Assembly: GCF_000447795.1 (NCBI RefSeq)
Contig: NZ_AUNI01000015.1
Location: 186,001-250,000, forward strand
DNA: 64,000 nt
Source of the DNA: Bacteriovorax sp. Seq25_V
GTDB taxonomy: Bacteria > Bdellovibrionota > Bacteriovoracia > Bacteriovoracales > Bacteriovoracaceae
Direction of reading: 5' to 3'
The position numbers were made by a program, and so were the translations under genes. Shown here piece after piece: positions 1-64,000 of the stretch; position 1 is the stretch's first letter; each line of letters starts with the position of its first letter. The notes beneath the pieces are model-generated. The model saw nothing but the letters and a program-made list of their open reading frames with translations. It made no database searches and had not been told where the DNA came from.

Positions 1-71
1 TATTTCCGGCACTAAGGCTGCAAAATGCAATAGATGCTCATAATAAGAAAAAAGCTGGGAAACAATATTGA
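1..71 (+). CDS. C-terminal end of an upstream protein (partial)
   Basis: The frame read from base 3 is open and closes with TGA at 69-71, giving a 22-residue tail that is basic near its end (HNKKKAGKQY). The stop overlaps the TTG start of the prepilin-like gene by two bases, the usual sign of translational coupling, so this is probably the last codons of a co-transcribed gene whose body lies outside the window. No family can be assigned from this fragment. It may be another pilus-type gene, which is inference from the neighbour only. Confidence 0.5.
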   Translation, partial: FPALRLQNAIDAHNKKKAGKQY

Positions 72-1294
72 GCAATTTTAAAAGAATAATAAAAGATAAT
101 CATGGCTTTACTTTAGCTCAAGTAATGATTGCTGCGGCCCTAATGGGGGGACTTGCCCTTGGGTTCATGCAGATCATGAAAAATATCAATGATGGTCAAA
201 GTTTCGCAAACTCCATGAGTGATGAAATGATGATGAATAATGAAATTAATTTGATTTTGTCAGAAGAAAGATATTGTCGAGTAAGTCTTGCAGGAGATGG
301 GGAAGTAGGGGTGCCAATAGCACCTGTTACATTTTCAAAAACAGATATTGATGAAGATGGAGAGGGTTTAGACATAGAGCTCTTTTTAAGTAATCAAGAT
401 GGAAATGCAAGAACAATAAAAAAGCTTAGTGGGACGGATCCTACGCGAGCAAAATACGGTCATCTTAAAATAAAGTCATTGAAGTTACTAATGAATAATT
501 CTGTCGGTACAACGTATAGTGAGTCTGCGAGTCATCTCGACATGGGAGTTGTTCGTGTCGCTTATGAGAAGAAAATCAGTTCAACAAAGTATCGTGAGAT
601 GACTCAAGATTTTCCTGTGAAAGTGAGAATGAAAACAAATTCAATGGGAGAGTCGACGATCTTAGCTTGTTCTGGAACGAGTCTTAGTTCAGAAGGATTT
701 AAGTATCCTACAAGTTGTAAGATGACTTTTTCTCATCGAGATAATGGTGGGGCATTTAGAAATGTAGAGCTGGACATGAGCTCAGGTGGCTATGTCGGCT
801 TGAGACTTCGAGGTGATGTTAACGGCGATGATGATTTCAAAATTACAGGGAATTGTTCAGCTGGTGAAGAGATTGATGATTATATAAAAAGTTGTGAGTT
901 AGGATTTGGCTGGAGAGATTCTACTGATACGGGATCATCAATTGTAGCAAGCCCATTTAAAATTAGAACATCGACTTTCAATGGGAGCGTTACGATTAAT
1001 ACAGATGGTGATGTTAATGGGGACGATTCATTCTATTATCGTCTACGTTGTCCAAATGGTAGTAATTCTGATTTGAATACATATATGAAAGAGAAGTGCA
1101 TGATTTGTATGGGACATACTGACGAATGGTATGCTTCTCCACAGAAACAATCATGTAAGAAGCTTCAAGATTTGTCAGATAATAGTTGGGGAAGAATTAT
1201 GACGTCTGGTGATGTTGGTGCTGATGATGCCATGTTCTTAGGATTCTTTTGTGAGGGCGAACATTATAATGTAATAAAAAATTGGGCATATTAA
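68..1294 (+). CDS. Prepilin-like secreted protein with type IV pilin N-terminus
   Basis: A 408-residue protein that starts with TTG and carries a class III (prepilin peptidase) signal: a basic 13-residue leader ending in G13, then FTLAQVMIAAALMGG and further hydrophobic residues to about position 37. Such proteins are cut by PilD and join type IV pili or pseudopili as minor subunits. Mature residue 5, normally Glu in pilins, is Gln (Q18 of the precursor). The C-terminal half holds three copies of a short motif, GDVNGDD, GDVNGDD and GDVGADD, each followed by aromatic/basic strands and a cysteine, so it probably forms a small disulfide-stabilised repeat domain. The start overlaps the stop of the preceding gene. 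A strong hairpin terminator follows. The pilin-like class is well supported; substrate or partner is unknown. Confidence 0.75.
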   Translation: MSNFKRIIKDNHGFTLAQVMIAAALMGGLALGFMQIMKNINDGQSFANSMSDEMMMNNEINLILSEERYCRVSLAGDGEVGVPIAPVTFSKTDIDEDGEGLDIELFLSNQDGNARTIKKLSGTDPTRAKYGHLKIKSLKLLMNNSVGTTYSESASHLDMGVVRVAYEKKISSTKYREMTQDFPVKVRMKTNSMGESTILACSGTSLSSEGFKYPTSCKMTFSHRDNGGAFRNVELDMSSGGYVGLRLRGDVNGDDDFKITGNCSAGEEIDDYIKSCELGFGWRDSTDTGSSIVASPFKIRTSTFNGSVTINTDGDVNGDDSFYYRLRCPNGSNSDLNTYMKEKCMICMGHTDEWYASPQKQSCKKLQDLSDNSWGRIMTSGDVGADDAMFLGFFCEGEHYNVIKNWAY

Positions 1295-1300
1295 ATTAGA

Positions 1301-1325
1301 GGCATCCAATTGGATGCCTTTTTTA
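1301..1325 (+). terminator. Rho-independent terminator after the prepilin-like gene
   Basis: GGCATCCA and TGGATGCC form an 8-bp stem around an AT loop and run into seven T residues. It lies between two convergent stop codons and ends the plus-strand transcript. Confidence 0.85.
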
Positions 1326-2879
1326 TTAGTTCCCCGTTGAAGAATAATTAACTTTCACAGAGTCACCACTTCGATAAACTGATGAACCGTTAAGCTTTAG
1401 GAAGTAACCCGTCTCATATGTTCCTGGAGTTTTAGGTGTATAATCTCCCGGTCCTTCGATGCGAATATTAAAGTTAGTTAAACGCGTAGGAGATGAACCT
1501 GATTTGATTAATTCCCAACCATTCGTTGTACTTTGAGGAATATTTGTTCCGTTCTTAGTTACTTTAATTGTGCTTTCATTTGGCTTGTCCGCTAGTTTAA
1601 CGTAACCAAAGTGTTGAGTCGCTGTTGTGTAGTTTACAAGAAGACATTCAGGATAAATAACTTTCGCATCACCAAAAAGTTCAATTGCTTGTCCTGAGAA
1701 AGATTCACCAATAGTTGGAAGAAATCTCGCGTTGAATGTTCCAGAGCCTACATATCTGAATCCGGAAACTTTATCACCAGATTGGTCAACATCATTACTT
1801 CCATCAACATCACGAGTGATCGTAACAGAAGATGGTATTTCGTAGAATTCTTGGCCATTAGACTTTGTGATTGAAATTGAATTAAGATCAACCTCTTTTG
1901 AAGAATCTGCAAGTGGCCAGAAACGATACTGGTGTTTTAAAATAGCGTCTGAAATAGCATCGTTAACACCACTGAAAATATTTGTGTAATCCCCTGAACA
2001 AATATCAAACTTATCGCTTTGCCCACCAATACGAGTAAAGTCAAAACCATTAGTATAAGACTGGTTGTAAATAACATCAGATACTTTGTCGTAGACTACA
2101 GATTGTTGAGAATTACTGGATACACTACACACAGAACTGCGAGCTGTTACTGTTAAGTATCTCATCATCAAAGAGTTTAGTACTGGAGCGCCAGTACAGC
2201 TTGAGTTAAAAGTTGATTGCGAACCGTAGTTAGACTTATTGTAGTTTCCTCTCATGCAAAGAAGGTCGTGTGCTTTTGCAATGGCATAGTTTCTTTTCGA
2301 ACTGTCATTACATGCGTAGTTACCAGAAGTACATCCATCATCATCTTCATTAGACATTGTGATGATTAATGTATAAGCATTCTTTCTAAAAACTCCATTT
2401 GATTGATTATATCTGATTAAATCGATAGCTCTTTTTGTTCCTGATTCATATGACGAACCAGACGTAGGAAAACTGTCAAGTACTGAAGCTGCCTGACTCC
2501 AGTTAATTGTTGTAATGCCATTTCCAGGAACAGTGCCCTGTCTCGAGAAAAAATATGAGTTGGCATTTACAGAGCTTGTATTCACCGGAATTAATGGTGC
2601 CATCAAAACGTTGTAATCGTAACGATCACTAATTGTATTGATAAGATTATTTAAAGCTGCCTTGGTTTGAGAATTTAAATAAATGCTACTTGATGAATTA
2701 TCCCATAAGAAGAGTAGGTCAACCGGAGGTCTCACGTAGGTGAATTTCGAGCATTGAGATGCTGAAACAGAACTACTAGAGCTCGGGTTGGAATTACTAC
2801 TTACGATAGGCGGTAGAAACTCTTCTTTCGAGCATGATTGGATAATGAATAGGGTGACAAGTAAAATTAGTTTTTTCAT
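1326..2879 (-). CDS. Surface lipoprotein with von Willebrand factor A domain
   Basis: A 517-residue predicted lipoprotein. The signal peptide ends in the lipobox IQSC with the lipidated Cys at 16, and Ser at +2 favours outer-membrane sorting. A serine-rich linker (about 28-42) is followed by a VWA-type region that opens with a MIDAS-like D60-x-S62-x-S64 in the context LLFLWDNSSSS. A later strand with an acidic stretch (MSNEDDDGC) fits the rest of a metal-binding site. VWA domains bind metal and mediate protein-protein adhesion. The C-terminal 200 residues look beta-rich and contain a DVDGSNDVDQSGD acidic loop. The gene is convergent with the prepilin-like gene and has its own upstream region of 131 bp. 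Ligand unknown. Confidence 0.75.
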   Translation of the reverse strand: MKKLILLVTLFIIQSCSKEEFLPPIVSSNSNPSSSSSVSASQCSKFTYVRPPVDLLFLWDNSSSSIYLNSQTKAALNNLINTISDRYDYNVLMAPLIPVNTSSVNANSYFFSRQGTVPGNGITTINWSQAASVLDSFPTSGSSYESGTKRAIDLIRYNQSNGVFRKNAYTLIITMSNEDDDGCTSGNYACNDSSKRNYAIAKAHDLLCMRGNYNKSNYGSQSTFNSSCTGAPVLNSLMMRYLTVTARSSVCSVSSNSQQSVVYDKVSDVIYNQSYTNGFDFTRIGGQSDKFDICSGDYTNIFSGVNDAISDAILKHQYRFWPLADSSKEVDLNSISITKSNGQEFYEIPSSVTITRDVDGSNDVDQSGDKVSGFRYVGSGTFNARFLPTIGESFSGQAIELFGDAKVIYPECLLVNYTTATQHFGYVKLADKPNESTIKVTKNGTNIPQSTTNGWELIKSGSSPTRLTNFNIRIEGPGDYTPKTPGTYETGYFLKLNGSSVYRSGDSVKVNYSSTGN

Positions 2880-3010
2880 ACCTTAGACTAATCGGAAATC
2901 TGATCAAAAAACTTTAGTACTCGGGATAGGGTAATTTTTAACATGCTGTTTCTTATAGAAATTCAACAGGTTATTATATAGTTATAGAAATATCGGGAGA
3001 TTAAATACAT

Positions 3011-3832
3011 ATGACAAATTGGTACTATGTTGAGGGCAGTGAGAGAGTTGGACCTGTAACGGAAGAAAAGCTTGCTGAGTTAATTTCATCTGGAATGTTG
3101 AATGAAGAGAGCTATATCTGGAAAAAAGGTTTTGATAACTGGGAAAAAGTAAAAGATGTTTCCGAAGTCCAGTACATGCTTGAAGTCAATGAAGAAGCTG
3201 GGATCGATGATTTACCACCAATTAGTAATGATGGGTTTCCTCCTGTTATTAATAACGAAGATGTAAAAGTTAAAACTTTTAGCTTTGATTCTCTTGGGCC
3301 TAATGACAAAGTTATTTCAATTAAAATTGGTATTGATAGAGGAGCAGATGAGACAGAATATGGTCCATATACACTCTCAGAGCTTAAAGCAGCATTTAAT
3401 GAAAATAGAGTTAATGAAAAAACTCTAATGTATATTCCAGGAATGAAGGAATGGATATTCCTCGGAGATATGCCAATCTTTGAAAAAGTATTTGGTGAAG
3501 CTCCTCCGGTAATTTCTGATATCGATCGCCGCCGAAATTTGAGAAAACCATTTGTCGCAAGAATGTTTTTTCATGACTCAAAAGAAGTATTTGAAGGTGT
3601 TTGTCGTGATATTTCTGTTGGCGGTATGCAAATCTTAGTTTCAAATTCACCTTTTGACATTGGTGATGAGATCAAGCTTAATGTTCACCCTGACAACGAT
3701 GCCTATAATTTCGTCGCAACTGGTTTAGTCGTGAGAAGTTTAGAAGCTGATCAAGGATTTGCACTACGCTTTGTTGATCTTTCTGATGAAGCAGAAAGGG
3801 CAATTAATAGTTATATGAAATCTGATAATTAA
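3011..3832 (+). CDS. GYF_2-GYF_2-PilZ c-di-GMP receptor protein
   Basis: A 273-residue cytoplasmic protein. Two GYF_2-type (DUF4339) modules come first: residues 3-50 (WYYVEGSERVGPV then a conserved W near KKGFDNWEKV) and about 118-160 (YGPYTLSEL then MKEWIFLGD). A PilZ domain fills 172-270. Both PilZ c-di-GMP contacts are visible: R174-x-x-x-R178 and D200-x-S202-x-x-G205. GYF modules usually bind proline-rich or partner peptides, so the protein probably couples c-di-GMP to a protein partner. The next gene starts two bases after its stop, which suggests one operon with the hydrolase-like and lipoprotein genes. A diguanylate cyclase with an intact active site lies 7 kb away. Confidence 0.85.
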   Translation: MTNWYYVEGSERVGPVTEEKLAELISSGMLNEESYIWKKGFDNWEKVKDVSEVQYMLEVNEEAGIDDLPPISNDGFPPVINNEDVKVKTFSFDSLGPNDKVISIKIGIDRGADETEYGPYTLSELKAAFNENRVNEKTLMYIPGMKEWIFLGDMPIFEKVFGEAPPVISDIDRRRNLRKPFVARMFFHDSKEVFEGVCRDISVGGMQILVSNSPFDIGDEIKLNVHPDNDAYNFVATGLVVRSLEADQGFALRFVDLSDEAERAINSYMKSDN

Positions 3833-3834
3833 TT

Positions 3835-4677
3835 ATGTTAAAAAAAGGTGAGAAAATCACAAAGCTTAAAGTCTCTCTAGATGGGGATAGCCTCTATGTG
3901 AAGACTTGCGGAGAAGAGGATTTTAAAGAGCATCTTATTTTTTTTCATGATATTGGAGAGTATCATGAGCGCTATAGTGACTTTATCGACTATCTCTACG
4001 AACGTAATATATCAACGACGATTATCGATTTGAGAGGCCATGGTCTAAGCAATGGATCACGAGGCTTAATTCCAAGTGTTGATAGTATTTTCAATGACAA
4101 CAAAATAATTCATGAATATCTTAAGTCGGTTTTTCCTGAGCAAAGAAAAATAATCGCCGGACATGGTGTCGGTGCATTGATCGCATTGGACTTCTTTGTT
4201 ACATATAATGAGTTTGATGGCCTTGCTTTGTTCAATCCTTCCTTAAAGTTTAATGAGACTGTAAGACTAAAAATAGATAGCGTCTTTAGTCGAATTGGAT
4301 TAATTGATAAGATTAAAATTAATCACCTTATGAATCTTGATGATCTAAGTGATAATGTAGAACTTGTAAGAAATCATAAGCATGATCCACTGATTAATAG
4401 AAAAATTAGTTTAAGCACTTTTAAGGCGATCGAAGAGTTAATTGAAAAATCAAAAAGTAATATATATTATGTTAATAAACCAACTTATATTGCAGTAGGT
4501 GAAGATAATCATTTACTCGATATTGAAGCTCTTTCATTATTTACCATGTCAGTTGAAAAGAAGTATCTAACAAACGAAATTTTCAAAAGTATCGGACATG
4601 AGATTTTTAATGAATTAGATAGACATGAATGTTTTAATTCGATGTATAATTGGATTGAAAAAAACTTTAGAAGGTAG
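3835..4677 (+). CDS. Alpha/beta-hydrolase fold protein lacking the nucleophile serine
   Basis: A 280-residue protein of the monoacylglycerol-lipase/lysophospholipase type (serine aminopeptidase S33 superfamily). It has the oxyanion-region FHDIGEY, the DLRGHGLSNGSRG segment and the C-terminal family signature GHEIFNELDRH with the catalytic His. The acid residue is probably in VGEDNHLLD. At the nucleophile elbow, where the family has GHSMGG, it reads GHGVGA, so the serine is Gly111 (codon GGT, 4165-4167). It therefore cannot work as a normal serine hydrolase. It may be a binding or scaffold protein. No signal peptide. Tightly packed between the PilZ gene (2-bp gap) and the lipoprotein gene (2-bp gap). 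Confidence 0.75.
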   Translation: MLKKGEKITKLKVSLDGDSLYVKTCGEEDFKEHLIFFHDIGEYHERYSDFIDYLYERNISTTIIDLRGHGLSNGSRGLIPSVDSIFNDNKIIHEYLKSVFPEQRKIIAGHGVGALIALDFFVTYNEFDGLALFNPSLKFNETVRLKIDSVFSRIGLIDKIKINHLMNLDDLSDNVELVRNHKHDPLINRKISLSTFKAIEELIEKSKSNIYYVNKPTYIAVGEDNHLLDIEALSLFTMSVEKKYLTNEIFKSIGHEIFNELDRHECFNSMYNWIEKNFRR

Positions 4678-4679
4678 TT

Positions 4680-5198
4680 ATGAAAAAAATCACTCTTGCA
4701 TTTTCAGTTTTACTTATTATTGCGTCTTGTTCGAACCTGACTAAGAATATGGTTAAATCTGGTGATTTCTCTATTCGCAGTGGAGCAATGGGAAGTAAAG
4801 AGTGGGATGAAACGTTGAAGTTTAATAGGGTTTCTTGGTTCCATGAATTAACAATGTTATATGATCTTGTTTATACTAAGATTGATGAGAAAAGTGCCTT
4901 TTATAATTGGTTTGATAATGATGAGAAGAGAAGGATTTCTAACTGTAATGAGAAGTTAATTACATTAAGTTACTATCTTGATAGTTCGAGAATTTCTCAT
5001 ACGATGGTTAAAAATAAGCTACTTGACCAGGGTTATGAGGAATATTCAGTTCCAAACTTCACTAGGGCCTTAAAAACTCACCCAGATTTCGAAAAGCTAT
5101 CGCTTCAACTCTATAAAGTTAATTTATATTGTCACAAGTCTAAAGCAAATGCCGAAATTTACATTGATTTCCCAAATTTTGAAAAAATAAAACTTTAA
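4680..5198 (+). CDS. Small predicted lipoprotein of unknown function
   Basis: A 172-residue protein with a lipoprotein signal peptide (lipobox IASC, Cys17; Ser at +2 favours the outer membrane). The mature part is charged, rich in aromatic residues, and has only two further cysteines (about 82 and 157), which might pair. I recognise no family. It is the last gene of the PilZ/hydrolase-like group, two bases after the preceding stop, and precedes the kinase gene by 66 bp. Confidence 0.7.
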   Translation: MKKITLAFSVLLIIASCSNLTKNMVKSGDFSIRSGAMGSKEWDETLKFNRVSWFHELTMLYDLVYTKIDEKSAFYNWFDNDEKRRISNCNEKLITLSYYLDSSRISHTMVKNKLLDQGYEEYSVPNFTRALKTHPDFEKLSLQLYKVNLYCHKSKANAEIYIDFPNFEKIKL

Positions 5199-5264
5199 GG
5201 CATGAAATAATGTTTAAGTTCTGACTGATTTACTCCGTTAAGAGTTAGTAAGGAGTTTAGAGCT

Positions 5265-7232
5265 ATGAGTTCGGATAAAAAATTTGATCGCTTCGGGCGT
5301 TACCTAATTCTTGATCATTTGGTCGACGGCGGAATGGCAAAGATTTGTCGTGCGCGTTTTCTTGGTGAACAAGCAGATAAAATTGTTGCGATTAAGATGG
5401 TTCAACCACAGTTTTCTAAAGATGATTCATTCAAGACAATGTTTATGGATGAGATTAAGACAACTTTCGGTTTATTACATCCAAATATTGTTCAAACTTA
5501 TGACTATGGTCTTCATAACGAACAGCTCTTCGTCGCAATGGAGTATTGTGACGGTCGAAACTTAAAGCAATTCTTAGATAAACTTAAAGAGAGAAACTTT
5601 GTTTTCCCTGTTGAGATCTCTTCCTATATTGCAATCCAAGCATGTCTTGGACTTCATTATGCACATACTTTTACTGATAAACTAACAGGGAAACCTGCAA
5701 ATATCGTTCACCGTGATATTTCTCCACATAATATCATGTTAACTTTTGATGGCGCTATCAAGGTAATTGACTTTGGTATTGCGAAATCGGAAACAAACTC
5801 CGAAGCAACTCAAGCAGGAACAATTAAAGGAAAACTTTCTTACCTTGCTCCTGAATATCTTGATGGACTTGATTTAGATCCACGTTATGACTTATTTGCA
5901 GTCGGTATTACACTTTGGGAAATGCTATGTTCTAGAAAGCTATTTAAGGCTTCAAATGATCTAGCAGTACTAAAGAAAATTCAAGAGTGCAAAATTCCAA
6001 GGCCATCTTCAATCAATCCAAATGTTCCGGAAGAGCTTGATCGCATCTTAATGAAGGCGCTTCAAAAAGATAGAACTAAACGTTATGCAAATATGGAAGA
6101 CTTTGCTAGAGAGCTTAATAAGTTTCTTTATTCGACGTATCCAGAGTTTAATGCTTCAGACCTATCATACTTTGCAAAAGAATTATTCAAAGAAGAAATT
6201 AAAGAAGATAGAGAAAAATTATATGAGTTTGGTCAAATTGAACTTAGACCTTATCTTGATGACCTAAAGCATGAAAGTGAAAATGGAACTGCTAACTCTT
6301 CGTCATCTTCTTCTAGTACTCCATCAGCTGGTGAAGCAACTCAAAAGAGAAAAGCTCTTGAGGCTGAGTTAGATTTTGGCTTTGATAGTGAATCGCCTGC
6401 AAGTGTAGGTGAAAATCATAATGAACCTACATTAACTGTTAAAAGGGGAATGCCTAAAGTTGGTGGGAAATCGGGTGGTACTCGTTCGAGAACGAGTGTC
6501 AAAAAGTTAGATTTCTCAGAGAAGACGAGAAGTACAAAAATCAAGAAGGTGAAGAAGTCAGAAAAGAAATCTTCTTCGAATAAAATGATATATGTTGCTG
6601 GAGTTGCTCTTATTGTTGGAGCTCTTGCATTTAAATTCATGCCTGAATCTGTAATGCCTGGGGTAGCTAATGAATCGCCTGCCGTTGTGACAACAGAAGT
6701 ACCGACACAAAATTCTCCTGAAGTTAAAGCGGAGAGAGCTCCTTCTAGTGAGACAGCAAGAATAAAGTTTAAAAATTTTAACAGAAGAAAAGATAAAGTA
6801 TATATCAACGGTTCCTTGGTTAACACAGATGTTCTTAACACTATTGAAGTTCCGGCTGAAAAGAATATTGTTTTAAGAGTGGTGAAGCCTGGGAGAGAGT
6901 ATTACGTTGAACCAAATATGGTCATGACTAAAGGTGAACTTAAAGAGCTTGATGTGATGGAGCGTCCAGTAGCGCTTTATGGTTATCTGACAATGAGTAG
7001 AGCATGTATTGATGGTAAGATTTATTTCGAACTATTCGGAGAGGATAGAGAAGAAGAGCTTCCAATAAAAGAAAGACCAGGTATTCCTTTTCCTACAACG
7101 ATTACTTCGGAAGGAGTTTCGGTTGAACGTGAACACGAAGTCTTCATTCAAAGACTTGGAAGAGGCGTCAAAAAGAGTGTGAAATTCACTATTACCGAAT
7201 CTAAGGTTGTCGACCTTTGTAAGATCTTATAA
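5265..7232 (+). CDS. Transmembrane Ser/Thr protein kinase, PknB-like
   Basis: A 655-residue Hanks-type kinase. The catalytic domain spans about 9-290: glycine loop variant LVDGGMAKI, VAIK lysine K44, HRD loop at 149-151 followed by ISPHN, and DFG at 169-171 (DFGIAKS). An activation loop rich in Ser/Thr and the APEYLDG-type motif follow, so it should be active. A Ser-rich linker (about 345-353), a basic stretch and one membrane segment (441-460) come next. The C-terminal 170 residues are extracytoplasmic and include a PEGA-like strand pattern. The ribosome site AAGGAG lies nine bases before the ATG. It follows a c-di-GMP receptor group, so it may sense the envelope. The ligand is unknown. Confidence 0.92.
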   Translation: MSSDKKFDRFGRYLILDHLVDGGMAKICRARFLGEQADKIVAIKMVQPQFSKDDSFKTMFMDEIKTTFGLLHPNIVQTYDYGLHNEQLFVAMEYCDGRNLKQFLDKLKERNFVFPVEISSYIAIQACLGLHYAHTFTDKLTGKPANIVHRDISPHNIMLTFDGAIKVIDFGIAKSETNSEATQAGTIKGKLSYLAPEYLDGLDLDPRYDLFAVGITLWEMLCSRKLFKASNDLAVLKKIQECKIPRPSSINPNVPEELDRILMKALQKDRTKRYANMEDFARELNKFLYSTYPEFNASDLSYFAKELFKEEIKEDREKLYEFGQIELRPYLDDLKHESENGTANSSSSSSSTPSAGEATQKRKALEAELDFGFDSESPASVGENHNEPTLTVKRGMPKVGGKSGGTRSRTSVKKLDFSEKTRSTKIKKVKKSEKKSSSNKMIYVAGVALIVGALAFKFMPESVMPGVANESPAVVTTEVPTQNSPEVKAERAPSSETARIKFKNFNRRKDKVYINGSLVNTDVLNTIEVPAEKNIVLRVVKPGREYYVEPNMVMTKGELKELDVMERPVALYGYLTMSRACIDGKIYFELFGEDREEELPIKERPGIPFPTTITSEGVSVEREHEVFIQRLGRGVKKSVKFTITESKVVDLCKIL

Positions 7233-7258
7233 AAAACTCCCTGTTGGGAGTTTTTTTT
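7231..7258. terminator. Bidirectional terminator between the kinase gene and ppsR
   Basis: Stem AAAACTCCC / GGGAGTTTT with loop TGTT, flanked by A and T runs on the two sides. It overlaps the stop codons of both convergent genes and can serve either direction. Confidence 0.85.
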
Positions 7259-8120
7259 ATTCATCTTCTAAATTACTTTGAGTTTGTTTAAAGATATTAT
7301 TTTTTCTCATACTGAGAAGTTTCATAATGTCTGATGCTGTTTCCTCTAGCGCCTTATTTGTCACATTGAAAATTGGCCATCTCTTATTATTTCTAAAGAT
7401 CTCAGATGCCCATTCGATTTCAGCAGTAACTTTTGAATCATCTGCATAGTTACCAGTATGTTGCTCGGCCCCAAGTTTAGTTAAACGATTTCTTCTAATA
7501 TTTGATAAGGCTTCAGGATCGATTGTCAGAGCGAAGATTTTTCTCTGATCAACTTCGAATAACTCTTTTGGTAGTTCTGTTCCGGGGATAATTGGAACGT
7601 TTACAACCTTGATCCCATGCTGAGAGAGGTATACTGACAATGGCGTTTTCGAAGTTCTAGAAATTCCAACAAGAATGACGTCTGCTAAATGGAGAGTATT
7701 GAGGTTTCTCCCGTCGTCATGATTGAGAGTAAATTCCATTGCCGCTACACGGTCGAAGTACTCATTATTAACCTGGTGAAGTAGTCCAGGGATTGCCTTA
7801 GGCTCTTGTTCAAAATAATTTGAGAATGTCGTTAGAACAGGCCCCATAAGGTCTAGAGATCTAACATGCTTCTGCCTTGAGATTTCTGAAATATAGTCTC
7901 GAAGCTCAGAGCTTACGATAGTGTAAATAACAAGATCGTGGTGAATTGCCGCTTCATCGAAAATAGATTTTATTTGTTCTTTATCACGTACATTTTTAAA
8001 ACGAGTAAAATAAACATCTTTATCAGGAAACTGAGTCATTACCGCGCGAGAAATTGCCTTGGCCGTTTCCCCCGTACCGTCAGAAATAATTACAATTTTC
8101 AACTTTTTTAATGTGCTCAT
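7257..8120 (-). CDS. ppsR: PEP synthase/PPDK regulatory kinase-phosphorylase (DUF299)
   Basis: A 287-residue protein of the PPSR/RP1 family. These enzymes use ADP to phosphorylate a Thr on phosphoenolpyruvate synthase or pyruvate phosphate dikinase, and remove it with phosphate, switching gluconeogenic flux. The N-terminus has the family signature SDGTGETA (13-20), and the nucleotide loop GISRTSKTP is at 152-160. The length is normal for the family. Last gene of a mutL-miaA-ppsR run; the start is nine bases after miaA and has an AGGA ribosome site. No PEP synthase or PPDK gene is in the window. Confidence 0.93.
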   Translation of the reverse strand: MSTLKKLKIVIISDGTGETAKAISRAVMTQFPDKDVYFTRFKNVRDKEQIKSIFDEAAIHHDLVIYTIVSSELRDYISEISRQKHVRSLDLMGPVLTTFSNYFEQEPKAIPGLLHQVNNEYFDRVAAMEFTLNHDDGRNLNTLHLADVILVGISRTSKTPLSVYLSQHGIKVVNVPIIPGTELPKELFEVDQRKIFALTIDPEALSNIRRNRLTKLGAEQHTGNYADDSKVTAEIEWASEIFRNNKRWPIFNVTNKALEETASDIMKLLSMRKNNIFKQTQSNLEDE

Positions 8121-8129
8121 TAATTTTTC

Positions 8130-9086
8130 CTATTTTATAAAATCTTCTACTATTTTATATAACATATCTTTTTCAGATAGGGGATTGATAACTTTTTTAG
8201 GTTCGACCTTTTTTAAAAATGTCTTCTGGGCCTTGGCCAACTTTCTCGTATTTATATAAATTAGTTCAGCAAGTTCACCAGTATTAGTCAGTTGACCCTT
8301 TAAGAAATCAATTGTTTCTTTATAACCAATAGAGGCAAGTGGCTTCTCATCGCCACTAAATGTTTTAAGGATTTCTTGAACTTCTTCAATTAATCCACTC
8401 TTAACCATTTTATTTGCTCTCGACTTCATAATTTCCCAGTGCTTTTCTTTATCAATTAGCAATGAGATATGTTCAAAATCAATATTAGGATGAATATTTT
8501 TATCAAAATTATAAGGTTCGTTCTTGTCGAGAATCTCTTTTTGCTCTGAAAGCTTTGTTCCAGTTGCTTTAAAATGCTCATAGGCACGAGTCACGCGATA
8601 GTGATCGTTAATATGAAGATTTTGAATACTCTCTGGATCATGCTCCTGAAGAAAATTCCAGAAAAACTCGATGCCTTCTCTTGATAGCAGCTCTTCAGTC
8701 TCTTTCCTCACTCTTTCGCTTACGGGCTCTGATTCGTACATCCCTTTAACAAAACTTCTTAAATAGAAAGTAGAACCGCCAGTTAGGACTGGGGTTTTGC
8801 CTTGAGCGTGGAGCTGATTTACTTTTTCGGTGCAAAGCTTTACATAGTCGTTTGCATTTATTTCATGAGAAATAGAAGATATATTAATGAGATGGTGAGG
8901 AATTGATGCGAGCTCTTCTTTTGAAGGTTTTGCTGTTCCTATATTTAATTCATTATAAAAGAGCAAACTATCATAATTAATAACTTCAAAGCGAGCTTCT
9001 GGAAACTTGCGAGCAAGTTCAATACTAATATCCGTTTTCCCTGTTGCTGTAGCCCCTGAGAGTATAAGTATTTTATTTCTTTCCAT
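8130..9086 (-). CDS. miaA: tRNA dimethylallyltransferase
   Basis: A 318-residue MiaA. It transfers a dimethylallyl group from DMAPP to N6 of A37 in tRNAs reading UNN codons. The P-loop GATATGKT is at 11-18. Further family marks are FEVINYDSLLFYNELNIGT, the segment LTGGSTFYLRSFVKGM and the C-terminal GYKETIDFL. The length matches the family. The start lies inside the end of mutL (14-bp overlap), so translation is probably coupled. MutL-MiaA adjacency is common in bacteria. Confidence 0.95.
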   Translation of the reverse strand: MERNKILILSGATATGKTDISIELARKFPEARFEVINYDSLLFYNELNIGTAKPSKEELASIPHHLINISSISHEINANDYVKLCTEKVNQLHAQGKTPVLTGGSTFYLRSFVKGMYESEPVSERVRKETEELLSREGIEFFWNFLQEHDPESIQNLHINDHYRVTRAYEHFKATGTKLSEQKEILDKNEPYNFDKNIHPNIDFEHISLLIDKEKHWEIMKSRANKMVKSGLIEEVQEILKTFSGDEKPLASIGYKETIDFLKGQLTNTGELAELIYINTRKLAKAQKTFLKKVEPKKVINPLSEKDMLYKIVEDFIK

Positions 9087-10773
9087 AAAATTTCGTTCTT
9101 AAATCTTTACCGCTTAATTTCTTGGCCGCTCCACATTTTAATAAATGAATTAGTCCATTCTTCTTAAAGATGTCACCCATTAGGCCTTTGTCGAGATTAA
9201 CTTTTGAAAAGTCGCAGTCTTCGATATTTTTACCTTTTAATAAGGTATTTAAAACTTCTTCGACAATTTGTATATAGTTATAAGATTCAATAAATGAGGG
9301 AATAGTTCTAAGTACTAAAGTCGTATAGTCGATTCGATCAATCTCAATACCAAAGTTTTCTAAAGATTGAAGAGCTTCCTGTTCATTATCTGTCGCGGCA
9401 ATATTAAAGGGCTCACTAATAAGAAGGGGAGTTAACTCCTTTTCTTCTTTTTCTTCTATCTGCTTTAGTCGATCGATAACGGCAACTTCGCTGTTTAATA
9501 AGTAAAGTCCGCTTTCAATACTATCGAGAATAAAAATATTACTTCCCGCAGAAATAATCTTATTATCAACTTCTCCTGAAAATAAGCTCTTTTGTCCAAT
9601 CTCTAGAGAAGTGTTACTTGTATCCCAACTTGTAGAAATTTGATCAGTTGCTGATGCTCGCTCCCAAAGAGGTGAACTCATCAGTGTTTCAAAAGGCGAA
9701 GCATTTTCAGAGATAAGATCATCTTGCACTTGATTAGGAGCTAATTGTTCCTGGTTATTCTTTACGATATTTTTTAGGGACGCAGAAACCAGAGAGAATA
9801 CTTCATTTTCATTTAAAAATTTAATCAGAGTTTTATTCGGATGAACATTAACATCAATTTCATTTTCGGCTACGTGAAGTTCAACGACAAAATGGCCCGT
9901 TTCACCAAAGTTCCATAGCTTTTCAAGATTACGAATAACAATCTGCTGAAGTTTTTTATCAGTGAAGAGTCTTCCGTTAACAAAGAGATAGTGATGCTTT
10001 CCTGTATATCCCTTTGTTGATTCTTTCGAAACATAGATTTTAACTTGGTTTTTTAAATACGAATTTGTCTCCTCAAGCAGACTAACTTTTCTCGTTTTCG
10101 TCGAGATAATTTGAGCAATCCTCTTGCCGCGTTCTTCAATTGCAACCGCCGGATAAATTTCTCTATCTTCGTCATCAAAAACAACAGAGAATTTAATATG
10201 TGGGTTGGTGATTAGAAATGCGTTGATAATTCTTCTTAATGCATTCTTTTCACTCGTTTTACTTTTGATAAATTTCAGACGAACTGGAGTATTATAGAAG
10301 AGGTCTTTCACATATATTGAAGTACCTTGCTTATTTGGTCTATAAACACTGTGCTCTACTGTTTGAGCACCGTTTATAATAATCTTACCACCACTTAAAA
10401 TGTCTTCCTTTGGAGCGGAATGACATGAAATTCTTGAAACACTTGAAATCGATGCAAGTGCTTCTCCTCTAAATCCAAAAGTATTTAGGCGGTAGATATC
10501 TTCAAAACTTATAATCTTGGAAGTCGCGTGACGACAGAATGCGTAGGGTAGCTCATCAAAGAACATTCCTTTTCCGTCATCTTCAATTGCAATTAGATCA
10601 AGACCATTGTCTTTGATTGTTATCTTTATTTCAGTAGGTTTTGAATCAATTGAGTTTTCGAGTAATTCTTTTAAAACATTGGCCGGGCGTTCTACAACTT
10701 CACCGGCCTTAATTTGATCTATGAGATGTTCAGGTAATAAATTGATGCGGTTTTTGTTTTCTACTGTTTCCAT
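9073..10773 (-). CDS. mutL: DNA mismatch repair protein MutL
   Basis: A 566-residue MutL with the GHKL ATPase at the N-terminus: ELLEN (E36-N40), DDGKGM (65-70) and GFRGEAL (100-106). The transducer domain follows (FVNGR, NVHPNK). It passes the mismatch signal from MutS to the repair machinery. The C-terminal dimer domain lacks the DQHA(X)2E(X)4E endonuclease motif; the equivalent strand ends in NSEVAVIDR. By sequence it is thus the non-nicking type, which would need another strand-discrimination nuclease; none is visible here. Twelve bases separate it from the FHA-GGDEF gene upstream, so the four genes may share one message. Confidence 0.93.
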   Translation of the reverse strand: METVENKNRINLLPEHLIDQIKAGEVVERPANVLKELLENSIDSKPTEIKITIKDNGLDLIAIEDDGKGMFFDELPYAFCRHATSKIISFEDIYRLNTFGFRGEALASISSVSRISCHSAPKEDILSGGKIIINGAQTVEHSVYRPNKQGTSIYVKDLFYNTPVRLKFIKSKTSEKNALRRIINAFLITNPHIKFSVVFDDEDREIYPAVAIEERGKRIAQIISTKTRKVSLLEETNSYLKNQVKIYVSKESTKGYTGKHHYLFVNGRLFTDKKLQQIVIRNLEKLWNFGETGHFVVELHVAENEIDVNVHPNKTLIKFLNENEVFSLVSASLKNIVKNNQEQLAPNQVQDDLISENASPFETLMSSPLWERASATDQISTSWDTSNTSLEIGQKSLFSGEVDNKIISAGSNIFILDSIESGLYLLNSEVAVIDRLKQIEEKEEKELTPLLISEPFNIAATDNEQEALQSLENFGIEIDRIDYTTLVLRTIPSFIESYNYIQIVEEVLNTLLKGKNIEDCDFSKVNLDKGLMGDIFKKNGLIHLLKCGAAKKLSGKDLRTKFYGKK

Positions 10774-10784
10774 TGAAGGTTTTA

Positions 10785-11690
10785 TTATTCCTTATAGAAA
10801 CTAACTTGGTTTCTTCCGCCCTCTTTTGATTTATATACTGCTTCGTCAGCTCTCTTGAAAAGATCTGTCCCTGTTACAACACCTTGGCGATAGTCTGCCA
10901 CTCCAATTGAAGCTGTTACTGGAAGTTTATTTGTATCGTATATAAAGTCATGAGACTCAACTAGTTTTCTTAGTCTTTCAGCGATCTCATAAGACTGCTT
11001 TAAGTTTGTTTTTGGAAGAAGGATTACAAACTCTTCTCCACCGTAACGAGCAAATGTATCGTCTTCTCTAACACCATTTTTTCTGATTAGCTCGGCCATA
11101 CTTTTAAGAACAAAGTCTCCTGCATCGTGCCCGTAGTTATCATTAAGTTTTTTGAAATGGTCTAGATCAAAGATGATTAGTGATAGGGGAGTTCCTGTCA
11201 CTTTAGACTTTTTAACTTCAAGATCAAGCTTGTTGTTAAAGTAAGTCTTATTGAAACATCCAGTGTGTCTATCTGTATTTGCTTCTAAGTTTAGTTTATC
11301 GTAAGTAAGTCTTTCTGGATCACCCTTTGGGAGATACTTTAAAGCGATAGAACCAACTTTAATTGTATCACCTTTATTAAGTGACTTCTTACCTTCAATC
11401 TTTTGATTGTTTAAGAATGTACCATTTCTTGAACCAGCATCTTCAACTGTGTATCCATCTTCTTCAACTTTAAGAACGAAGTGTTCACGCGAAATACCAT
11501 TGAAATCAAGAGTAATATCATTTTTTGCACTTCTACCACAGCTAATAGCTGGTGTTGTTAAATCAAATAGAGTTCCATTTAACTCGCCACCTACAACTAA
11601 AAGTGCTGCCGGCTTTTGTGAAGCTTCATTTTCTGCTGCTGAAAGAGCTGCTTTAATATCTGTTAGAACGATGGTTGAATCATCACCCAT
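10785..11690 (-). CDS. FHA-GGDEF diguanylate cyclase
   Basis: A 301-residue cytoplasmic protein. An FHA domain at about 50-117 has GRSAKNDI, SREH and SRNGTFLN, the residues that bind phosphothreonine peptides. A GGDEF domain follows (about 135-300) with the active GGEEF motif at 217-221 and the product-inhibition site R208-x-x-D211 five residues upstream, so it should make c-di-GMP and be feedback inhibited. The FHA domain implies recruitment by a Thr kinase; the kinase at 5.3 kb is a candidate partner, which is inference. It precedes mutL by 12 bp. Confidence 0.92.
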   Translation of the reverse strand: MGDDSTIVLTDIKAALSAAENEASQKPAALLVVGGELNGTLFDLTTPAISCGRSAKNDITLDFNGISREHFVLKVEEDGYTVEDAGSRNGTFLNNQKIEGKKSLNKGDTIKVGSIALKYLPKGDPERLTYDKLNLEANTDRHTGCFNKTYFNNKLDLEVKKSKVTGTPLSLIIFDLDHFKKLNDNYGHDAGDFVLKSMAELIRKNGVREDDTFARYGGEEFVILLPKTNLKQSYEIAERLRKLVESHDFIYDTNKLPVTASIGVADYRQGVVTGTDLFKRADEAVYKSKEGGRNQVSFYKE

Positions 11691-11739
11691 AATAATCCCC
11701 GTAACCTTTTGGAATGATTTATAAACTTCTTTGAATTTT

Positions 11740-11777
11740 ATCTAATTCACCAATTTTTTTCAACCGGGTAATTAGAT
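11740..11777. repeat. Inverted repeat at the end of pgi
   Basis: ATCTAATT (11740-11747) and AATTAGAT (11770-11777) can form an 8-bp stem that includes the pgi stop codon. The loop holds a T run on the plus strand, but no U tract follows on the minus strand, so a terminator role for pgi is only possible. Confidence 0.35.
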
Positions 11778-13004
11778 TCCTTTAACAGAGTCGAGCCATT
11801 CAAATGAATACACTTTTCCTGCTTCTACTCCTGGCTGATCAAAAGGGTCAATTTCTAGCATATGACCAGTAATCGCAGTTAAGAGCTCAAAAAATATGAT
11901 AAGTTCAGAAAGGCTATTTTCATCAAGTTTATCTAATTCTAGGTGGATATGGCTTACACCCTGTTCATTTAAAGCCTTCAAAGTGCCAAAAAACTCGGCA
12001 TCCATTAAATTCTTTAATGTGTATTTATTTAGCGCCTTTAGTTTTGGATGAGTAAATTTATTTGACAGTTTTAGTTGGTTATTAACCTTGTCAACATGAA
12101 CTAGAAACATAAGTTTATTAAGTGGCCCCTCCATGAATAGTTGCATTTGAGAGTGTTGATCAGTAGCGCCGTATCCTGGAATTGGTGTTAATCCAACTCT
12201 TTCTCCTTTTCTCTTCTTTCCTAAACTTTCTGCCCAAAGTTGAACGAACCAAAAAGAAAAGTCTCGAAGTAGAGAACTATATGGCATAAGAACAGTTTCG
12301 TTTACGCCTTCTTTGTATAGAGCGATAACTTTGGAAACAGTTTGAATAAACTCATCACTCGCAAGTAAGTCATGTGCGTAAGAGTACGCATGACTACAAA
12401 GAGTTTTGATATTAATTCCTGCGAAAATTGCAGGAAGAAGTCCAACTGGAGTTAGAACACTAAATCTTCCTCCAACATTTGGTGGAACATCAAGACAAGT
12501 GATTTCAAATTCATTTGCTAGTTTTCTAAGCTCGTTCTTTGATGGGTCTGTTGCAAAGATAAAATGATTTTTAAGATCTTTCTCTGTGTAACCCAGTTCG
12601 AATAGTTTGTTCGTGATAATTGCAAATTGTGCAAGTGTTTCAGCTGTTCCACCTGATTTCGAAACAACATAGAAAAGCGCATTCTTAACATCGATCTCTT
12701 CAAGGTCTTTTACTGTTTTATCAGTATCAACATTATTGAAGAAGTAAAACTTTACATCACTCTTTTTAAGAGAGGTAATTAACATCTCTGGTCCAAGAGA
12801 ACTTCCACCAATTCCAATTTGAACGAATGTATTAATATTTGAAAAGTTCGCAAATACGTCAGTACATTGTGTAATATAATCTTTGTTATTAAGTGTCTCT
12901 ACAAAGTCATATCTTTTAGATTTTTGAAAGTTTGTGATTTTCTCTATAACAAGGTCTGCTGGAATATCATTAGATTTTTCAAATGTGTGAAAGTTAATTT
13001 TCAT
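11772..13004 (-). CDS. pgi: Glucose-6-phosphate isomerase
   Basis: A 410-residue phosphoglucose isomerase that interconverts glucose-6-phosphate and fructose-6-phosphate. Sugar-phosphate isomerase motifs are clear: GIGGSSLGPEML, VSKSGGTAETLAQ and GATDQHSQMQLFMEGP; EIDPFDQPGVEAGK near the C-terminus carries the catalytic lysine. At 410 residues it is of the short bacterial type rather than the 550-residue enterobacterial one. The start is one base after the stop of the acyl-CoA dehydrogenase gene, so the two are probably co-transcribed. Confidence 0.95.
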   Translation of the reverse strand: MKINFHTFEKSNDIPADLVIEKITNFQKSKRYDFVETLNNKDYITQCTDVFANFSNINTFVQIGIGGSSLGPEMLITSLKKSDVKFYFFNNVDTDKTVKDLEEIDVKNALFYVVSKSGGTAETLAQFAIITNKLFELGYTEKDLKNHFIFATDPSKNELRKLANEFEITCLDVPPNVGGRFSVLTPVGLLPAIFAGINIKTLCSHAYSYAHDLLASDEFIQTVSKVIALYKEGVNETVLMPYSSLLRDFSFWFVQLWAESLGKKRKGERVGLTPIPGYGATDQHSQMQLFMEGPLNKLMFLVHVDKVNNQLKLSNKFTHPKLKALNKYTLKNLMDAEFFGTLKALNEQGVSHIHLELDKLDENSLSELIIFFELLTAITGHMLEIDPFDQPGVEAGKVYSFEWLDSVKGI

Positions 13005-13005
13005 T

Positions 13006-14139
13006 TTATTTCTCGTATTGTTTCTTTAGGTTTCTAGCAATTACTACTTTTTGAATTTGATTTGTACCTTCTACTATTTGTAGAACTTTTGCATCTCTCA
13101 TAAATCTTTCAACAGGGTATTCTTTTGTATATCCAACGCCACCGAGGATTTGAACGGCATCAGTTGTTACTTTCATCGCTGTATCAGATGCTTTCATCTT
13201 TGCCATCGATGCAAGTTTTGCATCTGGTTTCCCTGAGTCAACTGAGCGAGCTGCAGCTTGAACGAGTAGGCGAGAAGCTTCGACCTCTGTTGCCATATCT
13301 GCCATCATAAATTGAAGGCCCTGAAAATTAAAAATCTCGTCTTTAAATTGACGTCTTTCTAATGAGTAGCTGATCGCTTCATCAAGAGCTCGTTGTGCAC
13401 AACCAACAGAAATAGCTCCAATTGCTGTTCTACCTTTTTCAAGGCCGCCCATTGCAACTGTAAATCCTTGTCCTTCTCCTAGAAGGAGATTTTCTTCTGG
13501 TACGAAACAATTTTCAAAAATTAATTCGCGTGTCGGAGAAATTGTCCAACCCATTTTATTTTCTTTTTTTCCAAAGCTAAATCCTTCTGTTCCATCTTCA
13601 ACGATGAACGCAGAAATACCTTTAGCTCCTTCAACTCCCGTTCTTGCCATCACAATATAAGTTTTGGCGATTCCACCTGAAGTGATCCACAGTTTTGATC
13701 CGTTAAGGATATAACCACCATCAACTTTTTTCGCAGTTGTCTTTAAAGAAGCGGCATCCGAACCAGCACCTGATTCTGAAAGTGCAAAGGCTCCAATTGC
13801 TTGTCCACTTGTTAGCTCTGGAAGGTATTTTTCTTTTTGTGATTGATTACCATAAATATTTAATATCGATTGAACCATTGAAGAAACAGAAATGGTTACT
13901 GCATAAGGAACAGAACTCTTCGCGATTTCTTCTAATGCATAAGTATAGTCTTCGCAAGAAAGATCAGATCCTCCGTACTCATCACTTACTGTCATTCCGG
14001 TGAAGCCTAGTTCTCCCAATTCGTTGAAAATTTCCATCCTGAAGTTCGAATTTTGATCGTCGTGCTCCATTACGGGCTCAATTTTGTCGAGTCTAAACTT
14101 ACGTAGACCTGCTACAATTTCTTGCTGCATTTCGTTCAT
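13006..14139 (-). CDS. Acyl-CoA dehydrogenase (short/medium-chain type)
   Basis: A 377-residue FAD-dependent acyl-CoA dehydrogenase that makes the alpha-beta double bond in beta-oxidation and passes electrons to ETF. Marks: ALSESGAGSD, LWITSGG, QILGGVGYTKEYPVERFMRDAK and the C-terminal VEGTNQIQ, whose Glu is the catalytic base position of short- and medium-chain enzymes. I start at the ATG at 14139, with AAAGGA six bases upstream. A TTG 15 bases further out would place that ribosome site inside the gene. Upstream of pgi by one base. Substrate chain length cannot be told from sequence alone. Confidence 0.93.
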   Translation of the reverse strand: MNEMQQEIVAGLRKFRLDKIEPVMEHDDQNSNFRMEIFNELGELGFTGMTVSDEYGGSDLSCEDYTYALEEIAKSSVPYAVTISVSSMVQSILNIYGNQSQKEKYLPELTSGQAIGAFALSESGAGSDAASLKTTAKKVDGGYILNGSKLWITSGGIAKTYIVMARTGVEGAKGISAFIVEDGTEGFSFGKKENKMGWTISPTRELIFENCFVPEENLLLGEGQGFTVAMGGLEKGRTAIGAISVGCAQRALDEAISYSLERRQFKDEIFNFQGLQFMMADMATEVEASRLLVQAAARSVDSGKPDAKLASMAKMKASDTAMKVTTDAVQILGGVGYTKEYPVERFMRDAKVLQIVEGTNQIQKVVIARNLKKQYEK

Positions 14140-14279
14140 TTCATGTCCTTTCAATATGTTTCCCAGAGGTTATCAAAATTTTCACAGATCGAGGATAAAA
14201 AACAATGTGTGTAAGTGCTTGAAAATACGTTTAATGTGTTATCTTCTTTCATCTATTCGGTTTTTCATGATTTATGTCA

Positions 14280-14285
14280 TATAAT
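14280..14285 (+). promoter_or_regulatory. Candidate -10 box of the 56-residue membrane protein gene
   Basis: A perfect TATAAT lies 18 bases before the GTG start. No good -35 box is visible at 16-18 bp, so this is a weak call based on the -10 alone. Confidence 0.3.
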
Positions 14286-14303
14286 ATTATTTAGGAGGCA
14301 TAT

Positions 14304-14474
14304 GTGAAAAAAGAAAAAAAATTGACTCAAGACATTTCGATTGCCGTTGAGGATGAACATATCACTGATAGTTTCCCGCTGATGGTAATAATTTGTTTAT
14401 TTTTTGTTGTGACGATTATGCATCTTTTTATTACGCCAAATGCAATGGCCTTTGCTCATTGGTTTGCTAAGTAA
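14304..14474 (+). CDS. Small single-pass membrane protein, 56 residues
   Basis: A short gene starting with GTG six bases after a strong AGGAGG site (14293-14298). The product begins with a lysine-rich stretch, then an acidic segment (VEDEHITD) and one hydrophobic helix at about 25-43 (MVIICLFFVVTIMHLF), ending FAHWFAK. The positive N-terminus suggests the N-terminal side faces the cytoplasm. I recognise no family. It sits alone between the divergent acyl-CoA dehydrogenase gene and the convergent HlyIII gene. The ribosome site, TATAAT upstream and a sensible membrane topology support it as real. Confidence 0.65.
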   Translation: MKKEKKLTQDISIAVEDEHITDSFPLMVIICLFFVVTIMHLFITPNAMAFAHWFAK

Positions 14475-14557
14475 ATAAAGACTGTCGCAAAAATTCCAAC
14501 TCTTCATCACTTAGATAATTTATCTAGGGTGACCTTCTCAAGCCTTTCCATATAAAA

Positions 14558-15196
14558 CTAAGACGCAATTGCAATAGCATAAAAATGACAAGCACTTCCG
14601 GCCATCACAAAGAGATGCCAAATTGCATGATTGTATTTCATACGATCGAGTAGGTAGAAGACAACACCAAGGCAGTAGAAGAAGCCACCAATTTTGATGA
14701 AGTTTAACACTTCATTAGAAATGCTTTTAACAAATGGATTCCATGCAGTGACAATAAACCAACCCATGGCAAAGTAGCTGACAAGTGAAACAAATGAATT
14801 AGGGTTCTTAACTTTGAGTTTGTAGAAACTTCCAAAGAGGGCGATACACCAAACCGAAGCTAAAACTTTAAGTCCAACTTCTCCTTTAAGATTAAGAAGC
14901 ATAAATGGAGTGTATGATCCAGCGATATAAAAATAGATACAAACAAGATCAACCTTTTGCCACTTGAGTTTTTTGATATCACATTGAACGTAATGGTAAA
15001 CCGTACTTGCAAAATAAATTGCTAATAATGAAGCACCGTAAACGGTATAGCTAAAGAGGTGGAGATAACTTCCAATCGCTATTGATTTATAAATCAAGTA
15101 TGAGACGGCGATAAAACCAATAAATAGTCCAATTCCGTGAGTTACTGTATTTGCGATATCTTCTTGTTTTGTATAACCAGTAATATTTTTTTCCAT
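14558..15196 (-). CDS. HlyIII/PAQR-family seven-helix membrane protein
   Basis: A 212-residue integral membrane protein of the hemolysin III family, related to eukaryotic adiponectin receptors. Signatures: THGIGLFIGF near the N-terminus, STVYHYV in helix 2-3 and the C-terminal HAIWHLFVMAGSACHFYA with the metal-binding histidines. About seven hydrophobic segments are visible. Members are thought to be zinc-dependent hydrolases or to affect membrane fluidity; the name hemolysin is historical. A TATAAT box lies only six bases upstream of the ATG and no ribosome site is seen, so the message may be leaderless. Confidence 0.88.
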   Translation of the reverse strand: MEKNITGYTKQEDIANTVTHGIGLFIGFIAVSYLIYKSIAIGSYLHLFSYTVYGASLLAIYFASTVYHYVQCDIKKLKWQKVDLVCIYFYIAGSYTPFMLLNLKGEVGLKVLASVWCIALFGSFYKLKVKNPNSFVSLVSYFAMGWFIVTAWNPFVKSISNEVLNFIKIGGFFYCLGVVFYLLDRMKYNHAIWHLFVMAGSACHFYAIAIAS

Positions 15197-15202
15197 ATTC
15201 TG

Positions 15203-15208
15203 ATTATA
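15203..15208 (-). promoter_or_regulatory. Candidate -10 box, leaderless start of the HlyIII gene
   Basis: Read on the minus strand, TATAAT ends six bases before the ATG, where transcription would begin at or next to the start codon. The -35 region (about 17 bp further) does not match the consensus. Confidence 0.35.
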
Positions 15209-15227
15209 ATGAGAGAGTGGGATTTAA

Positions 15228-15255
15228 GGCCATAAGAACAAATTTGCTTATGGCC
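15228..15255 (-). terminator. Hairpin after the IVD-like acyl-CoA dehydrogenase gene
   Basis: GGCCATAAG and CTTATGGCC form a perfect 9-bp stem with a 10-base loop ten bases after the stop. The following tail on the minus strand is TTAAAT, a weak U tract, so termination may be partial or use another factor. Confidence 0.55.
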
Positions 15256-15264
15256 CGAGGAAAA

Positions 15265-16398
15265 TTATTGAGCAAGTAGATTCTTAGCAATAATCATAAT
15301 CATTACTTCGTTAGTTCCTGCTCCGATTTCATTAAGTTTGTTATCTCTCATCATTCTTTCAACTGGGAATTCTCTTGAGTAACCGTATCCACCATGAAGT
15401 TGAATTGCATCAAGAGCGATCTTTGTTGCCATCTTTGGAATTGCAAGCTTCACTTGAGCTGCAATAACTGGCCCTTTCTCACCTTGATCGTAACGGTAAG
15501 CTGCATTGTATAGGAAGTTTCTCATCATCTCAGTTTCAGTTGCCATCTCTGCAATCATCTTCTGAATTAATTGATAATTTCCAATTGTCTTACCAAATTG
15601 CTTTCTTTCATTTGCGTATTTAATACATTGGTCAACACACGCCTGAGCAATACCTAGAGAAATACCTGCGATTGTGATTCTTTCAATCTCAAGATTTTTC
15701 ATCATGTGATAAATTGAATCACCTTGATTTCCTACCAGGTGCTCTTTGCCAACTTTTGCATTATCAAAAACTAACTCACCTGTTGGAGATGCTCTCATTC
15801 CCATCTTGTGAATCGCTCCACCAAAAGTGAAGTGACCTTTATCTTTTTCTAGAATGAATGTCGAAAGATCTTTTCTGTCGCTTCCTGTTCTTGTGTAAAC
15901 ATAAGCGATATCAGCGTACTGTGCATTAGTGATCCACATTTTTGTACCATTTAATAGGTAGTGATCACCTTTATCTTCGGCCTTCGTTTGAATTCCTACC
16001 GCGTCCGAACCGTATTCAGGCTCACTCATTCCCATACAACCGATGTGCTCGCCAGTAATAAGTTTTGGAAGGTATAATTCTTTTTGCGCGTCAGAAGCAT
16101 TATTTTGAATATTGTTAACACAAAGGATAGAGTGTGCAAGATATGAAAGAGTTGAAGAAGCACATGACTTTCCAAATTCTTCCATCACGATTGTTGCAGC
16201 AAGAGCACCCATTCCAGCTCCACCGTACTCAGGATCAGCAGTGATACCAAGGACACCAATTTCACCCATTTTTTTGAAAGCTTCCATATTGAAAGTTTCT
16301 TCATGGTCATGCTTTTCTGCTACTGGAGCTAATTCGTTTCTTGAAAAGTCACGACACATTTTTTGGATTTGTTTCTCTTCCTCACTGAAGTACCACAT
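15265..16398 (-). CDS. Acyl-CoA dehydrogenase, isovaleryl-CoA dehydrogenase-like
   Basis: A 377-residue FAD acyl-CoA dehydrogenase. GMSEPEYGSDAVG, MWITNAQ, ERKQFGK and QLHGGYGYSREFPVERMMRD are family marks. At the place where short-chain enzymes have the base Glu, it reads GAGTNEVM, while LEIERI further upstream matches the relocated Glu of isovaleryl- and long-chain enzymes. It therefore likely acts on branched or longer acyl-CoA such as isovaleryl-CoA. No other leucine-degradation gene is in the window. AAAGGA precedes the ATG. It is a separate unit from the other dehydrogenase at 13.0 kb. Confidence 0.9.
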   Translation of the reverse strand: MWYFSEEEKQIQKMCRDFSRNELAPVAEKHDHEETFNMEAFKKMGEIGVLGITADPEYGGAGMGALAATIVMEEFGKSCASSTLSYLAHSILCVNNIQNNASDAQKELYLPKLITGEHIGCMGMSEPEYGSDAVGIQTKAEDKGDHYLLNGTKMWITNAQYADIAYVYTRTGSDRKDLSTFILEKDKGHFTFGGAIHKMGMRASPTGELVFDNAKVGKEHLVGNQGDSIYHMMKNLEIERITIAGISLGIAQACVDQCIKYANERKQFGKTIGNYQLIQKMIAEMATETEMMRNFLYNAAYRYDQGEKGPVIAAQVKLAIPKMATKIALDAIQLHGGYGYSREFPVERMMRDNKLNEIGAGTNEVMIMIIAKNLLAQ

Positions 16399-16472
16399 CG
16401 ATTTTGTCCTTTGAAAATTTCTTACAGATAAAATCTATAACTTCTTACACAAACTGACATGACGCGATGGGC

Positions 16473-17054
16473 TTAAATAGAGTTCGAATGATCCTTAAAT
16501 TGGGAATAGAAAATGACCTTATCTAGGGCGAGTTTGAGGGCCTCGTTTATCGGGAGAATCTGGGTTCCTAAATTAATATTAATCCCCGCAATCTGCCTTG
16601 CATATTCCCCAACCACGGGAGCCTCTTCAACCTTCAGGCCCGGGAGCAGCTCTGGGTATGTATCTTTAAGTACCCGACAGATACTAAGTTTCTTATCACC
16701 TAATTTTCCGCGAACGGCGGCTGCCCCGAAGGAGCGACAGACAGAAGGTCTTGTGTGATAGTTAAGGCAGCGACCTTTTGTTCCATCAGCGGAAGTCGGA
16801 GCATAGAAAATACATTGTGGAGTATTAACTTGAACTAAGGTTTCATAAATTTGTTCGTGAATCCCTTCTTTATAAAGTCGGATCGCTGTTGGAAGCATCT
16901 CAAGCACAGTGGCACTTATTTCTTTTGAGAGACAGCACTTCCCACAATCACTTGGGCAGTGAAGACCTTGTTCTTTTTGATATGTCGAAAAGGTCTCATT
17001 GGACCTTTCATAGATTTGTTCAACTTCTAAACTTAACTCTTCCAACCACTTCAT
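16473..17054 (-). CDS. YkgJ-family cysteine-cluster protein
   Basis: A 193-residue protein of the YkgJ type, predicted to bind zinc or iron. The cluster C33-x3-C37-x2-C40-C41 (CPSDCGKCC) is followed by a second pair in GRCLNYHTRPSVCRSFG. The family's role is unclear; it is often annotated as an Fe-S oxidoreductase on weak grounds. I start at the ATG at 17054 with GGAAGG seven bases upstream; an in-frame TTG at 17102 has no ribosome site. No close partner; the acyl-CoA dehydrogenase follows after 74 bp. Confidence 0.85.
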   Translation of the reverse strand: MKWLEELSLEVEQIYERSNETFSTYQKEQGLHCPSDCGKCCLSKEISATVLEMLPTAIRLYKEGIHEQIYETLVQVNTPQCIFYAPTSADGTKGRCLNYHTRPSVCRSFGAAAVRGKLGDKKLSICRVLKDTYPELLPGLKVEEAPVVGEYARQIAGININLGTQILPINEALKLALDKVIFYSQFKDHSNSI

Positions 17055-17130
17055 ACCACGGCCTTCCAAACGAGAGAGAAAAACGAGGAATAAATAATCC
17101 AACTTTGAATTAAATGCAATATGAAAAATG

Positions 17131-17288
17131 TAAACTGCTCCAGATAAATGGGGATAACGTTGAGACTATTGCTCGTTATATTAAATATTTAACTCCAAAT
17201 TATTCTAACTGCGCACAAAGTTATGATTTAACACTGGATAATCGTTTGGTTTTAGATTTTTTTGTCCCCATTTAACTGGAGCAGTTTA
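17131..17288. mobile_element. Short element with 24-bp inverted repeat ends (MITE-like)
   Basis: Bases 17131-17154 and 17265-17288 are inverted repeats of 24 bp with one mismatch; each contains AACTGCTCCAG and AAATGGGGA. The core is flanked by TA on both sides, which fits a TA target duplication as in IS630/Tc1-mariner elements, although the end sequence also resembles IS3-type ends. Only about 110 bp lie between. A 53-codon open frame (17114-17275) runs through the left repeat and ends in the right one; it has no ribosome site and I do not call it a gene. With no transposase it would be non-autonomous or a remnant. It fills most of the 391-bp stretch without a gene from 17055 to 17445. Confidence 0.5.
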
Positions 17289-17322
17289 TGTAACTTTTGA
17301 CAAAGAATTAACACTAACTATC

Positions 17323-17350
17323 AACTGATCCTTTATAATGGGGATCAGTT
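17323..17350 (+). repeat. Hairpin upstream of the peroxiredoxin-like gene
   Basis: AACTGATCC and GGATCAGTT form a 9-bp stem with a 10-base loop, followed by TT only (GTTTTAG overall). It could be a leader structure or a weak terminator. TATAAT falls in its loop, but no -35 box fits it. Confidence 0.4.
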
Positions 17351-17445
17351 TTAGATATTTCGTGTCATTGCCTGGTGTATCTTTAGTAAAATTACCTTTA
17401 TCGAAAATATTGGCCCACTGTAATAGAACAGTTTTAGGAGTGTTG

Positions 17446-18129
17446 ATGAAAAGTATTAAAATGATTTTGATTGCCTTAGTTATTCCCATGACGAGTTCTT
17501 GGGCCGGGCCCCTACAGGAGAAGCTTGATGCTCGTAAAAATTCAGGAAAAAGGCCTGAAGAGATAAAAAAGATTATGGAAGACTCTCTTAGAGATCTAAA
17601 GGATAGCGGGATTGAAAAAAAGGCTGTTTCTAAAAATATGAGTTTACCAAAATTCATGGTCGGGCCAAAGAGTATTAGTGATGTCTATAAGGATGGGCCA
17701 GTTGTAGTTAAATTTTTTAGAGGGAGCTGGTGTCCATATTGTATTATAGAACTAAAGGAGTACAAAAACTTAGCTGCTGAATTTGAAAAAGCAAACTGTA
17801 AGTTGATTGTTCTTTCACCAGATACAGAAAAAGAAAATTTGAAAACACAGAATAAGTTAGGATTACCTTTCAAGCTTTATAGTGACAAAGATAATATGAT
17901 TGCTAAAAAATTTGGAATTGCTTTTAAAGTTCAAGATGATCTGAATGCTGTTTATAAAAAATTTGGAATTGATCTTGATTCAAATCAAGGAACATCGAAG
18001 CACGAGATACCGATGCCTGGAACTTATGTGGCAAATAAAAAAGGTAAGATTACTTATGCGTTTATCGATGCTGATTATACAAAAAGAGCAGAGCCGCTAG
18101 AAGTATTGAAAGAATGCAAAAATAATTAA
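17446..18129 (+). CDS. Secreted peroxiredoxin-like (AhpC/TSA) protein
   Basis: A 227-residue thioredoxin-fold protein. A signal peptide (KSIKMILIALVIP, likely cut after SSWA20) sends it to the periplasm. After a charged helical region, the domain starts near 85 with VVVKFFRGSWCPYC; C96 is the peroxidatic-type cysteine and C99 makes a CxxC. The later PMPGTYV segment is typical of AhpC/TSA relatives. It probably reduces peroxides or disulfides outside the cytoplasm. I start at the ATG at 17446, preceded by TTAGGAG; a frame extension back to 17338 would bury the signal peptide. Confidence 0.85.
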   Translation: MKSIKMILIALVIPMTSSWAGPLQEKLDARKNSGKRPEEIKKIMEDSLRDLKDSGIEKKAVSKNMSLPKFMVGPKSISDVYKDGPVVVKFFRGSWCPYCIIELKEYKNLAAEFEKANCKLIVLSPDTEKENLKTQNKLGLPFKLYSDKDNMIAKKFGIAFKVQDDLNAVYKKFGIDLDSNQGTSKHEIPMPGTYVANKKGKITYAFIDADYTKRAEPLEVLKECKNN

Positions 18130-18161
18130 ATCCTCCCAATTATGCCTGTATAGCCAACAAA

Positions 18162-18188
18162 ATGGGGTAAATTTTAAATATACCCCAT
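18162..18188. repeat. Inverted repeat downstream of the peroxiredoxin-like gene
   Basis: ATGGGGTA and TACCCCAT form an 8-bp stem around an 11-base AT loop. No T run follows, so it is not a standard terminator; it could be an operator or an RNA end structure. Confidence 0.35.
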
Positions 18189-18290
18189 AAGTGTATGTGA
18201 TTGAAATTATAGAGATATTTATTTTTTATTTATGGAAAAATCGTTCTATGTCGATAATTGACTAATATAGTTTAATATTTGAGGCATTTT

Positions 18291-20621
18291 ATGAAGCTAT
18301 TCCTGTATTTAATTTTTCTATCCTATACATCTGTTTTTGCGGTGAATCTCGGTATTCATGAAGGATTTGGAGAATCGCAACTAACTCCTGAGGATATTGT
18401 CTTTTGTAGAAAGAAGCCTCAGACACTACAGGAATCGTGTCTGCGCGAAATGAACAGACAGAATATCGTTGAAATAAATGAATTAGAAAAACAGAGATCT
18501 TCAAATAGACATATCGTCCTGACAAACCAAGAAATTGAAAAATGTAAATTAAGCTCAGAGCCGGTCATTTGTGAGAGTTCCTTGAGATACAAAAAGGCAA
18601 GAAAACTTGCAGAGGAAAAAGCGGCAAAATCAAAAGTTGATCGTGAGGTCTTAGCTGTTTTAGATGCGAGATCATACAGTCAGTCAAAAGTTCTTCCTAA
18701 GGTTGAAAGGGCAGTAGCTTTAGATGCGAAAAGTACAACAGGAAAAGATGGAAGTATTTTGACGACTGCTACGATTGTTGGACCTGTCGTTTTAACAGAT
18801 GAGGACCGTAAGAAAATTAGTGATTGCACTAAGCGAACTGGTGATTTTAATTTATGTCAAAGAATAGCAAAAAGTGAAAAGAGGGTAGAGCTTGCTAAGT
18901 CTGCTGCTCAGAAAAAATCAAGAGCACCAGCTTCTCAACTAATGGCCAATGAAGGAAGCTCGCTTCCTATCGCAACTGTTGCAGCTCCAGCTCCGGAGAA
19001 AATCAATGAAAAACCTCAAGAGAGAAAAATAGAAGAAGCCGTGAAGGCGGAGCCTTTTATAGTGAGCGTCGAAAATCCTGTAATGGAAGTATTGCCAGTT
19101 AAAGAAGAGAGAGACGTTTTAAATAAGGAAGTTATTTGTAATAAAGCTTATCGATATGAAGTTGTTAAAGATGTAAAAAAATGTGTGAGCAAACTGGATG
19201 AAGATTTTGCAGAAGCATTTAAATTGGAAAGAGATATCGAATTTAAAATTGTCGACAATACTCTTGATGACCATCGTAAACAGTATAGAGCTCAATGTCG
19301 TAAAGATTATAGAATGGGTTATGAGCGTGATGCTTGTTATGAAGAAGTTAGGGCAAAGCTAAGAGAAGAGCGAAAGAAATTAGAGGAGCCTCATAAAGTA
19401 AAGTATGCAATCTATGAAAGTAAGTTAGAGAAAATTGAGGATGAATACGAGGCCAAGAAAAAAGAAAATCTTTTAGCTGAATGTGGGAAAAAACCTTTTA
19501 CACATTCTGGAAGAGAAGGTGATAGCACAAATATTCAATATAATACGTGTAAACGAAAAGCGAATAAGAAATTTAAAGAAGCAAATGCATTAGCTTTTAA
19601 TGAGAAAAAAGCAGAACTTACGGTGAGTGAACTTGAACAAGCGGAAGTTTCTCAAAAGTGTGAGAAAGGTGCATTTAATTTTCTCTCTGGAAGCTATGAT
19701 AAGTGTATAGATCGAACTATCGCAAGTCTCGGTCAAGAAAAGCCCGCGCCTCTAGAAGCGAGTCCAGAAGTTCTTGCTGTTACGCAGTCGTCAGAGGCTA
19801 CCGAAGAAGTGAAATTTAACTGTAGTGATTCAGTCAATAAAGAAATTAAAGCGCTGCTTGAAAATGATCCTGATAATATTCTTGGAAGAATGTTTCATGT
19901 TACATCTTTAAAAATAGCTCAAAAAGTAATTGAAGAAAATAAAAATAAGAGGGCCATCGCATTAACTTTTGAAGATCATATCGCTCAAAATAAAAATCTC
20001 TATAAATCAGATAAGGTTTCTGAACTTCTCGCAACGTATAGAAAACATGGAAAAATTCTAGATGCTGAGTTTATAGATCAAAATATTAAAAATAAAAATC
20101 CGAGTTATTACAAATCGAGAATGACAAATGAAAATATCTCAGCTTATCTCTTAGCTGACATCTATGGCAATCCAACAAAATCAAAGTTTAATGAAGCAGA
20201 TGCTGCAACTGCATGGTTAATGGGGAAGGTTGGAGAAAATAGTCCATTTAAAGCAAAGACAAACGGTACAAATCTTCTTGATATGTCAGTTCTTGTTTAT
20301 CGACATCTAAATCTTGTTAAGGGAGATAGAGAACAATCACAGGCAAGAATTAATGAACTACTTAGTAAAGAGCAAGAATCATTAAACGAGAAGTTTGGAG
20401 CACTGAAAGAAGCTGTTGAAAATAAATTTTCATCACAGTGTACTGAGTTTTTTGCGTCAAATTGTTGGACCAAAGAAGACAGTTTTAATGATCGTATTGC
20501 CTCCTCATTCATGAATCTTGGTGAGGAGCTTCAAGGTAAAATTGATATTGGTTCCGATCTTACTGGTTCGATTGGTGGAAAGTATAAGTTCAACTTTCTA
20601 CCAAAGCAGTTTGTGAAGTAA
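18291..20621 (+). CDS. Large periplasmic protein with twin-cysteine helical repeats
   Basis: A 776-residue secreted protein starting at the ATG at 18291 (GAGG six bases upstream) with a signal peptide ending near SVFA. No family is recognised. A repeating pattern is visible: a Cys, 9-20 residues, a second Cys, then a strongly charged helix. Examples are CRKKPQTLQESC, CKLSSEPVIC, CTKRTGDFNLC, CNKAYRYEVVKDVKKC, CRKDYRMGYERDAC and CEKGAFNFLSGSYDKC. Seven or more such units cover the first two thirds, so the protein may be a rod of disulfide-pinned helical hairpins. The last 250 residues (after about 515) are less repetitive, with few cysteines. Followed by a small secreted protein gene 46 bp later. 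Confidence 0.7.
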   Translation: MKLFLYLIFLSYTSVFAVNLGIHEGFGESQLTPEDIVFCRKKPQTLQESCLREMNRQNIVEINELEKQRSSNRHIVLTNQEIEKCKLSSEPVICESSLRYKKARKLAEEKAAKSKVDREVLAVLDARSYSQSKVLPKVERAVALDAKSTTGKDGSILTTATIVGPVVLTDEDRKKISDCTKRTGDFNLCQRIAKSEKRVELAKSAAQKKSRAPASQLMANEGSSLPIATVAAPAPEKINEKPQERKIEEAVKAEPFIVSVENPVMEVLPVKEERDVLNKEVICNKAYRYEVVKDVKKCVSKLDEDFAEAFKLERDIEFKIVDNTLDDHRKQYRAQCRKDYRMGYERDACYEEVRAKLREERKKLEEPHKVKYAIYESKLEKIEDEYEAKKKENLLAECGKKPFTHSGREGDSTNIQYNTCKRKANKKFKEANALAFNEKKAELTVSELEQAEVSQKCEKGAFNFLSGSYDKCIDRTIASLGQEKPAPLEASPEVLAVTQSSEATEEVKFNCSDSVNKEIKALLENDPDNILGRMFHVTSLKIAQKVIEENKNKRAIALTFEDHIAQNKNLYKSDKVSELLATYRKHGKILDAEFIDQNIKNKNPSYYKSRMTNENISAYLLADIYGNPTKSKFNEADAATAWLMGKVGENSPFKAKTNGTNLLDMSVLVYRHLNLVKGDREQSQARINELLSKEQESLNEKFGALKEAVENKFSSQCTEFFASNCWTKEDSFNDRIASSFMNLGEELQGKIDIGSDLTGSIGGKYKFNFLPKQFVK

Positions 20622-20667
20622 TATTAGAGTATTTGCTACCTCACTAAATTTTCGTTAAGCTACTAGG

Positions 20668-21129
20668 ATGAAAAAAAATATATTCCTAGTAGTAACAGTA
20701 CTTATCTCAAAATTTTCTTATGCATCATCTTGTCTCAATCTCACTGGAAAGTGGGAAGGAATTTGTGATCGCGATGGTGTCATCAAAAAAGAATCTTTAA
20801 TTGTTCGACAAAATAGCTGTGAGGACATTAATTTTTATGGCATCGATTACAAGATAGGAATGCCATATGATGAACGTTACGAGAATGAGTATGAGAAAAC
20901 TGTTAATATCTTTAATCTCTTTTGGGGAGAAGATGGTCAATCACTAAACTTCAATGTGGATAGAGTGAAGTGGATGAAGGGCAAAAATGAGGTTTCAACA
21001 GGAGAGGGAATTGGACATCTTAAGATTGTAGATCAGGTGATGTACTACAGTCGTACATACTCAGCGAGATCTCGTGATGGGATTTATTCAAAAGAGTCTC
21101 GCAAATGTGAGTTTACGAGAAAGAAATAA
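20668..21129 (+). CDS. Small secreted beta-rich protein, unknown
   Basis: A 153-residue protein with a clear signal peptide (cut near YASS). The mature start LNLTGKWEG and the strand pattern recall lipocalin-type or other small beta barrels, but the similarity is too short to name a family. Four cysteines could form two disulfides. It follows the twin-cysteine protein and is closed by a hairpin terminator. Confidence 0.7.
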   Translation: MKKNIFLVVTVLISKFSYASSCLNLTGKWEGICDRDGVIKKESLIVRQNSCEDINFYGIDYKIGMPYDERYENEYEKTVNIFNLFWGEDGQSLNFNVDRVKWMKGKNEVSTGEGIGHLKIVDQVMYYSRTYSARSRDGIYSKESRKCEFTRKK

Positions 21130-21154
21130 GGGTCCTAGATGGACCCATTTTTTT
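21130..21154 (+). terminator. Terminator after the small secreted protein gene
   Basis: GGGTCC and GGACCC with loop TAGAT, then a run of seven T. It begins right after the stop and overlaps the end of the convergent ATP-grasp gene. Confidence 0.8.
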
Positions 21155-22631
21155 GTTTTTCAATTCGATTAACAAATTCTTTAATGACTAGATTATAAAG
21201 CTCTTCTCCTAAAACCTTGTCTTCTACATTAAAGTCAATATTTGGGTTGTCATTAACTTCTACTACATACGCCTTTGATCCATCATCTTTTAAGTCAACA
21301 CCATAAAGACTATCTCCGATTAGGTTTGCCGCCTTTAAAGCAGTCTTAACTACATAAGGAGGAGCATCTTCAATTCTCATTGTTTCAAAGTTTCCAGAAA
21401 AATCATCGTTGGATTTCTCTTGGTTATGGTTATAGATTTGCCAATGGCCTTTACTCATAAAATACTTACAAGCAAAAATTGGTTTCTTTCCAATAATTCC
21501 AATACGCCAGTCGTAATCGGTATAGAAAAACTTTTGAACCATCACGAGTGAAGACTTTTTTAAGAAGTCTTTTAATAGGGCAAGTAGCTCAGTTCTATCT
21601 TTTGCCTTTTTTACTCCAATTGAAAAAGAACCATCTGGAACTTTTAAAACCATTGGATAGGATAATGACTCTTCTAGCATGTTAAGAGTTTTCTCTTTTG
21701 AGTCAGAGACAAAGTGTCCAGGGATAATTGGAACATTATTTCTTTCAAATAAATTTGCTAAAAATATTTTGTTCGTACACTTTAGTATTGAATCTGGATC
21801 GTCGATGACAACAAGTCCTTCGGCTTTCGCTTTCTTAGAAAATTTATATGTAATATTTGTGATACTTGTCGTTTGTCTAATAAATAGAGCGTCAAATTCA
21901 CTTAGTCTTGAGAGGTCGCGCTTTGTGATCATTTCACAGTATACCGATTGCTCCTTGCAGGCCTTGGCAAAAAGCTTAAGTGCTTGCTCATCACTTGGTG
22001 CCATATTTTCATCAGGGTCAACTAGGATAGCTAGATCATAACGATATGTTTTACTACTCTTTGGTGTCCTCCAGATTTTTGTACTAAATTTTTCAAGAGC
22101 TTTTGCGAATATGTTTTGATCATTTTCACTTAGAGTTTTTAAACCCACTTGGTGAACAGTATCTACTTTCCAAAAATTCTTATAAGAGACAACAACCTCG
22201 AGAATAGGGCATGGATACTGCTCAAAAATTTGGCGTCCTATGGACTTTAAAAGCTTGTTTTCAACTTCTCCAAAAAATATTTTAAAACTAAAAGATTTAA
22301 CATCAATATCTTTTTGAATAATTTTCGGAGCAATCTCCTTAATCTGTTCATCAAACTCTTCAAGGTCATACAGATAGAATCCTTTCTTTGAAAGGTCATT
22401 AATTACTTTTACTGCTGGCATGATCTTGTGGCTTCTTGCTTCTGCGAGTAGGCTGCAGTAATAACCCATCGATAGATATGATGTGTCTTGGCAAAGGTTT
22501 AAAACCCTCGTTGATTTCATTTCGGAGTAAGATTTTGAAAAAAGATAATCATTGGCGAGAATAAGCTGATCAGTAGGGAAATATGGTTTCCAGTCATCAA
22601 TCTTATCTACAAGTACGAAAAAATTTGTCAT
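21135..22631 (-). CDS. RimK-like ATP-grasp ligase with RLAN N-terminal domain
   Basis: A 498-residue protein. The N-terminal 150 residues match the RLAN module (LNLCQDTSYLSMGYYCSLLAEAR), and the C-terminal half is an ATP-grasp of the RimK/glutathione-synthetase type: IDDPDSILKCTNK, YPMVLKVPDGSFSIGV for nucleotide binding and VEVNDNPNIDFN for magnesium. Such enzymes join amino acids or peptides through acyl-phosphate intermediates; substrate unknown. It is divergent from the GNAT-peptidase gene across 86 bp. RLAN ligases are known from comparative genomics to pair with GNAT and papain-like peptidase proteins, so the two probably act in one pathway. Confidence 0.85.
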   Translation of the reverse strand: MTNFFVLVDKIDDWKPYFPTDQLILANDYLFSKSYSEMKSTRVLNLCQDTSYLSMGYYCSLLAEARSHKIMPAVKVINDLSKKGFYLYDLEEFDEQIKEIAPKIIQKDIDVKSFSFKIFFGEVENKLLKSIGRQIFEQYPCPILEVVVSYKNFWKVDTVHQVGLKTLSENDQNIFAKALEKFSTKIWRTPKSSKTYRYDLAILVDPDENMAPSDEQALKLFAKACKEQSVYCEMITKRDLSRLSEFDALFIRQTTSITNITYKFSKKAKAEGLVVIDDPDSILKCTNKIFLANLFERNNVPIIPGHFVSDSKEKTLNMLEESLSYPMVLKVPDGSFSIGVKKAKDRTELLALLKDFLKKSSLVMVQKFFYTDYDWRIGIIGKKPIFACKYFMSKGHWQIYNHNQEKSNDDFSGNFETMRIEDAPPYVVKTALKAANLIGDSLYGVDLKDDGSKAYVVEVNDNPNIDFNVEDKVLGEELYNLVIKEFVNRIEKQKNGSI

Positions 22632-22717
22632 TTAAATTTCCTTAAAAATTTTATGAAATCAATATACCAAAAACTAAATCTGAGGTAACTTAAATTATTA
22701 GGAATTTTAGGGGTTGT

Positions 22718-23818
22718 ATGAATATTAAGTTTCGCCTGGCCAAGAAAGAAGATGCTCCAAAACTTTTGGAAATCGAAGAGAAGTCTTTCTCTTCGGATTG
22801 CTTAAGTCTACGTCAGTTTAACTACTTTATTAACAAAGCAAACAGCTCGCTTATTATCGCTTACGATAAAGATAACTCAGGGATACTTGGCTATGCCCTA
22901 ATCCTATTTCATCGAGGAACATCTTTAGCTAGGCTTTACTCAATCGCCGTAGCCCCTGAATTTAGAAAGTTCAAGGTTGGCCTTAAGTTAATGAAGAAAA
23001 TTGAAGATGAGGCCCTTGAGCATGGAAGTACCTATATTCGCCTCGAGGTTAAAACGACAAACGAAAGGGCAATTAATCTCTACGAAGAGCTTGGATATCG
23101 AAAATTTGGCCATAAGGTTAACTATTACGAGGACCACGAGGATGCAGAGTGTTACGAGAAGAAGATTCGAAAGTTCGAGTCTCGTCCTAAAATTAAGGTG
23201 CCTTACTATCACCAAAAAACTGAGTTTACTTGTGGCCCTTCCTCTTTAATGATGGCGATGAAGGCCTTTGATAAAAATATTCAACTTAAACTTTCAACAG
23301 AGATGCAAATTTGGAGAGAGGCGACGACTATTTTTATGACATCTGGTCACGGTGGTTGTGGTCCCCATGGTCTTGCTCTTGCGGCTAAGAGAAGAAATTT
23401 TGAAGTTGAGCTTTACTTAAATTCTAAGGCTCCACTTTTTATTAAGGGTGTTAGAGACAAGAAGAAGAAAGATATTATTGAAATTGTTCAAAAAGAATTT
23501 GAAAAAGAGTTAAAACAGACAAATGTAAAAATCTATTATGATGAGTATAGTTTTACAACCTTAAAGGATATTCTTGATAGTGGAGGTATTCCACTTGTTC
23601 TTATTAGCGCTTATCGACTCACGGAAACGAAAGCTCCCCACTGGATTGTGATCACTGGAATAGAAGAGGATTTTATTTATTTCCACGATCCTGAAATTGA
23701 CGATAACCAAACGCCTTACGACAATATGGATATTCCAGTAAGTAAGATAGAGTTTGAGAAAATGTCAAAATTTGGAACGGGTCAGCTAAAGAGTATTGTT
23801 GCCATTTATTCAAGCTAA
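22718..23818 (+). CDS. GNAT acetyltransferase fused to a C39-like cysteine peptidase
   Basis: A 366-residue two-domain protein. The GNAT domain (1-148) has IAVAPEFRKFKVG, where the first Gly of the acetyl-CoA loop is Lys, and TTNERAINLYEELGYRKFG. The second domain (about 155-366) is a papain-like C39-type peptidase: VPYYHQKTEFTCGPSS with the nucleophile C172, H308 in APHWIVITGI and an Asp in FHDPEID. Combining an acyl-transfer domain and a peptidase in one chain suggests a peptide-modifying or peptide-trimming enzyme. It faces the RLAN ATP-grasp gene. It may trim or cap the ligase product; this is inference from gene context. Confidence 0.88.
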   Translation: MNIKFRLAKKEDAPKLLEIEEKSFSSDCLSLRQFNYFINKANSSLIIAYDKDNSGILGYALILFHRGTSLARLYSIAVAPEFRKFKVGLKLMKKIEDEALEHGSTYIRLEVKTTNERAINLYEELGYRKFGHKVNYYEDHEDAECYEKKIRKFESRPKIKVPYYHQKTEFTCGPSSLMMAMKAFDKNIQLKLSTEMQIWREATTIFMTSGHGGCGPHGLALAAKRRNFEVELYLNSKAPLFIKGVRDKKKKDIIEIVQKEFEKELKQTNVKIYYDEYSFTTLKDILDSGGIPLVLISAYRLTETKAPHWIVITGIEEDFIYFHDPEIDDNQTPYDNMDIPVSKIEFEKMSKFGTGQLKSIVAIYSS

Positions 23819-23871
23819 ATCATTGCCTTTGTTCGAAGATTCTTGCTATCATTGGAGTAGGAGATTACGAA

Positions 23872-25611
23872 ATGTTGACGACACCTGTTATCAAGGATGA
23901 TGATCTGGTTTTTCCTGGAGAGGGATGGTTTCTCTACTGGAAGACTTCAGCTTCACTTTGGAAGACTAAAATAGAAGAGCTCTCTGGAGCATCAAAAATA
24001 ATTATACCAATTAATTGGAGCTTTCACTCGGACACAGGTGAGAGATTCGATTTTGCGAATGAAAAGCCCGAAACAGATTTAAAAAAACTAAGCGACATTT
24101 GTCAGCAGTATGACAAGGAAGTAATTTTTCTACTTTCATTATCGCCGATGCCATTTCTTCCAAATGGTGGAATTCCATTTCTCTTGGCCCGCAATAATTC
24201 ACAGAATCAAAATGGTATGAATAAGGCCTTTGCTGATAGTGAAGGGAATATTAATCAAATATATTCTTATTTTGATCCAAGAATTTTCACGGCATTTACA
24301 AGATTTTGTCATGAGCTAGGTACTTACTTCTCGCGCGCAGGAATCAATGCTGGCGTTTGGGGAGTTGATTGTGGGAGTTTCGAAGATGGAAGCTTTCAAT
24401 CTTTTATCGAAGACTATTCTCCAGTATTTGATAAAGGATTCTCACGTTATCTTCAAGCAAAGAAAGAAGATGAAAACTTTGCGAAACAAAATATTGATCA
24501 AGAATTAGAAAGTAACTTAAAGAAAGAATATCAAAAAGTTATTTATGATCTCTACCTAGGAGCTGCAGAGAAAGAACTTGCAACCTACTGGCAGGGTGTA
24601 AAAAAATATGGCTTTCTCCTTGGTAAGAGTAATGACTTGATTTATAGATCTATAGATCATATCTCAGATCTTGCGATTATGGATGAGGCGATAAGTTATC
24701 TCAGTCATGGGGTTTACCCATCATCAATGCTCCTACCTACGAGAAGAAAGAAAGGTATTTTTGCTTCTTTTAAAAATAAAGTTCTTTCTCGTGATAGTAT
24801 CGAATTACTGTATAACGACAAGACTCTTTCGAGCTCTTTTGATTACTGCTTCAAGCCTTCATATATGATCAAGGTTTTTCATAATGATCAAGTGATAAAC
24901 TCTTTAAAACAAATCAGCGATTCTGGCTTTACGAAATACTGTGACGAGAATTTTAGTTCAAACACATTTTATTCTTCGTATTCTGATTTTAACTGGGAAG
25001 ATGAGCTTGACTCTGGCCATGAGTATTTTTATTTCTCTGGTAAGGATCTCGATCTTAAAAAAATGAGTAGTGCTTTGAAGATGTTTATGAATGGGATGAA
25101 TATCTTCATTGATAAAAATGGTCTTGATGAATCTTTACAGCGTCGTTTGGAATCATTTTACATCGAAAATGATCTCGAAATTGAAAGACTTCGTTATCTA
25201 ACGCAGATTGAAACTATCTCAATGGGGGATGGGCGTTTATTTATCTATGATAGCTCAGAGCTAACCGCCTTAGAAAATTCCGCTACAAAGCTAGATCAAT
25301 TTTGGGCAAAGGTTTTCTCAAGCCTTGAAGTCGAATATTGTCAAATTGATGCTGAAACTGGAATTCGTTATGTTTGGTATCAGCGTAATGTAAGTCATAG
25401 TGACCTCAAGTATGAAAGAGTGAAGAGAATTAATATCTTCAATCCTTCGAGTTATAAGAAGAAACTTAAAATTAAGTATCCTTCAACATATGTTTTTCAA
25501 AAAATTATTGATGAAGAAAATGTACAACTTACAAATACAACCCATGAGATTGAATTGTCATTCATGCCAAAAGGTAGTGTAAGTCTAGACTTTGGAGTAA
25601 TTTTAAGATGA
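23872..25611 (+). CDS. Putative TIM-barrel glycosidase-like protein
   Basis: A 579-residue protein without a signal peptide. The N-terminal 250 residues show the alternation of a TIM barrel, with IIIPINWSFHS, FLLSLSPMPFLPNGG and GVWGVDCGSFEDGSF, reminiscent of beta-galactosidase-type (clan A) glycosidases, where a Glu or Asp follows such strands. The C-terminal region (KRINIFNPSSYKKKLKIKYP) looks like a beta domain. I cannot place it in a GH family. It lies 53 bp after the GNAT-peptidase gene and overlaps the next gene by four bases. Confidence 0.5.
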   Translation: MLTTPVIKDDDLVFPGEGWFLYWKTSASLWKTKIEELSGASKIIIPINWSFHSDTGERFDFANEKPETDLKKLSDICQQYDKEVIFLLSLSPMPFLPNGGIPFLLARNNSQNQNGMNKAFADSEGNINQIYSYFDPRIFTAFTRFCHELGTYFSRAGINAGVWGVDCGSFEDGSFQSFIEDYSPVFDKGFSRYLQAKKEDENFAKQNIDQELESNLKKEYQKVIYDLYLGAAEKELATYWQGVKKYGFLLGKSNDLIYRSIDHISDLAIMDEAISYLSHGVYPSSMLLPTRRKKGIFASFKNKVLSRDSIELLYNDKTLSSSFDYCFKPSYMIKVFHNDQVINSLKQISDSGFTKYCDENFSSNTFYSSYSDFNWEDELDSGHEYFYFSGKDLDLKKMSSALKMFMNGMNIFIDKNGLDESLQRRLESFYIENDLEIERLRYLTQIETISMGDGRLFIYDSSELTALENSATKLDQFWAKVFSSLEVEYCQIDAETGIRYVWYQRNVSHSDLKYERVKRINIFNPSSYKKKLKIKYPSTYVFQKIIDEENVQLTNTTHEIELSFMPKGSVSLDFGVILR

Positions 25612-25988
25612 ATATAGAAAAAACACTTATACTTATTTACTCTCGAGATCAACGCAAAGGATTGGCTCGTTTCATTGAAGTAACCTATTCAATTAAAGGT
25701 CTTGTTCCATTAGAAGAAGTTGTTGACCTCAACTCTGATTTTAAAACTATGTTCGATGGTACACGTCTTGGACCTTTTGAGACTGAAGAAGAACTTAAAA
25801 ACTTCTCTCTAGGTTTAAGTACAAAACTTCGCTACGAAGGAGTTTGCTTGGTCGATAGTGAGCTATTAAATCGTGCTTACTCAGAGGTTTCTAATATAGC
25901 GAAGCTCAATCAATTTCTTTTTGATAATGGAGATAAGCATCTCAATCCTGAGCCAAGAAATAAGGGAATTTTTTCCAAGTTTTTTTAA
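25608..25988 (+). CDS. Conserved-looking cytoplasmic protein, unknown
   Basis: A 126-residue soluble protein whose ATGA start overlaps the stop of the glycosidase-like gene, so it is translationally coupled. The sequence mixes short strands and helices (TLILIYSRDQRKG at the start, NKGIFSKFF at the end) with no signal peptide or membrane segment. No family is recognised. Ends at a bidirectional terminator. Confidence 0.65.
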   Translation: MNIEKTLILIYSRDQRKGLARFIEVTYSIKGLVPLEEVVDLNSDFKTMFDGTRLGPFETEEELKNFSLGLSTKLRYEGVCLVDSELLNRAYSEVSNIAKLNQFLFDNGDKHLNPEPRNKGIFSKFF

Positions 25989-25994
25989 TGGGAG

Positions 25995-26025
25995 AAAATC
26001 CAGATAGTTAAAAATCTGGATTTTA
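25995..26025. terminator. Bidirectional terminator
   Basis: AAAATCCAGAT and ATCTGGATTTT pair over 11 bp with an 8-base loop between two convergent genes; the A and T ends work for either strand. Confidence 0.8.
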
Positions 26026-26037
26026 TTATTCCATTTT

Positions 26038-26877
26038 TTAAGGAGTGAAAACTTCAAAAGTCGCTGTGAGTGGCTTGTGGTCGGCGCCTTCGATTTCACC
26101 TTTAACTTCAGATGTTACGAGATTCAGGTTTTTGTAGAAAATATAATCAAGAACTTTTCCGAGTACTCTCATTCGATCATCTTCGTCTTTACTATATTTA
26201 ACTTCTGTCATTTTCGCATCAGCCATTAGTTCTCTTAGCATTTTTGTTTTTTTCTTTGACCAAACATTGAAGTCGCCTGCAAAAATTACTGGGCCACTGT
26301 GATTTTTAATTCTCTCTAGAACTTCTTTGATTTGGTGTTTAAGTTTCTTTGCTGACACGAAATTAATAGCGTGAATATTAGCAACGAGTAACTCTTCTCC
26401 ATTTTCTAATGGATGAGTTGTTATCATTACAATTTTAGGGGTTCTAATAAATGGTTCGCGGTAATGTGAACGAAGATAGTCAACTGAGCTCGGTTGATGA
26501 TCTGATATCGTTGCTACACCAGTTCTCGTTTCTCCCTTGTAAAAAAAAGAAGTGGCCATGTTGTAATAGAAGTCACCATGTGTTTTGAAAACGTTGAACA
26601 TTTTATTATCGAGATACATCTCTTGAGAAATGATAATATTAGCGTTTGTACTTAGAGCTTTGAAATCACTTTCCCAGCTATCGTTACTGCCTTTGTACAT
26701 ATTCCAAACAAGAATATTAAATGGTGAAGCCAGCTTCTCTTGTGATGGGTTCCCTGTCACATAAGTTTTTAGAACATTTGATTTTGATGGGATTTTATGG
26801 AGTTTTAATAATTTTGCATCGACCGGGTTTGCGAATAAACACACGGTTGCTAGAGCTCCTACTAAGCCTTTTAGCAT
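26038..26877 (-). CDS. Secreted endonuclease/exonuclease/phosphatase-family protein
   Basis: A 279-residue EEP-family phosphoesterase with a signal peptide (cut near NPVDA). Motifs in order: VWNMYKG, SQEMYL with the metal-binding Glu, FAGDFNVWS with the Asp-x-Asn pair, LDYIFYKN and GADHKPL, where the usual Ser-Asp-His is Ala-Asp-His. The catalytic Asp and His are kept, so it is probably an active metal-dependent phosphodiesterase acting on nucleic acids or phospholipids outside the cytoplasm. That would suit digestion of prey or environmental DNA (inference). I start at the ATG at 26877 with AAAAGGA seven bases upstream. Confidence 0.85.
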   Translation of the reverse strand: MLKGLVGALATVCLFANPVDAKLLKLHKIPSKSNVLKTYVTGNPSQEKLASPFNILVWNMYKGSNDSWESDFKALSTNANIIISQEMYLDNKMFNVFKTHGDFYYNMATSFFYKGETRTGVATISDHQPSSVDYLRSHYREPFIRTPKIVMITTHPLENGEELLVANIHAINFVSAKKLKHQIKEVLERIKNHSGPVIFAGDFNVWSKKKTKMLRELMADAKMTEVKYSKDEDDRMRVLGKVLDYIFYKNLNLVTSEVKGEIEGADHKPLTATFEVFTP

Positions 26878-27042
26878 AAACAAGTCCTTTTGTTTTTATG
26901 TACATTTTAAAGGATGACAGATAAGCCTCTGAAATTCAATAGTAAAATCTTAGATTTTTCGTATAACTATTACCTAAGTAATTGCATTTGTTGATTTTGT
27001 GGTCTACTAATTGGCTGTATAATTACCTATGGAGCACTTGAT

Positions 27043-28143
27043 TTGAAAGCAATATTTGACCAGCCATCTTTTTATGGGATTCCCCTCGATACTCTTAAAG
27101 AGATCTTGAAGGAGAATGGGCATAAGCCATTTAATGCAGATCAAATCTACAGCTGGGTTTATGAAAAATTAGTCTTTGATGTTGATGGTTGGACAAATAT
27201 TTCTAAAGATCTCAAGAGCTTTTTAACTTCTAAGTTTTCTTTTGAGCTTCCAAAAGTTGTATGGAATGGTCACTCAAAAGATGGAACCAGGAAATTTCTC
27301 GTCGGGATGAGAGATTCTAAAACTGTTGAAACAGTAATGATCCCCGCAAAAAATAATCGCAAGACTCTTTGTATTTCTTCTCAAGTTGGTTGTGCCATCG
27401 GTTGTACTTTTTGCCATACAGGTACAATGGGATTAACAAGACACCTTGAAGCTGGAGAAATTGTAGGACAATTCTTAGCTGTAACGAAATGGCTAAAAGA
27501 AAACGTCTCAGATGAAGAGAGACTTTCTAATATCGTTTATATGGGGCAAGGTGAGCCTCTGCATAATTTTGAGCACGTTAAAAATGCGACGAAAGTATTC
27601 TTAGAACCAAAAGGTTTGGGACTTGGTCAGAGAAGGGTGACTCTTTCAACTTCAGGACTTGTTCCTCAGATTGAAAAGCTTGATGACTTTCCACCGATTA
27701 ATATCGCGATTTCTCTACATGCTGCTCATAACAAGATTAGAAGTGAGTTGATGCCTATTAATAAGGCTTATGATCTCACGAGACTTCTTGATGCAATTAA
27801 GAAAATTCCTCTCAAAGCACACCGCTATATTACTTATGAATATCTTTTAATCGAGAAGTATAATGATAGAGCTGAAGATATTGAGGCCCTAATTGATCTT
27901 CTTCCGAAGAAGGTTTCAAAAGTAAACCTGATTCCATTTAATGAATATCCAGAATCAAGTTTCAAGCGTCCATCAGTAACTCGTATTAATTGGTTTAAAG
28001 ACCAACTCGAGAAAGGTGGAATCACTTGTACAATTAGAACGACAAAAGGCGCTGATATTTTAGCGGCATGTGGACAGTTAAAGAGTGAAATGGATAAGAA
28101 ATTAAATCTTTGGGAAGAAGAGAATTTTACTTCACCGACTTAA
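27043..28143 (+). CDS. rlmN: 23S rRNA/tRNA adenine-C2 methyltransferase RlmN
   Basis: A 366-residue radical SAM enzyme that methylates C2 of A2503 in 23S rRNA and A37 in some tRNAs. The cluster motif is C117-x3-C121-x2-C124 (CAIGCTFC), the SAM-binding YMGQGEPLHN follows, and the mechanistic C-terminal Cys is C343 in LAACGQLK. The length is typical. It starts at TTG with GGAG eight bases upstream; a TATAAT at 27018-27023 is a likely -10 box. Its last 17 bases overlap the end of the convergent small gene. Confidence 0.95.
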   Translation: MKAIFDQPSFYGIPLDTLKEILKENGHKPFNADQIYSWVYEKLVFDVDGWTNISKDLKSFLTSKFSFELPKVVWNGHSKDGTRKFLVGMRDSKTVETVMIPAKNNRKTLCISSQVGCAIGCTFCHTGTMGLTRHLEAGEIVGQFLAVTKWLKENVSDEERLSNIVYMGQGEPLHNFEHVKNATKVFLEPKGLGLGQRRVTLSTSGLVPQIEKLDDFPPINIAISLHAAHNKIRSELMPINKAYDLTRLLDAIKKIPLKAHRYITYEYLLIEKYNDRAEDIEALIDLLPKKVSKVNLIPFNEYPESSFKRPSVTRINWFKDQLEKGGITCTIRTTKGADILAACGQLKSEMDKKLNLWEEENFTSPT

Positions 28144-28393
28144 AATCCCAAAACTTTGGTTTCGCTTCTTCTTCACCAGATGATGGCTTACGCTCAGGTG
28201 AGTTAGAATCAAATTCATCTGAATCTGTTGGAGACTTCTGTTCTTTGAAATTATATTCCGTGGCCCAAGTGTTATCTTTGTATACTTTTACTTTAGGCTT
28301 TTTCCATTCAACTTTTTCCATTTGAGGAGCTTCATAAGTCTCTGCACAAACGCTTAAGCTGATTAAAAGAGTCAAGAATGCGGCTTTTTTCAT
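28127..28393 (-). CDS. Small secreted protein, unknown
   Basis: An 88-residue protein with a signal peptide (KKAAFLTLLISLSVCAE). The mature part is short, charged and proline/serine-rich (SPERKPSSGEEEAKP), so it is probably disordered. I start at the ATG at 28393 with GGAG seven bases before. The stop falls within rlmN; the two genes overlap tail to tail by 17 bp. No family is recognised. Confidence 0.6.
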   Translation of the reverse strand: MKKAAFLTLLISLSVCAETYEAPQMEKVEWKKPKVKVYKDNTWATEYNFKEQKSPTDSDEFDSNSPERKPSSGEEEAKPKFWDFKSVK

Positions 28394-28501
28394 AAAATAC
28401 TCCAAGTTCTACTCCTATTTTATCGGAATATTAAAGAAAGAGTTTAGTTTATGCGGTAGAATCTATCATAAAGTTTACGGATGGCTTTAAATTTGAGAAA
28501 A

Positions 28502-28531
28502 TTGTCGTTGTATCTTATTGATATTTATAAA
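28502..28531 (+). promoter_or_regulatory. Candidate promoter of the sppA-tolB operon
   Basis: TTGTCG (28502-28507), an 18-bp spacer and TATAAA (28526-28531), with the sppA start 29 bases downstream. Matches the sigma-70 consensus at 3-4 of 6 and 5 of 6 positions. Confidence 0.45.
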
Positions 28532-28559
28532 TTATCGTTTATTACTCAGGGAGTGAGTT

Positions 28560-29513
28560 TTGGCCGCACAAAAGCAAAAAAGCAAAGCAGTAATTGGTTT
28601 AATGAGTCTAGTGGCAGTATTTTTTGTCGTTCTCGTTATCTTCTCAGTATACACAGTTAAAGTATTCAAAAATGTAGATGGAAATGGCGATGGCTTTAAT
28701 CTTTCCTCTAAGGGCTCAGACTCAATTGGTGTAATTGAAGTTAATGGTGTTATCTTCGATTCTAAAGACCTTGTAGAGCTTATTCATAAAGCAGAAGAAG
28801 ACAAAACAGTAAAAGCAATTGTGATGAGAGTGAACTCACCTGGTGGAGCTGTTGCCCCAACACAAGAAGTTTATGATGAAATTAGAAGAATAGATGATTC
28901 TTATACAAAATCCGAAGGTAAGGAAGGAAAACCTATTTATGCAAGTTTCTCATCGGTAGCAGCAAGTGGTGGATACTATCTAGGTGCAGCTACTCGTAGA
29001 ATTTGTGCACTTCCAGGTACTATTACAGGATCAATCGGTGTAATCATGCAATTTATGGACTTATCTAAGCTTTATGAATTTGCAAAACTAAATCCTCAAA
29101 CAATTAAAGCTGGAAAGTATAAAGACGTTGGGCAACCTAACCGTGCTTTAACTGAGGAAGAGTATAAGTTAATGACGACAATGACTGCAGGTGTTCATAA
29201 GCAGTTTATTAGAGATATCGAAAAAACAAGAAAAGATAAAATTAAAGGAAATATTGAAGATCATGCACAAGGGCAAGTATTCTCAGGTGAGGATGCATTT
29301 AATCTTGGACTTGTTGATGAGCTAAGTGGCCTTTGGTCATGTGCTAGAAACATTCACAAGGAACTTAAATTAAAAGGTGAGTTGAATCTAAATTATATTA
29401 AGAAGAAAAAGAAATTTAATTTCCTTGATATGGTGGGGGATTTAGAAGAGGCATCAACTTACGTGAAAGAGATGGTGAAAAATTCGAATACACCATTAAT
29501 GATGTATAAATAA
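28560..29513 (+). CDS. sppA: Signal peptide peptidase SppA (S49), short form
   Basis: A 317-residue membrane-anchored serine peptidase that degrades cleaved signal peptides. One N-terminal membrane segment at about 10-32; the S49 domain follows with the nucleophile S136 in AASGGYY and the base lysine in AGKYKD (186-188). VNSPGG at 92-96 is the oxyanion region. It is the short, single-domain form. TTG start with GGGAG upstream. First gene of a nine-gene run; lapB starts two bases after its stop. Confidence 0.92.
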   Translation: MAAQKQKSKAVIGLMSLVAVFFVVLVIFSVYTVKVFKNVDGNGDGFNLSSKGSDSIGVIEVNGVIFDSKDLVELIHKAEEDKTVKAIVMRVNSPGGAVAPTQEVYDEIRRIDDSYTKSEGKEGKPIYASFSSVAASGGYYLGAATRRICALPGTITGSIGVIMQFMDLSKLYEFAKLNPQTIKAGKYKDVGQPNRALTEEEYKLMTTMTAGVHKQFIRDIEKTRKDKIKGNIEDHAQGQVFSGEDAFNLGLVDELSGLWSCARNIHKELKLKGELNLNYIKKKKKFNFLDMVGDLEEASTYVKEMVKNSNTPLMMYK

Positions 29514-29515
29514 AT

Positions 29516-30745
29516 ATGGAATTTTATCTAAACTGGTTACAAAATAATTTACTTTCTGTTGTTGCGATTGGTTTTACAATCGTACTTGTCTATCACTATT
29601 TAATAGAGAAGGACACAGGTGCAAAACTATCGAAACGCTATCGTAATTCAATTTACGAAGCTCAGTCGAAAGTTTTCTTAAATGCGACTCAGTACTTAAT
29701 CTCAGGGAATAGAGACCTTGCTATTAAGGAATTCTTAAGTGCTGTTGATATTAATCGTGAAACTATTGATACTTATTTTGCTCTTGGAGGTCTTTTTAGA
29801 TCGAATGGAGAAATTGATAAGGCGATCTCAATTCATCGAAGTCTTATCGCTAGAGAAAGTATTTCAGAAGCACATCGTCTTAGAGCATTAACTGAGCTAG
29901 CTGTAGACTTTGACCGTGGTGGGTTTATCGATAAGGCCATCGAAACTTATAAAGATGTATTAAAAATCAATAGAGATCAGTATCAAGTTATTCAGGCACT
30001 TTGTCGTATTTATGAAGATACTGGAGACTGGGATCAGGCATATAACTACCGTATTATGCTTTCTAAAGTTGGACATGAGAATCAATCAGAAACAATTTCT
30101 CACATCCTTGTTCAAAAGGCGAAATGGAATTTTGAACTTGGTGAGATTGCAAAGTGTGAAGAGGATCTAGAAGATGCTTTTAGATTTGCACCGAGTGTTT
30201 CAGCAAAAATTTTAAAGCTTAGAGTTCTTCTACATGAAGGAAATATCGATGAAGCAAAGTTCTATCTTTTGGAGCTTTTAAAAGAGCAGCCTATGTATGC
30301 TTCATTCGCATTCGAATCACTTGAGGAAGGGTTTAAAGGTGAAGATTCAGTAAAAGAGAAGTACTTTCAAAGACTCAATATTCTTACTGATTATTTCTTA
30401 GGATTGAATGATGCTGATTTAACTTCTTCAGAATCGGTTATCTTAACAAAAGTAAGGCTTTATAAGAGAATGAATAGAGTGGAGGAAGCTTACAATGTTC
30501 TTCATTCTTGGATTCAAAACCATAAGGCCCAATCAGAAGTTTTGAAATCAGAGTTTATAAAAATTTTAATTGATCTTAAAAAGAATGATGAAGCTGTAGT
30601 TCAAGTTAAAGAGATGCTAAATAATATGCATCAGACTTTGACAAAACACTATTGCAAAGAGTGTGGATTTAACTCCGATGATATCTTTTGGCGTTGTCCA
30701 CAATGCCATGAGTGGGAAACTATCCAATTTAGATGGAAGGTGTGA
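29516..30745 (+). CDS. lapB: LapB/YciM-like TPR protein of lipopolysaccharide control
   Basis: A 409-residue protein with one N-terminal membrane anchor (13-30), a run of about nine TPR-type helices and a C-terminal rubredoxin-like zinc knuckle with C380, C383, C394 and C397 (YCKECGF and WRCPQC). This order is diagnostic for LapB, which in enterobacteria links FtsH-dependent LpxC turnover to LPS synthesis. Here it lies between sppA and the Tol genes, so envelope maintenance genes are grouped together. Whether this organism regulates LpxC the same way cannot be seen. Confidence 0.9.
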   Translation: MEFYLNWLQNNLLSVVAIGFTIVLVYHYLIEKDTGAKLSKRYRNSIYEAQSKVFLNATQYLISGNRDLAIKEFLSAVDINRETIDTYFALGGLFRSNGEIDKAISIHRSLIARESISEAHRLRALTELAVDFDRGGFIDKAIETYKDVLKINRDQYQVIQALCRIYEDTGDWDQAYNYRIMLSKVGHENQSETISHILVQKAKWNFELGEIAKCEEDLEDAFRFAPSVSAKILKLRVLLHEGNIDEAKFYLLELLKEQPMYASFAFESLEEGFKGEDSVKEKYFQRLNILTDYFLGLNDADLTSSESVILTKVRLYKRMNRVEEAYNVLHSWIQNHKAQSEVLKSEFIKILIDLKKNDEAVVQVKEMLNNMHQTLTKHYCKECGFNSDDIFWRCPQCHEWETIQFRWKV

Positions 30746-30750
30746 TTTAG

Positions 30751-31122
30751 ATGAAAAAAGTTCTGGCAATGATGACATTCATTTCGCTCATCAGTACAGT
30801 GAGTGCATCGTCTAAAACGATGTTCTTAAATACTCCATATGGACAAATTCACCAGAATGCATCTCGGGTATCAAGAATTATTACTACATTTGAATGCGGT
30901 CAACCATTAAAGCTAGTTCGCACAGAAGAACAATTCTCCTTCGTTACCTATGCTAACTATGAAGGATATATCTTCTCAAAGCACTTAGTATCTGAGAAAC
31001 CTAAAGACTGCTATCAAGATAAGTATAGAAAATTTTTCGAAGAGTTAAATCTTGGGATTTCTGACATGCACTACTGGGCTAAGCTTCAAGATCTTATCGT
31101 CGAAGGGAGTTCAATGCCATGA
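30751..31122 (+). CDS. Secreted bacterial SH3-domain protein
   Basis: A 123-residue protein with a signal peptide (cut near VSASS). It forms an SH3b-like domain: a short variable start, VSRIITTFECGQPLKLV and YEGYIFSKHL, the usual end strand of SH3b modules, which often bind peptidoglycan or peptides. Its stop overlaps the next start by four bases. Partners are probably the adjacent envelope proteins. Confidence 0.75.
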   Translation: MKKVLAMMTFISLISTVSASSKTMFLNTPYGQIHQNASRVSRIITTFECGQPLKLVRTEEQFSFVTYANYEGYIFSKHLVSEKPKDCYQDKYRKFFEELNLGISDMHYWAKLQDLIVEGSSMP

Positions 31123-31970
31123 AGATGTTAGTACTGTCTCTCTTTACTATATTTTGTTTTGCTGACGAGTTGCCAATTCAAAATGACTTCGTAAATTTTA
31201 ATAATATAAAAACTATTTTAAAAAAAGATGGTTTAGAAAAAATTGTAGAAAAAAAGAAAGTAGAAAAGCAAAAAGCAGACAAGCAGAAAGAAGATAAACT
31301 AAGGTCTATGTACAATACTCCAAATGACGAAGACTTCTGGAGTATCATGATGCAGTACTGGCTTGTGAAAAATGCTTCTATTTTAAAGTGGGATTTTAAT
31401 AGACCTGATTATGGGATGATTCCAGCCTTTGAAGCATTCTTGAAAGAAGTTGGAGAGTATGGAGTAAAGTTTAAACTTTTATTCTTCAATAGTAGTAATA
31501 TTACTCACTTTGCTTTTCCGATGGGGAAGGATAGTTATCTTTTTGTTATTTCAGTTCCGTTTATTAAGACGATGGACCTTTCTAAAACTCAGATATCTGC
31601 TCTTCTATATGAGGATCTTATAAGAGTGAAGCAAGGTCATTTCGAATCAATGATAAGTGCGACAACTTTATCTAAATTAAGAAATACAAACTTTTTTCAA
31701 AAGTTAGTTCCGAAAAAAGAAATTTCTGATCTTTTACAAGAAATTGATCAGATCGTGTATTCGAAGGGATTTAATTTTCAACAGCAGTATCAAGTGACTA
31801 AATACGTAAATACAGTACTACTTAATAATAAAAAGCTTTGGCAGAATTATTATACTTTAATTAATAAGATAGATGAGTTGACGAAAGGAAACCTTCTTTT
31901 CAAGAATTATGCAAAAATTTATCCTTCGCCAGAGTTACAAAAAAGCTGGATCGATCCAAGTAAAAAATAA
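31119..31970 (+). CDS. M48-like peptidase relative with lost zinc-binding motif
   Basis: A 283-residue secreted protein with a signal peptide (cut near FADE) and a Lys/Glu-rich coiled region at 35-62. The core from 100 to 180 follows the M48 metallopeptidase pattern: a segment like FAFPMGKDSYLFV in place of the strand before the active helix, then ALLYEDLIRVKQGH aligning with ALLAHELAHVxxGH. The zinc and catalytic residues are replaced: His to Glu165, Glu to Asp166, second His to Arg169. It should therefore be inactive, possibly binding unfolded or outer-membrane proteins. Overlaps the previous gene by four bases and the next by one, firmly inside the operon. The alignment is by eye. Confidence 0.6.
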   Translation: MKMLVLSLFTIFCFADELPIQNDFVNFNNIKTILKKDGLEKIVEKKKVEKQKADKQKEDKLRSMYNTPNDEDFWSIMMQYWLVKNASILKWDFNRPDYGMIPAFEAFLKEVGEYGVKFKLLFFNSSNITHFAFPMGKDSYLFVISVPFIKTMDLSKTQISALLYEDLIRVKQGHFESMISATTLSKLRNTNFFQKLVPKKEISDLLQEIDQIVYSKGFNFQQQYQVTKYVNTVLLNNKKLWQNYYTLINKIDELTKGNLLFKNYAKIYPSPELQKSWIDPSKK

Positions 31971-32770
31971 TGCTTACAAAAATCAATAATCGACTATCTT
32001 CATTTTATCCATTATTTGGCTTCTACTTTCTAGCCTGGGTGGTACATCTTATCATTATTTCGATAATATCGTTCTTCCATTTCAGATTAGACCATCGTTT
32101 GATAGTTATTGAGAATTGGATATTTGATTATGCTTGGACTCTAAGCTTAATGTCGAAGGTTATCGCATTTATTCTCTATTGGAGATATTTCTATGAGGAT
32201 AGAATTAAGAACTTTACGGAGGCCTTTGAGTCATCAGCAAAGAAAAGTATCAATCCAGAAGTTTTAATCTTTACGATTATGAATTTCGCCTTATTGTCAT
32301 TCTTTGTAAAACCTATCGTTCAAGAGAATGTCTTATTTTCTGCTGGCCCTTCGATTACGCATTACTTATCTGTATTCTTTGTGTTCTTTATTGATCTGAT
32401 GGTGCTAAAGATATTTAGAAGAAATAAAGGTGAGTTGAATATTAAGGAAGTCGTTATCTGTAGTTCTTTCTTATACCTTTACAATATTGCTGTTTTTCCA
32501 TTTGGCGAAAATCTAGGGATTTCATTTTATTCATTGATAGTACTGTTTTTTATTTATTATTTTGAATTTGGAAAATCCTATGTCAACTCCTCAATTTATG
32601 TCCTCCTTGTACTTTGCCCTCTGTTTGTTATTCTAGGAATAGATCCAGTATGGGGAAGTAAGTTTGCTTATTTTGAGCCGGCAACATCAATAAGAAGAGA
32701 TGTTGTATTTGCTGTGTTACCAATTGTTACTTATGTATATTTTTCTTTTATAAGAAGGAGAACCTTGTGA
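31970..32770 (+). CDS. Polytopic membrane protein, unknown
   Basis: A 266-residue integral membrane protein with about six to seven hydrophobic segments (roughly 15-40, 55-70, 98-113, 121-145, 160-175, 185-200 and 205-225) and a basic C-terminus (SFIRRRTL). No family is recognised. ATG overlaps the TAA of the M48-like gene; its TGA overlaps the GTG of tolQ. The coupling suggests it works with Tol or the SH3/pseudo-peptidase pair. Confidence 0.75.
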   Translation: MLTKINNRLSSFYPLFGFYFLAWVVHLIIISIISFFHFRLDHRLIVIENWIFDYAWTLSLMSKVIAFILYWRYFYEDRIKNFTEAFESSAKKSINPEVLIFTIMNFALLSFFVKPIVQENVLFSAGPSITHYLSVFFVFFIDLMVLKIFRRNKGELNIKEVVICSSFLYLYNIAVFPFGENLGISFYSLIVLFFIYYFEFGKSYVNSSIYVLLVLCPLFVILGIDPVWGSKFAYFEPATSIRRDVVFAVLPIVTYVYFSFIRRRTL

Positions 32771-33474
32771 ATGAACATCAAACTTTAGATATTCTACAAA
32801 TTATGCTTAATGCAAGTATTGTGGTGAAGGGCGACCTTTTACTACTTGTAATGGCTTCAATTGCATCGTGGGGAATCATTCTTAGAAAATCACTTCTATT
32901 TAAAAAAGTATTTGCTAATAATGAGGAATTTTACGATTCATTTCAAAAAGCAAGTTCAATGACAGAACTTTACGATCGTTGTGATAATTATGACGATTCA
33001 CCTTACAAGAGATTATTCTGCGCTGGCTTCAAAGAGTTTAATAGACTTAGAGAAGCTAATGATGGAGATCTGATGAAGCTTAGAGCTCACTTTGTTGACT
33101 TTGGAATGCAGGGGATTGAAAGATCTTTGAATGCAACAAAAATCAAAGTTGAAGAAGAGCTAGGGGATTCTCTAACGACATTAGCTAGTATTGGTTCAAT
33201 TACACCATTCGTGGGTCTTTTTGGGACGGTTTGGGGAATTATTGATTCATTTGCAAGTTTATCTATGGGAGGAGCAACTCTTGAGACGGTAGCTCCTGGT
33301 ATTGCAGAAGCTCTTGTTGCAACGGCGATTGGTCTTGTTGCCGCAATCCCTGCGGTATGGTTCTACAATAAGTTTGGAAGTAGAAAAGCTAAAACGTCAG
33401 AATCAATGATTTATTTTGGCGAGGAATTTATAAACGAGTTAGAAAGAATAATTGCAAAGAAAACTCACGGGTAA
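32767..33474 (+). CDS. tolQ: TolQ proton channel subunit
   Basis: A 235-residue MotA/TolQ/ExbB protein with three membrane helices. SIGSITPFVGLFGTVWGII and PGIAEALVATAIGLVAAIPAV are the two conserved pore-lining segments. It uses the proton gradient to drive TolA and keep the outer membrane pulled in during division. GTG start overlapping the previous stop. Identified as TolQ rather than ExbB because tolR, a TonB-domain gene and tolB follow. Confidence 0.92.
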   Translation: MNEHQTLDILQIMLNASIVVKGDLLLLVMASIASWGIILRKSLLFKKVFANNEEFYDSFQKASSMTELYDRCDNYDDSPYKRLFCAGFKEFNRLREANDGDLMKLRAHFVDFGMQGIERSLNATKIKVEEELGDSLTTLASIGSITPFVGLFGTVWGIIDSFASLSMGGATLETVAPGIAEALVATAIGLVAAIPAVWFYNKFGSRKAKTSESMIYFGEEFINELERIIAKKTHG

Positions 33475-33477
33475 TTT

Positions 33478-33894
33478 ATGGCATTTGGAAGCGGTGGAAA
33501 TGGAAATGGTCCGGTCTCTGATATTAACGTAACCCCGTTAGTTGACGTAATGTTAGTATTGCTTGTTATCTTTATGATAACGGCACCACTTATGTTCAAC
33601 GGGATTGAGCTTGTATTACCAAAGACTCAAGAATCAAATATCGTCAGTATAAATTCAAGTCAGGTAATTTTGAGTTATACAACTTCAGAGGAGTATTACT
33701 TAGGAAAAGAGAAGGTACTTCAATCTGAGATCATTTCTTTTATAAAGAGAGAATTACAAGAGACGAAATCTCAGACTCTTTTTTTAAGAGCTGACTACAA
33801 GCTTGATTATGGAAAAGTTGCAAAATTGATGTCTTATTTAAAAGCAAATGGGATTAATCAAATTGCATTAGTAACAGAGGTAGAGAAAGAGTAG
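33478..33894 (+). CDS. tolR: TolR/ExbD proton channel subunit
   Basis: A 138-residue single-pass protein. The N-terminal helix [19 protein letters not shown] has the conserved Asp that carries protons. The periplasmic part has the ExbD/TolR fold. It works with TolQ to energise the partner encoded next. Three bases after tolQ; its stop overlaps the next start. Confidence 0.93.
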
Positions 33895-34682
33895 TGGTTT
33901 ATTATCGCAAAATTCCTTATCATCTAGTTTCTTTTGGAGTGCATGCGCTACTTTTCGCACTCTTTTTCTTATTTTCTAAGAACTCATTTTTTTCTAGTAG
34001 TCATGACGTTGATAAGTCAAAGATTCGAGTTGTCGGGAAGGCTATTCGAGTTGATGTGGTTGCAATGCCTAAAATGACGATTCAAGAACTGAAGAAGTAT
34101 GACGAGGCCCCAGGGGATATTAATATTAAGCCACCAGAGCCGAAAAAAGTAGAGAATACAGGTGGTGATGAAAATACTGTTTTTAAAAAAGAAGTAAAAA
34201 AAGCTTCTTTTGCAGATATGTTAAAAGATTTAAGTAGTCGTGAGACAACAAAATCAAAAGCGAAGCCTGTCGCAAGAAAAAATGAAGAGCAGGCCGGAGC
34301 GGGTGGAATAAGTGGGGACAAGCTTAAAAAGATTATGTCTCTTGGAAATAGAATCAGTGAAGGCTCGGCCTTATATGGGAACGGAGGCGAAAACTCTGGC
34401 GATGAGCTTGATAAGTATGCTCTTTCAATAACTGATTTAGTTCGAAGAAATTGGTCACTGCCTGGATTTTTATCAAATAAAGATTTGAGTTGTCAGATTC
34501 AAGTCTTTATTTCAAAAACAGGAAAATTAATAAAAACAAATATCATCAAATCAAGCGGCAATACTGATTATGATCAACGAGCGCTAAACGCAATTTTAAA
34601 AGTAGGAAACTTTCCTGCTCCAAGTGAAGTCATTGCCAATCAAATATCAACAGGACAAATTGCGCTCGGATTCCCTCTATAA
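33894..34682 (+). CDS. tolA: TolA-like energy transducer with TonB C-terminal domain
   Basis: A 262-residue protein in the tolA position. One N-terminal membrane helix (about 12-26), a Lys/Pro-rich periplasmic stretch and a C-terminal TonB-type domain at about 180-262 (QVFISKTGKLIKTNIIKSSG). It links TolQR in the inner membrane to TolB and the outer membrane. It is shorter than enterobacterial TolA (about 420). GTG start overlapping the tolR stop by one base. Confidence 0.85.
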   Translation: MVYYRKIPYHLVSFGVHALLFALFFLFSKNSFFSSSHDVDKSKIRVVGKAIRVDVVAMPKMTIQELKKYDEAPGDINIKPPEPKKVENTGGDENTVFKKEVKKASFADMLKDLSSRETTKSKAKPVARKNEEQAGAGGISGDKLKKIMSLGNRISEGSALYGNGGENSGDELDKYALSITDLVRRNWSLPGFLSNKDLSCQIQVFISKTGKLIKTNIIKSSGNTDYDQRALNAILKVGNFPAPSEVIANQISTGQIALGFPL

Positions 34683-34688
34683 GGAGTA

Positions 34689-36008
34689 ATGATGAAATTA
34701 CTGATACTTTTAGCTTTATGCTTTAATTTTAATTCTTTTGCACAGAATTCACTAACTATTGTTTCTGTTGGGGATGCTCAAGTTGTTAAAGAAAAAGTTT
34801 TCGTAGAAGAACCTTATTTAAATGATGCGAGCTTGTCGTCATTAACGACTACGGGACAGAAGATTGCGGAAATTATTAGAAATGATTTTCGATTCTATCA
34901 AAACTATTTTGAAGTAGTGAAGGGGAGCTTCTCTAGGCAAGCATTTGGAACGGTTTCATATAGTGATAGAAAGGAGAAGGTGAATTACTCAATCCAACTT
35001 GGAATTTCTAAACTTGAAAATCCTGTTTTATCTGTAAAAGTTTTTAATATTGATAAAGAGTCAGAGATTGCGTCTTCTAATATTGATTTGAGACTAGATC
35101 AGAGACGAGTTGCTCACGAAGCAGCAAAGATTGCTTATAAAGCAATCGTTGGAAAAGACCCTATTTTTACAGATCGAATCTTCTTTGTATCTGACTATAG
35201 AATGCCAAATGGAATTAAAGAACTATTTGTGATGGACTTTGATGGGGCCAATATCAAACAACTTACTTTTCATAAAGGACTTGTTATATCGCCTGCAGTT
35301 TCTCCTGACGGAACAAAAGTACTTTATAGTTTGATTGATGAAAAGAATAAGGGGAGAGCAAAAAATAATAATCTCATGATGCTTGACCTAACAACAGGCA
35401 AGAGTGAAATCATTTCAAAAAAAGCAGGGATAAATTCGGGCGCTGTTTTCGCAGAGGATGGGCTGTCTATTTATGTGACTTTATCCATTCATGGAAATGC
35501 TGAAATATATCAAATGGAACTTGCTACAAAATCATTAAAAAGACTAACAAGAAACTTCGCTCCTGACGTTGACCCGTCAATTAATGCAAGTGGATCGCTA
35601 ATGACGTTTCTTTCTGGTCGTCCAGGAAACCCTATGATTTATACGATGATCCCTACAAGCGAAGAAAATAGCGTAAAAAGAATCTCCTATGTTGGAAAAT
35701 ACAATGCTACCCCAAGATTCTCACCTGATGGGAAGGAGATTGTTTTTGCTTCATGGATGGATGAAAGATTCGATCTTTACAAGGTAAACAGTGACGGAAG
35801 CGCTCTGGGACGACTTACCAAAGATTTTGGGTCAAATGAAGACCCAGACTATTCAAAAGATGGACAGTTCATTATTTTTACAAATCAAAGGGTTATCTCT
35901 CGCTCTGAGGCCGTCCAAAATTTATACATTATGGACATCGAAGGTAAAATTCTAGGTGCTTTAACGCAAAATTTTGGAAAGTGTATAAGTCCTAGATGGT
36001 CTAAGTGA
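34689..36008 (+). CDS. tolB: TolB beta-propeller periplasmic protein
   Basis: A 439-residue secreted protein: signal peptide to about residue 18, then the TolB N-terminal domain, then repeated propeller units such as SPAVSPDGTKVLYS, PRFSPDGKEIVFAS and DPDYSKDGQFIIFT. In other bacteria TolB binds Pal and colicins; Pal is not in the window. Six bases after the tolA-like stop. A terminator follows directly. Confidence 0.93.
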   Translation: MMKLLILLALCFNFNSFAQNSLTIVSVGDAQVVKEKVFVEEPYLNDASLSSLTTTGQKIAEIIRNDFRFYQNYFEVVKGSFSRQAFGTVSYSDRKEKVNYSIQLGISKLENPVLSVKVFNIDKESEIASSNIDLRLDQRRVAHEAAKIAYKAIVGKDPIFTDRIFFVSDYRMPNGIKELFVMDFDGANIKQLTFHKGLVISPAVSPDGTKVLYSLIDEKNKGRAKNNNLMMLDLTTGKSEIISKKAGINSGAVFAEDGLSIYVTLSIHGNAEIYQMELATKSLKRLTRNFAPDVDPSINASGSLMTFLSGRPGNPMIYTMIPTSEENSVKRISYVGKYNATPRFSPDGKEIVFASWMDERFDLYKVNSDGSALGRLTKDFGSNEDPDYSKDGQFIIFTNQRVISRSEAVQNLYIMDIEGKILGALTQNFGKCISPRWSK

Positions 36009-36011
36009 TCG

Positions 36012-36038
36012 AAAATACGCAAAATGGTGTATTTTTTT
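36012..36038 (+). terminator. Terminator of the sppA-tolB operon
   Basis: AAAATACGC and GTGTATTTT pair over nine positions (one G-U) with a six-base loop and a T tail. It ends the nine-gene transcript four bases after tolB. Confidence 0.7.
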
Positions 36039-36060
36039 CAAACACCCGAGTATTTTAGTC

Positions 36061-36089
36061 TTGTAAAAAATACAGACGCAGTGTATTAT
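36061..36089 (+). promoter_or_regulatory. Sigma-70-type promoter of the AAA+ regulator gene
   Basis: TTGTAA (36061-36066), 17-bp spacer, TATTAT (36084-36089). The predicted RNA start near 36096 lies downstream of the far-upstream in-frame ATG, which supports the start at 36144. Confidence 0.65.
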
Positions 36090-36143
36090 GAATTTAGATT
36101 AACGCACAGCGAAACAAGATTAAAATTAACGGGAGATATGACA

Positions 36144-37691
36144 ATGACTAACTCACTGACTACAAAATCAACAAGAATTGAAGAATTATCGTCTAAACTT
36201 CTTTCAACTTTAAATGAGTCTGTTTTCTTTGGTGAGTTAACAAATTATGTTTCTGAGATCATTAAATCAGACGATATTCTTATCAATCTTATTCACGAAG
36301 ATAATAGCTCAAGACTAGTAGCACATAACGGTAAAGCGATTGAGGATTCTGAAAGAATTGAAAAAGCAACTGGTGCATGTGGACATGTAGTAAAGTCTAG
36401 AAGAGCATACTTTTCAAATAACGTTAGTAGAGATCCAATCTTTGCGAACTCTTGTTCAAATGCTGTTGCTGAACTTTGTGTACCAGTATCAGTTGATGGT
36501 GTAATCATTGGAACAATCCACTTAAGAAGAAATTCTGAAGAAGTAAAATTTGAAAGAGAAGATATCAATACAGTACTAGAAATTTTAAGTGAAATTAAAG
36601 CACCACTTCTTAATATGAAGATGTTCCTTTCGGCTAAGTATTTAAATGAATCATTGGCAAGAAAGATTAAAGAAAAAGAAATGGAACTTCTAAAATCAAG
36701 AAATGGAATCCAAATTGCTGATACATACAAAATCTCTGAAAGAGAAATTATTGGTAAGTCAGCTATTATGAAAGAACTTATCTCAAGAGTTGATAGAGTT
36801 GCTGTAACTAACGCAAACGTACTAGTTAACGGTGAATCAGGTGTTGGTAAAGAAATGATCGCAAGAAGAATTCACTGTAGAAGTGAAAGAAGAGATCACG
36901 CATTTATCTCTGTTGATTGTTCAATGGGAACTGAAGAGCAACTAGAAGCAGAAATTTTTGGAAAAGAAGAACTAGACCTTGCAAGAGGATCAAGAACAAT
37001 TAAAGGAATGGTAGAAGCTTGTGATGGTGGAACACTATTCGTAAATAATATCCATAGATTACCAGTAAGACTACAAGCTAAACTTGTAAGCTTTATGAGA
37101 GATGGAATCTTCTTTAGAGTTGGTTCTCAATCTCCACTTAAGTCTGATGTTAGAGTTATTGCAGCTTCTAACAAAGACCTTAAAGATATGGTTTCTGAAG
37201 GAACATTTAGAGAAGACCTATACTTTGTAATCGCAACTGTTGGTCTAAGAGTACCTTCTTTAAAAGAGAGAAGAGAAGATATTGAAGTACTTGCTAACTT
37301 CTTCTTAAATAAAGATAAGAATGTAGAAAATCAAAAATCAATGTCTCCTGGTGTTGTTAAACAACTTTTAGACTATAACTGGCCTGGAAACGTAAGAGAG
37401 CTTCAATCAATTATGGAAAGAGCATATATTCTTTCTCCAAGTTCAATCATCGAAAGAGATCACTTGGCAGATTGCGTAAAAGCTGAAGTAGTTGAAGTTG
37501 TTGAAACTGAGAAAGTAGAAATGAACTTTAGAGAGATGACTCTTAATGATCTTGAAAAGCACCACATTTGCCAAACTTTAGAGCATTTAAGTGGTAACAA
37601 GACAAAAACAGCTAAAGTTTTAGGAATTACAGTAAAAACTTTATATAATAAGCTTCACAGCTACGGTATGATTGACGCAAAAGAGGCGTAA
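36144..37691 (+). CDS. GAF/AAA+/Fis regulator lacking GAFTGA and Walker B acids
   Basis: A 515-residue relative of sigma-54 activators (bacterial enhancer-binding proteins). A GAF domain (about 15-155) comes first, then an AAA+ domain with Walker A GESGVGKE (230-237), FREDLY with R356 and PGNVREL; a Fis-type helix-turn-helix fills about 484-508. Two hallmarks are gone. The Walker B site, normally LFLDEI, reads LFVNNI (N301, N302). The GAFTGA loop that contacts sigma-54 is missing; after IFGKEE comes LDLARGS. It should neither hydrolyse ATP well nor open a sigma-54 promoter, so it may act as a repressor or at sigma-70 promoters, perhaps using the GAF domain for a ligand. I start at 36144 (GGGAG eight bases upstream). 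Confidence 0.85.
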   Translation: MTNSLTTKSTRIEELSSKLLSTLNESVFFGELTNYVSEIIKSDDILINLIHEDNSSRLVAHNGKAIEDSERIEKATGACGHVVKSRRAYFSNNVSRDPIFANSCSNAVAELCVPVSVDGVIIGTIHLRRNSEEVKFEREDINTVLEILSEIKAPLLNMKMFLSAKYLNESLARKIKEKEMELLKSRNGIQIADTYKISEREIIGKSAIMKELISRVDRVAVTNANVLVNGESGVGKEMIARRIHCRSERRDHAFISVDCSMGTEEQLEAEIFGKEELDLARGSRTIKGMVEACDGGTLFVNNIHRLPVRLQAKLVSFMRDGIFFRVGSQSPLKSDVRVIAASNKDLKDMVSEGTFREDLYFVIATVGLRVPSLKERREDIEVLANFFLNKDKNVENQKSMSPGVVKQLLDYNWPGNVRELQSIMERAYILSPSSIIERDHLADCVKAEVVEVVETEKVEMNFREMTLNDLEKHHICQTLEHLSGNKTKTAKVLGITVKTLYNKLHSYGMIDAKEA

Positions 37692-37704
37692 TCAAGAGAA
37701 TTAA

Positions 37705-37733
37705 TTGTAATATTGTTTTTAAAAAAGTAAAAT
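37705..37733 (+). promoter_or_regulatory. Promoter of the 65-residue protein gene
   Basis: TTGTAA (37705-37710), 17-bp spacer, TAAAAT (37728-37733). The RNA would start at about 37740, just before the GGAGG site, giving a very short leader. Confidence 0.6.
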
Positions 37734-37752
37734 ATTCCGTGGAGGAAATTAT

Positions 37753-37950
37753 ATGACAACTGAATTAATCCAAGCTGAAGCAATTAAGAATACGAAGAAT
37801 TTTAGAAATTCTGCAGATATTGAAAACTTCTACCGCTTTGTTCATGAAAATGACCTAAGATTTGAAGCAAAGAAAGTATTCGAGTTGATTATGCAAGCAA
37901 TCAACGAAAAAACAAAAAAGAAAACTAGAAAATCTAGAAAAGTACAATAA
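37753..37950 (+). CDS. Small basic-tailed protein, unknown
   Basis: A 65-residue cytoplasmic protein with a strong GGAGG ribosome site and its own promoter. The first 50 residues look helical (ADIENFYRFVHENDLRFEAK); the tail is strongly basic (KTKKKTRKSRKVQ), which could bind nucleic acid. No family is recognised. It follows the AAA+ regulator by 61 bp and is closed by its own terminator, so it is a monocistronic unit that may be highly expressed. Confidence 0.7.
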   Translation: MTTELIQAEAIKNTKNFRNSADIENFYRFVHENDLRFEAKKVFELIMQAINEKTKKKTRKSRKVQ

Positions 37951-37961
37951 ATAAAATACAA

Positions 37962-37995
37962 AAAATCCCCTCAGCCGGAAGAGGGGATTTCTTTT
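37962..37995 (+). terminator. Terminator after the 65-residue protein gene
   Basis: AAATCCCCTC and GAGGGGATTT form a 10-bp stem with an 8-base loop, then CTTTT. It ends just before the ribosome site of the HD gene, so that gene either uses read-through or a promoter inside this stretch. Confidence 0.8.
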
Positions 37996-38004
37996 GAGGC
38001 CAAC

Positions 38005-39435
38005 ATGGATGTTGTAAAAAGTAATATCGTATTTGATCCGTTATACGGATTTATCAATCTCACCCCACTTGAAGTAGAAATCATTCATAGTCCTTTTTTT
38101 CAACGTCTCAGATGGATTAAGCAATTAGGTTTTTCTTGTTATGTATTTCATGGCGCGGAACACTCACGCTATGGACACTCTATTGGAGTAATGCATAATG
38201 CTCATCATATTTTAAAGTCTTGTGGACGTGCTGTTTCTGACGAAGAATTACATGATCCAAAGTGTCTAACCAAAGAAGCGATTTATCATAAGGCCATTAG
38301 AGTATCAGCTCTACTTCATGATATTGGAACATTCTGTTTTTCTCATACAACAGAGATGGCATATATTAGATTCGGTGAAACAACTAATAAGCGTGGTGGA
38401 AAAGGTTTAAAAGATGATCATGAAAATCTTGGATCTTTTATAATCAAAAATACAAACTATGAAGGTGGTTTAACTTATATCCTTGAAAAGTATGGTATTG
38501 ATCCACAAGAGGTTTCTGACCTAGTAAAAGGAGTGCATCCATCGGTAATGGCAAATCAAATTCTACATTCGGAAATTGATTGTGACAGAATGGACTATCT
38601 TCTAAGAGATGCTCACTATACAGGTTTAAAGTACGGAGCTTATGACCGTGATTATTTACTTCATCACTTTAAATCGATGAGAGTAGGTGATCATGATATT
38701 TTAACAATTAAGCACAACGCTCTTCACTGCGTAGAAGATTTTCTAAATGCAAGATTTGCTTGGTATTCGCAAGTAATTCGCTCTCCTCGTGGAGCACGGT
38801 ATGATGCTATCGCAGAAAGAGTATGTTTCCATTTCTTAGAAAAAGGTTATGTGTACCGTTATAGCGATCTTCTCGATATGATCTCTAAAGAGCCGATGAA
38901 GTTCTTTGGATTCAACGATAGTTACTTTATGAATACTGTTCATGCTAAGTATATCGATGGCAGTCTCGATAATGTTCCAGATATTAAAGATATGGCGAAA
39001 ACACTTCTTTTAAAAACTGGTGCGGTTTCTATTAAGGCCGATGAACTCAAGCAAGTTCTTCTCAATCAAGATGATATTAGTGGTAATGAGAAGGTTTTCA
39101 AGAAGGCCCATAATAAAGCGAAGCAAATCGAAGCTGTTATTCAGGAGAAAGGATCAAGTGCTGACTGGGTTCTTCCTGATATTCCTTCAAAGATGATTAT
39201 CTTTGTGAAGTCTCCAAAGGCCATTGCAAAAGATAATAATATGTCCAATCTTTTACTTGAGAGAGATCCTGTTAAGATCAGTTATCAAAATGGTGACGTT
39301 AAACTATTAGCAGATGTTGAAAACTCTATTATTTCTAAGCTAAGTAGAAGCATGAGCTACACACCAAATGTTTTTTGCTCAAATAGTGCATTCGAACTTC
39401 TTGTGAAAGAGGGGATTGCGACGAGGATTCCATAA
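38005..39435 (+). CDS. HD-superfamily phosphohydrolase
   Basis: A 476-residue protein of the dGTPase/SAMHD1-like HD family. The metal site is complete: H58 in YGHSIGV, H105-D106 in LLHDIGTFCFSH and an Asp in IDCDRMDYLLRDA. DPLYGFINL at the start is typical of this branch. Such proteins cleave nucleotides or related phosphate esters; substrate not known. Its ATG lies five bases after GAGG. Ends at a terminator shared with the convergent neighbour. Confidence 0.88.
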   Translation: MDVVKSNIVFDPLYGFINLTPLEVEIIHSPFFQRLRWIKQLGFSCYVFHGAEHSRYGHSIGVMHNAHHILKSCGRAVSDEELHDPKCLTKEAIYHKAIRVSALLHDIGTFCFSHTTEMAYIRFGETTNKRGGKGLKDDHENLGSFIIKNTNYEGGLTYILEKYGIDPQEVSDLVKGVHPSVMANQILHSEIDCDRMDYLLRDAHYTGLKYGAYDRDYLLHHFKSMRVGDHDILTIKHNALHCVEDFLNARFAWYSQVIRSPRGARYDAIAERVCFHFLEKGYVYRYSDLLDMISKEPMKFFGFNDSYFMNTVHAKYIDGSLDNVPDIKDMAKTLLLKTGAVSIKADELKQVLLNQDDISGNEKVFKKAHNKAKQIEAVIQEKGSSADWVLPDIPSKMIIFVKSPKAIAKDNNMSNLLLERDPVKISYQNGDVKLLADVENSIISKLSRSMSYTPNVFCSNSAFELLVKEGIATRIP

Positions 39436-39465
39436 AAAAAGGAGCCTTCGAGCTCCTTTTTATTT
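39436..39465. terminator. Bidirectional terminator
   Basis: GGAGC and GCTCC with loop CTTCGA, flanked by seven A on one side and a T run on the other, between convergent genes. Confidence 0.75.
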
Positions 39466-40239
39466 TTATTTTCTTAAATTTTTTCTTCGCTCAATAAGTG
39501 GAGTGTAAACGCCTTCAAGACTATCGCCATTATATTTAATTTCTTCAAGCTCACCAGTTAATAATTTAACATCAGAAGTAACAAATAAAACTTCAATATA
39601 ACTATCCAATGTTTGGTAGTTTCTAATGAATGCTTTCTCTTCAACTGGATTGTCTATATTGAGGAGAAGACAAATAATATTTGCGGAACCCTGTGGTTGA
39701 GTCATGCGTGGGATCATAAAACTAAGATCATCAACAAGATTACCTAAAAGCTCTTCACGCTGTTCTTGATCATCAGGAAGAAACTTATTATTTATACTAA
39801 AGAATGTTGCTTCAACACCCATATATGCATGTGTCTTCTTATCGATTGATAAGAGAGCAATACTCTCATCACTTGGAGAAATAAGGTACTGCTTAGTTAA
39901 TTCATCATAGAATGGAGTAAAAACAAAGTTATCAAAGTGGCTGCCATTATGGTTGATACCAATAACATTGATTCTCTCTGAGTTTGAAACTTCTTTAATA
40001 AATTGGCCGAGCATAATTGGATATACTGTTTGTCCATTTGATTCGGCTACAGCTTGAGCACGGTCGGTATAAGCTAGAAAAACTGAAAGACCCAGATCTT
40101 TTAGTTCAGCCCTCTTAAAACATTCTCCATCTTGAATAGAGTAGACGATATCGTAAAAAGATAGCGTAACTTCATTCTGAGTTAAAAGTGACTTGAGTAG
40201 GCTAGGTCTTTTAAAATCTGATCCAATTTTCTGTAACAT
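39466..40239 (-). CDS. Unknown cytoplasmic protein next to cheR
   Basis: A 257-residue soluble protein with no signal peptide and no membrane segment. I recognise no domain. It ends in a basic tail (ERRKNLRK). It starts eight bases after the stop of cheR, so it is probably co-transcribed and may work with the methyltransferase or receptors. Confidence 0.65.
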   Translation of the reverse strand: MLQKIGSDFKRPSLLKSLLTQNEVTLSFYDIVYSIQDGECFKRAELKDLGLSVFLAYTDRAQAVAESNGQTVYPIMLGQFIKEVSNSERINVIGINHNGSHFDNFVFTPFYDELTKQYLISPSDESIALLSIDKKTHAYMGVEATFFSINNKFLPDDQEQREELLGNLVDDLSFMIPRMTQPQGSANIICLLLNIDNPVEEKAFIRNYQTLDSYIEVLFVTSDVKLLTGELEEIKYNGDSLEGVYTPLIERRKNLRK

Positions 40240-40247
40240 TTTATCCT

Positions 40248-41069
40248 CTATTCAGCTTTCTGATATATTGTTAACCCATCGTGGGTAACTCTTTTTAAAT
40301 CAATATCAAGTCCAATTAAGCTTTCGCCGTTTCCAAGAACAAGAAATCCTCCAGGCTTTAAAGACTTCGTGATATTCTTAAGAATTGCTTCCTTATTATC
40401 CTTGTCTTGATAAATAAGAACATTACGACAAAAAATAATGTGGTAATTGTTCTCTTTGAATTTTCCTGTTAGGAGATTAAATTCAAAGAATTTTACCTTC
40501 GATCTTAATTCCTTACTGACTTCCCAGTTCTCATCAGGAAGTTGTTCAAAGTATTTCATTAGAGTCGTAATTGGTAAACCACGTTGAACGTCCAGACCGT
40601 TATATATTCCTTTTTTAGCCTTATCAAGAGCTGTTTGAGAGATGTCTGAGGCTTCAATCATGACGCGAGGAAAGAAGCTCTTGTCCTTCATATCATTAAT
40701 AGACATAAGAATTGAGTAAGACTCTTGACCAGTACTCGCTGCACAACTCCAGATATTGAAAAGTCCCATTGTATACTTTTGGGCCAATTCCGGAAGCATT
40801 AGAGTGGTTAGGGCCTTGAAAGGTTTATTGTCTCTAAAAAAATAGGTCTCGTTATTTGTAGAAAAATTAATAAGAACAGCGTGCATATCAGGAGTGATAT
40901 TTGCCTTATACATCTTATATAATTCTTCAACAGTGTTCACTTCAAAAACCTCTAAGAGATCCTTAAATCGTGAATCAAGGCGATAGTAATCCTTCTCTAA
41001 GTAGGTGATTCCAGTGTGCTGATAAATATAATCAGCAAAGAACTTGTAAATTTCATTACTTGTAGCCAT
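40248..41069 (-). CDS. cheR: CheR-type chemoreceptor glutamate methyltransferase
   Basis: A 273-residue S-adenosylmethionine methyltransferase that methylates chemoreceptor glutamates. The N-terminal helical domain is followed by NETYFFRDNKPF, FNIWSCAASTGQESYS (SAM site), EASDISQTALDKAKKG and IIFCRNVLIYQD, all CheR marks. I start at the ATG at 41069, preceded by GGAG; an in-frame upstream start at 41138 has no ribosome site. No CheB, CheA or receptor gene is in the window, so it is an orphan here. Confidence 0.9.
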   Translation of the reverse strand: MATSNEIYKFFADYIYQHTGITYLEKDYYRLDSRFKDLLEVFEVNTVEELYKMYKANITPDMHAVLINFSTNNETYFFRDNKPFKALTTLMLPELAQKYTMGLFNIWSCAASTGQESYSILMSINDMKDKSFFPRVMIEASDISQTALDKAKKGIYNGLDVQRGLPITTLMKYFEQLPDENWEVSKELRSKVKFFEFNLLTGKFKENNYHIIFCRNVLIYQDKDNKEAILKNITKSLKPGGFLVLGNGESLIGLDIDLKRVTHDGLTIYQKAE

Positions 41070-41196
41070 TTTTTCTCCAAAATTCGATACTGATATAAGT
41101 ATATGTCTATCTATCAGGATTAATATGAGGAAAATCATTTCGGGGGAGATTTATCGTGTATTATTTCCTGACTTTTTTTGTCTTTTAAACAAAGTT

Positions 41197-41225
41197 TTGA
41201 AAAAAAATCAAAAATGTACTACAAT
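41197..41225 (+). promoter_or_regulatory. Promoter of the ftsE-ftsX-envC-ctpA operon
   Basis: TTGAAA (41197-41202), a 17-bp spacer and TACAAT (41220-41225). The RNA should start near 41232, which leaves a leader of about 60 bases. Confidence 0.7.
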
Positions 41226-41232
41226 AATTAAA

Positions 41233-41244
41233 GGTCCAAGGACC
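41233..41244. repeat. Palindrome at the ftsE transcription start
   Basis: GGTCC-AA-GGACC lies right after the predicted start site. It is placed like an operator, or could form a tiny 5' hairpin. Length is short, so function is uncertain. Confidence 0.4.
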
Positions 41245-41291
41245 ATAGATTCAAGTTAGGATGATTTGAATAATTAGAAAGGATTCTGCAA

Positions 41292-41996
41292 ATGATATCA
41301 GAAGGTTACCGCCAAACTCCGGATAGTCTCTTCAGTGAGCCTCATCACCAAAGCCAGACACTTTTTAGATTAGACAACGTAAGAGTTAGTTATCGTGATT
41401 TCGATGCTCTTAGAGATGTAAATTTACAAATTCGTTCAGGCGAAATTATTTTTTTAACAGGTGCCTCTGGAGCAGGTAAGACAACATTATTAAATGTACT
41501 TGCTGGTAATATCAGACCGAGTTCTGGAAAGATTCAATCTTCTAATAATCAGTTCGTTGCCCAAGTTTTTCAGGACTTGAAATTGATTGAGCGCTTAACA
41601 TGTAGAGAGAACCTACAATTTGCATTTGATCCATCTATTTATAAAAATAAAAAAGAATTTGATTCTGATCTTGAAGAATTAGCAAAAATCATGGGTATAA
41701 GTAATCGCCTTGATTCGAAATTATCTGAAGCAAATGGCGGTTTGAAGCAGAAAATTTCGATTGTAAGAGCATTATTAACAAGACCTAGCGTGTTTCTAGC
41801 TGATGAACCAACGAGTTCTCTTGATTATGAAAATGCGAAGAGATTTTTTGACCTTCTTAATATCTATAACGTGAAAAGAAAAATGACTGTGGTATGGGCA
41901 TCTCATAATAGAGAGCTAGTTCAAAAATTTAGTGGAAGAATTATTCATTTAGATAAAGGTAGATTGATTCATTCGGGGCATGCATGTTTTATATAA
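41292..41996 (+). CDS. ftsE: FtsE-like cell-division ABC ATPase
   Basis: A 234-residue ABC ATPase. Walker A GASGAGKT at 57-64, Q-loop in AQVFQDLKLI, Walker B VFLADEPTSSLD and the switch His in WASHNREL. The signature is changed (EANGGLKQK in place of LSGGEQQR), and an N-terminal extension of about 22 residues is present. Assigned FtsE from the adjacent FtsX-like and EnvC-like genes. With FtsX it activates septal murein hydrolases through EnvC. Overlaps the next gene by 13 bases. Confidence 0.85.
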   Translation: MISEGYRQTPDSLFSEPHHQSQTLFRLDNVRVSYRDFDALRDVNLQIRSGEIIFLTGASGAGKTTLLNVLAGNIRPSSGKIQSSNNQFVAQVFQDLKLIERLTCRENLQFAFDPSIYKNKKEFDSDLEELAKIMGISNRLDSKLSEANGGLKQKISIVRALLTRPSVFLADEPTSSLDYENAKRFFDLLNIYNVKRKMTVVWASHNRELVQKFSGRIIHLDKGRLIHSGHACFI

Positions 41997-42778
41997 GCGA
42001 AACGTATAATTTTATAAGAAAGAATATTGCTAAAACTTTAGTTCTAAGTTTTTTCTCAATAGTTTTATTATTCGGCTTTTGTAACTTTACTTATTTTCAA
42101 GGTGAAATTTCTAAAAGACTACCAAGTGTCGAAAATCAGCACTACTTTAATGCTCTTGTTGATCACAAGATCAATGTCTTCTCAATCAAAAGAAAAATTG
42201 AAGAACTTCCAGGTGTGACAAAGTTTGAAGTCCTAGGAGATGAGGTAACCAAATCGTACCTTGAAGATCTAAATACAACTTTAAACCTTTCAGAAGAAGA
42301 ACTAGTTGAGCTTAGTAATATGATTACTATTAAGGTTTCAATGACTCCTGAGTTAAACGAGTCATCAATTAGTTTGATTAGAGAGTATATGAACCGCTTA
42401 GCTGGTTCCCAGAACATCATGCTTGGAGGAGTTAAAAAGAAAATCAATAATGAGGTAGTTTTTAAAAATCTCATCAGTATTATAAAAAAATGGCCACTTC
42501 AAATAGCTCTTAGTGTTCTCTTAGCTTTTTGGATGGTGAGTTTCCTAAGTATTAGAAATGAAATAAAGAAAGTTTCTTTTATTATTGAAAATTTTCAACG
42601 TAAAACAAATGTCGCGATGAAAATGACTCTCTCTCTTACTGTTGTAAATTTGATTCTTGGATTAGTTTTGTCTTACTTAATGTTTGAACCAAATCTATAC
42701 TCAGTATTATTATTTTGTTCAATTTCAATGTTTGTTCCTTTTGCGTTTGGAAAGAAAGCGCAGTGGGTAAAGGCTTAA
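41984..42778 (+). CDS. ftsX: FtsX-like membrane protein
   Basis: A 264-residue membrane protein with the FtsX layout: one N-terminal helix (about 17-35), a periplasmic domain of about 125 residues, then three helices (168-188, 208-230, 235-252). The sequence itself is weakly conserved; the call rests on topology and on its place between ftsE and envC. It should transmit ATPase strokes to the EnvC-like protein. Overlaps the ftsE end by 13 bases and the envC start by one base. Confidence 0.8.
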   Translation: MFYISETYNFIRKNIAKTLVLSFFSIVLLFGFCNFTYFQGEISKRLPSVENQHYFNALVDHKINVFSIKRKIEELPGVTKFEVLGDEVTKSYLEDLNTTLNLSEEELVELSNMITIKVSMTPELNESSISLIREYMNRLAGSQNIMLGGVKKKINNEVVFKNLISIIKKWPLQIALSVLLAFWMVSFLSIRNEIKKVSFIIENFQRKTNVAMKMTLSLTVVNLILGLVLSYLMFEPNLYSVLLFCSISMFVPFAFGKKAQWVKA

Positions 42779-43776
42779 TGAAAAGTAAATTATTACTAAC
42801 ATCAATTCTCTTCTGTTCAGCTTTTGCTGCAACAAGAACGGATTATCAAAATGTCATTAAAGAAGTTAATGGCCTTAAAACAAATATCCAAAAAATCGAA
42901 ACATCTTTGACGACTAAGAATGCTGAATATTTGAAGGTTGTTTCTCAAAGACAGAAAATTGATATTGAAATCTATGAATTAGAAAAAATTATTAGGAATA
43001 ATATACTTGTTCTAGAAGCAAAGAGAAATGAACTCTCTCTTAAGATGAGAAGCCTTCTTTTAAATTCAATCGAAAAAGGTGATGGGTCATCTCTCCTCGA
43101 AAAAAAGATTCTTCTCGCACGAGTAAGAAAAGATAAGAAAGAAATTGAGTTACAGTTAAAAGTTGAAAGAGAAACACAAAAGAAACTTACTGAACAGAAA
43201 GTTAAATATACTGAGAAAGTAAATCTTGAAAGAGAGCTGTATACACTAGTTAGTGAACTTGAAAGAAAGAAAAGTGACTATGTTCAAAAGTATATGGCCA
43301 GTAAAGAAAATGCTGAGAAGTTGAAAGAAGAAATTCACGAGATTCAACAGAGTGTGGCGAAGGCAAAAGTAAAGAAATCTACGCCAACAACTGTTGCTGA
43401 ACTCAATGCTGATTTTTTAATGCCAATCGAAGAATTTATTTCTAAGGATTACGATAAAAAAGGAATAACATTCGCTGTTAAGACAGTGAGTGATATTAAG
43501 GCTTCAAAAGCTGGACAAATTGTTTATACAGGAGCTCTTGCAAACTATGGAAACGTAGTTATGATTGATCATGGAAATGATGTAAGAAGTATTTATCTCG
43601 GGGATTTGTCTCCACAGGTAAAGAAGGGTGACAAGGTGTCATCTGCACAAGTGATTGCTAAAACAAGACGTTCAATACGTAAGGAAGCAATCGGAAAAGT
43701 TTATTTTGAAATAAGAAACAAAAACAAAGTACAAAATACAATTAAACTTGTGATGAACGAGAAGACACAAGTTTAA
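42778..43776 (+). CDS. envC: EnvC-like murein hydrolase activator
   Basis: A 332-residue secreted protein with a signal peptide (cut near AFAA). Residues 25-210 form long coiled coils; the C-terminal 110 residues are a LytM (M23-like) domain with GALANYGNVVMIDHGN and a closing VYFEIRNKN. The zinc ligands of active M23 enzymes are absent, as in EnvC, which does not cut peptidoglycan but activates amidases. I start at the ATG at 42778 that overlaps the ftsX stop, with AAAGG upstream; a longer frame from 42715 would hide the signal peptide. Confidence 0.85.
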   Translation: MKSKLLLTSILFCSAFAATRTDYQNVIKEVNGLKTNIQKIETSLTTKNAEYLKVVSQRQKIDIEIYELEKIIRNNILVLEAKRNELSLKMRSLLLNSIEKGDGSSLLEKKILLARVRKDKKEIELQLKVERETQKKLTEQKVKYTEKVNLERELYTLVSELERKKSDYVQKYMASKENAEKLKEEIHEIQQSVAKAKVKKSTPTTVAELNADFLMPIEEFISKDYDKKGITFAVKTVSDIKASKAGQIVYTGALANYGNVVMIDHGNDVRSIYLGDLSPQVKKGDKVSSAQVIAKTRRSIRKEAIGKVYFEIRNKNKVQNTIKLVMNEKTQV

Positions 43777-43789
43777 AATCGGAGTAATA

Positions 43790-45136
43790 ATGAATTTCTG
43801 TCGAAATCTACTTGTTGGAACAGTGATCACTGTTTCTGCTCTTTCGCACGCAAGTAGTGAAAAATCTCGCTTTGAAAAACTAGAACTATTCAATAAGGTT
43901 CTTCACCTAATTGAGACTCAATACTATCGTGATGTTGATACCGAAAAGCTTGTTGATGGAGCTTTGAAAGGGATGCTGAACACTCTAGATCCACACTCGA
44001 CTTTCTTAGATAAAACTGTTTTTGAAAAAATGCAGGAAGATACTAAGGGAGAGTACGGCGGACTTGGAATCGAAGTAACTCAAAAAGATGGTGTTCTGAT
44101 CGTTGTTACTCCTATTGAAGATACTCCAGCATACAAAGCAGGGATTAAGGCGGGAGACAAGATTGTAGAAATCAATCATGAGTCTACTCTTGGGATTACT
44201 TTAGAAGAATCTGTTGATAAAATGAAAGGTGAGCTTGGACAGAAAATTAGCTTAGGAATTCTTAGAAATGGAGAAAAAGAAATTCGCTATTTTGATGTAA
44301 AGAGAGAGATTATTAAAACTCGCCCAGTAAAGTCCTTTAATAAAGATGGATTTGTAATTATTCGTTTAAATCAATTTCAGAAAGATTCTGGGAAATACAT
44401 CGAAGAAGCAATTATCTCACAGAGAAAGAAACTTGATAATAAAGTAAAGGGATTCATTCTTGATCTTAGATCAAATCCAGGTGGGCTTCTCGATGAAGCA
44501 GTAAACGTGGCATCAATCTTTTTAAAAGATGGTGTTGTTGTTTCAACTGAAGGTAGAGATCCAAAAAATAAAGAAATTAGGTATGTAAAAAAATCTGGTC
44601 ATAAAGAACTGGAATTACCAATAGCTGTTTTAATCAATGGCTCATCAGCTTCTGCTTCTGAGATCGTTGCTGGTGCACTTCAAGATCAAAAGCGAGCACT
44701 AATTATTGGGACTCAGTCTTTTGGAAAGGGTTCAGTTCAAACAATTTCTCAATTAACTGAAGATCAAGGATTAAAGCTTACAATTGCTCAGTATATGACT
44801 CCAAAAGGAAGAAAAATTCAGGCCATCGGTATTAAGCCAGATGTTGAAGTTCTTCCAGCTGAGGGAGAGTGGTTAAGAGAGAACTTATCAGATGACGGAT
44901 ATATTAGGGAAGCTGACCTGAGAAACCACTTAACGGCAACAATAGAAACTCCTGCAGAAAAAGAAGAACGTATTAAAAGAGAAAAGTCCCAAAGGTTAAA
45001 AAGAATCGAGAGGGCGAAGAAAAATAAAGAGATTACGGCATCTGTTGCGGATGCTGAAATTAGAAAGTATGACCCTGAGAATGACTATCAAATTATACAG
45101 GGAATTCGTTTACTCCAAGCAGTATCAAAATATTAG
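43790..45136 (+). CDS. ctpA: C-terminal processing peptidase CtpA (S41)
   Basis: A 448-residue secreted serine peptidase. After the signal peptide and a helical region (YYRDVDTEKLVDGAL), a PDZ domain sits at about 92-160 (YGGLGIEV and KAGIKAGDKI). The catalytic S288 is in NGSSASASEI and K313 in FGKGSVQT, 25 residues apart as in the family. It trims or degrades periplasmic proteins, including murein hydrolases in several bacteria. Fourteen bases after envC and closed by a terminator. Confidence 0.93.
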   Translation: MNFCRNLLVGTVITVSALSHASSEKSRFEKLELFNKVLHLIETQYYRDVDTEKLVDGALKGMLNTLDPHSTFLDKTVFEKMQEDTKGEYGGLGIEVTQKDGVLIVVTPIEDTPAYKAGIKAGDKIVEINHESTLGITLEESVDKMKGELGQKISLGILRNGEKEIRYFDVKREIIKTRPVKSFNKDGFVIIRLNQFQKDSGKYIEEAIISQRKKLDNKVKGFILDLRSNPGGLLDEAVNVASIFLKDGVVVSTEGRDPKNKEIRYVKKSGHKELELPIAVLINGSSASASEIVAGALQDQKRALIIGTQSFGKGSVQTISQLTEDQGLKLTIAQYMTPKGRKIQAIGIKPDVEVLPAEGEWLRENLSDDGYIREADLRNHLTATIETPAEKEERIKREKSQRLKRIERAKKNKEITASVADAEIRKYDPENDYQIIQGIRLLQAVSKY

Positions 45137-45140
45137 AAAA

Positions 45141-45165
45141 AGGCCACCTTCGGGTGGCTTTTTTG
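45141..45165 (+). terminator. Terminator of the ftsEX-envC-ctpA operon
   Basis: GCCACC and GGTGGC around a TTCG tetraloop, then six T. A textbook rho-independent terminator. Confidence 0.9.
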
Positions 45166-45212
45166 TTGCACTCCGTCTACTCACTTCATCTCAAAAATAA
45201 GACAATGCTTAA

Positions 45213-46508
45213 ATGAATTTAAATGTCCCAAGTGTTTCGGTACTTGTTAACCAAATTAAGCGTAATCTCGAGGCCTCTTTTAGAAATGTCACTGTAGTTG
45301 GTGAAATTACTAATTTAAGTTACTCTTCTTCTGGTCACTGGTATCTCTCTCTTAGTGATCCTGAGTCACTAATTTCTGCTGCTGTCTTTAAGATGGATGC
45401 AATGAGAAATCCTGTGCTCAAAAACCTAAAAGATGGGGATAAAGTTATTTGTGCAGGCGCCATTTCTGTTTATGCTAAACGCGGAACATTTCAACTGATA
45501 ATTAAAAGAATTACTCCAGTGGGGAAAGGTGATCTTAAGGAGCAGTTTGAACTTCTAAAAAAGAAGCTAGCCGCTGAAGGTCTTTTTGATCTTGAAAGTA
45601 AAATGCCAATCCCTGAAATGCCAAAACGTATTGCTGTTATTACAGCAAAGGGAGCAGCTGCACTTCAGGACTTTTTAAATATTGTTGATCGTCGATCTTT
45701 ATTTTGTGATGTTCTGATTTCACCTGCATTGGTACAAGGTGATGCCGCTCCTGTCTCAATTCGTAAAGCGCTTGAAAAAGTTATTCGCTACGATATGAAA
45801 CACAGAGAGGCAGGAAACCTTGATAAGTGCATTGACGTTATCGTTCTTACGCGCGGTGGAGGAAGTCTTGAGGATCTATGGGCCTTCAATGATGAAGCTC
45901 TGGCATGGGATATTTACAATTGTCCAATCCCTACGATCTCAGCGGTTGGACACCAAGTAGACTTTTCAATATCTGATTTTGTTGCCGATTTAAGAGCAGA
46001 GACTCCATCTGCGGCGGCAGAAATTCTAACTAATAAACAAAAAGAAATAGTAGAGAGACTTGAAAATAATAAGCGACATCTAAAATCTGCAATTCAATCA
46101 AAAGTACAGAAGCATCGCTACGAACTATCAAGTGCAACACCGGCTAAGATTCTTGAGAAACTATGGAAGAGAATTTCATTATTCAAGTCAAGACTTGAAA
46201 ATTGTAATGTGTTAAAACGCAAAGTGGAGCTCTTATCTCTTTCTGAGTCTCAATACGAACTCGATATTCTAATAAATTCGATGATGACAAATATAAAGAA
46301 ACTAATTGAAAAGAAGAGCCGTGACCTACAACTACAAAACGAGTTACTGACGGCCCTTAATCCAAAAAGCATCCTATCTCGAGGATATGCGTATACAGAG
46401 ATTGATGGAAAAGTTTTAACAAGCTTTAAGGATTTTACGAAAGTAGAAAAAGATAAAGTACTGAAACTTCACTTTAATGATGGTTGTGGTGAAGTTAAGA
46501 AAATATAG
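45213..46508 (+). CDS. xseA: Exodeoxyribonuclease VII large subunit
   Basis: A 431-residue XseA. The OB-fold at the N-terminus (VVGEITNLSYSSSGHWYLSL), a central catalytic region (AVITAKGAAALQDF, LTRGGGSLEDLWAFNDE and SAVGHQVDFSISDFVADL) and a long C-terminal coiled coil agree with the family. It degrades single-stranded DNA with the small subunit XseB; no xseB gene is in this window. The next gene starts six bases later. Confidence 0.94.
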   Translation: MNLNVPSVSVLVNQIKRNLEASFRNVTVVGEITNLSYSSSGHWYLSLSDPESLISAAVFKMDAMRNPVLKNLKDGDKVICAGAISVYAKRGTFQLIIKRITPVGKGDLKEQFELLKKKLAAEGLFDLESKMPIPEMPKRIAVITAKGAAALQDFLNIVDRRSLFCDVLISPALVQGDAAPVSIRKALEKVIRYDMKHREAGNLDKCIDVIVLTRGGGSLEDLWAFNDEALAWDIYNCPIPTISAVGHQVDFSISDFVADLRAETPSAAAEILTNKQKEIVERLENNKRHLKSAIQSKVQKHRYELSSATPAKILEKLWKRISLFKSRLENCNVLKRKVELLSLSESQYELDILINSMMTNIKKLIEKKSRDLQLQNELLTALNPKSILSRGYAYTEIDGKVLTSFKDFTKVEKDKVLKLHFNDGCGEVKKI

Positions 46509-46514
46509 GTATTT

Positions 46515-48029
46515 ATGTTAGATGGTGATTTATTCTTTGAAGGCAATAATTCAAACCACGCAGATGGAGAGAGTCTTTACTATTTTAAGAATGAAGAATA
46601 TGAATATCAATTGCCCAAAAGTCAGTTCGTTGAAACAGAAAGAATTGAAAGCGCTGATATCTTCCTTTTCAAAGGAGGTTTCAATTATATCAATTCAAGT
46701 AGTGTACTTTTTCAAATCCAAGACCATTCAATAGAGGAGATTGTAAAAAACTCTCAGTTTTATCGAGTGCTAAAAAGAAATGAGGCCAATAAAGCGAGCC
46801 TAAAGCGTGCCTATGATCATTTAAACGACAGTGAAGTTTTCAATTATTTCATTTATATATTTAGTACACTTAGAGACCTCTACAATAGAGAACAAGAAGA
46901 TGTGAATTTTATTAGTGAGGTTTTTAAATTTATAGAATTTAAAAGCTATTTTGATACTTTGATACTTTCAAAAAATTCAATTTCTAAAAAAATATTGGAT
47001 GAAGAACTTTGTATGCTGTTTGGAGACTTCTACATCTTATGCGATCAAAAAGATGCAAATGAAAACTCTCTCCTAGTATGGGACTTGATTAACTTGGCAC
47101 TAGTCGAAATTTTAAAAGAGGGAAGAAGTACCGCTCCTGATAATCTTCAAGTGATTAATTATTCAAACCTTTCTTATATTGCCTCTAAACTAGAATACCC
47201 TGTCGCTATTTTAAACGAGGGGGGAAGTGTTGTTTTATTTAATGATCAATTCTCTGCGCTCAATATTCTTCCAAGTAATTTGCTTGATTACCAGGATGAT
47301 GATTGGATAGACATTAATGATAAGTTTTATAAAATTAGAAAAAATAATATAGATCTGATTGGAAGTGTTTTTGTTCTTATCGCCTCCCGCAAGCAAGAGG
47401 GGCTGAAGCTTGATAATCAATCAGAATTGGGAATTATTACTGGATCAATTGCTCATGAGCTCAATAATCCTGTTGCTGGTATTCTGGCCGCCGTGACTAT
47501 TCTTGAGTTTGAAGAGTGGGATGACGAAAATTTAAAGCTCTTAAAAGATCTTAAAGATAGTGCAGTAAGATGCAAAGAGCTTGTCGATACCTTCTTGGGT
47601 TTTTCGAGATATAAGGTTCGTGAAACTCTAATTAAGCCTCTTGGTGGGGTTGTTGAGCAGGCGTTGTCCCTTTTACGTTTTCGTGTTATCGAATCTGGTT
47701 CAAATATCAATGTCGAAATTGCTGACGATATAAAAAGAGTGGAGTGTAAGGGTGTCGTTCTTCCAATGGTTATTTATCTATTATTTGGAGAGCTTCTTAC
47801 TTTGCTTTCACATAAAAAGCTAATAGATGAAAATATTAACAAAACACTTTGTCTCGATATTATGGTCAGTGAGACTAACTTAATTGTGAAAGTAAAATCA
47901 TTTCCTTTAACTTCTTCAGACAAGAAAGTTTTGAATCAGAAGCTCATTATCCATTTACTAGAAATGGACAATATGGGGCTTCGAATTAAAGATGATGGAT
48001 TTGAACTAAGTTCAGCAATACCTGCTTAA
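46515..48029 (+). CDS. Histidine kinase-like protein without ATP-binding motifs
   Basis: A 504-residue protein. The N-terminal 300 residues contain no signal peptide or membrane helix and hold a PAS-like region near 235-290. A histidine phosphotransfer segment follows: GSIAHELNNPVAGI with H314. The C-terminal 120 residues sit where the HATPase domain belongs but lack the N box (it reads VIYLLFGELLTLL) and both glycine boxes. It may accept phosphate from another kinase or act as a regulator only. Six bases after xseA; the link is unexplained. Stop overlaps the convergent exonuclease gene by four bases. Confidence 0.7.
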   Translation: MLDGDLFFEGNNSNHADGESLYYFKNEEYEYQLPKSQFVETERIESADIFLFKGGFNYINSSSVLFQIQDHSIEEIVKNSQFYRVLKRNEANKASLKRAYDHLNDSEVFNYFIYIFSTLRDLYNREQEDVNFISEVFKFIEFKSYFDTLILSKNSISKKILDEELCMLFGDFYILCDQKDANENSLLVWDLINLALVEILKEGRSTAPDNLQVINYSNLSYIASKLEYPVAILNEGGSVVLFNDQFSALNILPSNLLDYQDDDWIDINDKFYKIRKNNIDLIGSVFVLIASRKQEGLKLDNQSELGIITGSIAHELNNPVAGILAAVTILEFEEWDDENLKLLKDLKDSAVRCKELVDTFLGFSRYKVRETLIKPLGGVVEQALSLLRFRVIESGSNINVEIADDIKRVECKGVVLPMVIYLLFGELLTLLSHKKLIDENINKTLCLDIMVSETNLIVKVKSFPLTSSDKKVLNQKLIIHLLEMDNMGLRIKDDGFELSSAIPA

Positions 48030-49354
48030 ATGTACTTTTGAGGGTAGTTGTAGGTATTTTTATTTTTTGCAGCAAATTTTTCAAATGCCTCGTAGAACTC
48101 TTCAACTTTTTTCATTGCGATCGTCTTATCAAAAAAGAATACTTCCTTGTTTTCAGTTTGGCATTTGGCCATATAGCAATCGATAAAATCTTTGAGCTGT
48201 GGAGGAACATTTACTTTGCGAGTTTTTCCACTCGCGACTTTATTTCCTCGAGAGTTGATGTACTGAGCAAGCTTCTTCTTGTGTCCTGGATATCTGAAAA
48301 TTAATTCACTCTTATGACCAAGTGAGGCCAGTGGGTAGATTGTATACTGCTCAGGAACCAGATGATTGATAATGAGGAAGTCATACTTTTCAATTTCAGC
48401 TGCAACTGCGAGTAAATCTTTTCGTTCTGTTTTAACGAGATGAAGATCCCAAAGTTTTGTCATAACTTCTTTTTTGCACTCAAGATCAAGTTTTGCGAAG
48501 AGGTGAGTATATTTCAAGAGTACTTCTGTAAATGGGCCAATAAGCTTGATTGTCATTGTTTCCCATTGGATAGAAGAAACTTTATCCATAATATATTCAA
48601 CTTCTCTTGCATCATTAGCACATGGGAATGCAAAGAGAATGACTCCATTTTCACCTTTAAATGAAACAATATATGGAGCTGGCATTTTCGAAATTTTAGC
48701 TTTAATTTCTTTTTCTGGAGTATCTTTCTTGTAGTTAACAAGATCGAGCTCAAATCTATTCTTCGGGTAGTAGAGGTGATTAACTTTTGAAACACCCTTA
48801 CTTTCAAAAATATCGAGATAATTAATAAAAAGCTTCGCTGTAGCATCAGCATCATCAAGGGCCCTATGCGCCTTCGTGTGCTTGATCTTGAAGATCTTAC
48901 TCATGTAGTTTAGATTCGAGTTCATCAGCGAAGGAATTAGGTACTTCGTCATGAGATTTGTACAAATACTCTTGTTTGTAAGCTCGGGTCTTCCAAGTCT
49001 TTTAAGAACTGAATTTAAAAATGGGACATCAAATGAAGAGTTGTGAGCAATTAGGACTCTATCTCCGATAAACTCAAGGATCTCTTCAATGACGTTATCA
49101 ATCTTTGGACATCCTTCGACATCTGCTTGCTTGATTGATGTGAGTTTTTGAATAAATTCTGGAATTTTTCTTTCTGGGTCAATAAGGTAGGATTTCTTTT
49201 CACCGATTTCCTTGCCATCAATATTTACTAATCCAATCTCGATGATTTTATCTGTCTTTGTATTTCCACCTGTTGTTTCAAGGTCAAATACGCAAAATTT
49301 TAGTGATGATAAAATATCACTTTCTGATTTTTGTTCATTTAAATTTTTTTTCAT
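48026..49354 (-). CDS. DEDDh 3'-5' exonuclease (DNA polymerase III epsilon-like)
   Basis: A 442-residue protein. The exonuclease domain (about 14-180) has FDLETTG, IAHNSSFDVPFL and HRALDDADATAK, which supply the Asp-Glu-Asp-Asp residues and the final His of DnaQ-like proofreading enzymes. The rest (200-442) is not recognised; it is not the GIY-YIG nuclease seen in some longer relatives. Whether it is the replicative epsilon or a repair exonuclease cannot be decided. Confidence 0.85.
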   Translation of the reverse strand: MKKNLNEQKSESDILSSLKFCVFDLETTGGNTKTDKIIEIGLVNIDGKEIGEKKSYLIDPERKIPEFIQKLTSIKQADVEGCPKIDNVIEEILEFIGDRVLIAHNSSFDVPFLNSVLKRLGRPELTNKSICTNLMTKYLIPSLMNSNLNYMSKIFKIKHTKAHRALDDADATAKLFINYLDIFESKGVSKVNHLYYPKNRFELDLVNYKKDTPEKEIKAKISKMPAPYIVSFKGENGVILFAFPCANDAREVEYIMDKVSSIQWETMTIKLIGPFTEVLLKYTHLFAKLDLECKKEVMTKLWDLHLVKTERKDLLAVAAEIEKYDFLIINHLVPEQYTIYPLASLGHKSELIFRYPGHKKKLAQYINSRGNKVASGKTRKVNVPPQLKDFIDCYMAKCQTENKEVFFFDKTIAMKKVEEFYEAFEKFAAKNKNTYNYPQKYI

Positions 49355-49420
49355 TGTACGCCTAAAGCCGAATATTCATTCGAGCATTGAGATTATTGGT
49401 ATTAATAATATATATAAAGA

Positions 49421-49453
49421 TGCCATCGGGGTCAAAATTTAGCCGCGATGGCA
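49421..49453 (-). terminator. Possible terminator of the nucleoside phosphorylase genes
   Basis: TGCCATCG and CGATGGCA pair over 8 bp; the following minus-strand tail is TCTTTATA. The loop of 17 is large, so the call is weak. Confidence 0.45.
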
Positions 49454-49460
49454 GTATTTT

Positions 49461-50282
49461 CTAAAGAGAGATAATTACCTGAGTTAAAAGGTCACAAAAT
49501 GTTTTCATGACCTGATTTGCTTGGTCTTTAATGTCATCGTGGCTAAGTGCCGTTTTTTCAATCCCTGCTGCCATATTTGTTACACATGAGATTCCAAGAA
49601 CTTTTAGACCCATGTGAACTGCTGCAATATTTTCAGAAACAGTACTCATTCCAACCACGTCAGCACCCATATTTCTAAACATTCTAATTTCAGCAGGAGT
49701 TTCATAACAAGGACCAAGTACACCTGCGTATACACCTTGCTCTAGCTTGTAACCAAGCTTTGCTGCAGATTTTTGCGCAACTTCGATTAGTTCTGGATGC
49801 CAAGCGAAAGTCATATCTGGAAATCTTGTTCCTAGTTCACTGTGGTTTGGACCAACAAGTGGACTATTACCTGTTAGGTTTAGATGGTCTTCAATAAGAA
49901 CTAGCTGTCCTGGTCTGTAGTTTGTATTAATACCGCCAGCTGCATTTGTTAGAATAACGTTTTTTACACCTAGTGTTCCAAGAACTCTTACTGGGAAAAC
50001 TACTTCTTCAAGAGAGTGCCCTTCGTAAGCATGGATACGTCCTTGCATAACTGCAACTGTATTTTCACCGATTTTACCAATTAGAAGTTTTCCCTCGTGC
50101 CCAATGATAGTCGTCTTCTTAAAACCTGGAATTTCCTGATAAGGAATTTCGATTTTTTCATTTAAATAATTTCCAAATTCACCAAGTCCTGAACCAAGAA
50201 CAACTCCAATAGTTGGTCTAAGGTCTGTTTTTGATTTAATGAATTCTGCTGATGCTTTTAATTGATCGATTAAAGTACTCAT
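49461..50282 (-). CDS. punA: Purine nucleoside phosphorylase (trimeric type)
   Basis: A 273-residue enzyme that cleaves inosine and guanosine (and deoxy forms) with phosphate. Motifs: GVVLGSGLGEFG, MQGRIHAYEG, LTNAAGGIN, GVLGPCYETPAE and MSTVSENI. Length and GRIHxYEG identify the low-molecular-mass trimeric type, not DeoD. It starts 12 bases after the thymidine phosphorylase gene, so both are one operon for nucleoside salvage. Confidence 0.94.
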   Translation of the reverse strand: MSTLIDQLKASAEFIKSKTDLRPTIGVVLGSGLGEFGNYLNEKIEIPYQEIPGFKKTTIIGHEGKLLIGKIGENTVAVMQGRIHAYEGHSLEEVVFPVRVLGTLGVKNVILTNAAGGINTNYRPGQLVLIEDHLNLTGNSPLVGPNHSELGTRFPDMTFAWHPELIEVAQKSAAKLGYKLEQGVYAGVLGPCYETPAEIRMFRNMGADVVGMSTVSENIAAVHMGLKVLGISCVTNMAAGIEKTALSHDDIKDQANQVMKTFCDLLTQVIISL

Positions 50283-50294
50283 AAAAAATCCCTG

Positions 50295-51620
50295 CTATAT
50301 TTCTTTAATTTCAAAAATTAGTTTTGGTGATGCAACTTTAGCTTGAGAAATCTTAATCTCTTTTGTCATTGCTGCACTGATATCTTTTACAATCGCTGCT
50401 TGATTTTTGTTGTGGTAGATTTCTACTAGAGTTTCACCCTTGGCTACTTTCTCTCCAACCTTCTTTTTAAAAATGAATCCAACACCAAGGTCAACCTTGT
50501 CAGAAGCCTTATGTCTTCCTCCTCCAAGTGCAACACAGTGTAGTCCCATTTCCTTACAAGCAATACTACTTACATAACCAGCTTTAGAAGCTTTAACTTC
50601 TGTGATTACTTTAGCGAGTGGTAGGCGAGAGTAGTCATCAATAACCTTATCATCTCCGCCTTGAACCTTGATTAGCTTTTTAAATACTGCAAGGGCCTTA
50701 CCATTAGCGATAGACTCTCTTGCCATCGCTTCACCTTCTTTAAGAGAAGTGGCCTGTTTTGCAATATAAATCATAGCTCCAGCAAGCTTCACAGAAATAT
50801 CTGTTAGGTCTTTTGGACCATTTCCTTTCAATGTTTCGATTGATTCGATAATCTCAAGAGAGTTACCAACATAGTTACCAAGTGGTTGGTTCATATCCGT
50901 AATATAAGTCACCATACGCTTATTAAATCTCTTTGCCGTATCTCTTAAGCTCTTTGCAAGTGCTTTCGCATTCTTGATATCACTCATGAAGGCGCCTTCA
51001 CCAGTTTTGATATCCATAACAATACCATTAGCACCTTCTGCAAGTTTCTTACTCATAATAGACGCAGTAATAAGTGGAATAGATTCAACTGTTGCTGTTA
51101 CATCTCTAAGACCATAGATAATCTTATCTGCAGGCGCGATATCTTTTGTCTGTCCAATAAGAACGATTTTTTCTTTATCAAGTTGTTTTTTAAATTGCTC
51201 AAGTGTAAGGGCCGTCTTGAAACCTTTAATACTTTCAACTTTATCAACGGTTCCACCAGTATGACCAAGACCGCGTCCGGCCATCATTGGAACTTTTACA
51301 CCACAAGCCGCTGCGATTGGACCAAGAATGAAAGAAGCCTTATCGCCAACACCACCAGTAGAGTGCTTATCAACAACATTCTCTCCCTTAAACTTAAGAG
51401 TTTTCCCAGAATAAAGCATTGCATCTGTTAATGCTGCAGTCTCAGCGACACTCATCCCATTTAAGTAAATCGCCATAAGAAGCGCTGTCATTTGGTATTG
51501 TTCAACCTGACCACTAACTAGACCATTAACCATCCAGTTAATTTCATCAGCTGTTAGAGATTTTCCATCACGTTTTTTTGCGATAATTGAATAGGCATTA
51601 AAATTATTTTTTTTCGTCAT
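50295..51620 (-). CDS. deoA: Thymidine/pyrimidine-nucleoside phosphorylase
   Basis: A 441-residue phosphorylase that splits thymidine (and perhaps uridine) to base and sugar-1-phosphate. KHSTGGVGDKAS, MMAGRGLGHTGGTVDK and SKKLAEGANGIVMDIKTG are diagnostic. A C-terminal region with SSIACKEMGLHCVALGGGR is also present. The sequence does not fully separate DeoA from Pdp, which has broader substrates. First gene of the operon with punA. Confidence 0.93.
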   Translation of the reverse strand: MTKKNNFNAYSIIAKKRDGKSLTADEINWMVNGLVSGQVEQYQMTALLMAIYLNGMSVAETAALTDAMLYSGKTLKFKGENVVDKHSTGGVGDKASFILGPIAAACGVKVPMMAGRGLGHTGGTVDKVESIKGFKTALTLEQFKKQLDKEKIVLIGQTKDIAPADKIIYGLRDVTATVESIPLITASIMSKKLAEGANGIVMDIKTGEGAFMSDIKNAKALAKSLRDTAKRFNKRMVTYITDMNQPLGNYVGNSLEIIESIETLKGNGPKDLTDISVKLAGAMIYIAKQATSLKEGEAMARESIANGKALAVFKKLIKVQGGDDKVIDDYSRLPLAKVITEVKASKAGYVSSIACKEMGLHCVALGGGRHKASDKVDLGVGFIFKKKVGEKVAKGETLVEIYHNKNQAAIVKDISAAMTKEIKISQAKVASPKLIFEIKEI

Positions 51621-51720
51621 TTAAATTTCCGTTTTCTAAAGCATTGCTAATCAAAAAAGGGCAATGTACCATTAAGGTTGAGAAGAGATAAGGACTTAAT
51701 ATAGTAAATCTCGAGAAAAG

Positions 51721-51748
51721 TTGCAAATAGTGTAATTTTCTTTATGAA
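51721..51748 (+). promoter_or_regulatory. Weak candidate promoter before the small secreted protein gene
   Basis: TTGCAA (51721-51726), 16-bp spacer, TATGAA (51743-51748), 21 bases before the ATG. Confidence 0.4.
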
Positions 51749-51769
51749 TAAAATTAAGAGGATAGGTAA

Positions 51770-52177
51770 ATGAAAAACATTTTCTTGATGCTTTGCACAT
51801 CATTAGTGTTAGTTTTTTCACCAGTAGCGAACGCTCAAGATAGCTCTACGTTTGCTGATGAATCGCTGAGAGATATTTCAATCGTCGCTGGGCTTGGAGC
51901 CGGTGGGGCAGTTATGGGGCTTTCGACGTTGTCTTTTGTTGAAGAGCCAAGTGATCACTTAAAAAATATTGTTGTGGGTGCTGCGATTGGTATTATTATT
52001 GGAGTTGGAGTTGTTGCATATAGTCAGGCTTCTAAGTCTAAAGAGTATATTGAGGGCGCACAAATCAAGGATTTCTCTACTAAAGATAGAGTTAAATGGC
52101 ACGCTGCTAATAGCTTTACTGCAAAATCTAAGTCTTTCTCGAATCAACCACAAGTCGGTTATACATTTTCTTTCTAA
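51770..52177 (+). CDS. Small envelope protein with signal peptide, unknown
   Basis: A 135-residue protein with a signal peptide (cut near ANAQ), a Gly-rich hydrophobic stretch (IVAGLGAGGAVMGLS) and a second one (IVVGAAIGIIIGVGVVAY), ending in GYTFSF, which resembles the last strand of outer-membrane proteins but is only a short match. No family is recognised. Lies between the salvage operon and nupC. Confidence 0.6.
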   Translation: MKNIFLMLCTSLVLVFSPVANAQDSSTFADESLRDISIVAGLGAGGAVMGLSTLSFVEEPSDHLKNIVVGAAIGIIIGVGVVAYSQASKSKEYIEGAQIKDFSTKDRVKWHAANSFTAKSKSFSNQPQVGYTFSF

Positions 52178-52239
52178 ATAATTGATAATTCAGCTCAAGA
52201 TATGTAAACTTCAAGGGTACCTTACCTTTGGAGTTTACT

Positions 52240-53454
52240 GTGGAGAGATTAATTTCTTTTTTTGGCCTTATTCTATTACTTTTATTTCTAGTTGGAGTTA
52301 GTACTAATAGAAAGAATATTAATTGGAGAACTGTATTTTCTGGAGTTGGGCTTCAGATATTCCTTGGTCTGATCATTTTGAAATCGTCTCTAGGGCAGGA
52401 GTTCTTTGAAGGTGCTCGAGCACTTTTTACGGGAATCCTAAATTATACTTCTGAAGGTTCTAGCTTCATCTTTGGTCCATTAACAGATACAAAGAAGTTT
52501 GGTTTTATTTTCTTCGTCATGGTTCTTCCAACAATTATATTTACAAGTTCATTAATGAGCGTTCTCTATCACCTTGGAGTTATGCAATTCGTAATTAGAA
52601 TTGTGGCAAAGGTAATGGTTGTTGTAATGGGAACTTCTGGAGCTGAATCACTTTCTGCCGCGGCCAATATCTTCGCAGGGCAAACAGAAGCTCCTCTCGT
52701 TGTAAAACCTTTCATCTCAAAAATGACACGTTCTGAGCTTTTAGCTTTAATGACTGGTGGAATGGCAACAGTTGCTGGTGGAGTTCTTGCTGCATATGTT
52801 GGGTTTGGGATTGATGCAGCTCATTTACTTGCAGCGTCTGTAATGTCTGCTCCTGCAGCACTTGTTTGTGCAAAAATATTATTACCAGAAACAGAAGAAT
52901 CACTAACGAAAGGTGTGGTTAAAGCTGATATTGAAGAGAGAACTGAGAACCTTGTTGATGCTGCAGCTCAAGGAGCAAGTGACGGACTTCAACTAGCATT
53001 AAATGTTGGAGCAATGCTTCTTGCTTTCATCGCTCTAATTGCGATGGTGAACGGAGTTATTGGTTGGTTCGGTGGACTCATTGATCACCCTGAACTTTCT
53101 CTTGAACTTATCACTGGTTATGTTCTAGCGCCTGTTGCTTTCATGCTTGGTGTTCCATGGGCAGATTGTCAGGTTGTCGGTTCATTACTTGGTAAGAAAT
53201 TAATCTTGAATGAATTTGTCGCTTATTTAGATCTTACAAAGCAGATGGCCGAAATGTCTCCTCGTGCAGTTGCTATTTCAACTTATGCTCTTTGTGGTTT
53301 TGCTAATTTCAGTTCAATTGCCATTCAAGTAGGTGGAATTGGAGTTCTAGCACCTGAACGTCGTAAGGATTTAGCGAGTCTTGGTATGAAGTCTCTTATA
53401 GCGGGAACTGTTGCCTGCTTGATGACTGCGTGTATTGCAGGTATGTTTTTATAA
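52240..53454 (+). CDS. nupC: Concentrative nucleoside transporter, NupC family
   Basis: A 404-residue polytopic transporter of the CNT family that imports nucleosides with protons or sodium. Conserved segments: GTSGAESLSAAANIFAGQTE (substrate site), MTGGMATVAGGVLAAYVG and YALCGFANFSSIAIQVGG. I start at the GTG at 52240, six bases after GGAG; a TTG four codons earlier is possible. Its place near the punA-deoA operon supports a salvage role. Confidence 0.92.
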   Translation: MERLISFFGLILLLLFLVGVSTNRKNINWRTVFSGVGLQIFLGLIILKSSLGQEFFEGARALFTGILNYTSEGSSFIFGPLTDTKKFGFIFFVMVLPTIIFTSSLMSVLYHLGVMQFVIRIVAKVMVVVMGTSGAESLSAAANIFAGQTEAPLVVKPFISKMTRSELLALMTGGMATVAGGVLAAYVGFGIDAAHLLAASVMSAPAALVCAKILLPETEESLTKGVVKADIEERTENLVDAAAQGASDGLQLALNVGAMLLAFIALIAMVNGVIGWFGGLIDHPELSLELITGYVLAPVAFMLGVPWADCQVVGSLLGKKLILNEFVAYLDLTKQMAEMSPRAVAISTYALCGFANFSSIAIQVGGIGVLAPERRKDLASLGMKSLIAGTVACLMTACIAGMFL

Positions 53455-53495
53455 GAACATCAAAAAATACTATACAATTTTAAATAGGAATATAT

Positions 53496-55073
53496 ATGTC
53501 AAAAGATCTGATTATTAACAAGACCCTCAACGAGTGGAGAGCGGTTCTTGTTGAGAATGGTGAGATCTTGGATTACCTTCTTGAACGAGAGAAAGATAGT
53601 TCAGTTAATCACCCAAGAGTAGGAAATATCTATAAAGGTAAGGTCCTAAGAGTTCTTCCGGGAATGCAATCAGCATTCGTAGATATTGGTTTTGAAAAGG
53701 CCGCTTTCCTTTACGTTGATGATGCTTATATGCCAACACTAGATGAGCAACGTGAGATGGCACAGAAGGCCGAGGCCCAAAGAAAAGAACAAAGTATTCG
53801 TGGAAAAATAATTCCAGATGAACTTAGTACTTTTACAGATGCTGTTGATATGAGACTTCGCCCTGATTCTGCAACAATTGAATCATTTCTTAAAGAGGGT
53901 GATGAAATTATTGTTCAGGTAGCAAAAGAACCAATTTCAACTAAAGGACCAAGAGTTACAAGACATGTTACTCTGCCTGGCCGCTATGTTGTCTACATGC
54001 CATATATTGAGCATACCGGTGTTTCTCGTCGTATTGAAAATGATGAGGAAAGAGATCGCCTAAAAGATATTCTTGATACAATCCGCCCAGAAGGGAAGGG
54101 GATTATTGCAAGAACAGCTGCTGAGGGAAGTAGCTACAAAATCTTAAAAAATGATTACGATATGCTCGTAAGAATTTGGAAAGAAGTTCAAAAAAGATTT
54201 GAAAAACAAAATGCACCTTTTGTCTGTTATGAAGATTTAACTTTTATCCAAAGGGTTCTTAGAGATATTACAGATGAAGATGTGGATGATATTATCATCG
54301 ACACAAAAGAAGGTGTGAAAGAGATCGAAAAGTTTACTCTTAAATATCTTCCTGAACTTAAAGGTAATGCTCGTTTCTATGATGAGACAACACCAATTTT
54401 TGAAAAGTACGGAATTGATGTTGAGATAGAAAGAGGACTAAGTAATAAAGTTTACCTTCGTTCTGGTGGATCTTTAAATATTGATCAAACTGAAGCCCTT
54501 GTTTCAATTGATGTTAACACAGGAAAGTTTGTTGGTAGAAAAACTCTCGAGGAGACAATTCTAAGAACAAATCTAGAGGCAGTAAAAGAAATCGCTTATC
54601 AATTAAGACTTAGAAATTGTGGTGGTATTATCATTATCGATTTTATCGATATGGAAAAAGAAGAAAATCGTCAGGCGGTTTACGATACGTTAGTTGAGGC
54701 GTTGAAAAAAGATAGAGCAAAAACAAAAGTTCTTCCAATTTCTGACCTTGGTCTTGTTGAAATGACAAGAAAGAGAACAAGGGATACTCTAACAAGAATC
54801 CTATGTGAACCTTGCCATTACTGTGAAGGGACGGGGAGAGTCAAAACTGTTCTTACTGTTTGTTATGAATTAGTGAGAGAGTTGAATAAGACACTTAAGA
54901 ATGCTCCTGCTAATGCAAAAAAGATTTCTATTTTTGCTCACCCGGAAGTTACTGCAAGACTATGTGGTGAAGATCTTGATCTTATCGATACTCTTGAAGA
55001 GGCGTATGGAGTTACACTTCAAATTCGCTCCGAAAATTCATATCACGTCGAGCAGTTCGAGATTTTCGGCTAG
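53496..55073 (+). CDS. rng: Ribonuclease G (RNase E/G family)
   Basis: A 525-residue endoribonuclease of the RNase G type. An S1-like RNA-binding region is near the start (GNIYKGKVLRVLPGMQSAFVDIG), with a large insertion; the catalytic Asp residues are D339 in DVNTGKF and D382 in IIDFIDM, spaced 43 apart as in E. coli RNase E. The zinc link is C437/C440/C443 in CEPCHYCEGTG. The C-terminal scaffold of RNase E is absent. It processes rRNA ends and mRNA. 41 bp after nupC. Confidence 0.94.
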   Translation: MSKDLIINKTLNEWRAVLVENGEILDYLLEREKDSSVNHPRVGNIYKGKVLRVLPGMQSAFVDIGFEKAAFLYVDDAYMPTLDEQREMAQKAEAQRKEQSIRGKIIPDELSTFTDAVDMRLRPDSATIESFLKEGDEIIVQVAKEPISTKGPRVTRHVTLPGRYVVYMPYIEHTGVSRRIENDEERDRLKDILDTIRPEGKGIIARTAAEGSSYKILKNDYDMLVRIWKEVQKRFEKQNAPFVCYEDLTFIQRVLRDITDEDVDDIIIDTKEGVKEIEKFTLKYLPELKGNARFYDETTPIFEKYGIDVEIERGLSNKVYLRSGGSLNIDQTEALVSIDVNTGKFVGRKTLEETILRTNLEAVKEIAYQLRLRNCGGIIIIDFIDMEKEENRQAVYDTLVEALKKDRAKTKVLPISDLGLVEMTRKRTRDTLTRILCEPCHYCEGTGRVKTVLTVCYELVRELNKTLKNAPANAKKISIFAHPEVTARLCGEDLDLIDTLEEAYGVTLQIRSENSYHVEQFEIFG

Positions 55074-55079
55074 CCAAAT

Positions 55080-55108
55080 TTGACATTGGACCTTTTTAGA
55101 GTTGTACT
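55080..55108 (+). promoter_or_regulatory. Candidate promoter of the 136-residue secreted protein gene
   Basis: A perfect -35 box TTGACA (55080-55085), 17-bp spacer and TGTACT (55103-55108, 4 of 6 matches). ATTGGACC (55085-55092) and GGTCCAAT (55131-55138) are inverted copies, one touching the -35 box, the other spanning the start codon. Confidence 0.45.
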
Positions 55109-55136
55109 TTAAGTATAAACAAATTCTGGAGGTCCA

Positions 55137-55547
55137 ATGAAGATTTTAATTTCTTTTCTATTTGTAATGAGTGCTTGGTCAAGTGAATGTGTTAATGCAG
55201 ATTTCATTGCCAAAGGATTTAAATTCGCAAACAAAAAATCATTTTCAACAATTTCAAAAAATATAACAAAGTGGATGAACTCAGCTGAGAATGAATTCGT
55301 GCTTGATTACCAGTCACCAATGTACTCTTCTTCATATAAAGGATTCGTAACTGTAACTTCTTATGACAATCTTTCAACTGAAAGAGATGAGATGTTTGGA
55401 GATGTTGTATTTTTAAGAGATCGTTTTACAGACAAGCTTGTTGAAGTTCGTTGGTACCAAAATGGGATGAAGCTTATTGCTTTTGATAGAGAACTTCAAG
55501 AGTGTCCAGCTCCTGTTGTACCAGTTGCTGAAAACGCGCTTTTATAA
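55137..55547 (+). CDS. Small secreted protein, unknown
   Basis: A 136-residue protein with a short signal peptide (KILISFLFVMSAWS), GGAGG upstream and no recognised domain. The mature part is mixed alpha/beta (SYKGFVTVTSYDN) and ends in a Pro/Val-rich tail. Two cysteines, near the mature start and end, may pair. Ends at a bidirectional hairpin shared with the giant gene. Confidence 0.65.
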   Translation: MKILISFLFVMSAWSSECVNADFIAKGFKFANKKSFSTISKNITKWMNSAENEFVLDYQSPMYSSSYKGFVTVTSYDNLSTERDEMFGDVVFLRDRFTDKLVEVRWYQNGMKLIAFDRELQECPAPVVPVAENALL

Positions 55548-55559
55548 TTAACAAAAAAT

Positions 55560-55585
55560 AAGCGGCTCTAAAGCCGCTTTTTTTT
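55560..55585. terminator. Bidirectional terminator
   Basis: AGCGGCT and AGCCGCT with a four-base loop, flanked by A and T runs, between convergent genes; it overlaps the stop of the giant gene. Confidence 0.85.
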
Positions 55586-58500
55586 ATGGTAGGAAGTACT
55601 CTGCCACACCGTAAAGACCATTTTGCTCAAATGGGAAAACAAGTGAATTATTAGTTGGATTATATTCCATACTTAAACCACGACAGTAGAGATTTGATAC
55701 TGGCCAGGTTACAGCACCTTCGTCAGTGTTTGTTGTAATATTGTGTTTATAAATTCTTCCGTTGTCGTAGCAGTAGTAGAGGTACTCAGTTGCTCCAACT
55801 TTTAGGTATGTGTATCCGTTGTATGCTCTACGAGCAAGTCTTGAAATTTGAGTTATATTTCCACCTTTTGTAACACTAAAAATATTTCTACCAGTATCTG
55901 AACTATCTCTGTTTTGAGTGAAGATCCATCTATTTCCTGTGCTGTCCCAGAAAGGTAATCCGTAATAGGCATAATATGGGACTTTACAGGTTGCTGCAAC
56001 TGATCCACTAGTACAGATACCATTATATCCACCTGTATATGTATCAACACCGTTTGTTCCAGCAATATGCGACTGTCTGTATGAGTCTGTTGAGTCATAC
56101 AGCTTTAACATAAAGTCTTCCCAGTGACTATCCGTTCCGTTGTATCTCATTCTTGCGATTAATAAATTTTGCCCATCAAAACCTATTGGAAGACCATATG
56201 ACTGATTACCGTTTGATTTTAGTAGAAGACCTGGTTGACCATCACCATTCCAATAGTCATAGGTTTCAGTTCCGCCGATTCCGATAATATTTTCCCAGTA
56301 TCCTGTTGATCGATTTAATTTTTGGTATTCTCCATAAGCATAGGCTCTCATGAAAACATCTCCAGTTGCTTTGTCAACAGAGTACCAAGATCCATCATAG
56401 AAACCTTGAGCGGTTGCTAGAACAGAAGTGCTTGGGTAGGATTTTATATTACCATCCCCGGCGATAATATTAATATCACCTTCAGTCGTAAACTCTTTTA
56501 TGAAGTAACTTGCATTGTCCCCAACAATGTATTTACCATTATTGAGTCGCTTGACGTTATTAATATAGTCAAATCTAGCATTGAGAGCATTAACGCCATC
56601 ACCATATGATCTTCTTTGTCCGAATAGCGTAACAATTTTTCCATCCTCATCAATTGTTCGAATTTGACCACCTTCAAGCAAGTATACTTTTCCAGCCGGT
56701 GTAATGAATACATCTTGAATGTCTACGTTACAAGACGTCGCAGGTGTACCGTCAACGCAAAAACCACGAGTCCCTGTTCCAACTAACCTTGTTGTTGTTC
56801 CATCAAAGTTAATTCTTTGAACGTAGTCTCTGTAGATAAATCGATAGAGATGGCCATCCATCGAGGTCGTATTATGATAGTAGTAGTAAGCAGCCCAGTT
56901 ATCAACAGCTGGTATTGCTTCAAAAGTTGAAGGGTTATAGTAAGCAATGTCATGTCGATCACCATCAGTTGCTAATGGATTATTGTCACAGTCGGTATAG
57001 CTATTGACTTTATAAACTCTTGATTGAATCCCTGTTATCTGCGAATTACTTGGATCAAATTGGAATCCTGGTTGAGATAATCTACATTTTGTAAGGTCTT
57101 GAGAGGCGTTATATCCATCTCCCGTACCAGTAAGACGTTTACTTGTCACTTGACCAGTTGCCGCTTTATAAATTCTTATTCTTAGCCCTGAGTGAGTTGG
57201 ATTAATATAAGAATGTTCAGTCATAAAATAAATATCGCCATTTGGAAGTGCAAAGAATGGAATACTTCTAGACCAAAGCGAGTTTGATGATAAAGTATCA
57301 AACTTTAAATTTAACGGATTTGCTACAGAATCACTAGTATCCGTACCACCACCTATAATTGTCTCAATTGAGGGTGTCGATTGGTTTAAGTCAACTCTTC
57401 TAATTCTATCAGTATCTAAAATTAAGAGACGACCTTGATAATCAAGAGTGATTTTAGTTGCATATCTTAAAGTCGCATTAACAGCAGGTCCACCATCTCC
57501 AGATGATGTTCCCGTTCCTGGGATGAAAACTTTTTGCTTCCCATCGTTAGGGTCAATTGTAATAATTCCACGCTTATAGTCCGCCACGTAGAATCGACCA
57601 TCGTTTGTTACTACAAGTGTCCCTGGGTCTGCCTCAGAACCATTTTTTCTAGTGAAAAATAGTGCTGTTTGTGCAGAACCTCCAAGTCCTGATTCAGTGT
57701 TCCCAGCGATAATTTTTAACATATCAGCATTAATAATATTTGAAATTAGCTGAGTTGAAATATCCCCGGCGTCAGTTACTTTTACTTGAATTTTATAAGT
57801 CGTATTAAGTGGAGAACCACCTGTCCACTTGTAGCAACCCTCGTTAGCCTGAAGAGTATATCCTGTACAGCCGTAGTTTGCATTATCAAGACCAGCTACA
57901 ATTTGAGTAAAGTTAATCTCATCAGGTGTGTAGTAAAGAGTAATCGCACCAGATGGAAGTGTGTTGTTATCACTTGCTTTCCATCTAATATAAACATCAT
58001 TTCCTGCAGGAGCACTTGATTGTGCTCTTGTTGGAGGGAGTGTTGCATTTGCCACGTTGGCTGCGAGAACGTCCCAGATTTCTGGTGCAACACCTGGGTC
58101 ATATCCATGAACGATTTTATCCACTCCTACAGTCGCTGATTGAACTGAAATATTTTCGGCTTCATCTTTTACCCATACAAAAACATCAAATGTTTTTGGT
58201 ACCCAACCAAGAAGGTTAGGGAATTCATCGAGACTCAATGTTTGTGCCAGTGCTTTACCAACAGAAGGAGAGTTGACATCTAACCAGCAACCATCATCTA
58301 CTGCTGGAGTTGTTGAATCATCTGACTTAATACAGAATGACTTTAGGTACACATTAGCATTTTGTGATGTCGCATTCAAATCAACTGGAATAAAGGCCGA
58401 TCTCGAAGGGTTCGAAGCACTCGTTGTAAATAGAGAAATTGTCGGGGCATTCGTCTCTCTGATCCACTGACCACTCACTGCAGTTGAGTTAAATGGTGCC

Positions 58501-61500
58501 ACTGTCATTGTTTGAGTAAAAGTAAAGTTTCTTGTGGCATCAGTTGTTTGAGATGCACTTGTCCAAGACCATGTTCCAGAAGGACATGTTGTACTTGAAG
58601 TCTCTGATCCAGAAACATTAACTGTTAATCCTGTTTCACAACCACCAGTATATGTAACTGTATCGTCATTATTTTTAATAATATTTGTTGCAATTGTTAG
58701 GGCCGGACCAGTTGTATCTCTTGTGTGCTTCATCGTAAGTGTTGAAGTGTTTCCTGCTGGATCAGCTTGAGTGAAAGTAAATGTTCTTGTCCCGTCAGTT
58801 GTCGTTGATGGAGTTGTCCAAGTCCAGCTTGAAGAAGAACAAGAGAATGCATCAGTAGCACCGCCTGTAACATTAATGGTATTTGTGCCTTCACAGTTAC
58901 CAGCTAGAGTTACAGTGTTTAAATTATTTGTAATTGTAACAGTTGCTCCTGATGCTATAGCAACTGGTGTATTTACGTTAAATGTTGGAGGTGTTGCATC
59001 TCTTTGCCAAGAAAGAGAGAGTGGTGGAGAAGAAGTATTTCCTGCTCCATCAGTTTGTACAAGATTATATGTGAAAGTACCATCAACAGTTTTTGCACTT
59101 GGAGTCCAAGACCATGAACCTGCACTACAAGCAAATGAAGTTGTTTCATCTCCTGTTACATAAATTGTATAGTTTCCTTCACAAGTTCCACCCCAAGCAT
59201 TTGGTTGATTAAATCTTGTAAAGTCTGGAGACAAACCAGTCGTCTTTGCCATAATTGGAGCAACTTCATCACGGATTAAGATTCGTGAAACAGTTGTCGT
59301 ATTTCCAGCGGCATCAGTTTGAGAGATAGTGATTGTCTTGTTTCCATCCCCTGAGTCAAAGTTAACAAGCTGAGAGAATGTTCCACCAGAACAATTTTGG
59401 TTAAAGCTTGCTGGCATATTTCCACTAAAATTAATATCAAGCCCTGTCTCACAATTCCCTGTCACTGTTGCAGAAGACTGGTGATAGCTATTAGCTGCAG
59501 GAGAAGTAAAAGCTAAAGCAGGTGCAATTGAATCAATTTCAAAAGCAGTTGAGTCTGAAGTTCTTGTATTTCCTGCAAGATCAGTAAGAGTTACTCTGAT
59601 TTTGATATCTGTCCTATTTAAAGATGGTGTTGTCCAAGATTGAGTAAATGTCGTACCACTGAGAGGTCCAGTTGTTGCTGGCTTTGATGTTGTGATTGTT
59701 ACCCATGATGAACCGTTATAATATTGAACAGTGTGGTTTTGAGAGGCGCTAATATTAGCTTCAGTTACGGCCCAAGTTAAAGTTATTGAATCTCCTCCAC
59801 GTTGGAGACCTGGGTTTGCGACAGCAATTGTTGGAGCTGTAACATCGTAAATTACAGTAATATTTGTAGCCGTTGTTGAAACATTACCATATGCATCTTT
59901 TGACCATGCTTTTAAAGTGTGTGTACCTTCTGTTGCAGCCGCAAGAGTGTAAGAAAGCGCCGAAGCTGTCGTCGTACATGTTTGCCATCCCGCAGCTCCT
60001 GCTGCCGGTTGAGTTCCTTCGTTGATAAAGATGGCACTAATATCTGAACATGAAGTTGCAGTAAGATTTTGTCCCATTACTTTACGGTATTGCGTATGAG
60101 CAAGTATCACAGGAGGAGCTGCTGATGGTGTTTTATCAGAAACATTAAATGTTATCGTCGCTGTCGATAGAGCATCAACAGTCCCATCATTTGCAATATA
60201 AGTAAATGAGTCAGTTCCATTAAAGTTTGTATTTGCTTGGTAAGTACATGTTAGATCAGTTCCGTATGTCCCTGTAGTGATACAGTTTGAGATCGTTCCA
60301 TTTGAAGTTGATGAAACAATTTTATACGAAAGAGAATCCCCATCAATATCAGTCGCATTAGATATTGTGAATGCGAAAGCAACATTGTCGTCAGTTGAGA
60401 AAGTTTGATTCGCAGCCATTACTGGAGGATCATTCACTGGATTTACTGTAATATTTACTGTTGCAGTATTCGAGTCAAGAGCACCATCATTAACCTTGTA
60501 TGTAAATGATACCGTTCCATTATAGTTTGATGCAGGAACATAACTACAGGCCCTCGAAGTTCCACCTGTGCATGTGAGAGTCCCAGAAGCCGGGTTTGTA
60601 AGCTTCACATATGTCAGTGAATCACCATCAACATCACTTCCAATTCCCAGAGAAAAGTTAAGTGTTGTATCTTCGTTTGTGGCAAATGATTGAGGTGTTA
60701 CTAAAGTCGGAGCATCATTAACAGGGTTAACAGTGATGTTTACAGTTGCTGTATTTGAGTCAAGTGCCCCATCATTAACTTTGTACGTAAACGAAACTGT
60801 TCCGTTGTAATTAAGTGCCGGAGTATAAGTACAAGCTCTCGAAGTACCGCCTGTACAAGTTAATGTCCCTGAGGCAGGGTTCGTTAGTTTTACATAAGTA
60901 AGAGTATCACCATCAATATCTGTTCCAATTCCAAGATTAAAATTAAGTACTGTGTCTTCGTTAGTTGCAAATGATTGAGGAGTTACTAAAGTTGGAGCAT
61001 CATTAACAGGGTTAACTGTGATATTTACTGTTGCAGTAGTTGAATCTGCATTTCCATCGTTAACTTTATAAGTAAAAGATACTGTTCCATTATAATTAGC
61101 GGCCGGAACATAAGAACATGCTCTCGAAGTACCGCCCGTACAAGTTAATGTTCCTGAAGCTGGATCTGTAAGCTTAACATAAGTAAGTGTATCACCATCT
61201 ACGTCTGAACCCACACCAAGGTTGAAGTTTAATGTTGTATCCTCATTAGTTGCAAATGATTGAGGAGTCACAAGAGTTGGAACGTCATTAACTGGATTTA
61301 CTGTTATGTTAACTGTAGCTGTATTCGAATCTGCATTCCCATCATTTACTTTATAAGTAAAAGAAACGGTCCCATTATAATTAAGTGCAGGTACGTATGT
61401 ACAAGCTCTCGAAGTTCCACCTGCACAAGTTAGTGATCCCGAAGCTGGGTCTGTAAGTTTAATATACGTTAAAGTATCTCCTTCAATGTCAGATCCAATT

Positions 61501-64000
61501 CCAAGATTGAAGTTTAATGTTGTATCTTCATTTGTTGCAAATGACTGTGGTGTTACTAATGTCGGAGCATCATTTACTGCGTTTACAGTGATATTTACTG
61601 TTGCAGTATTTGAATCAAGAGCTCCATCATTAACTTTATAAGTAAATGAAACACTTCCGTTGTAATTGGCTGCAGGAGTATATGTACAAGCTCTTGAAGT
61701 GCCACCTGTACAAGTTAATGTTCCTGATGCCGGATCAGAAAGTTTAACGTATGTTAAAGTGTCATTTTCAATATCAGAACCGATTCCAAGATTGAAGTTT
61801 AAAATAGTATCTTCGTTTGTAGCAAATGATTGTGGTGTTACGAGAGTAGGGGCATCATTAACCGGAGCAACATTTATAGTAATTGTAGATACTGTTGCAG
61901 AATCAGCAATTCCATCATTTGCTCTATATGTAAAAGTATCAACACCATTGAAGTTTGCATTTGGAGTATAGTCACAAGTTAGGTCTGATCCATAACCAGA
62001 AGTATCGATACAATTTGATAGAGTTCCGTTGCTTGGAGCTGTAATAATCTTATAACCAAGTGTTTGAGCTGGATCGATATCTGTTGCACCATTAAGAGTG
62101 AACGAAACAAGAGTATCTTCATTTGTAGAGATTGTTTGATCGCCAATCATTACTGGAGCATCATTTGTATTATTAATGTTAATTGTAACAGTGGCCTCTG
62201 TCGAATCAAGATTCCCATCATTTACTTTGTACTTGAAAGTATACGTATTAATATCGTCAGCAACTGGAGTGTAAGTACAACTCGTTGAAGTTCCACCAGT
62301 ACATGTTAAAGTTCCGGCCACTGGGTTTTGAGTGACAATATATGTGAGAGTGTCGCCATCAACATCTGCACCACTGTTAAGAGAGAAGTTTAGTGCAGTG
62401 TCTTCAGTAACATTGATAGTTTGAGTTGAGGCAAGAGTTGGCGCATCGTTGATCGGATTTACAGTAATGTTTACTGTTGCTGTGTTTGAATCTAGTGTGC
62501 CGTCGTTTACTTTATACGTGAAAGAGTCCGATCCATTAAAGTTTAGGTTTGGAGTATATGTACATGATCTCGAAGTACCACCAGTACAAGAAATAGTTCC
62601 ATTTGTTGTATCTGAAACCTTTATGTAATTAAGCGTGTCTCCCTCAGTATCTGCCCCAATTCCAAGATCAAAAGTTATCGGAGTATCTTCATTTGTCGCA
62701 ATTGCTTGCGGATCAACTAATGTAGGAGCATCATTAATAGCATTAACAGTAATTGTTACTGTTGCAATAGAAGAGTCAAGATCGCCGTCGTTAACTTTAA
62801 ACGTGAATGAATCAACTCCATTGTAGTTTGCGTTTGGCGAGTAAGTGCACGATCGTGACGTTCCACCAACACAAGAGATGGCTCCATTTGTTGTATCACT
62901 TACTTTAATATAACTAAGTGAACTACCTTCAATATCAGAGCCAAGGTTTAAATCAAAAGTAATTGGAGTGTCTTCATTTGTCGATATCGATTGTGTTGTG
63001 GAAACTGTAGGAGCATCGTTTACAGGAACTACAGTAATACTAACAGTAACAGATGTTGCCGAGTCAGATGTACCATCATTTACTTTATATGAGAAAGAGT
63101 CCGCACCGTTATAATTTAGGTTTGGAGTGTAGTCACATGTGAGATCCGAATCAGTGGCCATACAATTAGATAATGCTCCATTTGTCGGAGCAGAAGTAAT
63201 TGTATAAGTTAATGAATCACCATCAATGTCGTCACCAGCTGTTGCAGTGAAACTAAGTGCAGTATCTTCATTTGTAGAAAGTGCATAGTCTGACGGTACC
63301 GTAGGAATATTATTAGCAGAATTATACGAAAGAGAAGTTGAGATACTATCAAGACCACATGCCCAGTTAAGTGTCGCAACTTTTGAACCTTTTGTTGTTG
63401 GTTTAGGTCTGACTATAATGTCACAAGATGAACTTGGACCAATATCACCAGTTGCACAGTTATCCGTTGTGATTTCAAATTCAGAAGCATTAGCAGCACT
63501 TAGTGCCGCAATCGAGCAATCTTTTGTTGCAGCTGTTCCACTATTTGAAACAGTAAAAGTATAATTAGGACCAAGTGCCTTATTGAGAACTGAACCGTAA
63601 TCATATGAAGTAGGAGATACCGCTAAGATTGGTTTTTGAATTTCAAAGTCAGCAGTCTCTGTAATACCAGTATTTCCTACAACGTCAGTTAAGCTTACTC
63701 TTAATCTTGCGTTTGAGACAAGAATGTTTGGAAGTAAGTATGTTGTTGAAAAGGATTGGTTGTTTAAGAACCCATTTGCTGATGCAACGGCCGGTAGAGT
63801 AGACCAGCTTGAACCATCAAAGAATTCAACAACATGTTGGTTAGTAGTTGTTTGGTTAGCTTCTAGTACCGTCCAATCTAAAGTTAGTGTTGTGTCTGCT
63901 CGATAGCTTGAGGCTAAAGTGTCAATCGTAATTGCCGGAGCTGAAGTATCAAGGTTAATGGTAAATGTTTTCTTCGGACTTATGTCTCCGTTAACATCTT
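55584..64000 (-). CDS. Giant cadherin-like/Ig-like repeat surface protein (partial)
   Basis: The C-terminal 2,804 residues of a larger protein; the frame is open to the window edge without a stop, so the N-terminus lies beyond base 64000 (an ATG at 63161 is internal). In order: a Big-type Ig-like segment, an ASH/choice-of-anchor-D-like domain with FTVSNSG and several Cys (about 63.3-63.65 kb), 11 cadherin-like units of 95-102 residues (NDAPT, NEDT, YNG, FTYKVNDG) at 60.1-63.3 kb, then Ig-like units, four of which share a G-x-CE motif (58.4-59.5 kb), and a propeller-like C-terminal region (NHL-type, FYVADYKRGIITIDPNDG) from 55.6 to 57.8 kb. Most cadherin-like units hold a Cys pair in CTGGTSRAC. 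Likely exported and bound at the cell surface for adhesion, perhaps to prey; export route not visible. Confidence 0.85.
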   Translation of the reverse strand, partial: DVNGDISPKKTFTINLDTSAPAITIDTLASSYRADTTLTLDWTVLEANQTTTNQHVVEFFDGSSWSTLPAVASANGFLNNQSFSTTYLLPNILVSNARLRVSLTDVVGNTGITETADFEIQKPILAVSPTSYDYGSVLNKALGPNYTFTVSNSGTAATKDCSIAALSAANASEFEITTDNCATGDIGPSSSCDIIVRPKPTTKGSKVATLNWACGLDSISTSLSYNSANNIPTVPSDYALSTNEDTALSFTATAGDDIDGDSLTYTITSAPTNGALSNCMATDSDLTCDYTPNLNYNGADSFSYKVNDGTSDSATSVTVSITVVPVNDAPTVSTTQSISTNEDTPITFDLNLGSDIEGSSLSYIKVSDTTNGAISCVGGTSRSCTYSPNANYNGVDSFTFKVNDGDLDSSIATVTITVNAINDAPTLVDPQAIATNEDTPITFDLGIGADTEGDTLNYIKVSDTTNGTISCTGGTSRSCTYTPNLNFNGSDSFTYKVNDGTLDSNTATVNITVNPINDAPTLASTQTINVTEDTALNFSLNSGADVDGDTLTYIVTQNPVAGTLTCTGGTSTSCTYTPVADDINTYTFKYKVNDGNLDSTEATVTININNTNDAPVMIGDQTISTNEDTLVSFTLNGATDIDPAQTLGYKIITAPSNGTLSNCIDTSGYGSDLTCDYTPNANFNGVDTFTYRANDGIADSATVSTITINVAPVNDAPTLVTPQSFATNEDTILNFNLGIGSDIENDTLTYVKLSDPASGTLTCTGGTSRACTYTPAANYNGSVSFTYKVNDGALDSNTATVNITVNAVNDAPTLVTPQSFATNEDTTLNFNLGIGSDIEGDTLTYIKLTDPASGSLTCAGGTSRACTYVPALNYNGTVSFTYKVNDGNADSNTATVNITVNPVNDVPTLVTPQSFATNEDTTLNFNLGVGSDVDGDTLTYVKLTDPASGTLTCTGGTSRACSYVPAANYNGTVSFTYKVNDGNADSTTATVNITVNPVNDAPTLVTPQSFATNEDTVLNFNLGIGTDIDGDTLTYVKLTNPASGTLTCTGGTSRACTYTPALNYNGTVSFTYKVNDGALDSNTATVNITVNPVNDAPTLVTPQSFATNEDTTLNFSLGIGSDVDGDSLTYVKLTNPASGTLTCTGGTSRACSYVPASNYNGTVSFTYKVNDGALDSNTATVNITVNPVNDPPVMAANQTFSTDDNVAFAFTISNATDIDGDSLSYKIVSSTSNGTISNCITTGTYGTDLTCTYQANTNFNGTDSFTYIANDGTVDALSTATITFNVSDKTPSAAPPVILAHTQYRKVMGQNLTATSCSDISAIFINEGTQPAAGAAGWQTCTTTASALSYTLAAATEGTHTLKAWSKDAYGNVSTTATNITVIYDVTAPTIAVANPGLQRGGDSITLTWAVTEANISASQNHTVQYYNGSSWVTITTSKPATTGPLSGTTFTQSWTTPSLNRTDIKIRVTLTDLAGNTRTSDSTAFEIDSIAPALAFTSPAANSYHQSSATVTGNCETGLDINFSGNMPASFNQNCSGGTFSQLVNFDSGDGNKTITISQTDAAGNTTTVSRILIRDEVAPIMAKTTGLSPDFTRFNQPNAWGGTCEGNYTIYVTGDETTSFACSAGSWSWTPSAKTVDGTFTYNLVQTDGAGNTSSPPLSLSWQRDATPPTFNVNTPVAIASGATVTITNNLNTVTLAGNCEGTNTINVTGGATDAFSCSSSSWTWTTPSTTTDGTRTFTFTQADPAGNTSTLTMKHTRDTTGPALTIATNIIKNNDDTVTYTGGCETGLTVNVSGSETSSTTCPSGTWSWTSASQTTDATRNFTFTQTMTVAPFNSTAVSGQWIRETNAPTISLFTTSASNPSRSAFIPVDLNATSQNANVYLKSFCIKSDDSTTPAVDDGCWLDVNSPSVGKALAQTLSLDEFPNLLGWVPKTFDVFVWVKDEAENISVQSATVGVDKIVHGYDPGVAPEIWDVLAANVANATLPPTRAQSSAPAGNDVYIRWKASDNNTLPSGAITLYYTPDEINFTQIVAGLDNANYGCTGYTLQANEGCYKWTGGSPLNTTYKIQVKVTDAGDISTQLISNIINADMLKIIAGNTESGLGGSAQTALFFTRKNGSEADPGTLVVTNDGRFYVADYKRGIITIDPNDGKQKVFIPGTGTSSGDGGPAVNATLRYATKITLDYQGRLLILDTDRIRRVDLNQSTPSIETIIGGGTDTSDSVANPLNLKFDTLSSNSLWSRSIPFFALPNGDIYFMTEHSYINPTHSGLRIRIYKAATGQVTSKRLTGTGDGYNASQDLTKCRLSQPGFQFDPSNSQITGIQSRVYKVNSYTDCDNNPLATDGDRHDIAYYNPSTFEAIPAVDNWAAYYYYHNTTSMDGHLYRFIYRDYVQRINFDGTTTRLVGTGTRGFCVDGTPATSCNVDIQDVFITPAGKVYLLEGGQIRTIDEDGKIVTLFGQRRSYGDGVNALNARFDYINNVKRLNNGKYIVGDNASYFIKEFTTEGDINIIAGDGNIKSYPSTSVLATAQGFYDGSWYSVDKATGDVFMRAYAYGEYQKLNRSTGYWENIIGIGGTETYDYWNGDGQPGLLLKSNGNQSYGLPIGFDGQNLLIARMRYNGTDSHWEDFMLKLYDSTDSYRQSHIAGTNGVDTYTGGYNGICTSGSVAATCKVPYYAYYGLPFWDSTGNRWIFTQNRDSSDTGRNIFSVTKGGNITQISRLARRAYNGYTYLKVGATEYLYYCYDNGRIYKHNITTNTDEGAVTWPVSNLYCRGLSMEYNPTNNSLVFPFEQNGLYGVAEYFLP
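60438..61862 (-). repeat. Five near-identical 285-bp coding repeats
   Basis: Exact 285-base periodicity, with boundaries at 60438, 60723, 61008, 61293 and 61578. Each unit encodes VNDAPTLVTPQSFATNEDT onward, with the Cys pair and an FTYKVNDG strand. The proteins are nearly identical, but by eye the DNA differs often at third codon positions. Six less similar units flank them (60135-60437 and 61863 to about 63316). Confidence 0.85.

Follow-up and report, generated by a model that had tools for sequence, protein, structure and literature searches.

A bEBP derivative apparently without its sigma-54 motor at the tol-ftsEX locus of the Halobacteriovorax family

Introduction

What becomes of a sigma-54-type activator (bEBP) when both the loop that contacts sigma-54 and the residues that hydrolyse ATP are gone, while the rest of the protein is kept? 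This question is raised by a gene of Bacteriovorax sp. Seq25_V, located in a stretch of 64,000 nucleotides that we refer to as the window. An earlier, sequence-only reading of the gene had described a protein with intact Walker A, arginine finger and Fis helix-turn-helix, in which the Walker B Asp-Glu had become N301-N302 and the sigma-54 contact loop had disappeared. We compared the gene, its product and its surroundings with those of relatives of the host, and propose how such a regulator might work. The coordinates of the features discussed are collected in Table 1.

Table 1. Features of the regulator locus (positions in the window) and of related proteins encoded elsewhere in the same genome
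Feature	Position	Strand	Remarks
Conserved block	36040..36059	+	AAACACCCGAGTATTTTAGT (also given as AACACCCGAGCATTTTAG); just upstream of the -35 box of the regulator promoter
Regulator promoter, sigma-70-like	36061..36089	+	TTGTAA-17-TATTAT
Candidate operator	36100..36114	+	TAACGCACAGCGAAA; family consensus TWAYGC-N3-GCRTWA; putative function
Degenerate bEBP gene (regulator)	36144..37691	+	515 aa; GAF (residues ~30-150), AAA+ (~202-445), Fis HTH (~465-510)
Walker A, intact	36831..36854	+	GESGVGKE, residues 230-237; K236 retained in 32/33 orthologues
L1 region, GAFTGA replaced	36954..37010	+	EIFGKEELDLARGSRTIKG; residues ~271-289
Walker B, Asp-Glu replaced	37044..37049	+	N301-N302
Arginine-finger segment	37209..37229	+	FREDLYF-V; R356 retained, second Arg = V362
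Fis-type helix-turn-helix	37593..37667	+	GNKTKTAKVLGITVKTLYNKLHSYG; almost invariant across the family
Promoter of the 65-aa gene, sigma-70-like	37705..37733	+	TTGTAA-17-TAAAAT
65-aa basic small-protein gene	37753..37950	+	core NFRxSxDIENFYRFVxENxLRREA, basic tail; adjoins the regulator throughout the family
bEBP-like protein L209	G000:C17:10189-10647	-
bEBP-like protein L210	G000:C14:14777-15229	-
bEBP-like protein L211	G000:C16:4781-5110	-

Results and discussion

Domains and motifs of the regulator

The start of the gene is supported by the alignment of its Met with that of most orthologues, and its product matched the Pfam profiles GAF, Sigma54_activat, AAA_lid_14 and HTH_8. By descent the AAA+ domain is of the bEBP type (PF00158, E 9.5e-49, 165.8 bits against a cut-off of 20.2). 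The single-sequence structure model of the regulator had a pLDDT of 37.

Most of the earlier description was borne out: Walker A is present from G230, K236 included, the same two asparagines are read at Walker B, the GAFTGA loop position reads EELDLARGS, so that the sigma-54 contact loop is missing, and the Fis helix-turn-helix hardly varies in the family. The arginine finger, in turn, is intact by half. Its first Arg, R356, the equivalent of PspF R162, is present, but V362 stands at the position equivalent to PspF R168, and there is thus no paired finger.

Loss of the motor within one family

Orthologues were sought in 58 whole genomes of relatives, and 33 family sequences were compared closely; a broad-pattern scan of other bacteria, whose hits were mostly unrelated bEBPs, supplied a set of the 80 best matches that served solely as background. 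Almost every genome of the GTDB family of the window, which is that of Halobacteriovorax (including Halobacteriovorax marinus SJ), yielded the regulator gene. In the background set Walker B reads DE in 79 proteins and DD in one, and a GAFTGA-like pattern was matched by 71 of the 80. An alignment of orthologues, which had been proposed as a check on the degenerate motifs, came out mostly in favour of the earlier reading: 32 of the 33 family members lack the canonical combination of GAFTGA and Asp-Glu, and a single one (L064) has it. Outside the family, the closest homologues from the phylum are canonical, with GSFTGA and DE. The Walker B Asp is found in 7/33 family orthologues, the Walker B Glu in 2/33 and the second Arg of the finger in 9/33. 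Every catalytic position is missing in at least some members, and many motif positions differ between them.

The family regulators form one clade (support 100/99). Given these canonical outgroups, the loss of the motor falls inside the Halobacteriovorax family. A weakly supported branch (79/48) sets the degenerate members apart; the motor may have been lost once or several times. They are not degenerate in the same way. In a clade of eight, at least nine residues of L1 are deleted, while the second Arg of the finger is present and the Walker B Asp often so; in the clade of the window the L1 loop is substituted (shortened in some members), both Walker B acids are absent in most, and Walker A, R356, D358 and the sensor II residue R418 are retained. 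The residues of the ATP pocket are D258/N302/R356/R418 in the window clade and mostly H258/K343/R362/Q418 in the other clade, and two clades with different fixed pockets are unlike the outcome of free decay.

The change of N64/E108 to D258/N302 is shared by 18 of the 33 family members. The idea of an inverted glutamate switch built on this pair was dropped: Asp occupies the same position in 11 of the 80 bEBPs of the wider scan, so that D258 by itself is no sign of a rewired pocket.

At the same locus, three family members carry a far more diverged regulator (G006:C98, L081; G029:C11, L080; G023:C81, L207). The longest branches of the tree are those of L081 and L080, both of which are also devoid of the palindrome described below.

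The gene for sigma-54 is present in the genome of the window and in 55 of the 58 genomes overall, therefore the loss of the motor does not follow a loss of sigma-54. Three further bEBP-like proteins of the same genome (L209, L210 and L211), one of them with the GAF, AAA+ and Fis arrangement, are likewise without GAFTGA and the Walker B Asp-Glu, so that bEBPs of this lineage may have lost their motor more than once.

The promoter of the regulator and a candidate operator

Few non-coding stretches of the locus are as well conserved as the promoter of the regulator, and in most family loci a palindrome begins 8-10 bases past its -10 box. The mean consensus score of the palindrome was 10.1 versus 7.57 +/- 0.14 in shuffles, with a consensus derived from the very sequences that were scored; the fixed offset, which alone is independent of this, is therefore the stronger argument. 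A search around the regulator and the next gene gave no -24/-12 element with a score of 8 of 11. Action on sigma-70 promoters, as suggested by the sequence-only reading, thus appears most likely, given a conserved sigma-70-like promoter of its own and the missing -24/-12 element, but the 65-aa gene is not supported as the target that it had considered possible (see below).

In the genome as a whole the palindrome showed no enrichment (3 versus 5 control places at 2 mismatches; 2 versus 1 for a degenerate form), and a regulon defined by it was rejected. That the palindrome acts as a hairpin in the RNA and not as an operator in the DNA is not favoured either, as C/A combinations in several members would not pair. 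One good copy of the palindrome, TAACGCTTTGCATTA at G000:C11:143979-143993 (L212), stands between two divergently oriented genes. It is a possible second target, though it could be there by chance, and such a site in a divergent intergenic region elsewhere makes other targets conceivable.

A proposed nucleotide switch without turnover

Based on these comparisons, we suggest, with a probability of roughly 0.6, that the regulator is a motorless, sigma-54-independent DNA-binding derivative of the bEBPs throughout the Halobacteriovorax family, which binds nucleotide without hydrolysing it and probably regulates its own gene. Its AAA+ domain would still bind nucleotide and hardly hydrolyse it, and would hold an oligomer together without turnover, oligomerisation being a switch that the GAF domain may set. 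Without L1, sigma-54 presumably could not be engaged in the known way. The Fis helix-turn-helix would bind the TWAYGC-N3-GCRTWA palindrome, at about +4 to +18. The position of the palindrome, shortly after the -10 box, is one expected of a repressor site, and the regulator may therefore repress its own sigma-70 promoter; it would control few genes besides.

A laboratory mutant of PspF, E108Q, provides the closest parallel for the ATP site. With an amide at the Walker B Glu it has less than 1% of the ATPase activity, binds ATP 30-fold more tightly and forms constitutive hexamers (PMC4132715). N302, an amide at the same catalytic position, can be regarded as its natural analogue. In PspF E108Q, on the other hand, the Walker B Asp, the GAFTGA loop and the two arginine fingers are in place, and the mutant remains active with sigma-54. 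Because of this analogy, and because Walker A, R356, D358 and R418 are kept, nucleotide binding without turnover is the most likely state of the domain.

It is rather doubtful that the AAA+ domain has only a scaffolding role and that DNA is bound in a nucleotide-independent way, in the manner of VpsR or of a nucleoid protein. VpsR does not require ATP, as reported (PMC10274813), and the loss of each catalytic position in at least some members would suit such a role. However, G230, G235 (33/33) and K236 have remained invariant or nearly so among the 33 sequences, while other residues of the pocket drifted.

The adjacent 65-aa gene

In agreement with the sequence-only reading, the 65-aa gene has a promoter of its own, and a TTG-17-TA...T promoter is found at the same place in most relatives. 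As hairpins also occur in the gap in some of them, the gene is probably transcribed separately from the regulator. In L064 and f12, which have the intact motor, the two genes are separated by 22, -4 and 31 bases, too short for such a promoter; the coincidence of a short gap with an intact motor is suggestive, but the sample is small.

That the regulator chiefly activates or represses this neighbour, as had been proposed earlier, we consider unlikely. The two genes adjoin in the family and in f12, and the small gene has a conserved promoter of its own. Nevertheless, the palindrome found at the promoter of the regulator is at shuffle level upstream of the small gene (8.33 versus 8.24 +/- 0.12, not above the shuffles), the candidate operator being located at the promoter of the regulator itself, and in other families the small gene occurs without the regulator as a neighbour.

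No match for the 65-aa protein was found in Pfam, NCBIfam or PHROGs. Its model is weak and helical (pLDDT 68) and gave no significant fold match. In some other families the small protein bears long Ala/Lys-rich, histone-H1-like stretches (L201:6949-7428(-); L079:7470-7988(-)), which hint that it possibly binds nucleic acid. In two other families the small gene lies near folD. Among 26 promoters of the 65-aa gene (window and relatives), 12 have AAG immediately in front of the -10 box, possibly a family-specific extended -10 element.

Is the regulator still an activator of sigma-54, or a decaying gene?

The regulator might also remain in the service of sigma-54 by joining an intact paralogue in mixed hexamers, to which it would contribute subunits that do not hydrolyse ATP. 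Intact bEBPs are encoded in the genome of the window, sigma-54 is present there and in nearly all relatives, and PspF chains mixing E108Q subunits have been constructed and assayed (PMC4132715). Nonetheless, it is the L1 loop touching sigma-54 that has been lost, through different changes in each clade, no -24/-12 element reaching the above score accompanies the gene or its neighbour, and none of the intact paralogues is a close relative, which makes such a role very improbable.

Selection on the gene was assessed with the Nei-Gojobori method. In four pairs pN was 0.12-0.26 versus a pS of 0.55-0.68, with the lowest values in the helix-turn-helix in three of them; ties of pS aside, this domain is under the strongest constraint. 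Invariant columns gather in this domain, and the recognition helix is almost identical in the canonical outgroups. The sequences thus show purifying selection to maintain the regulator, including Walker A, the clade-specific residues of the nucleotide pocket and the recognition helix. Decay into a pseudogene, to which the free variation of many motif positions between members and the long branches of L080 and L081 might point, was therefore ruled out for practical purposes by an open reading frame, preserved synteny, dN far under dS across the family and an almost invariant helix-turn-helix.

Since the parts of the motor were lost while the gene stayed under selection and its DNA-binding end is almost unchanged, a fuel-free switch acting on ordinary promoters, and in the first place on that of its own gene, is probable. 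We tentatively extend this to a broader proposal, which is less secure than the preferred reading: that family-wide an AAA+ motor has been turned into a switch of sigma-70 promoters that responds to nucleotide but is dead for hydrolysis, which retained its DNA-reading part and stayed between tol and ftsEX, diverged into at least two clades with different sets of ATP-pocket residues, and left L064 as the intact member.

Comparison with known GAFTGA-less regulators

TyrR is a Fis-HTH homologue of the bEBPs that both represses and activates sigma-70 promoters, and in E. coli it is without the GAFTGA segment. It differs from the regulator described here in possessing ACT/PAS domains and no GAF. 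Its Walker B is reported as TVFLDE in the A. brasilense paper.

A bEBP without GAFTGA is a kind already known, as exemplified by VpsR and by NtrC of Rhodobacter and Caulobacter, and its hallmark, the bEBP fold with a Fis helix-turn-helix in the absence of GAFTGA, is present here. Such proteins serve sigma-70 promoters, and they differ in their need for ATP: R. capsulatus NtrC requires binding only, VpsR none, and Caulobacter NtrC its Walker motifs (PMC10274813). VpsR of Vibrio cholerae resembles our regulator as a GAFTGA-less bEBP of sigma-70 promoters that is reportedly independent of ATP (PMC10274813), and a solved structure (7v2b) matches the AAA+ profile. However, VpsR has a receiver domain (PMC11416940) in place of GAF, and the context of small gene, tol and ftsEX is particular to the Halobacteriovorax family. 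The title of a work cited by PMC11416940 names an ATPase activity of VpsR. With the NtrC proteins of Rhodobacter capsulatus and Caulobacter the regulator shares a lineage-specific loss of L1/GAFTGA and sigma-70 promoters (PMC10274813), but these proteins have a receiver domain where ours has GAF, and Caulobacter NtrC needs the Walker A and Walker B residues (PMC10274813), the latter of which are lost here.

The known GAFTGA-less bEBPs are single cases set against distant relatives. Among the open-licence papers searched we found no whole family in which Walker B has been lost as well and which can be compared, at similar loci, with canonical outgroups and a single intact sister. The present case constitutes one orthologous locus in a conserved neighbourhood, where over 30 members have lost the motor in various ways, one is intact and the outgroups are canonical. 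The coexistence of intact and motorless members at one locus makes it possible to test step by step in which order sigma-54 contact and ATP hydrolysis were lost, and with what consequences. The regulator is also a first candidate for control of the tol / ftsEX neighbourhood of predatory bacteria.

Gene neighbourhood

The gene order is tolQ-tolR-tonB-tolB, regulator, small gene, HD-domain gene, ftsE-ftsX, M23 (EnvC-like) gene, S41 protease gene and xseA, and it is kept family-wide as far as the contigs extend, with the HD gene absent in a few members and FtsX named from its position. The regulator is thus placed after tolB and before the conserved 65-aa gene, usually followed by ftsEX; f12 has the regulator, the small gene and ftsE in succession. 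The conserved cluster from tol through ftsEX to xseA (window 32767-46508 and loci L043-L071) brings together two envelope-constriction systems. In the window, a gene without a Pfam match and a CheR-type methyltransferase gene (39466-41138, minus strand) stand between the HD gene and ftsE, an insertion into the conserved cluster that is confined to the genus of the window and a few relatives.
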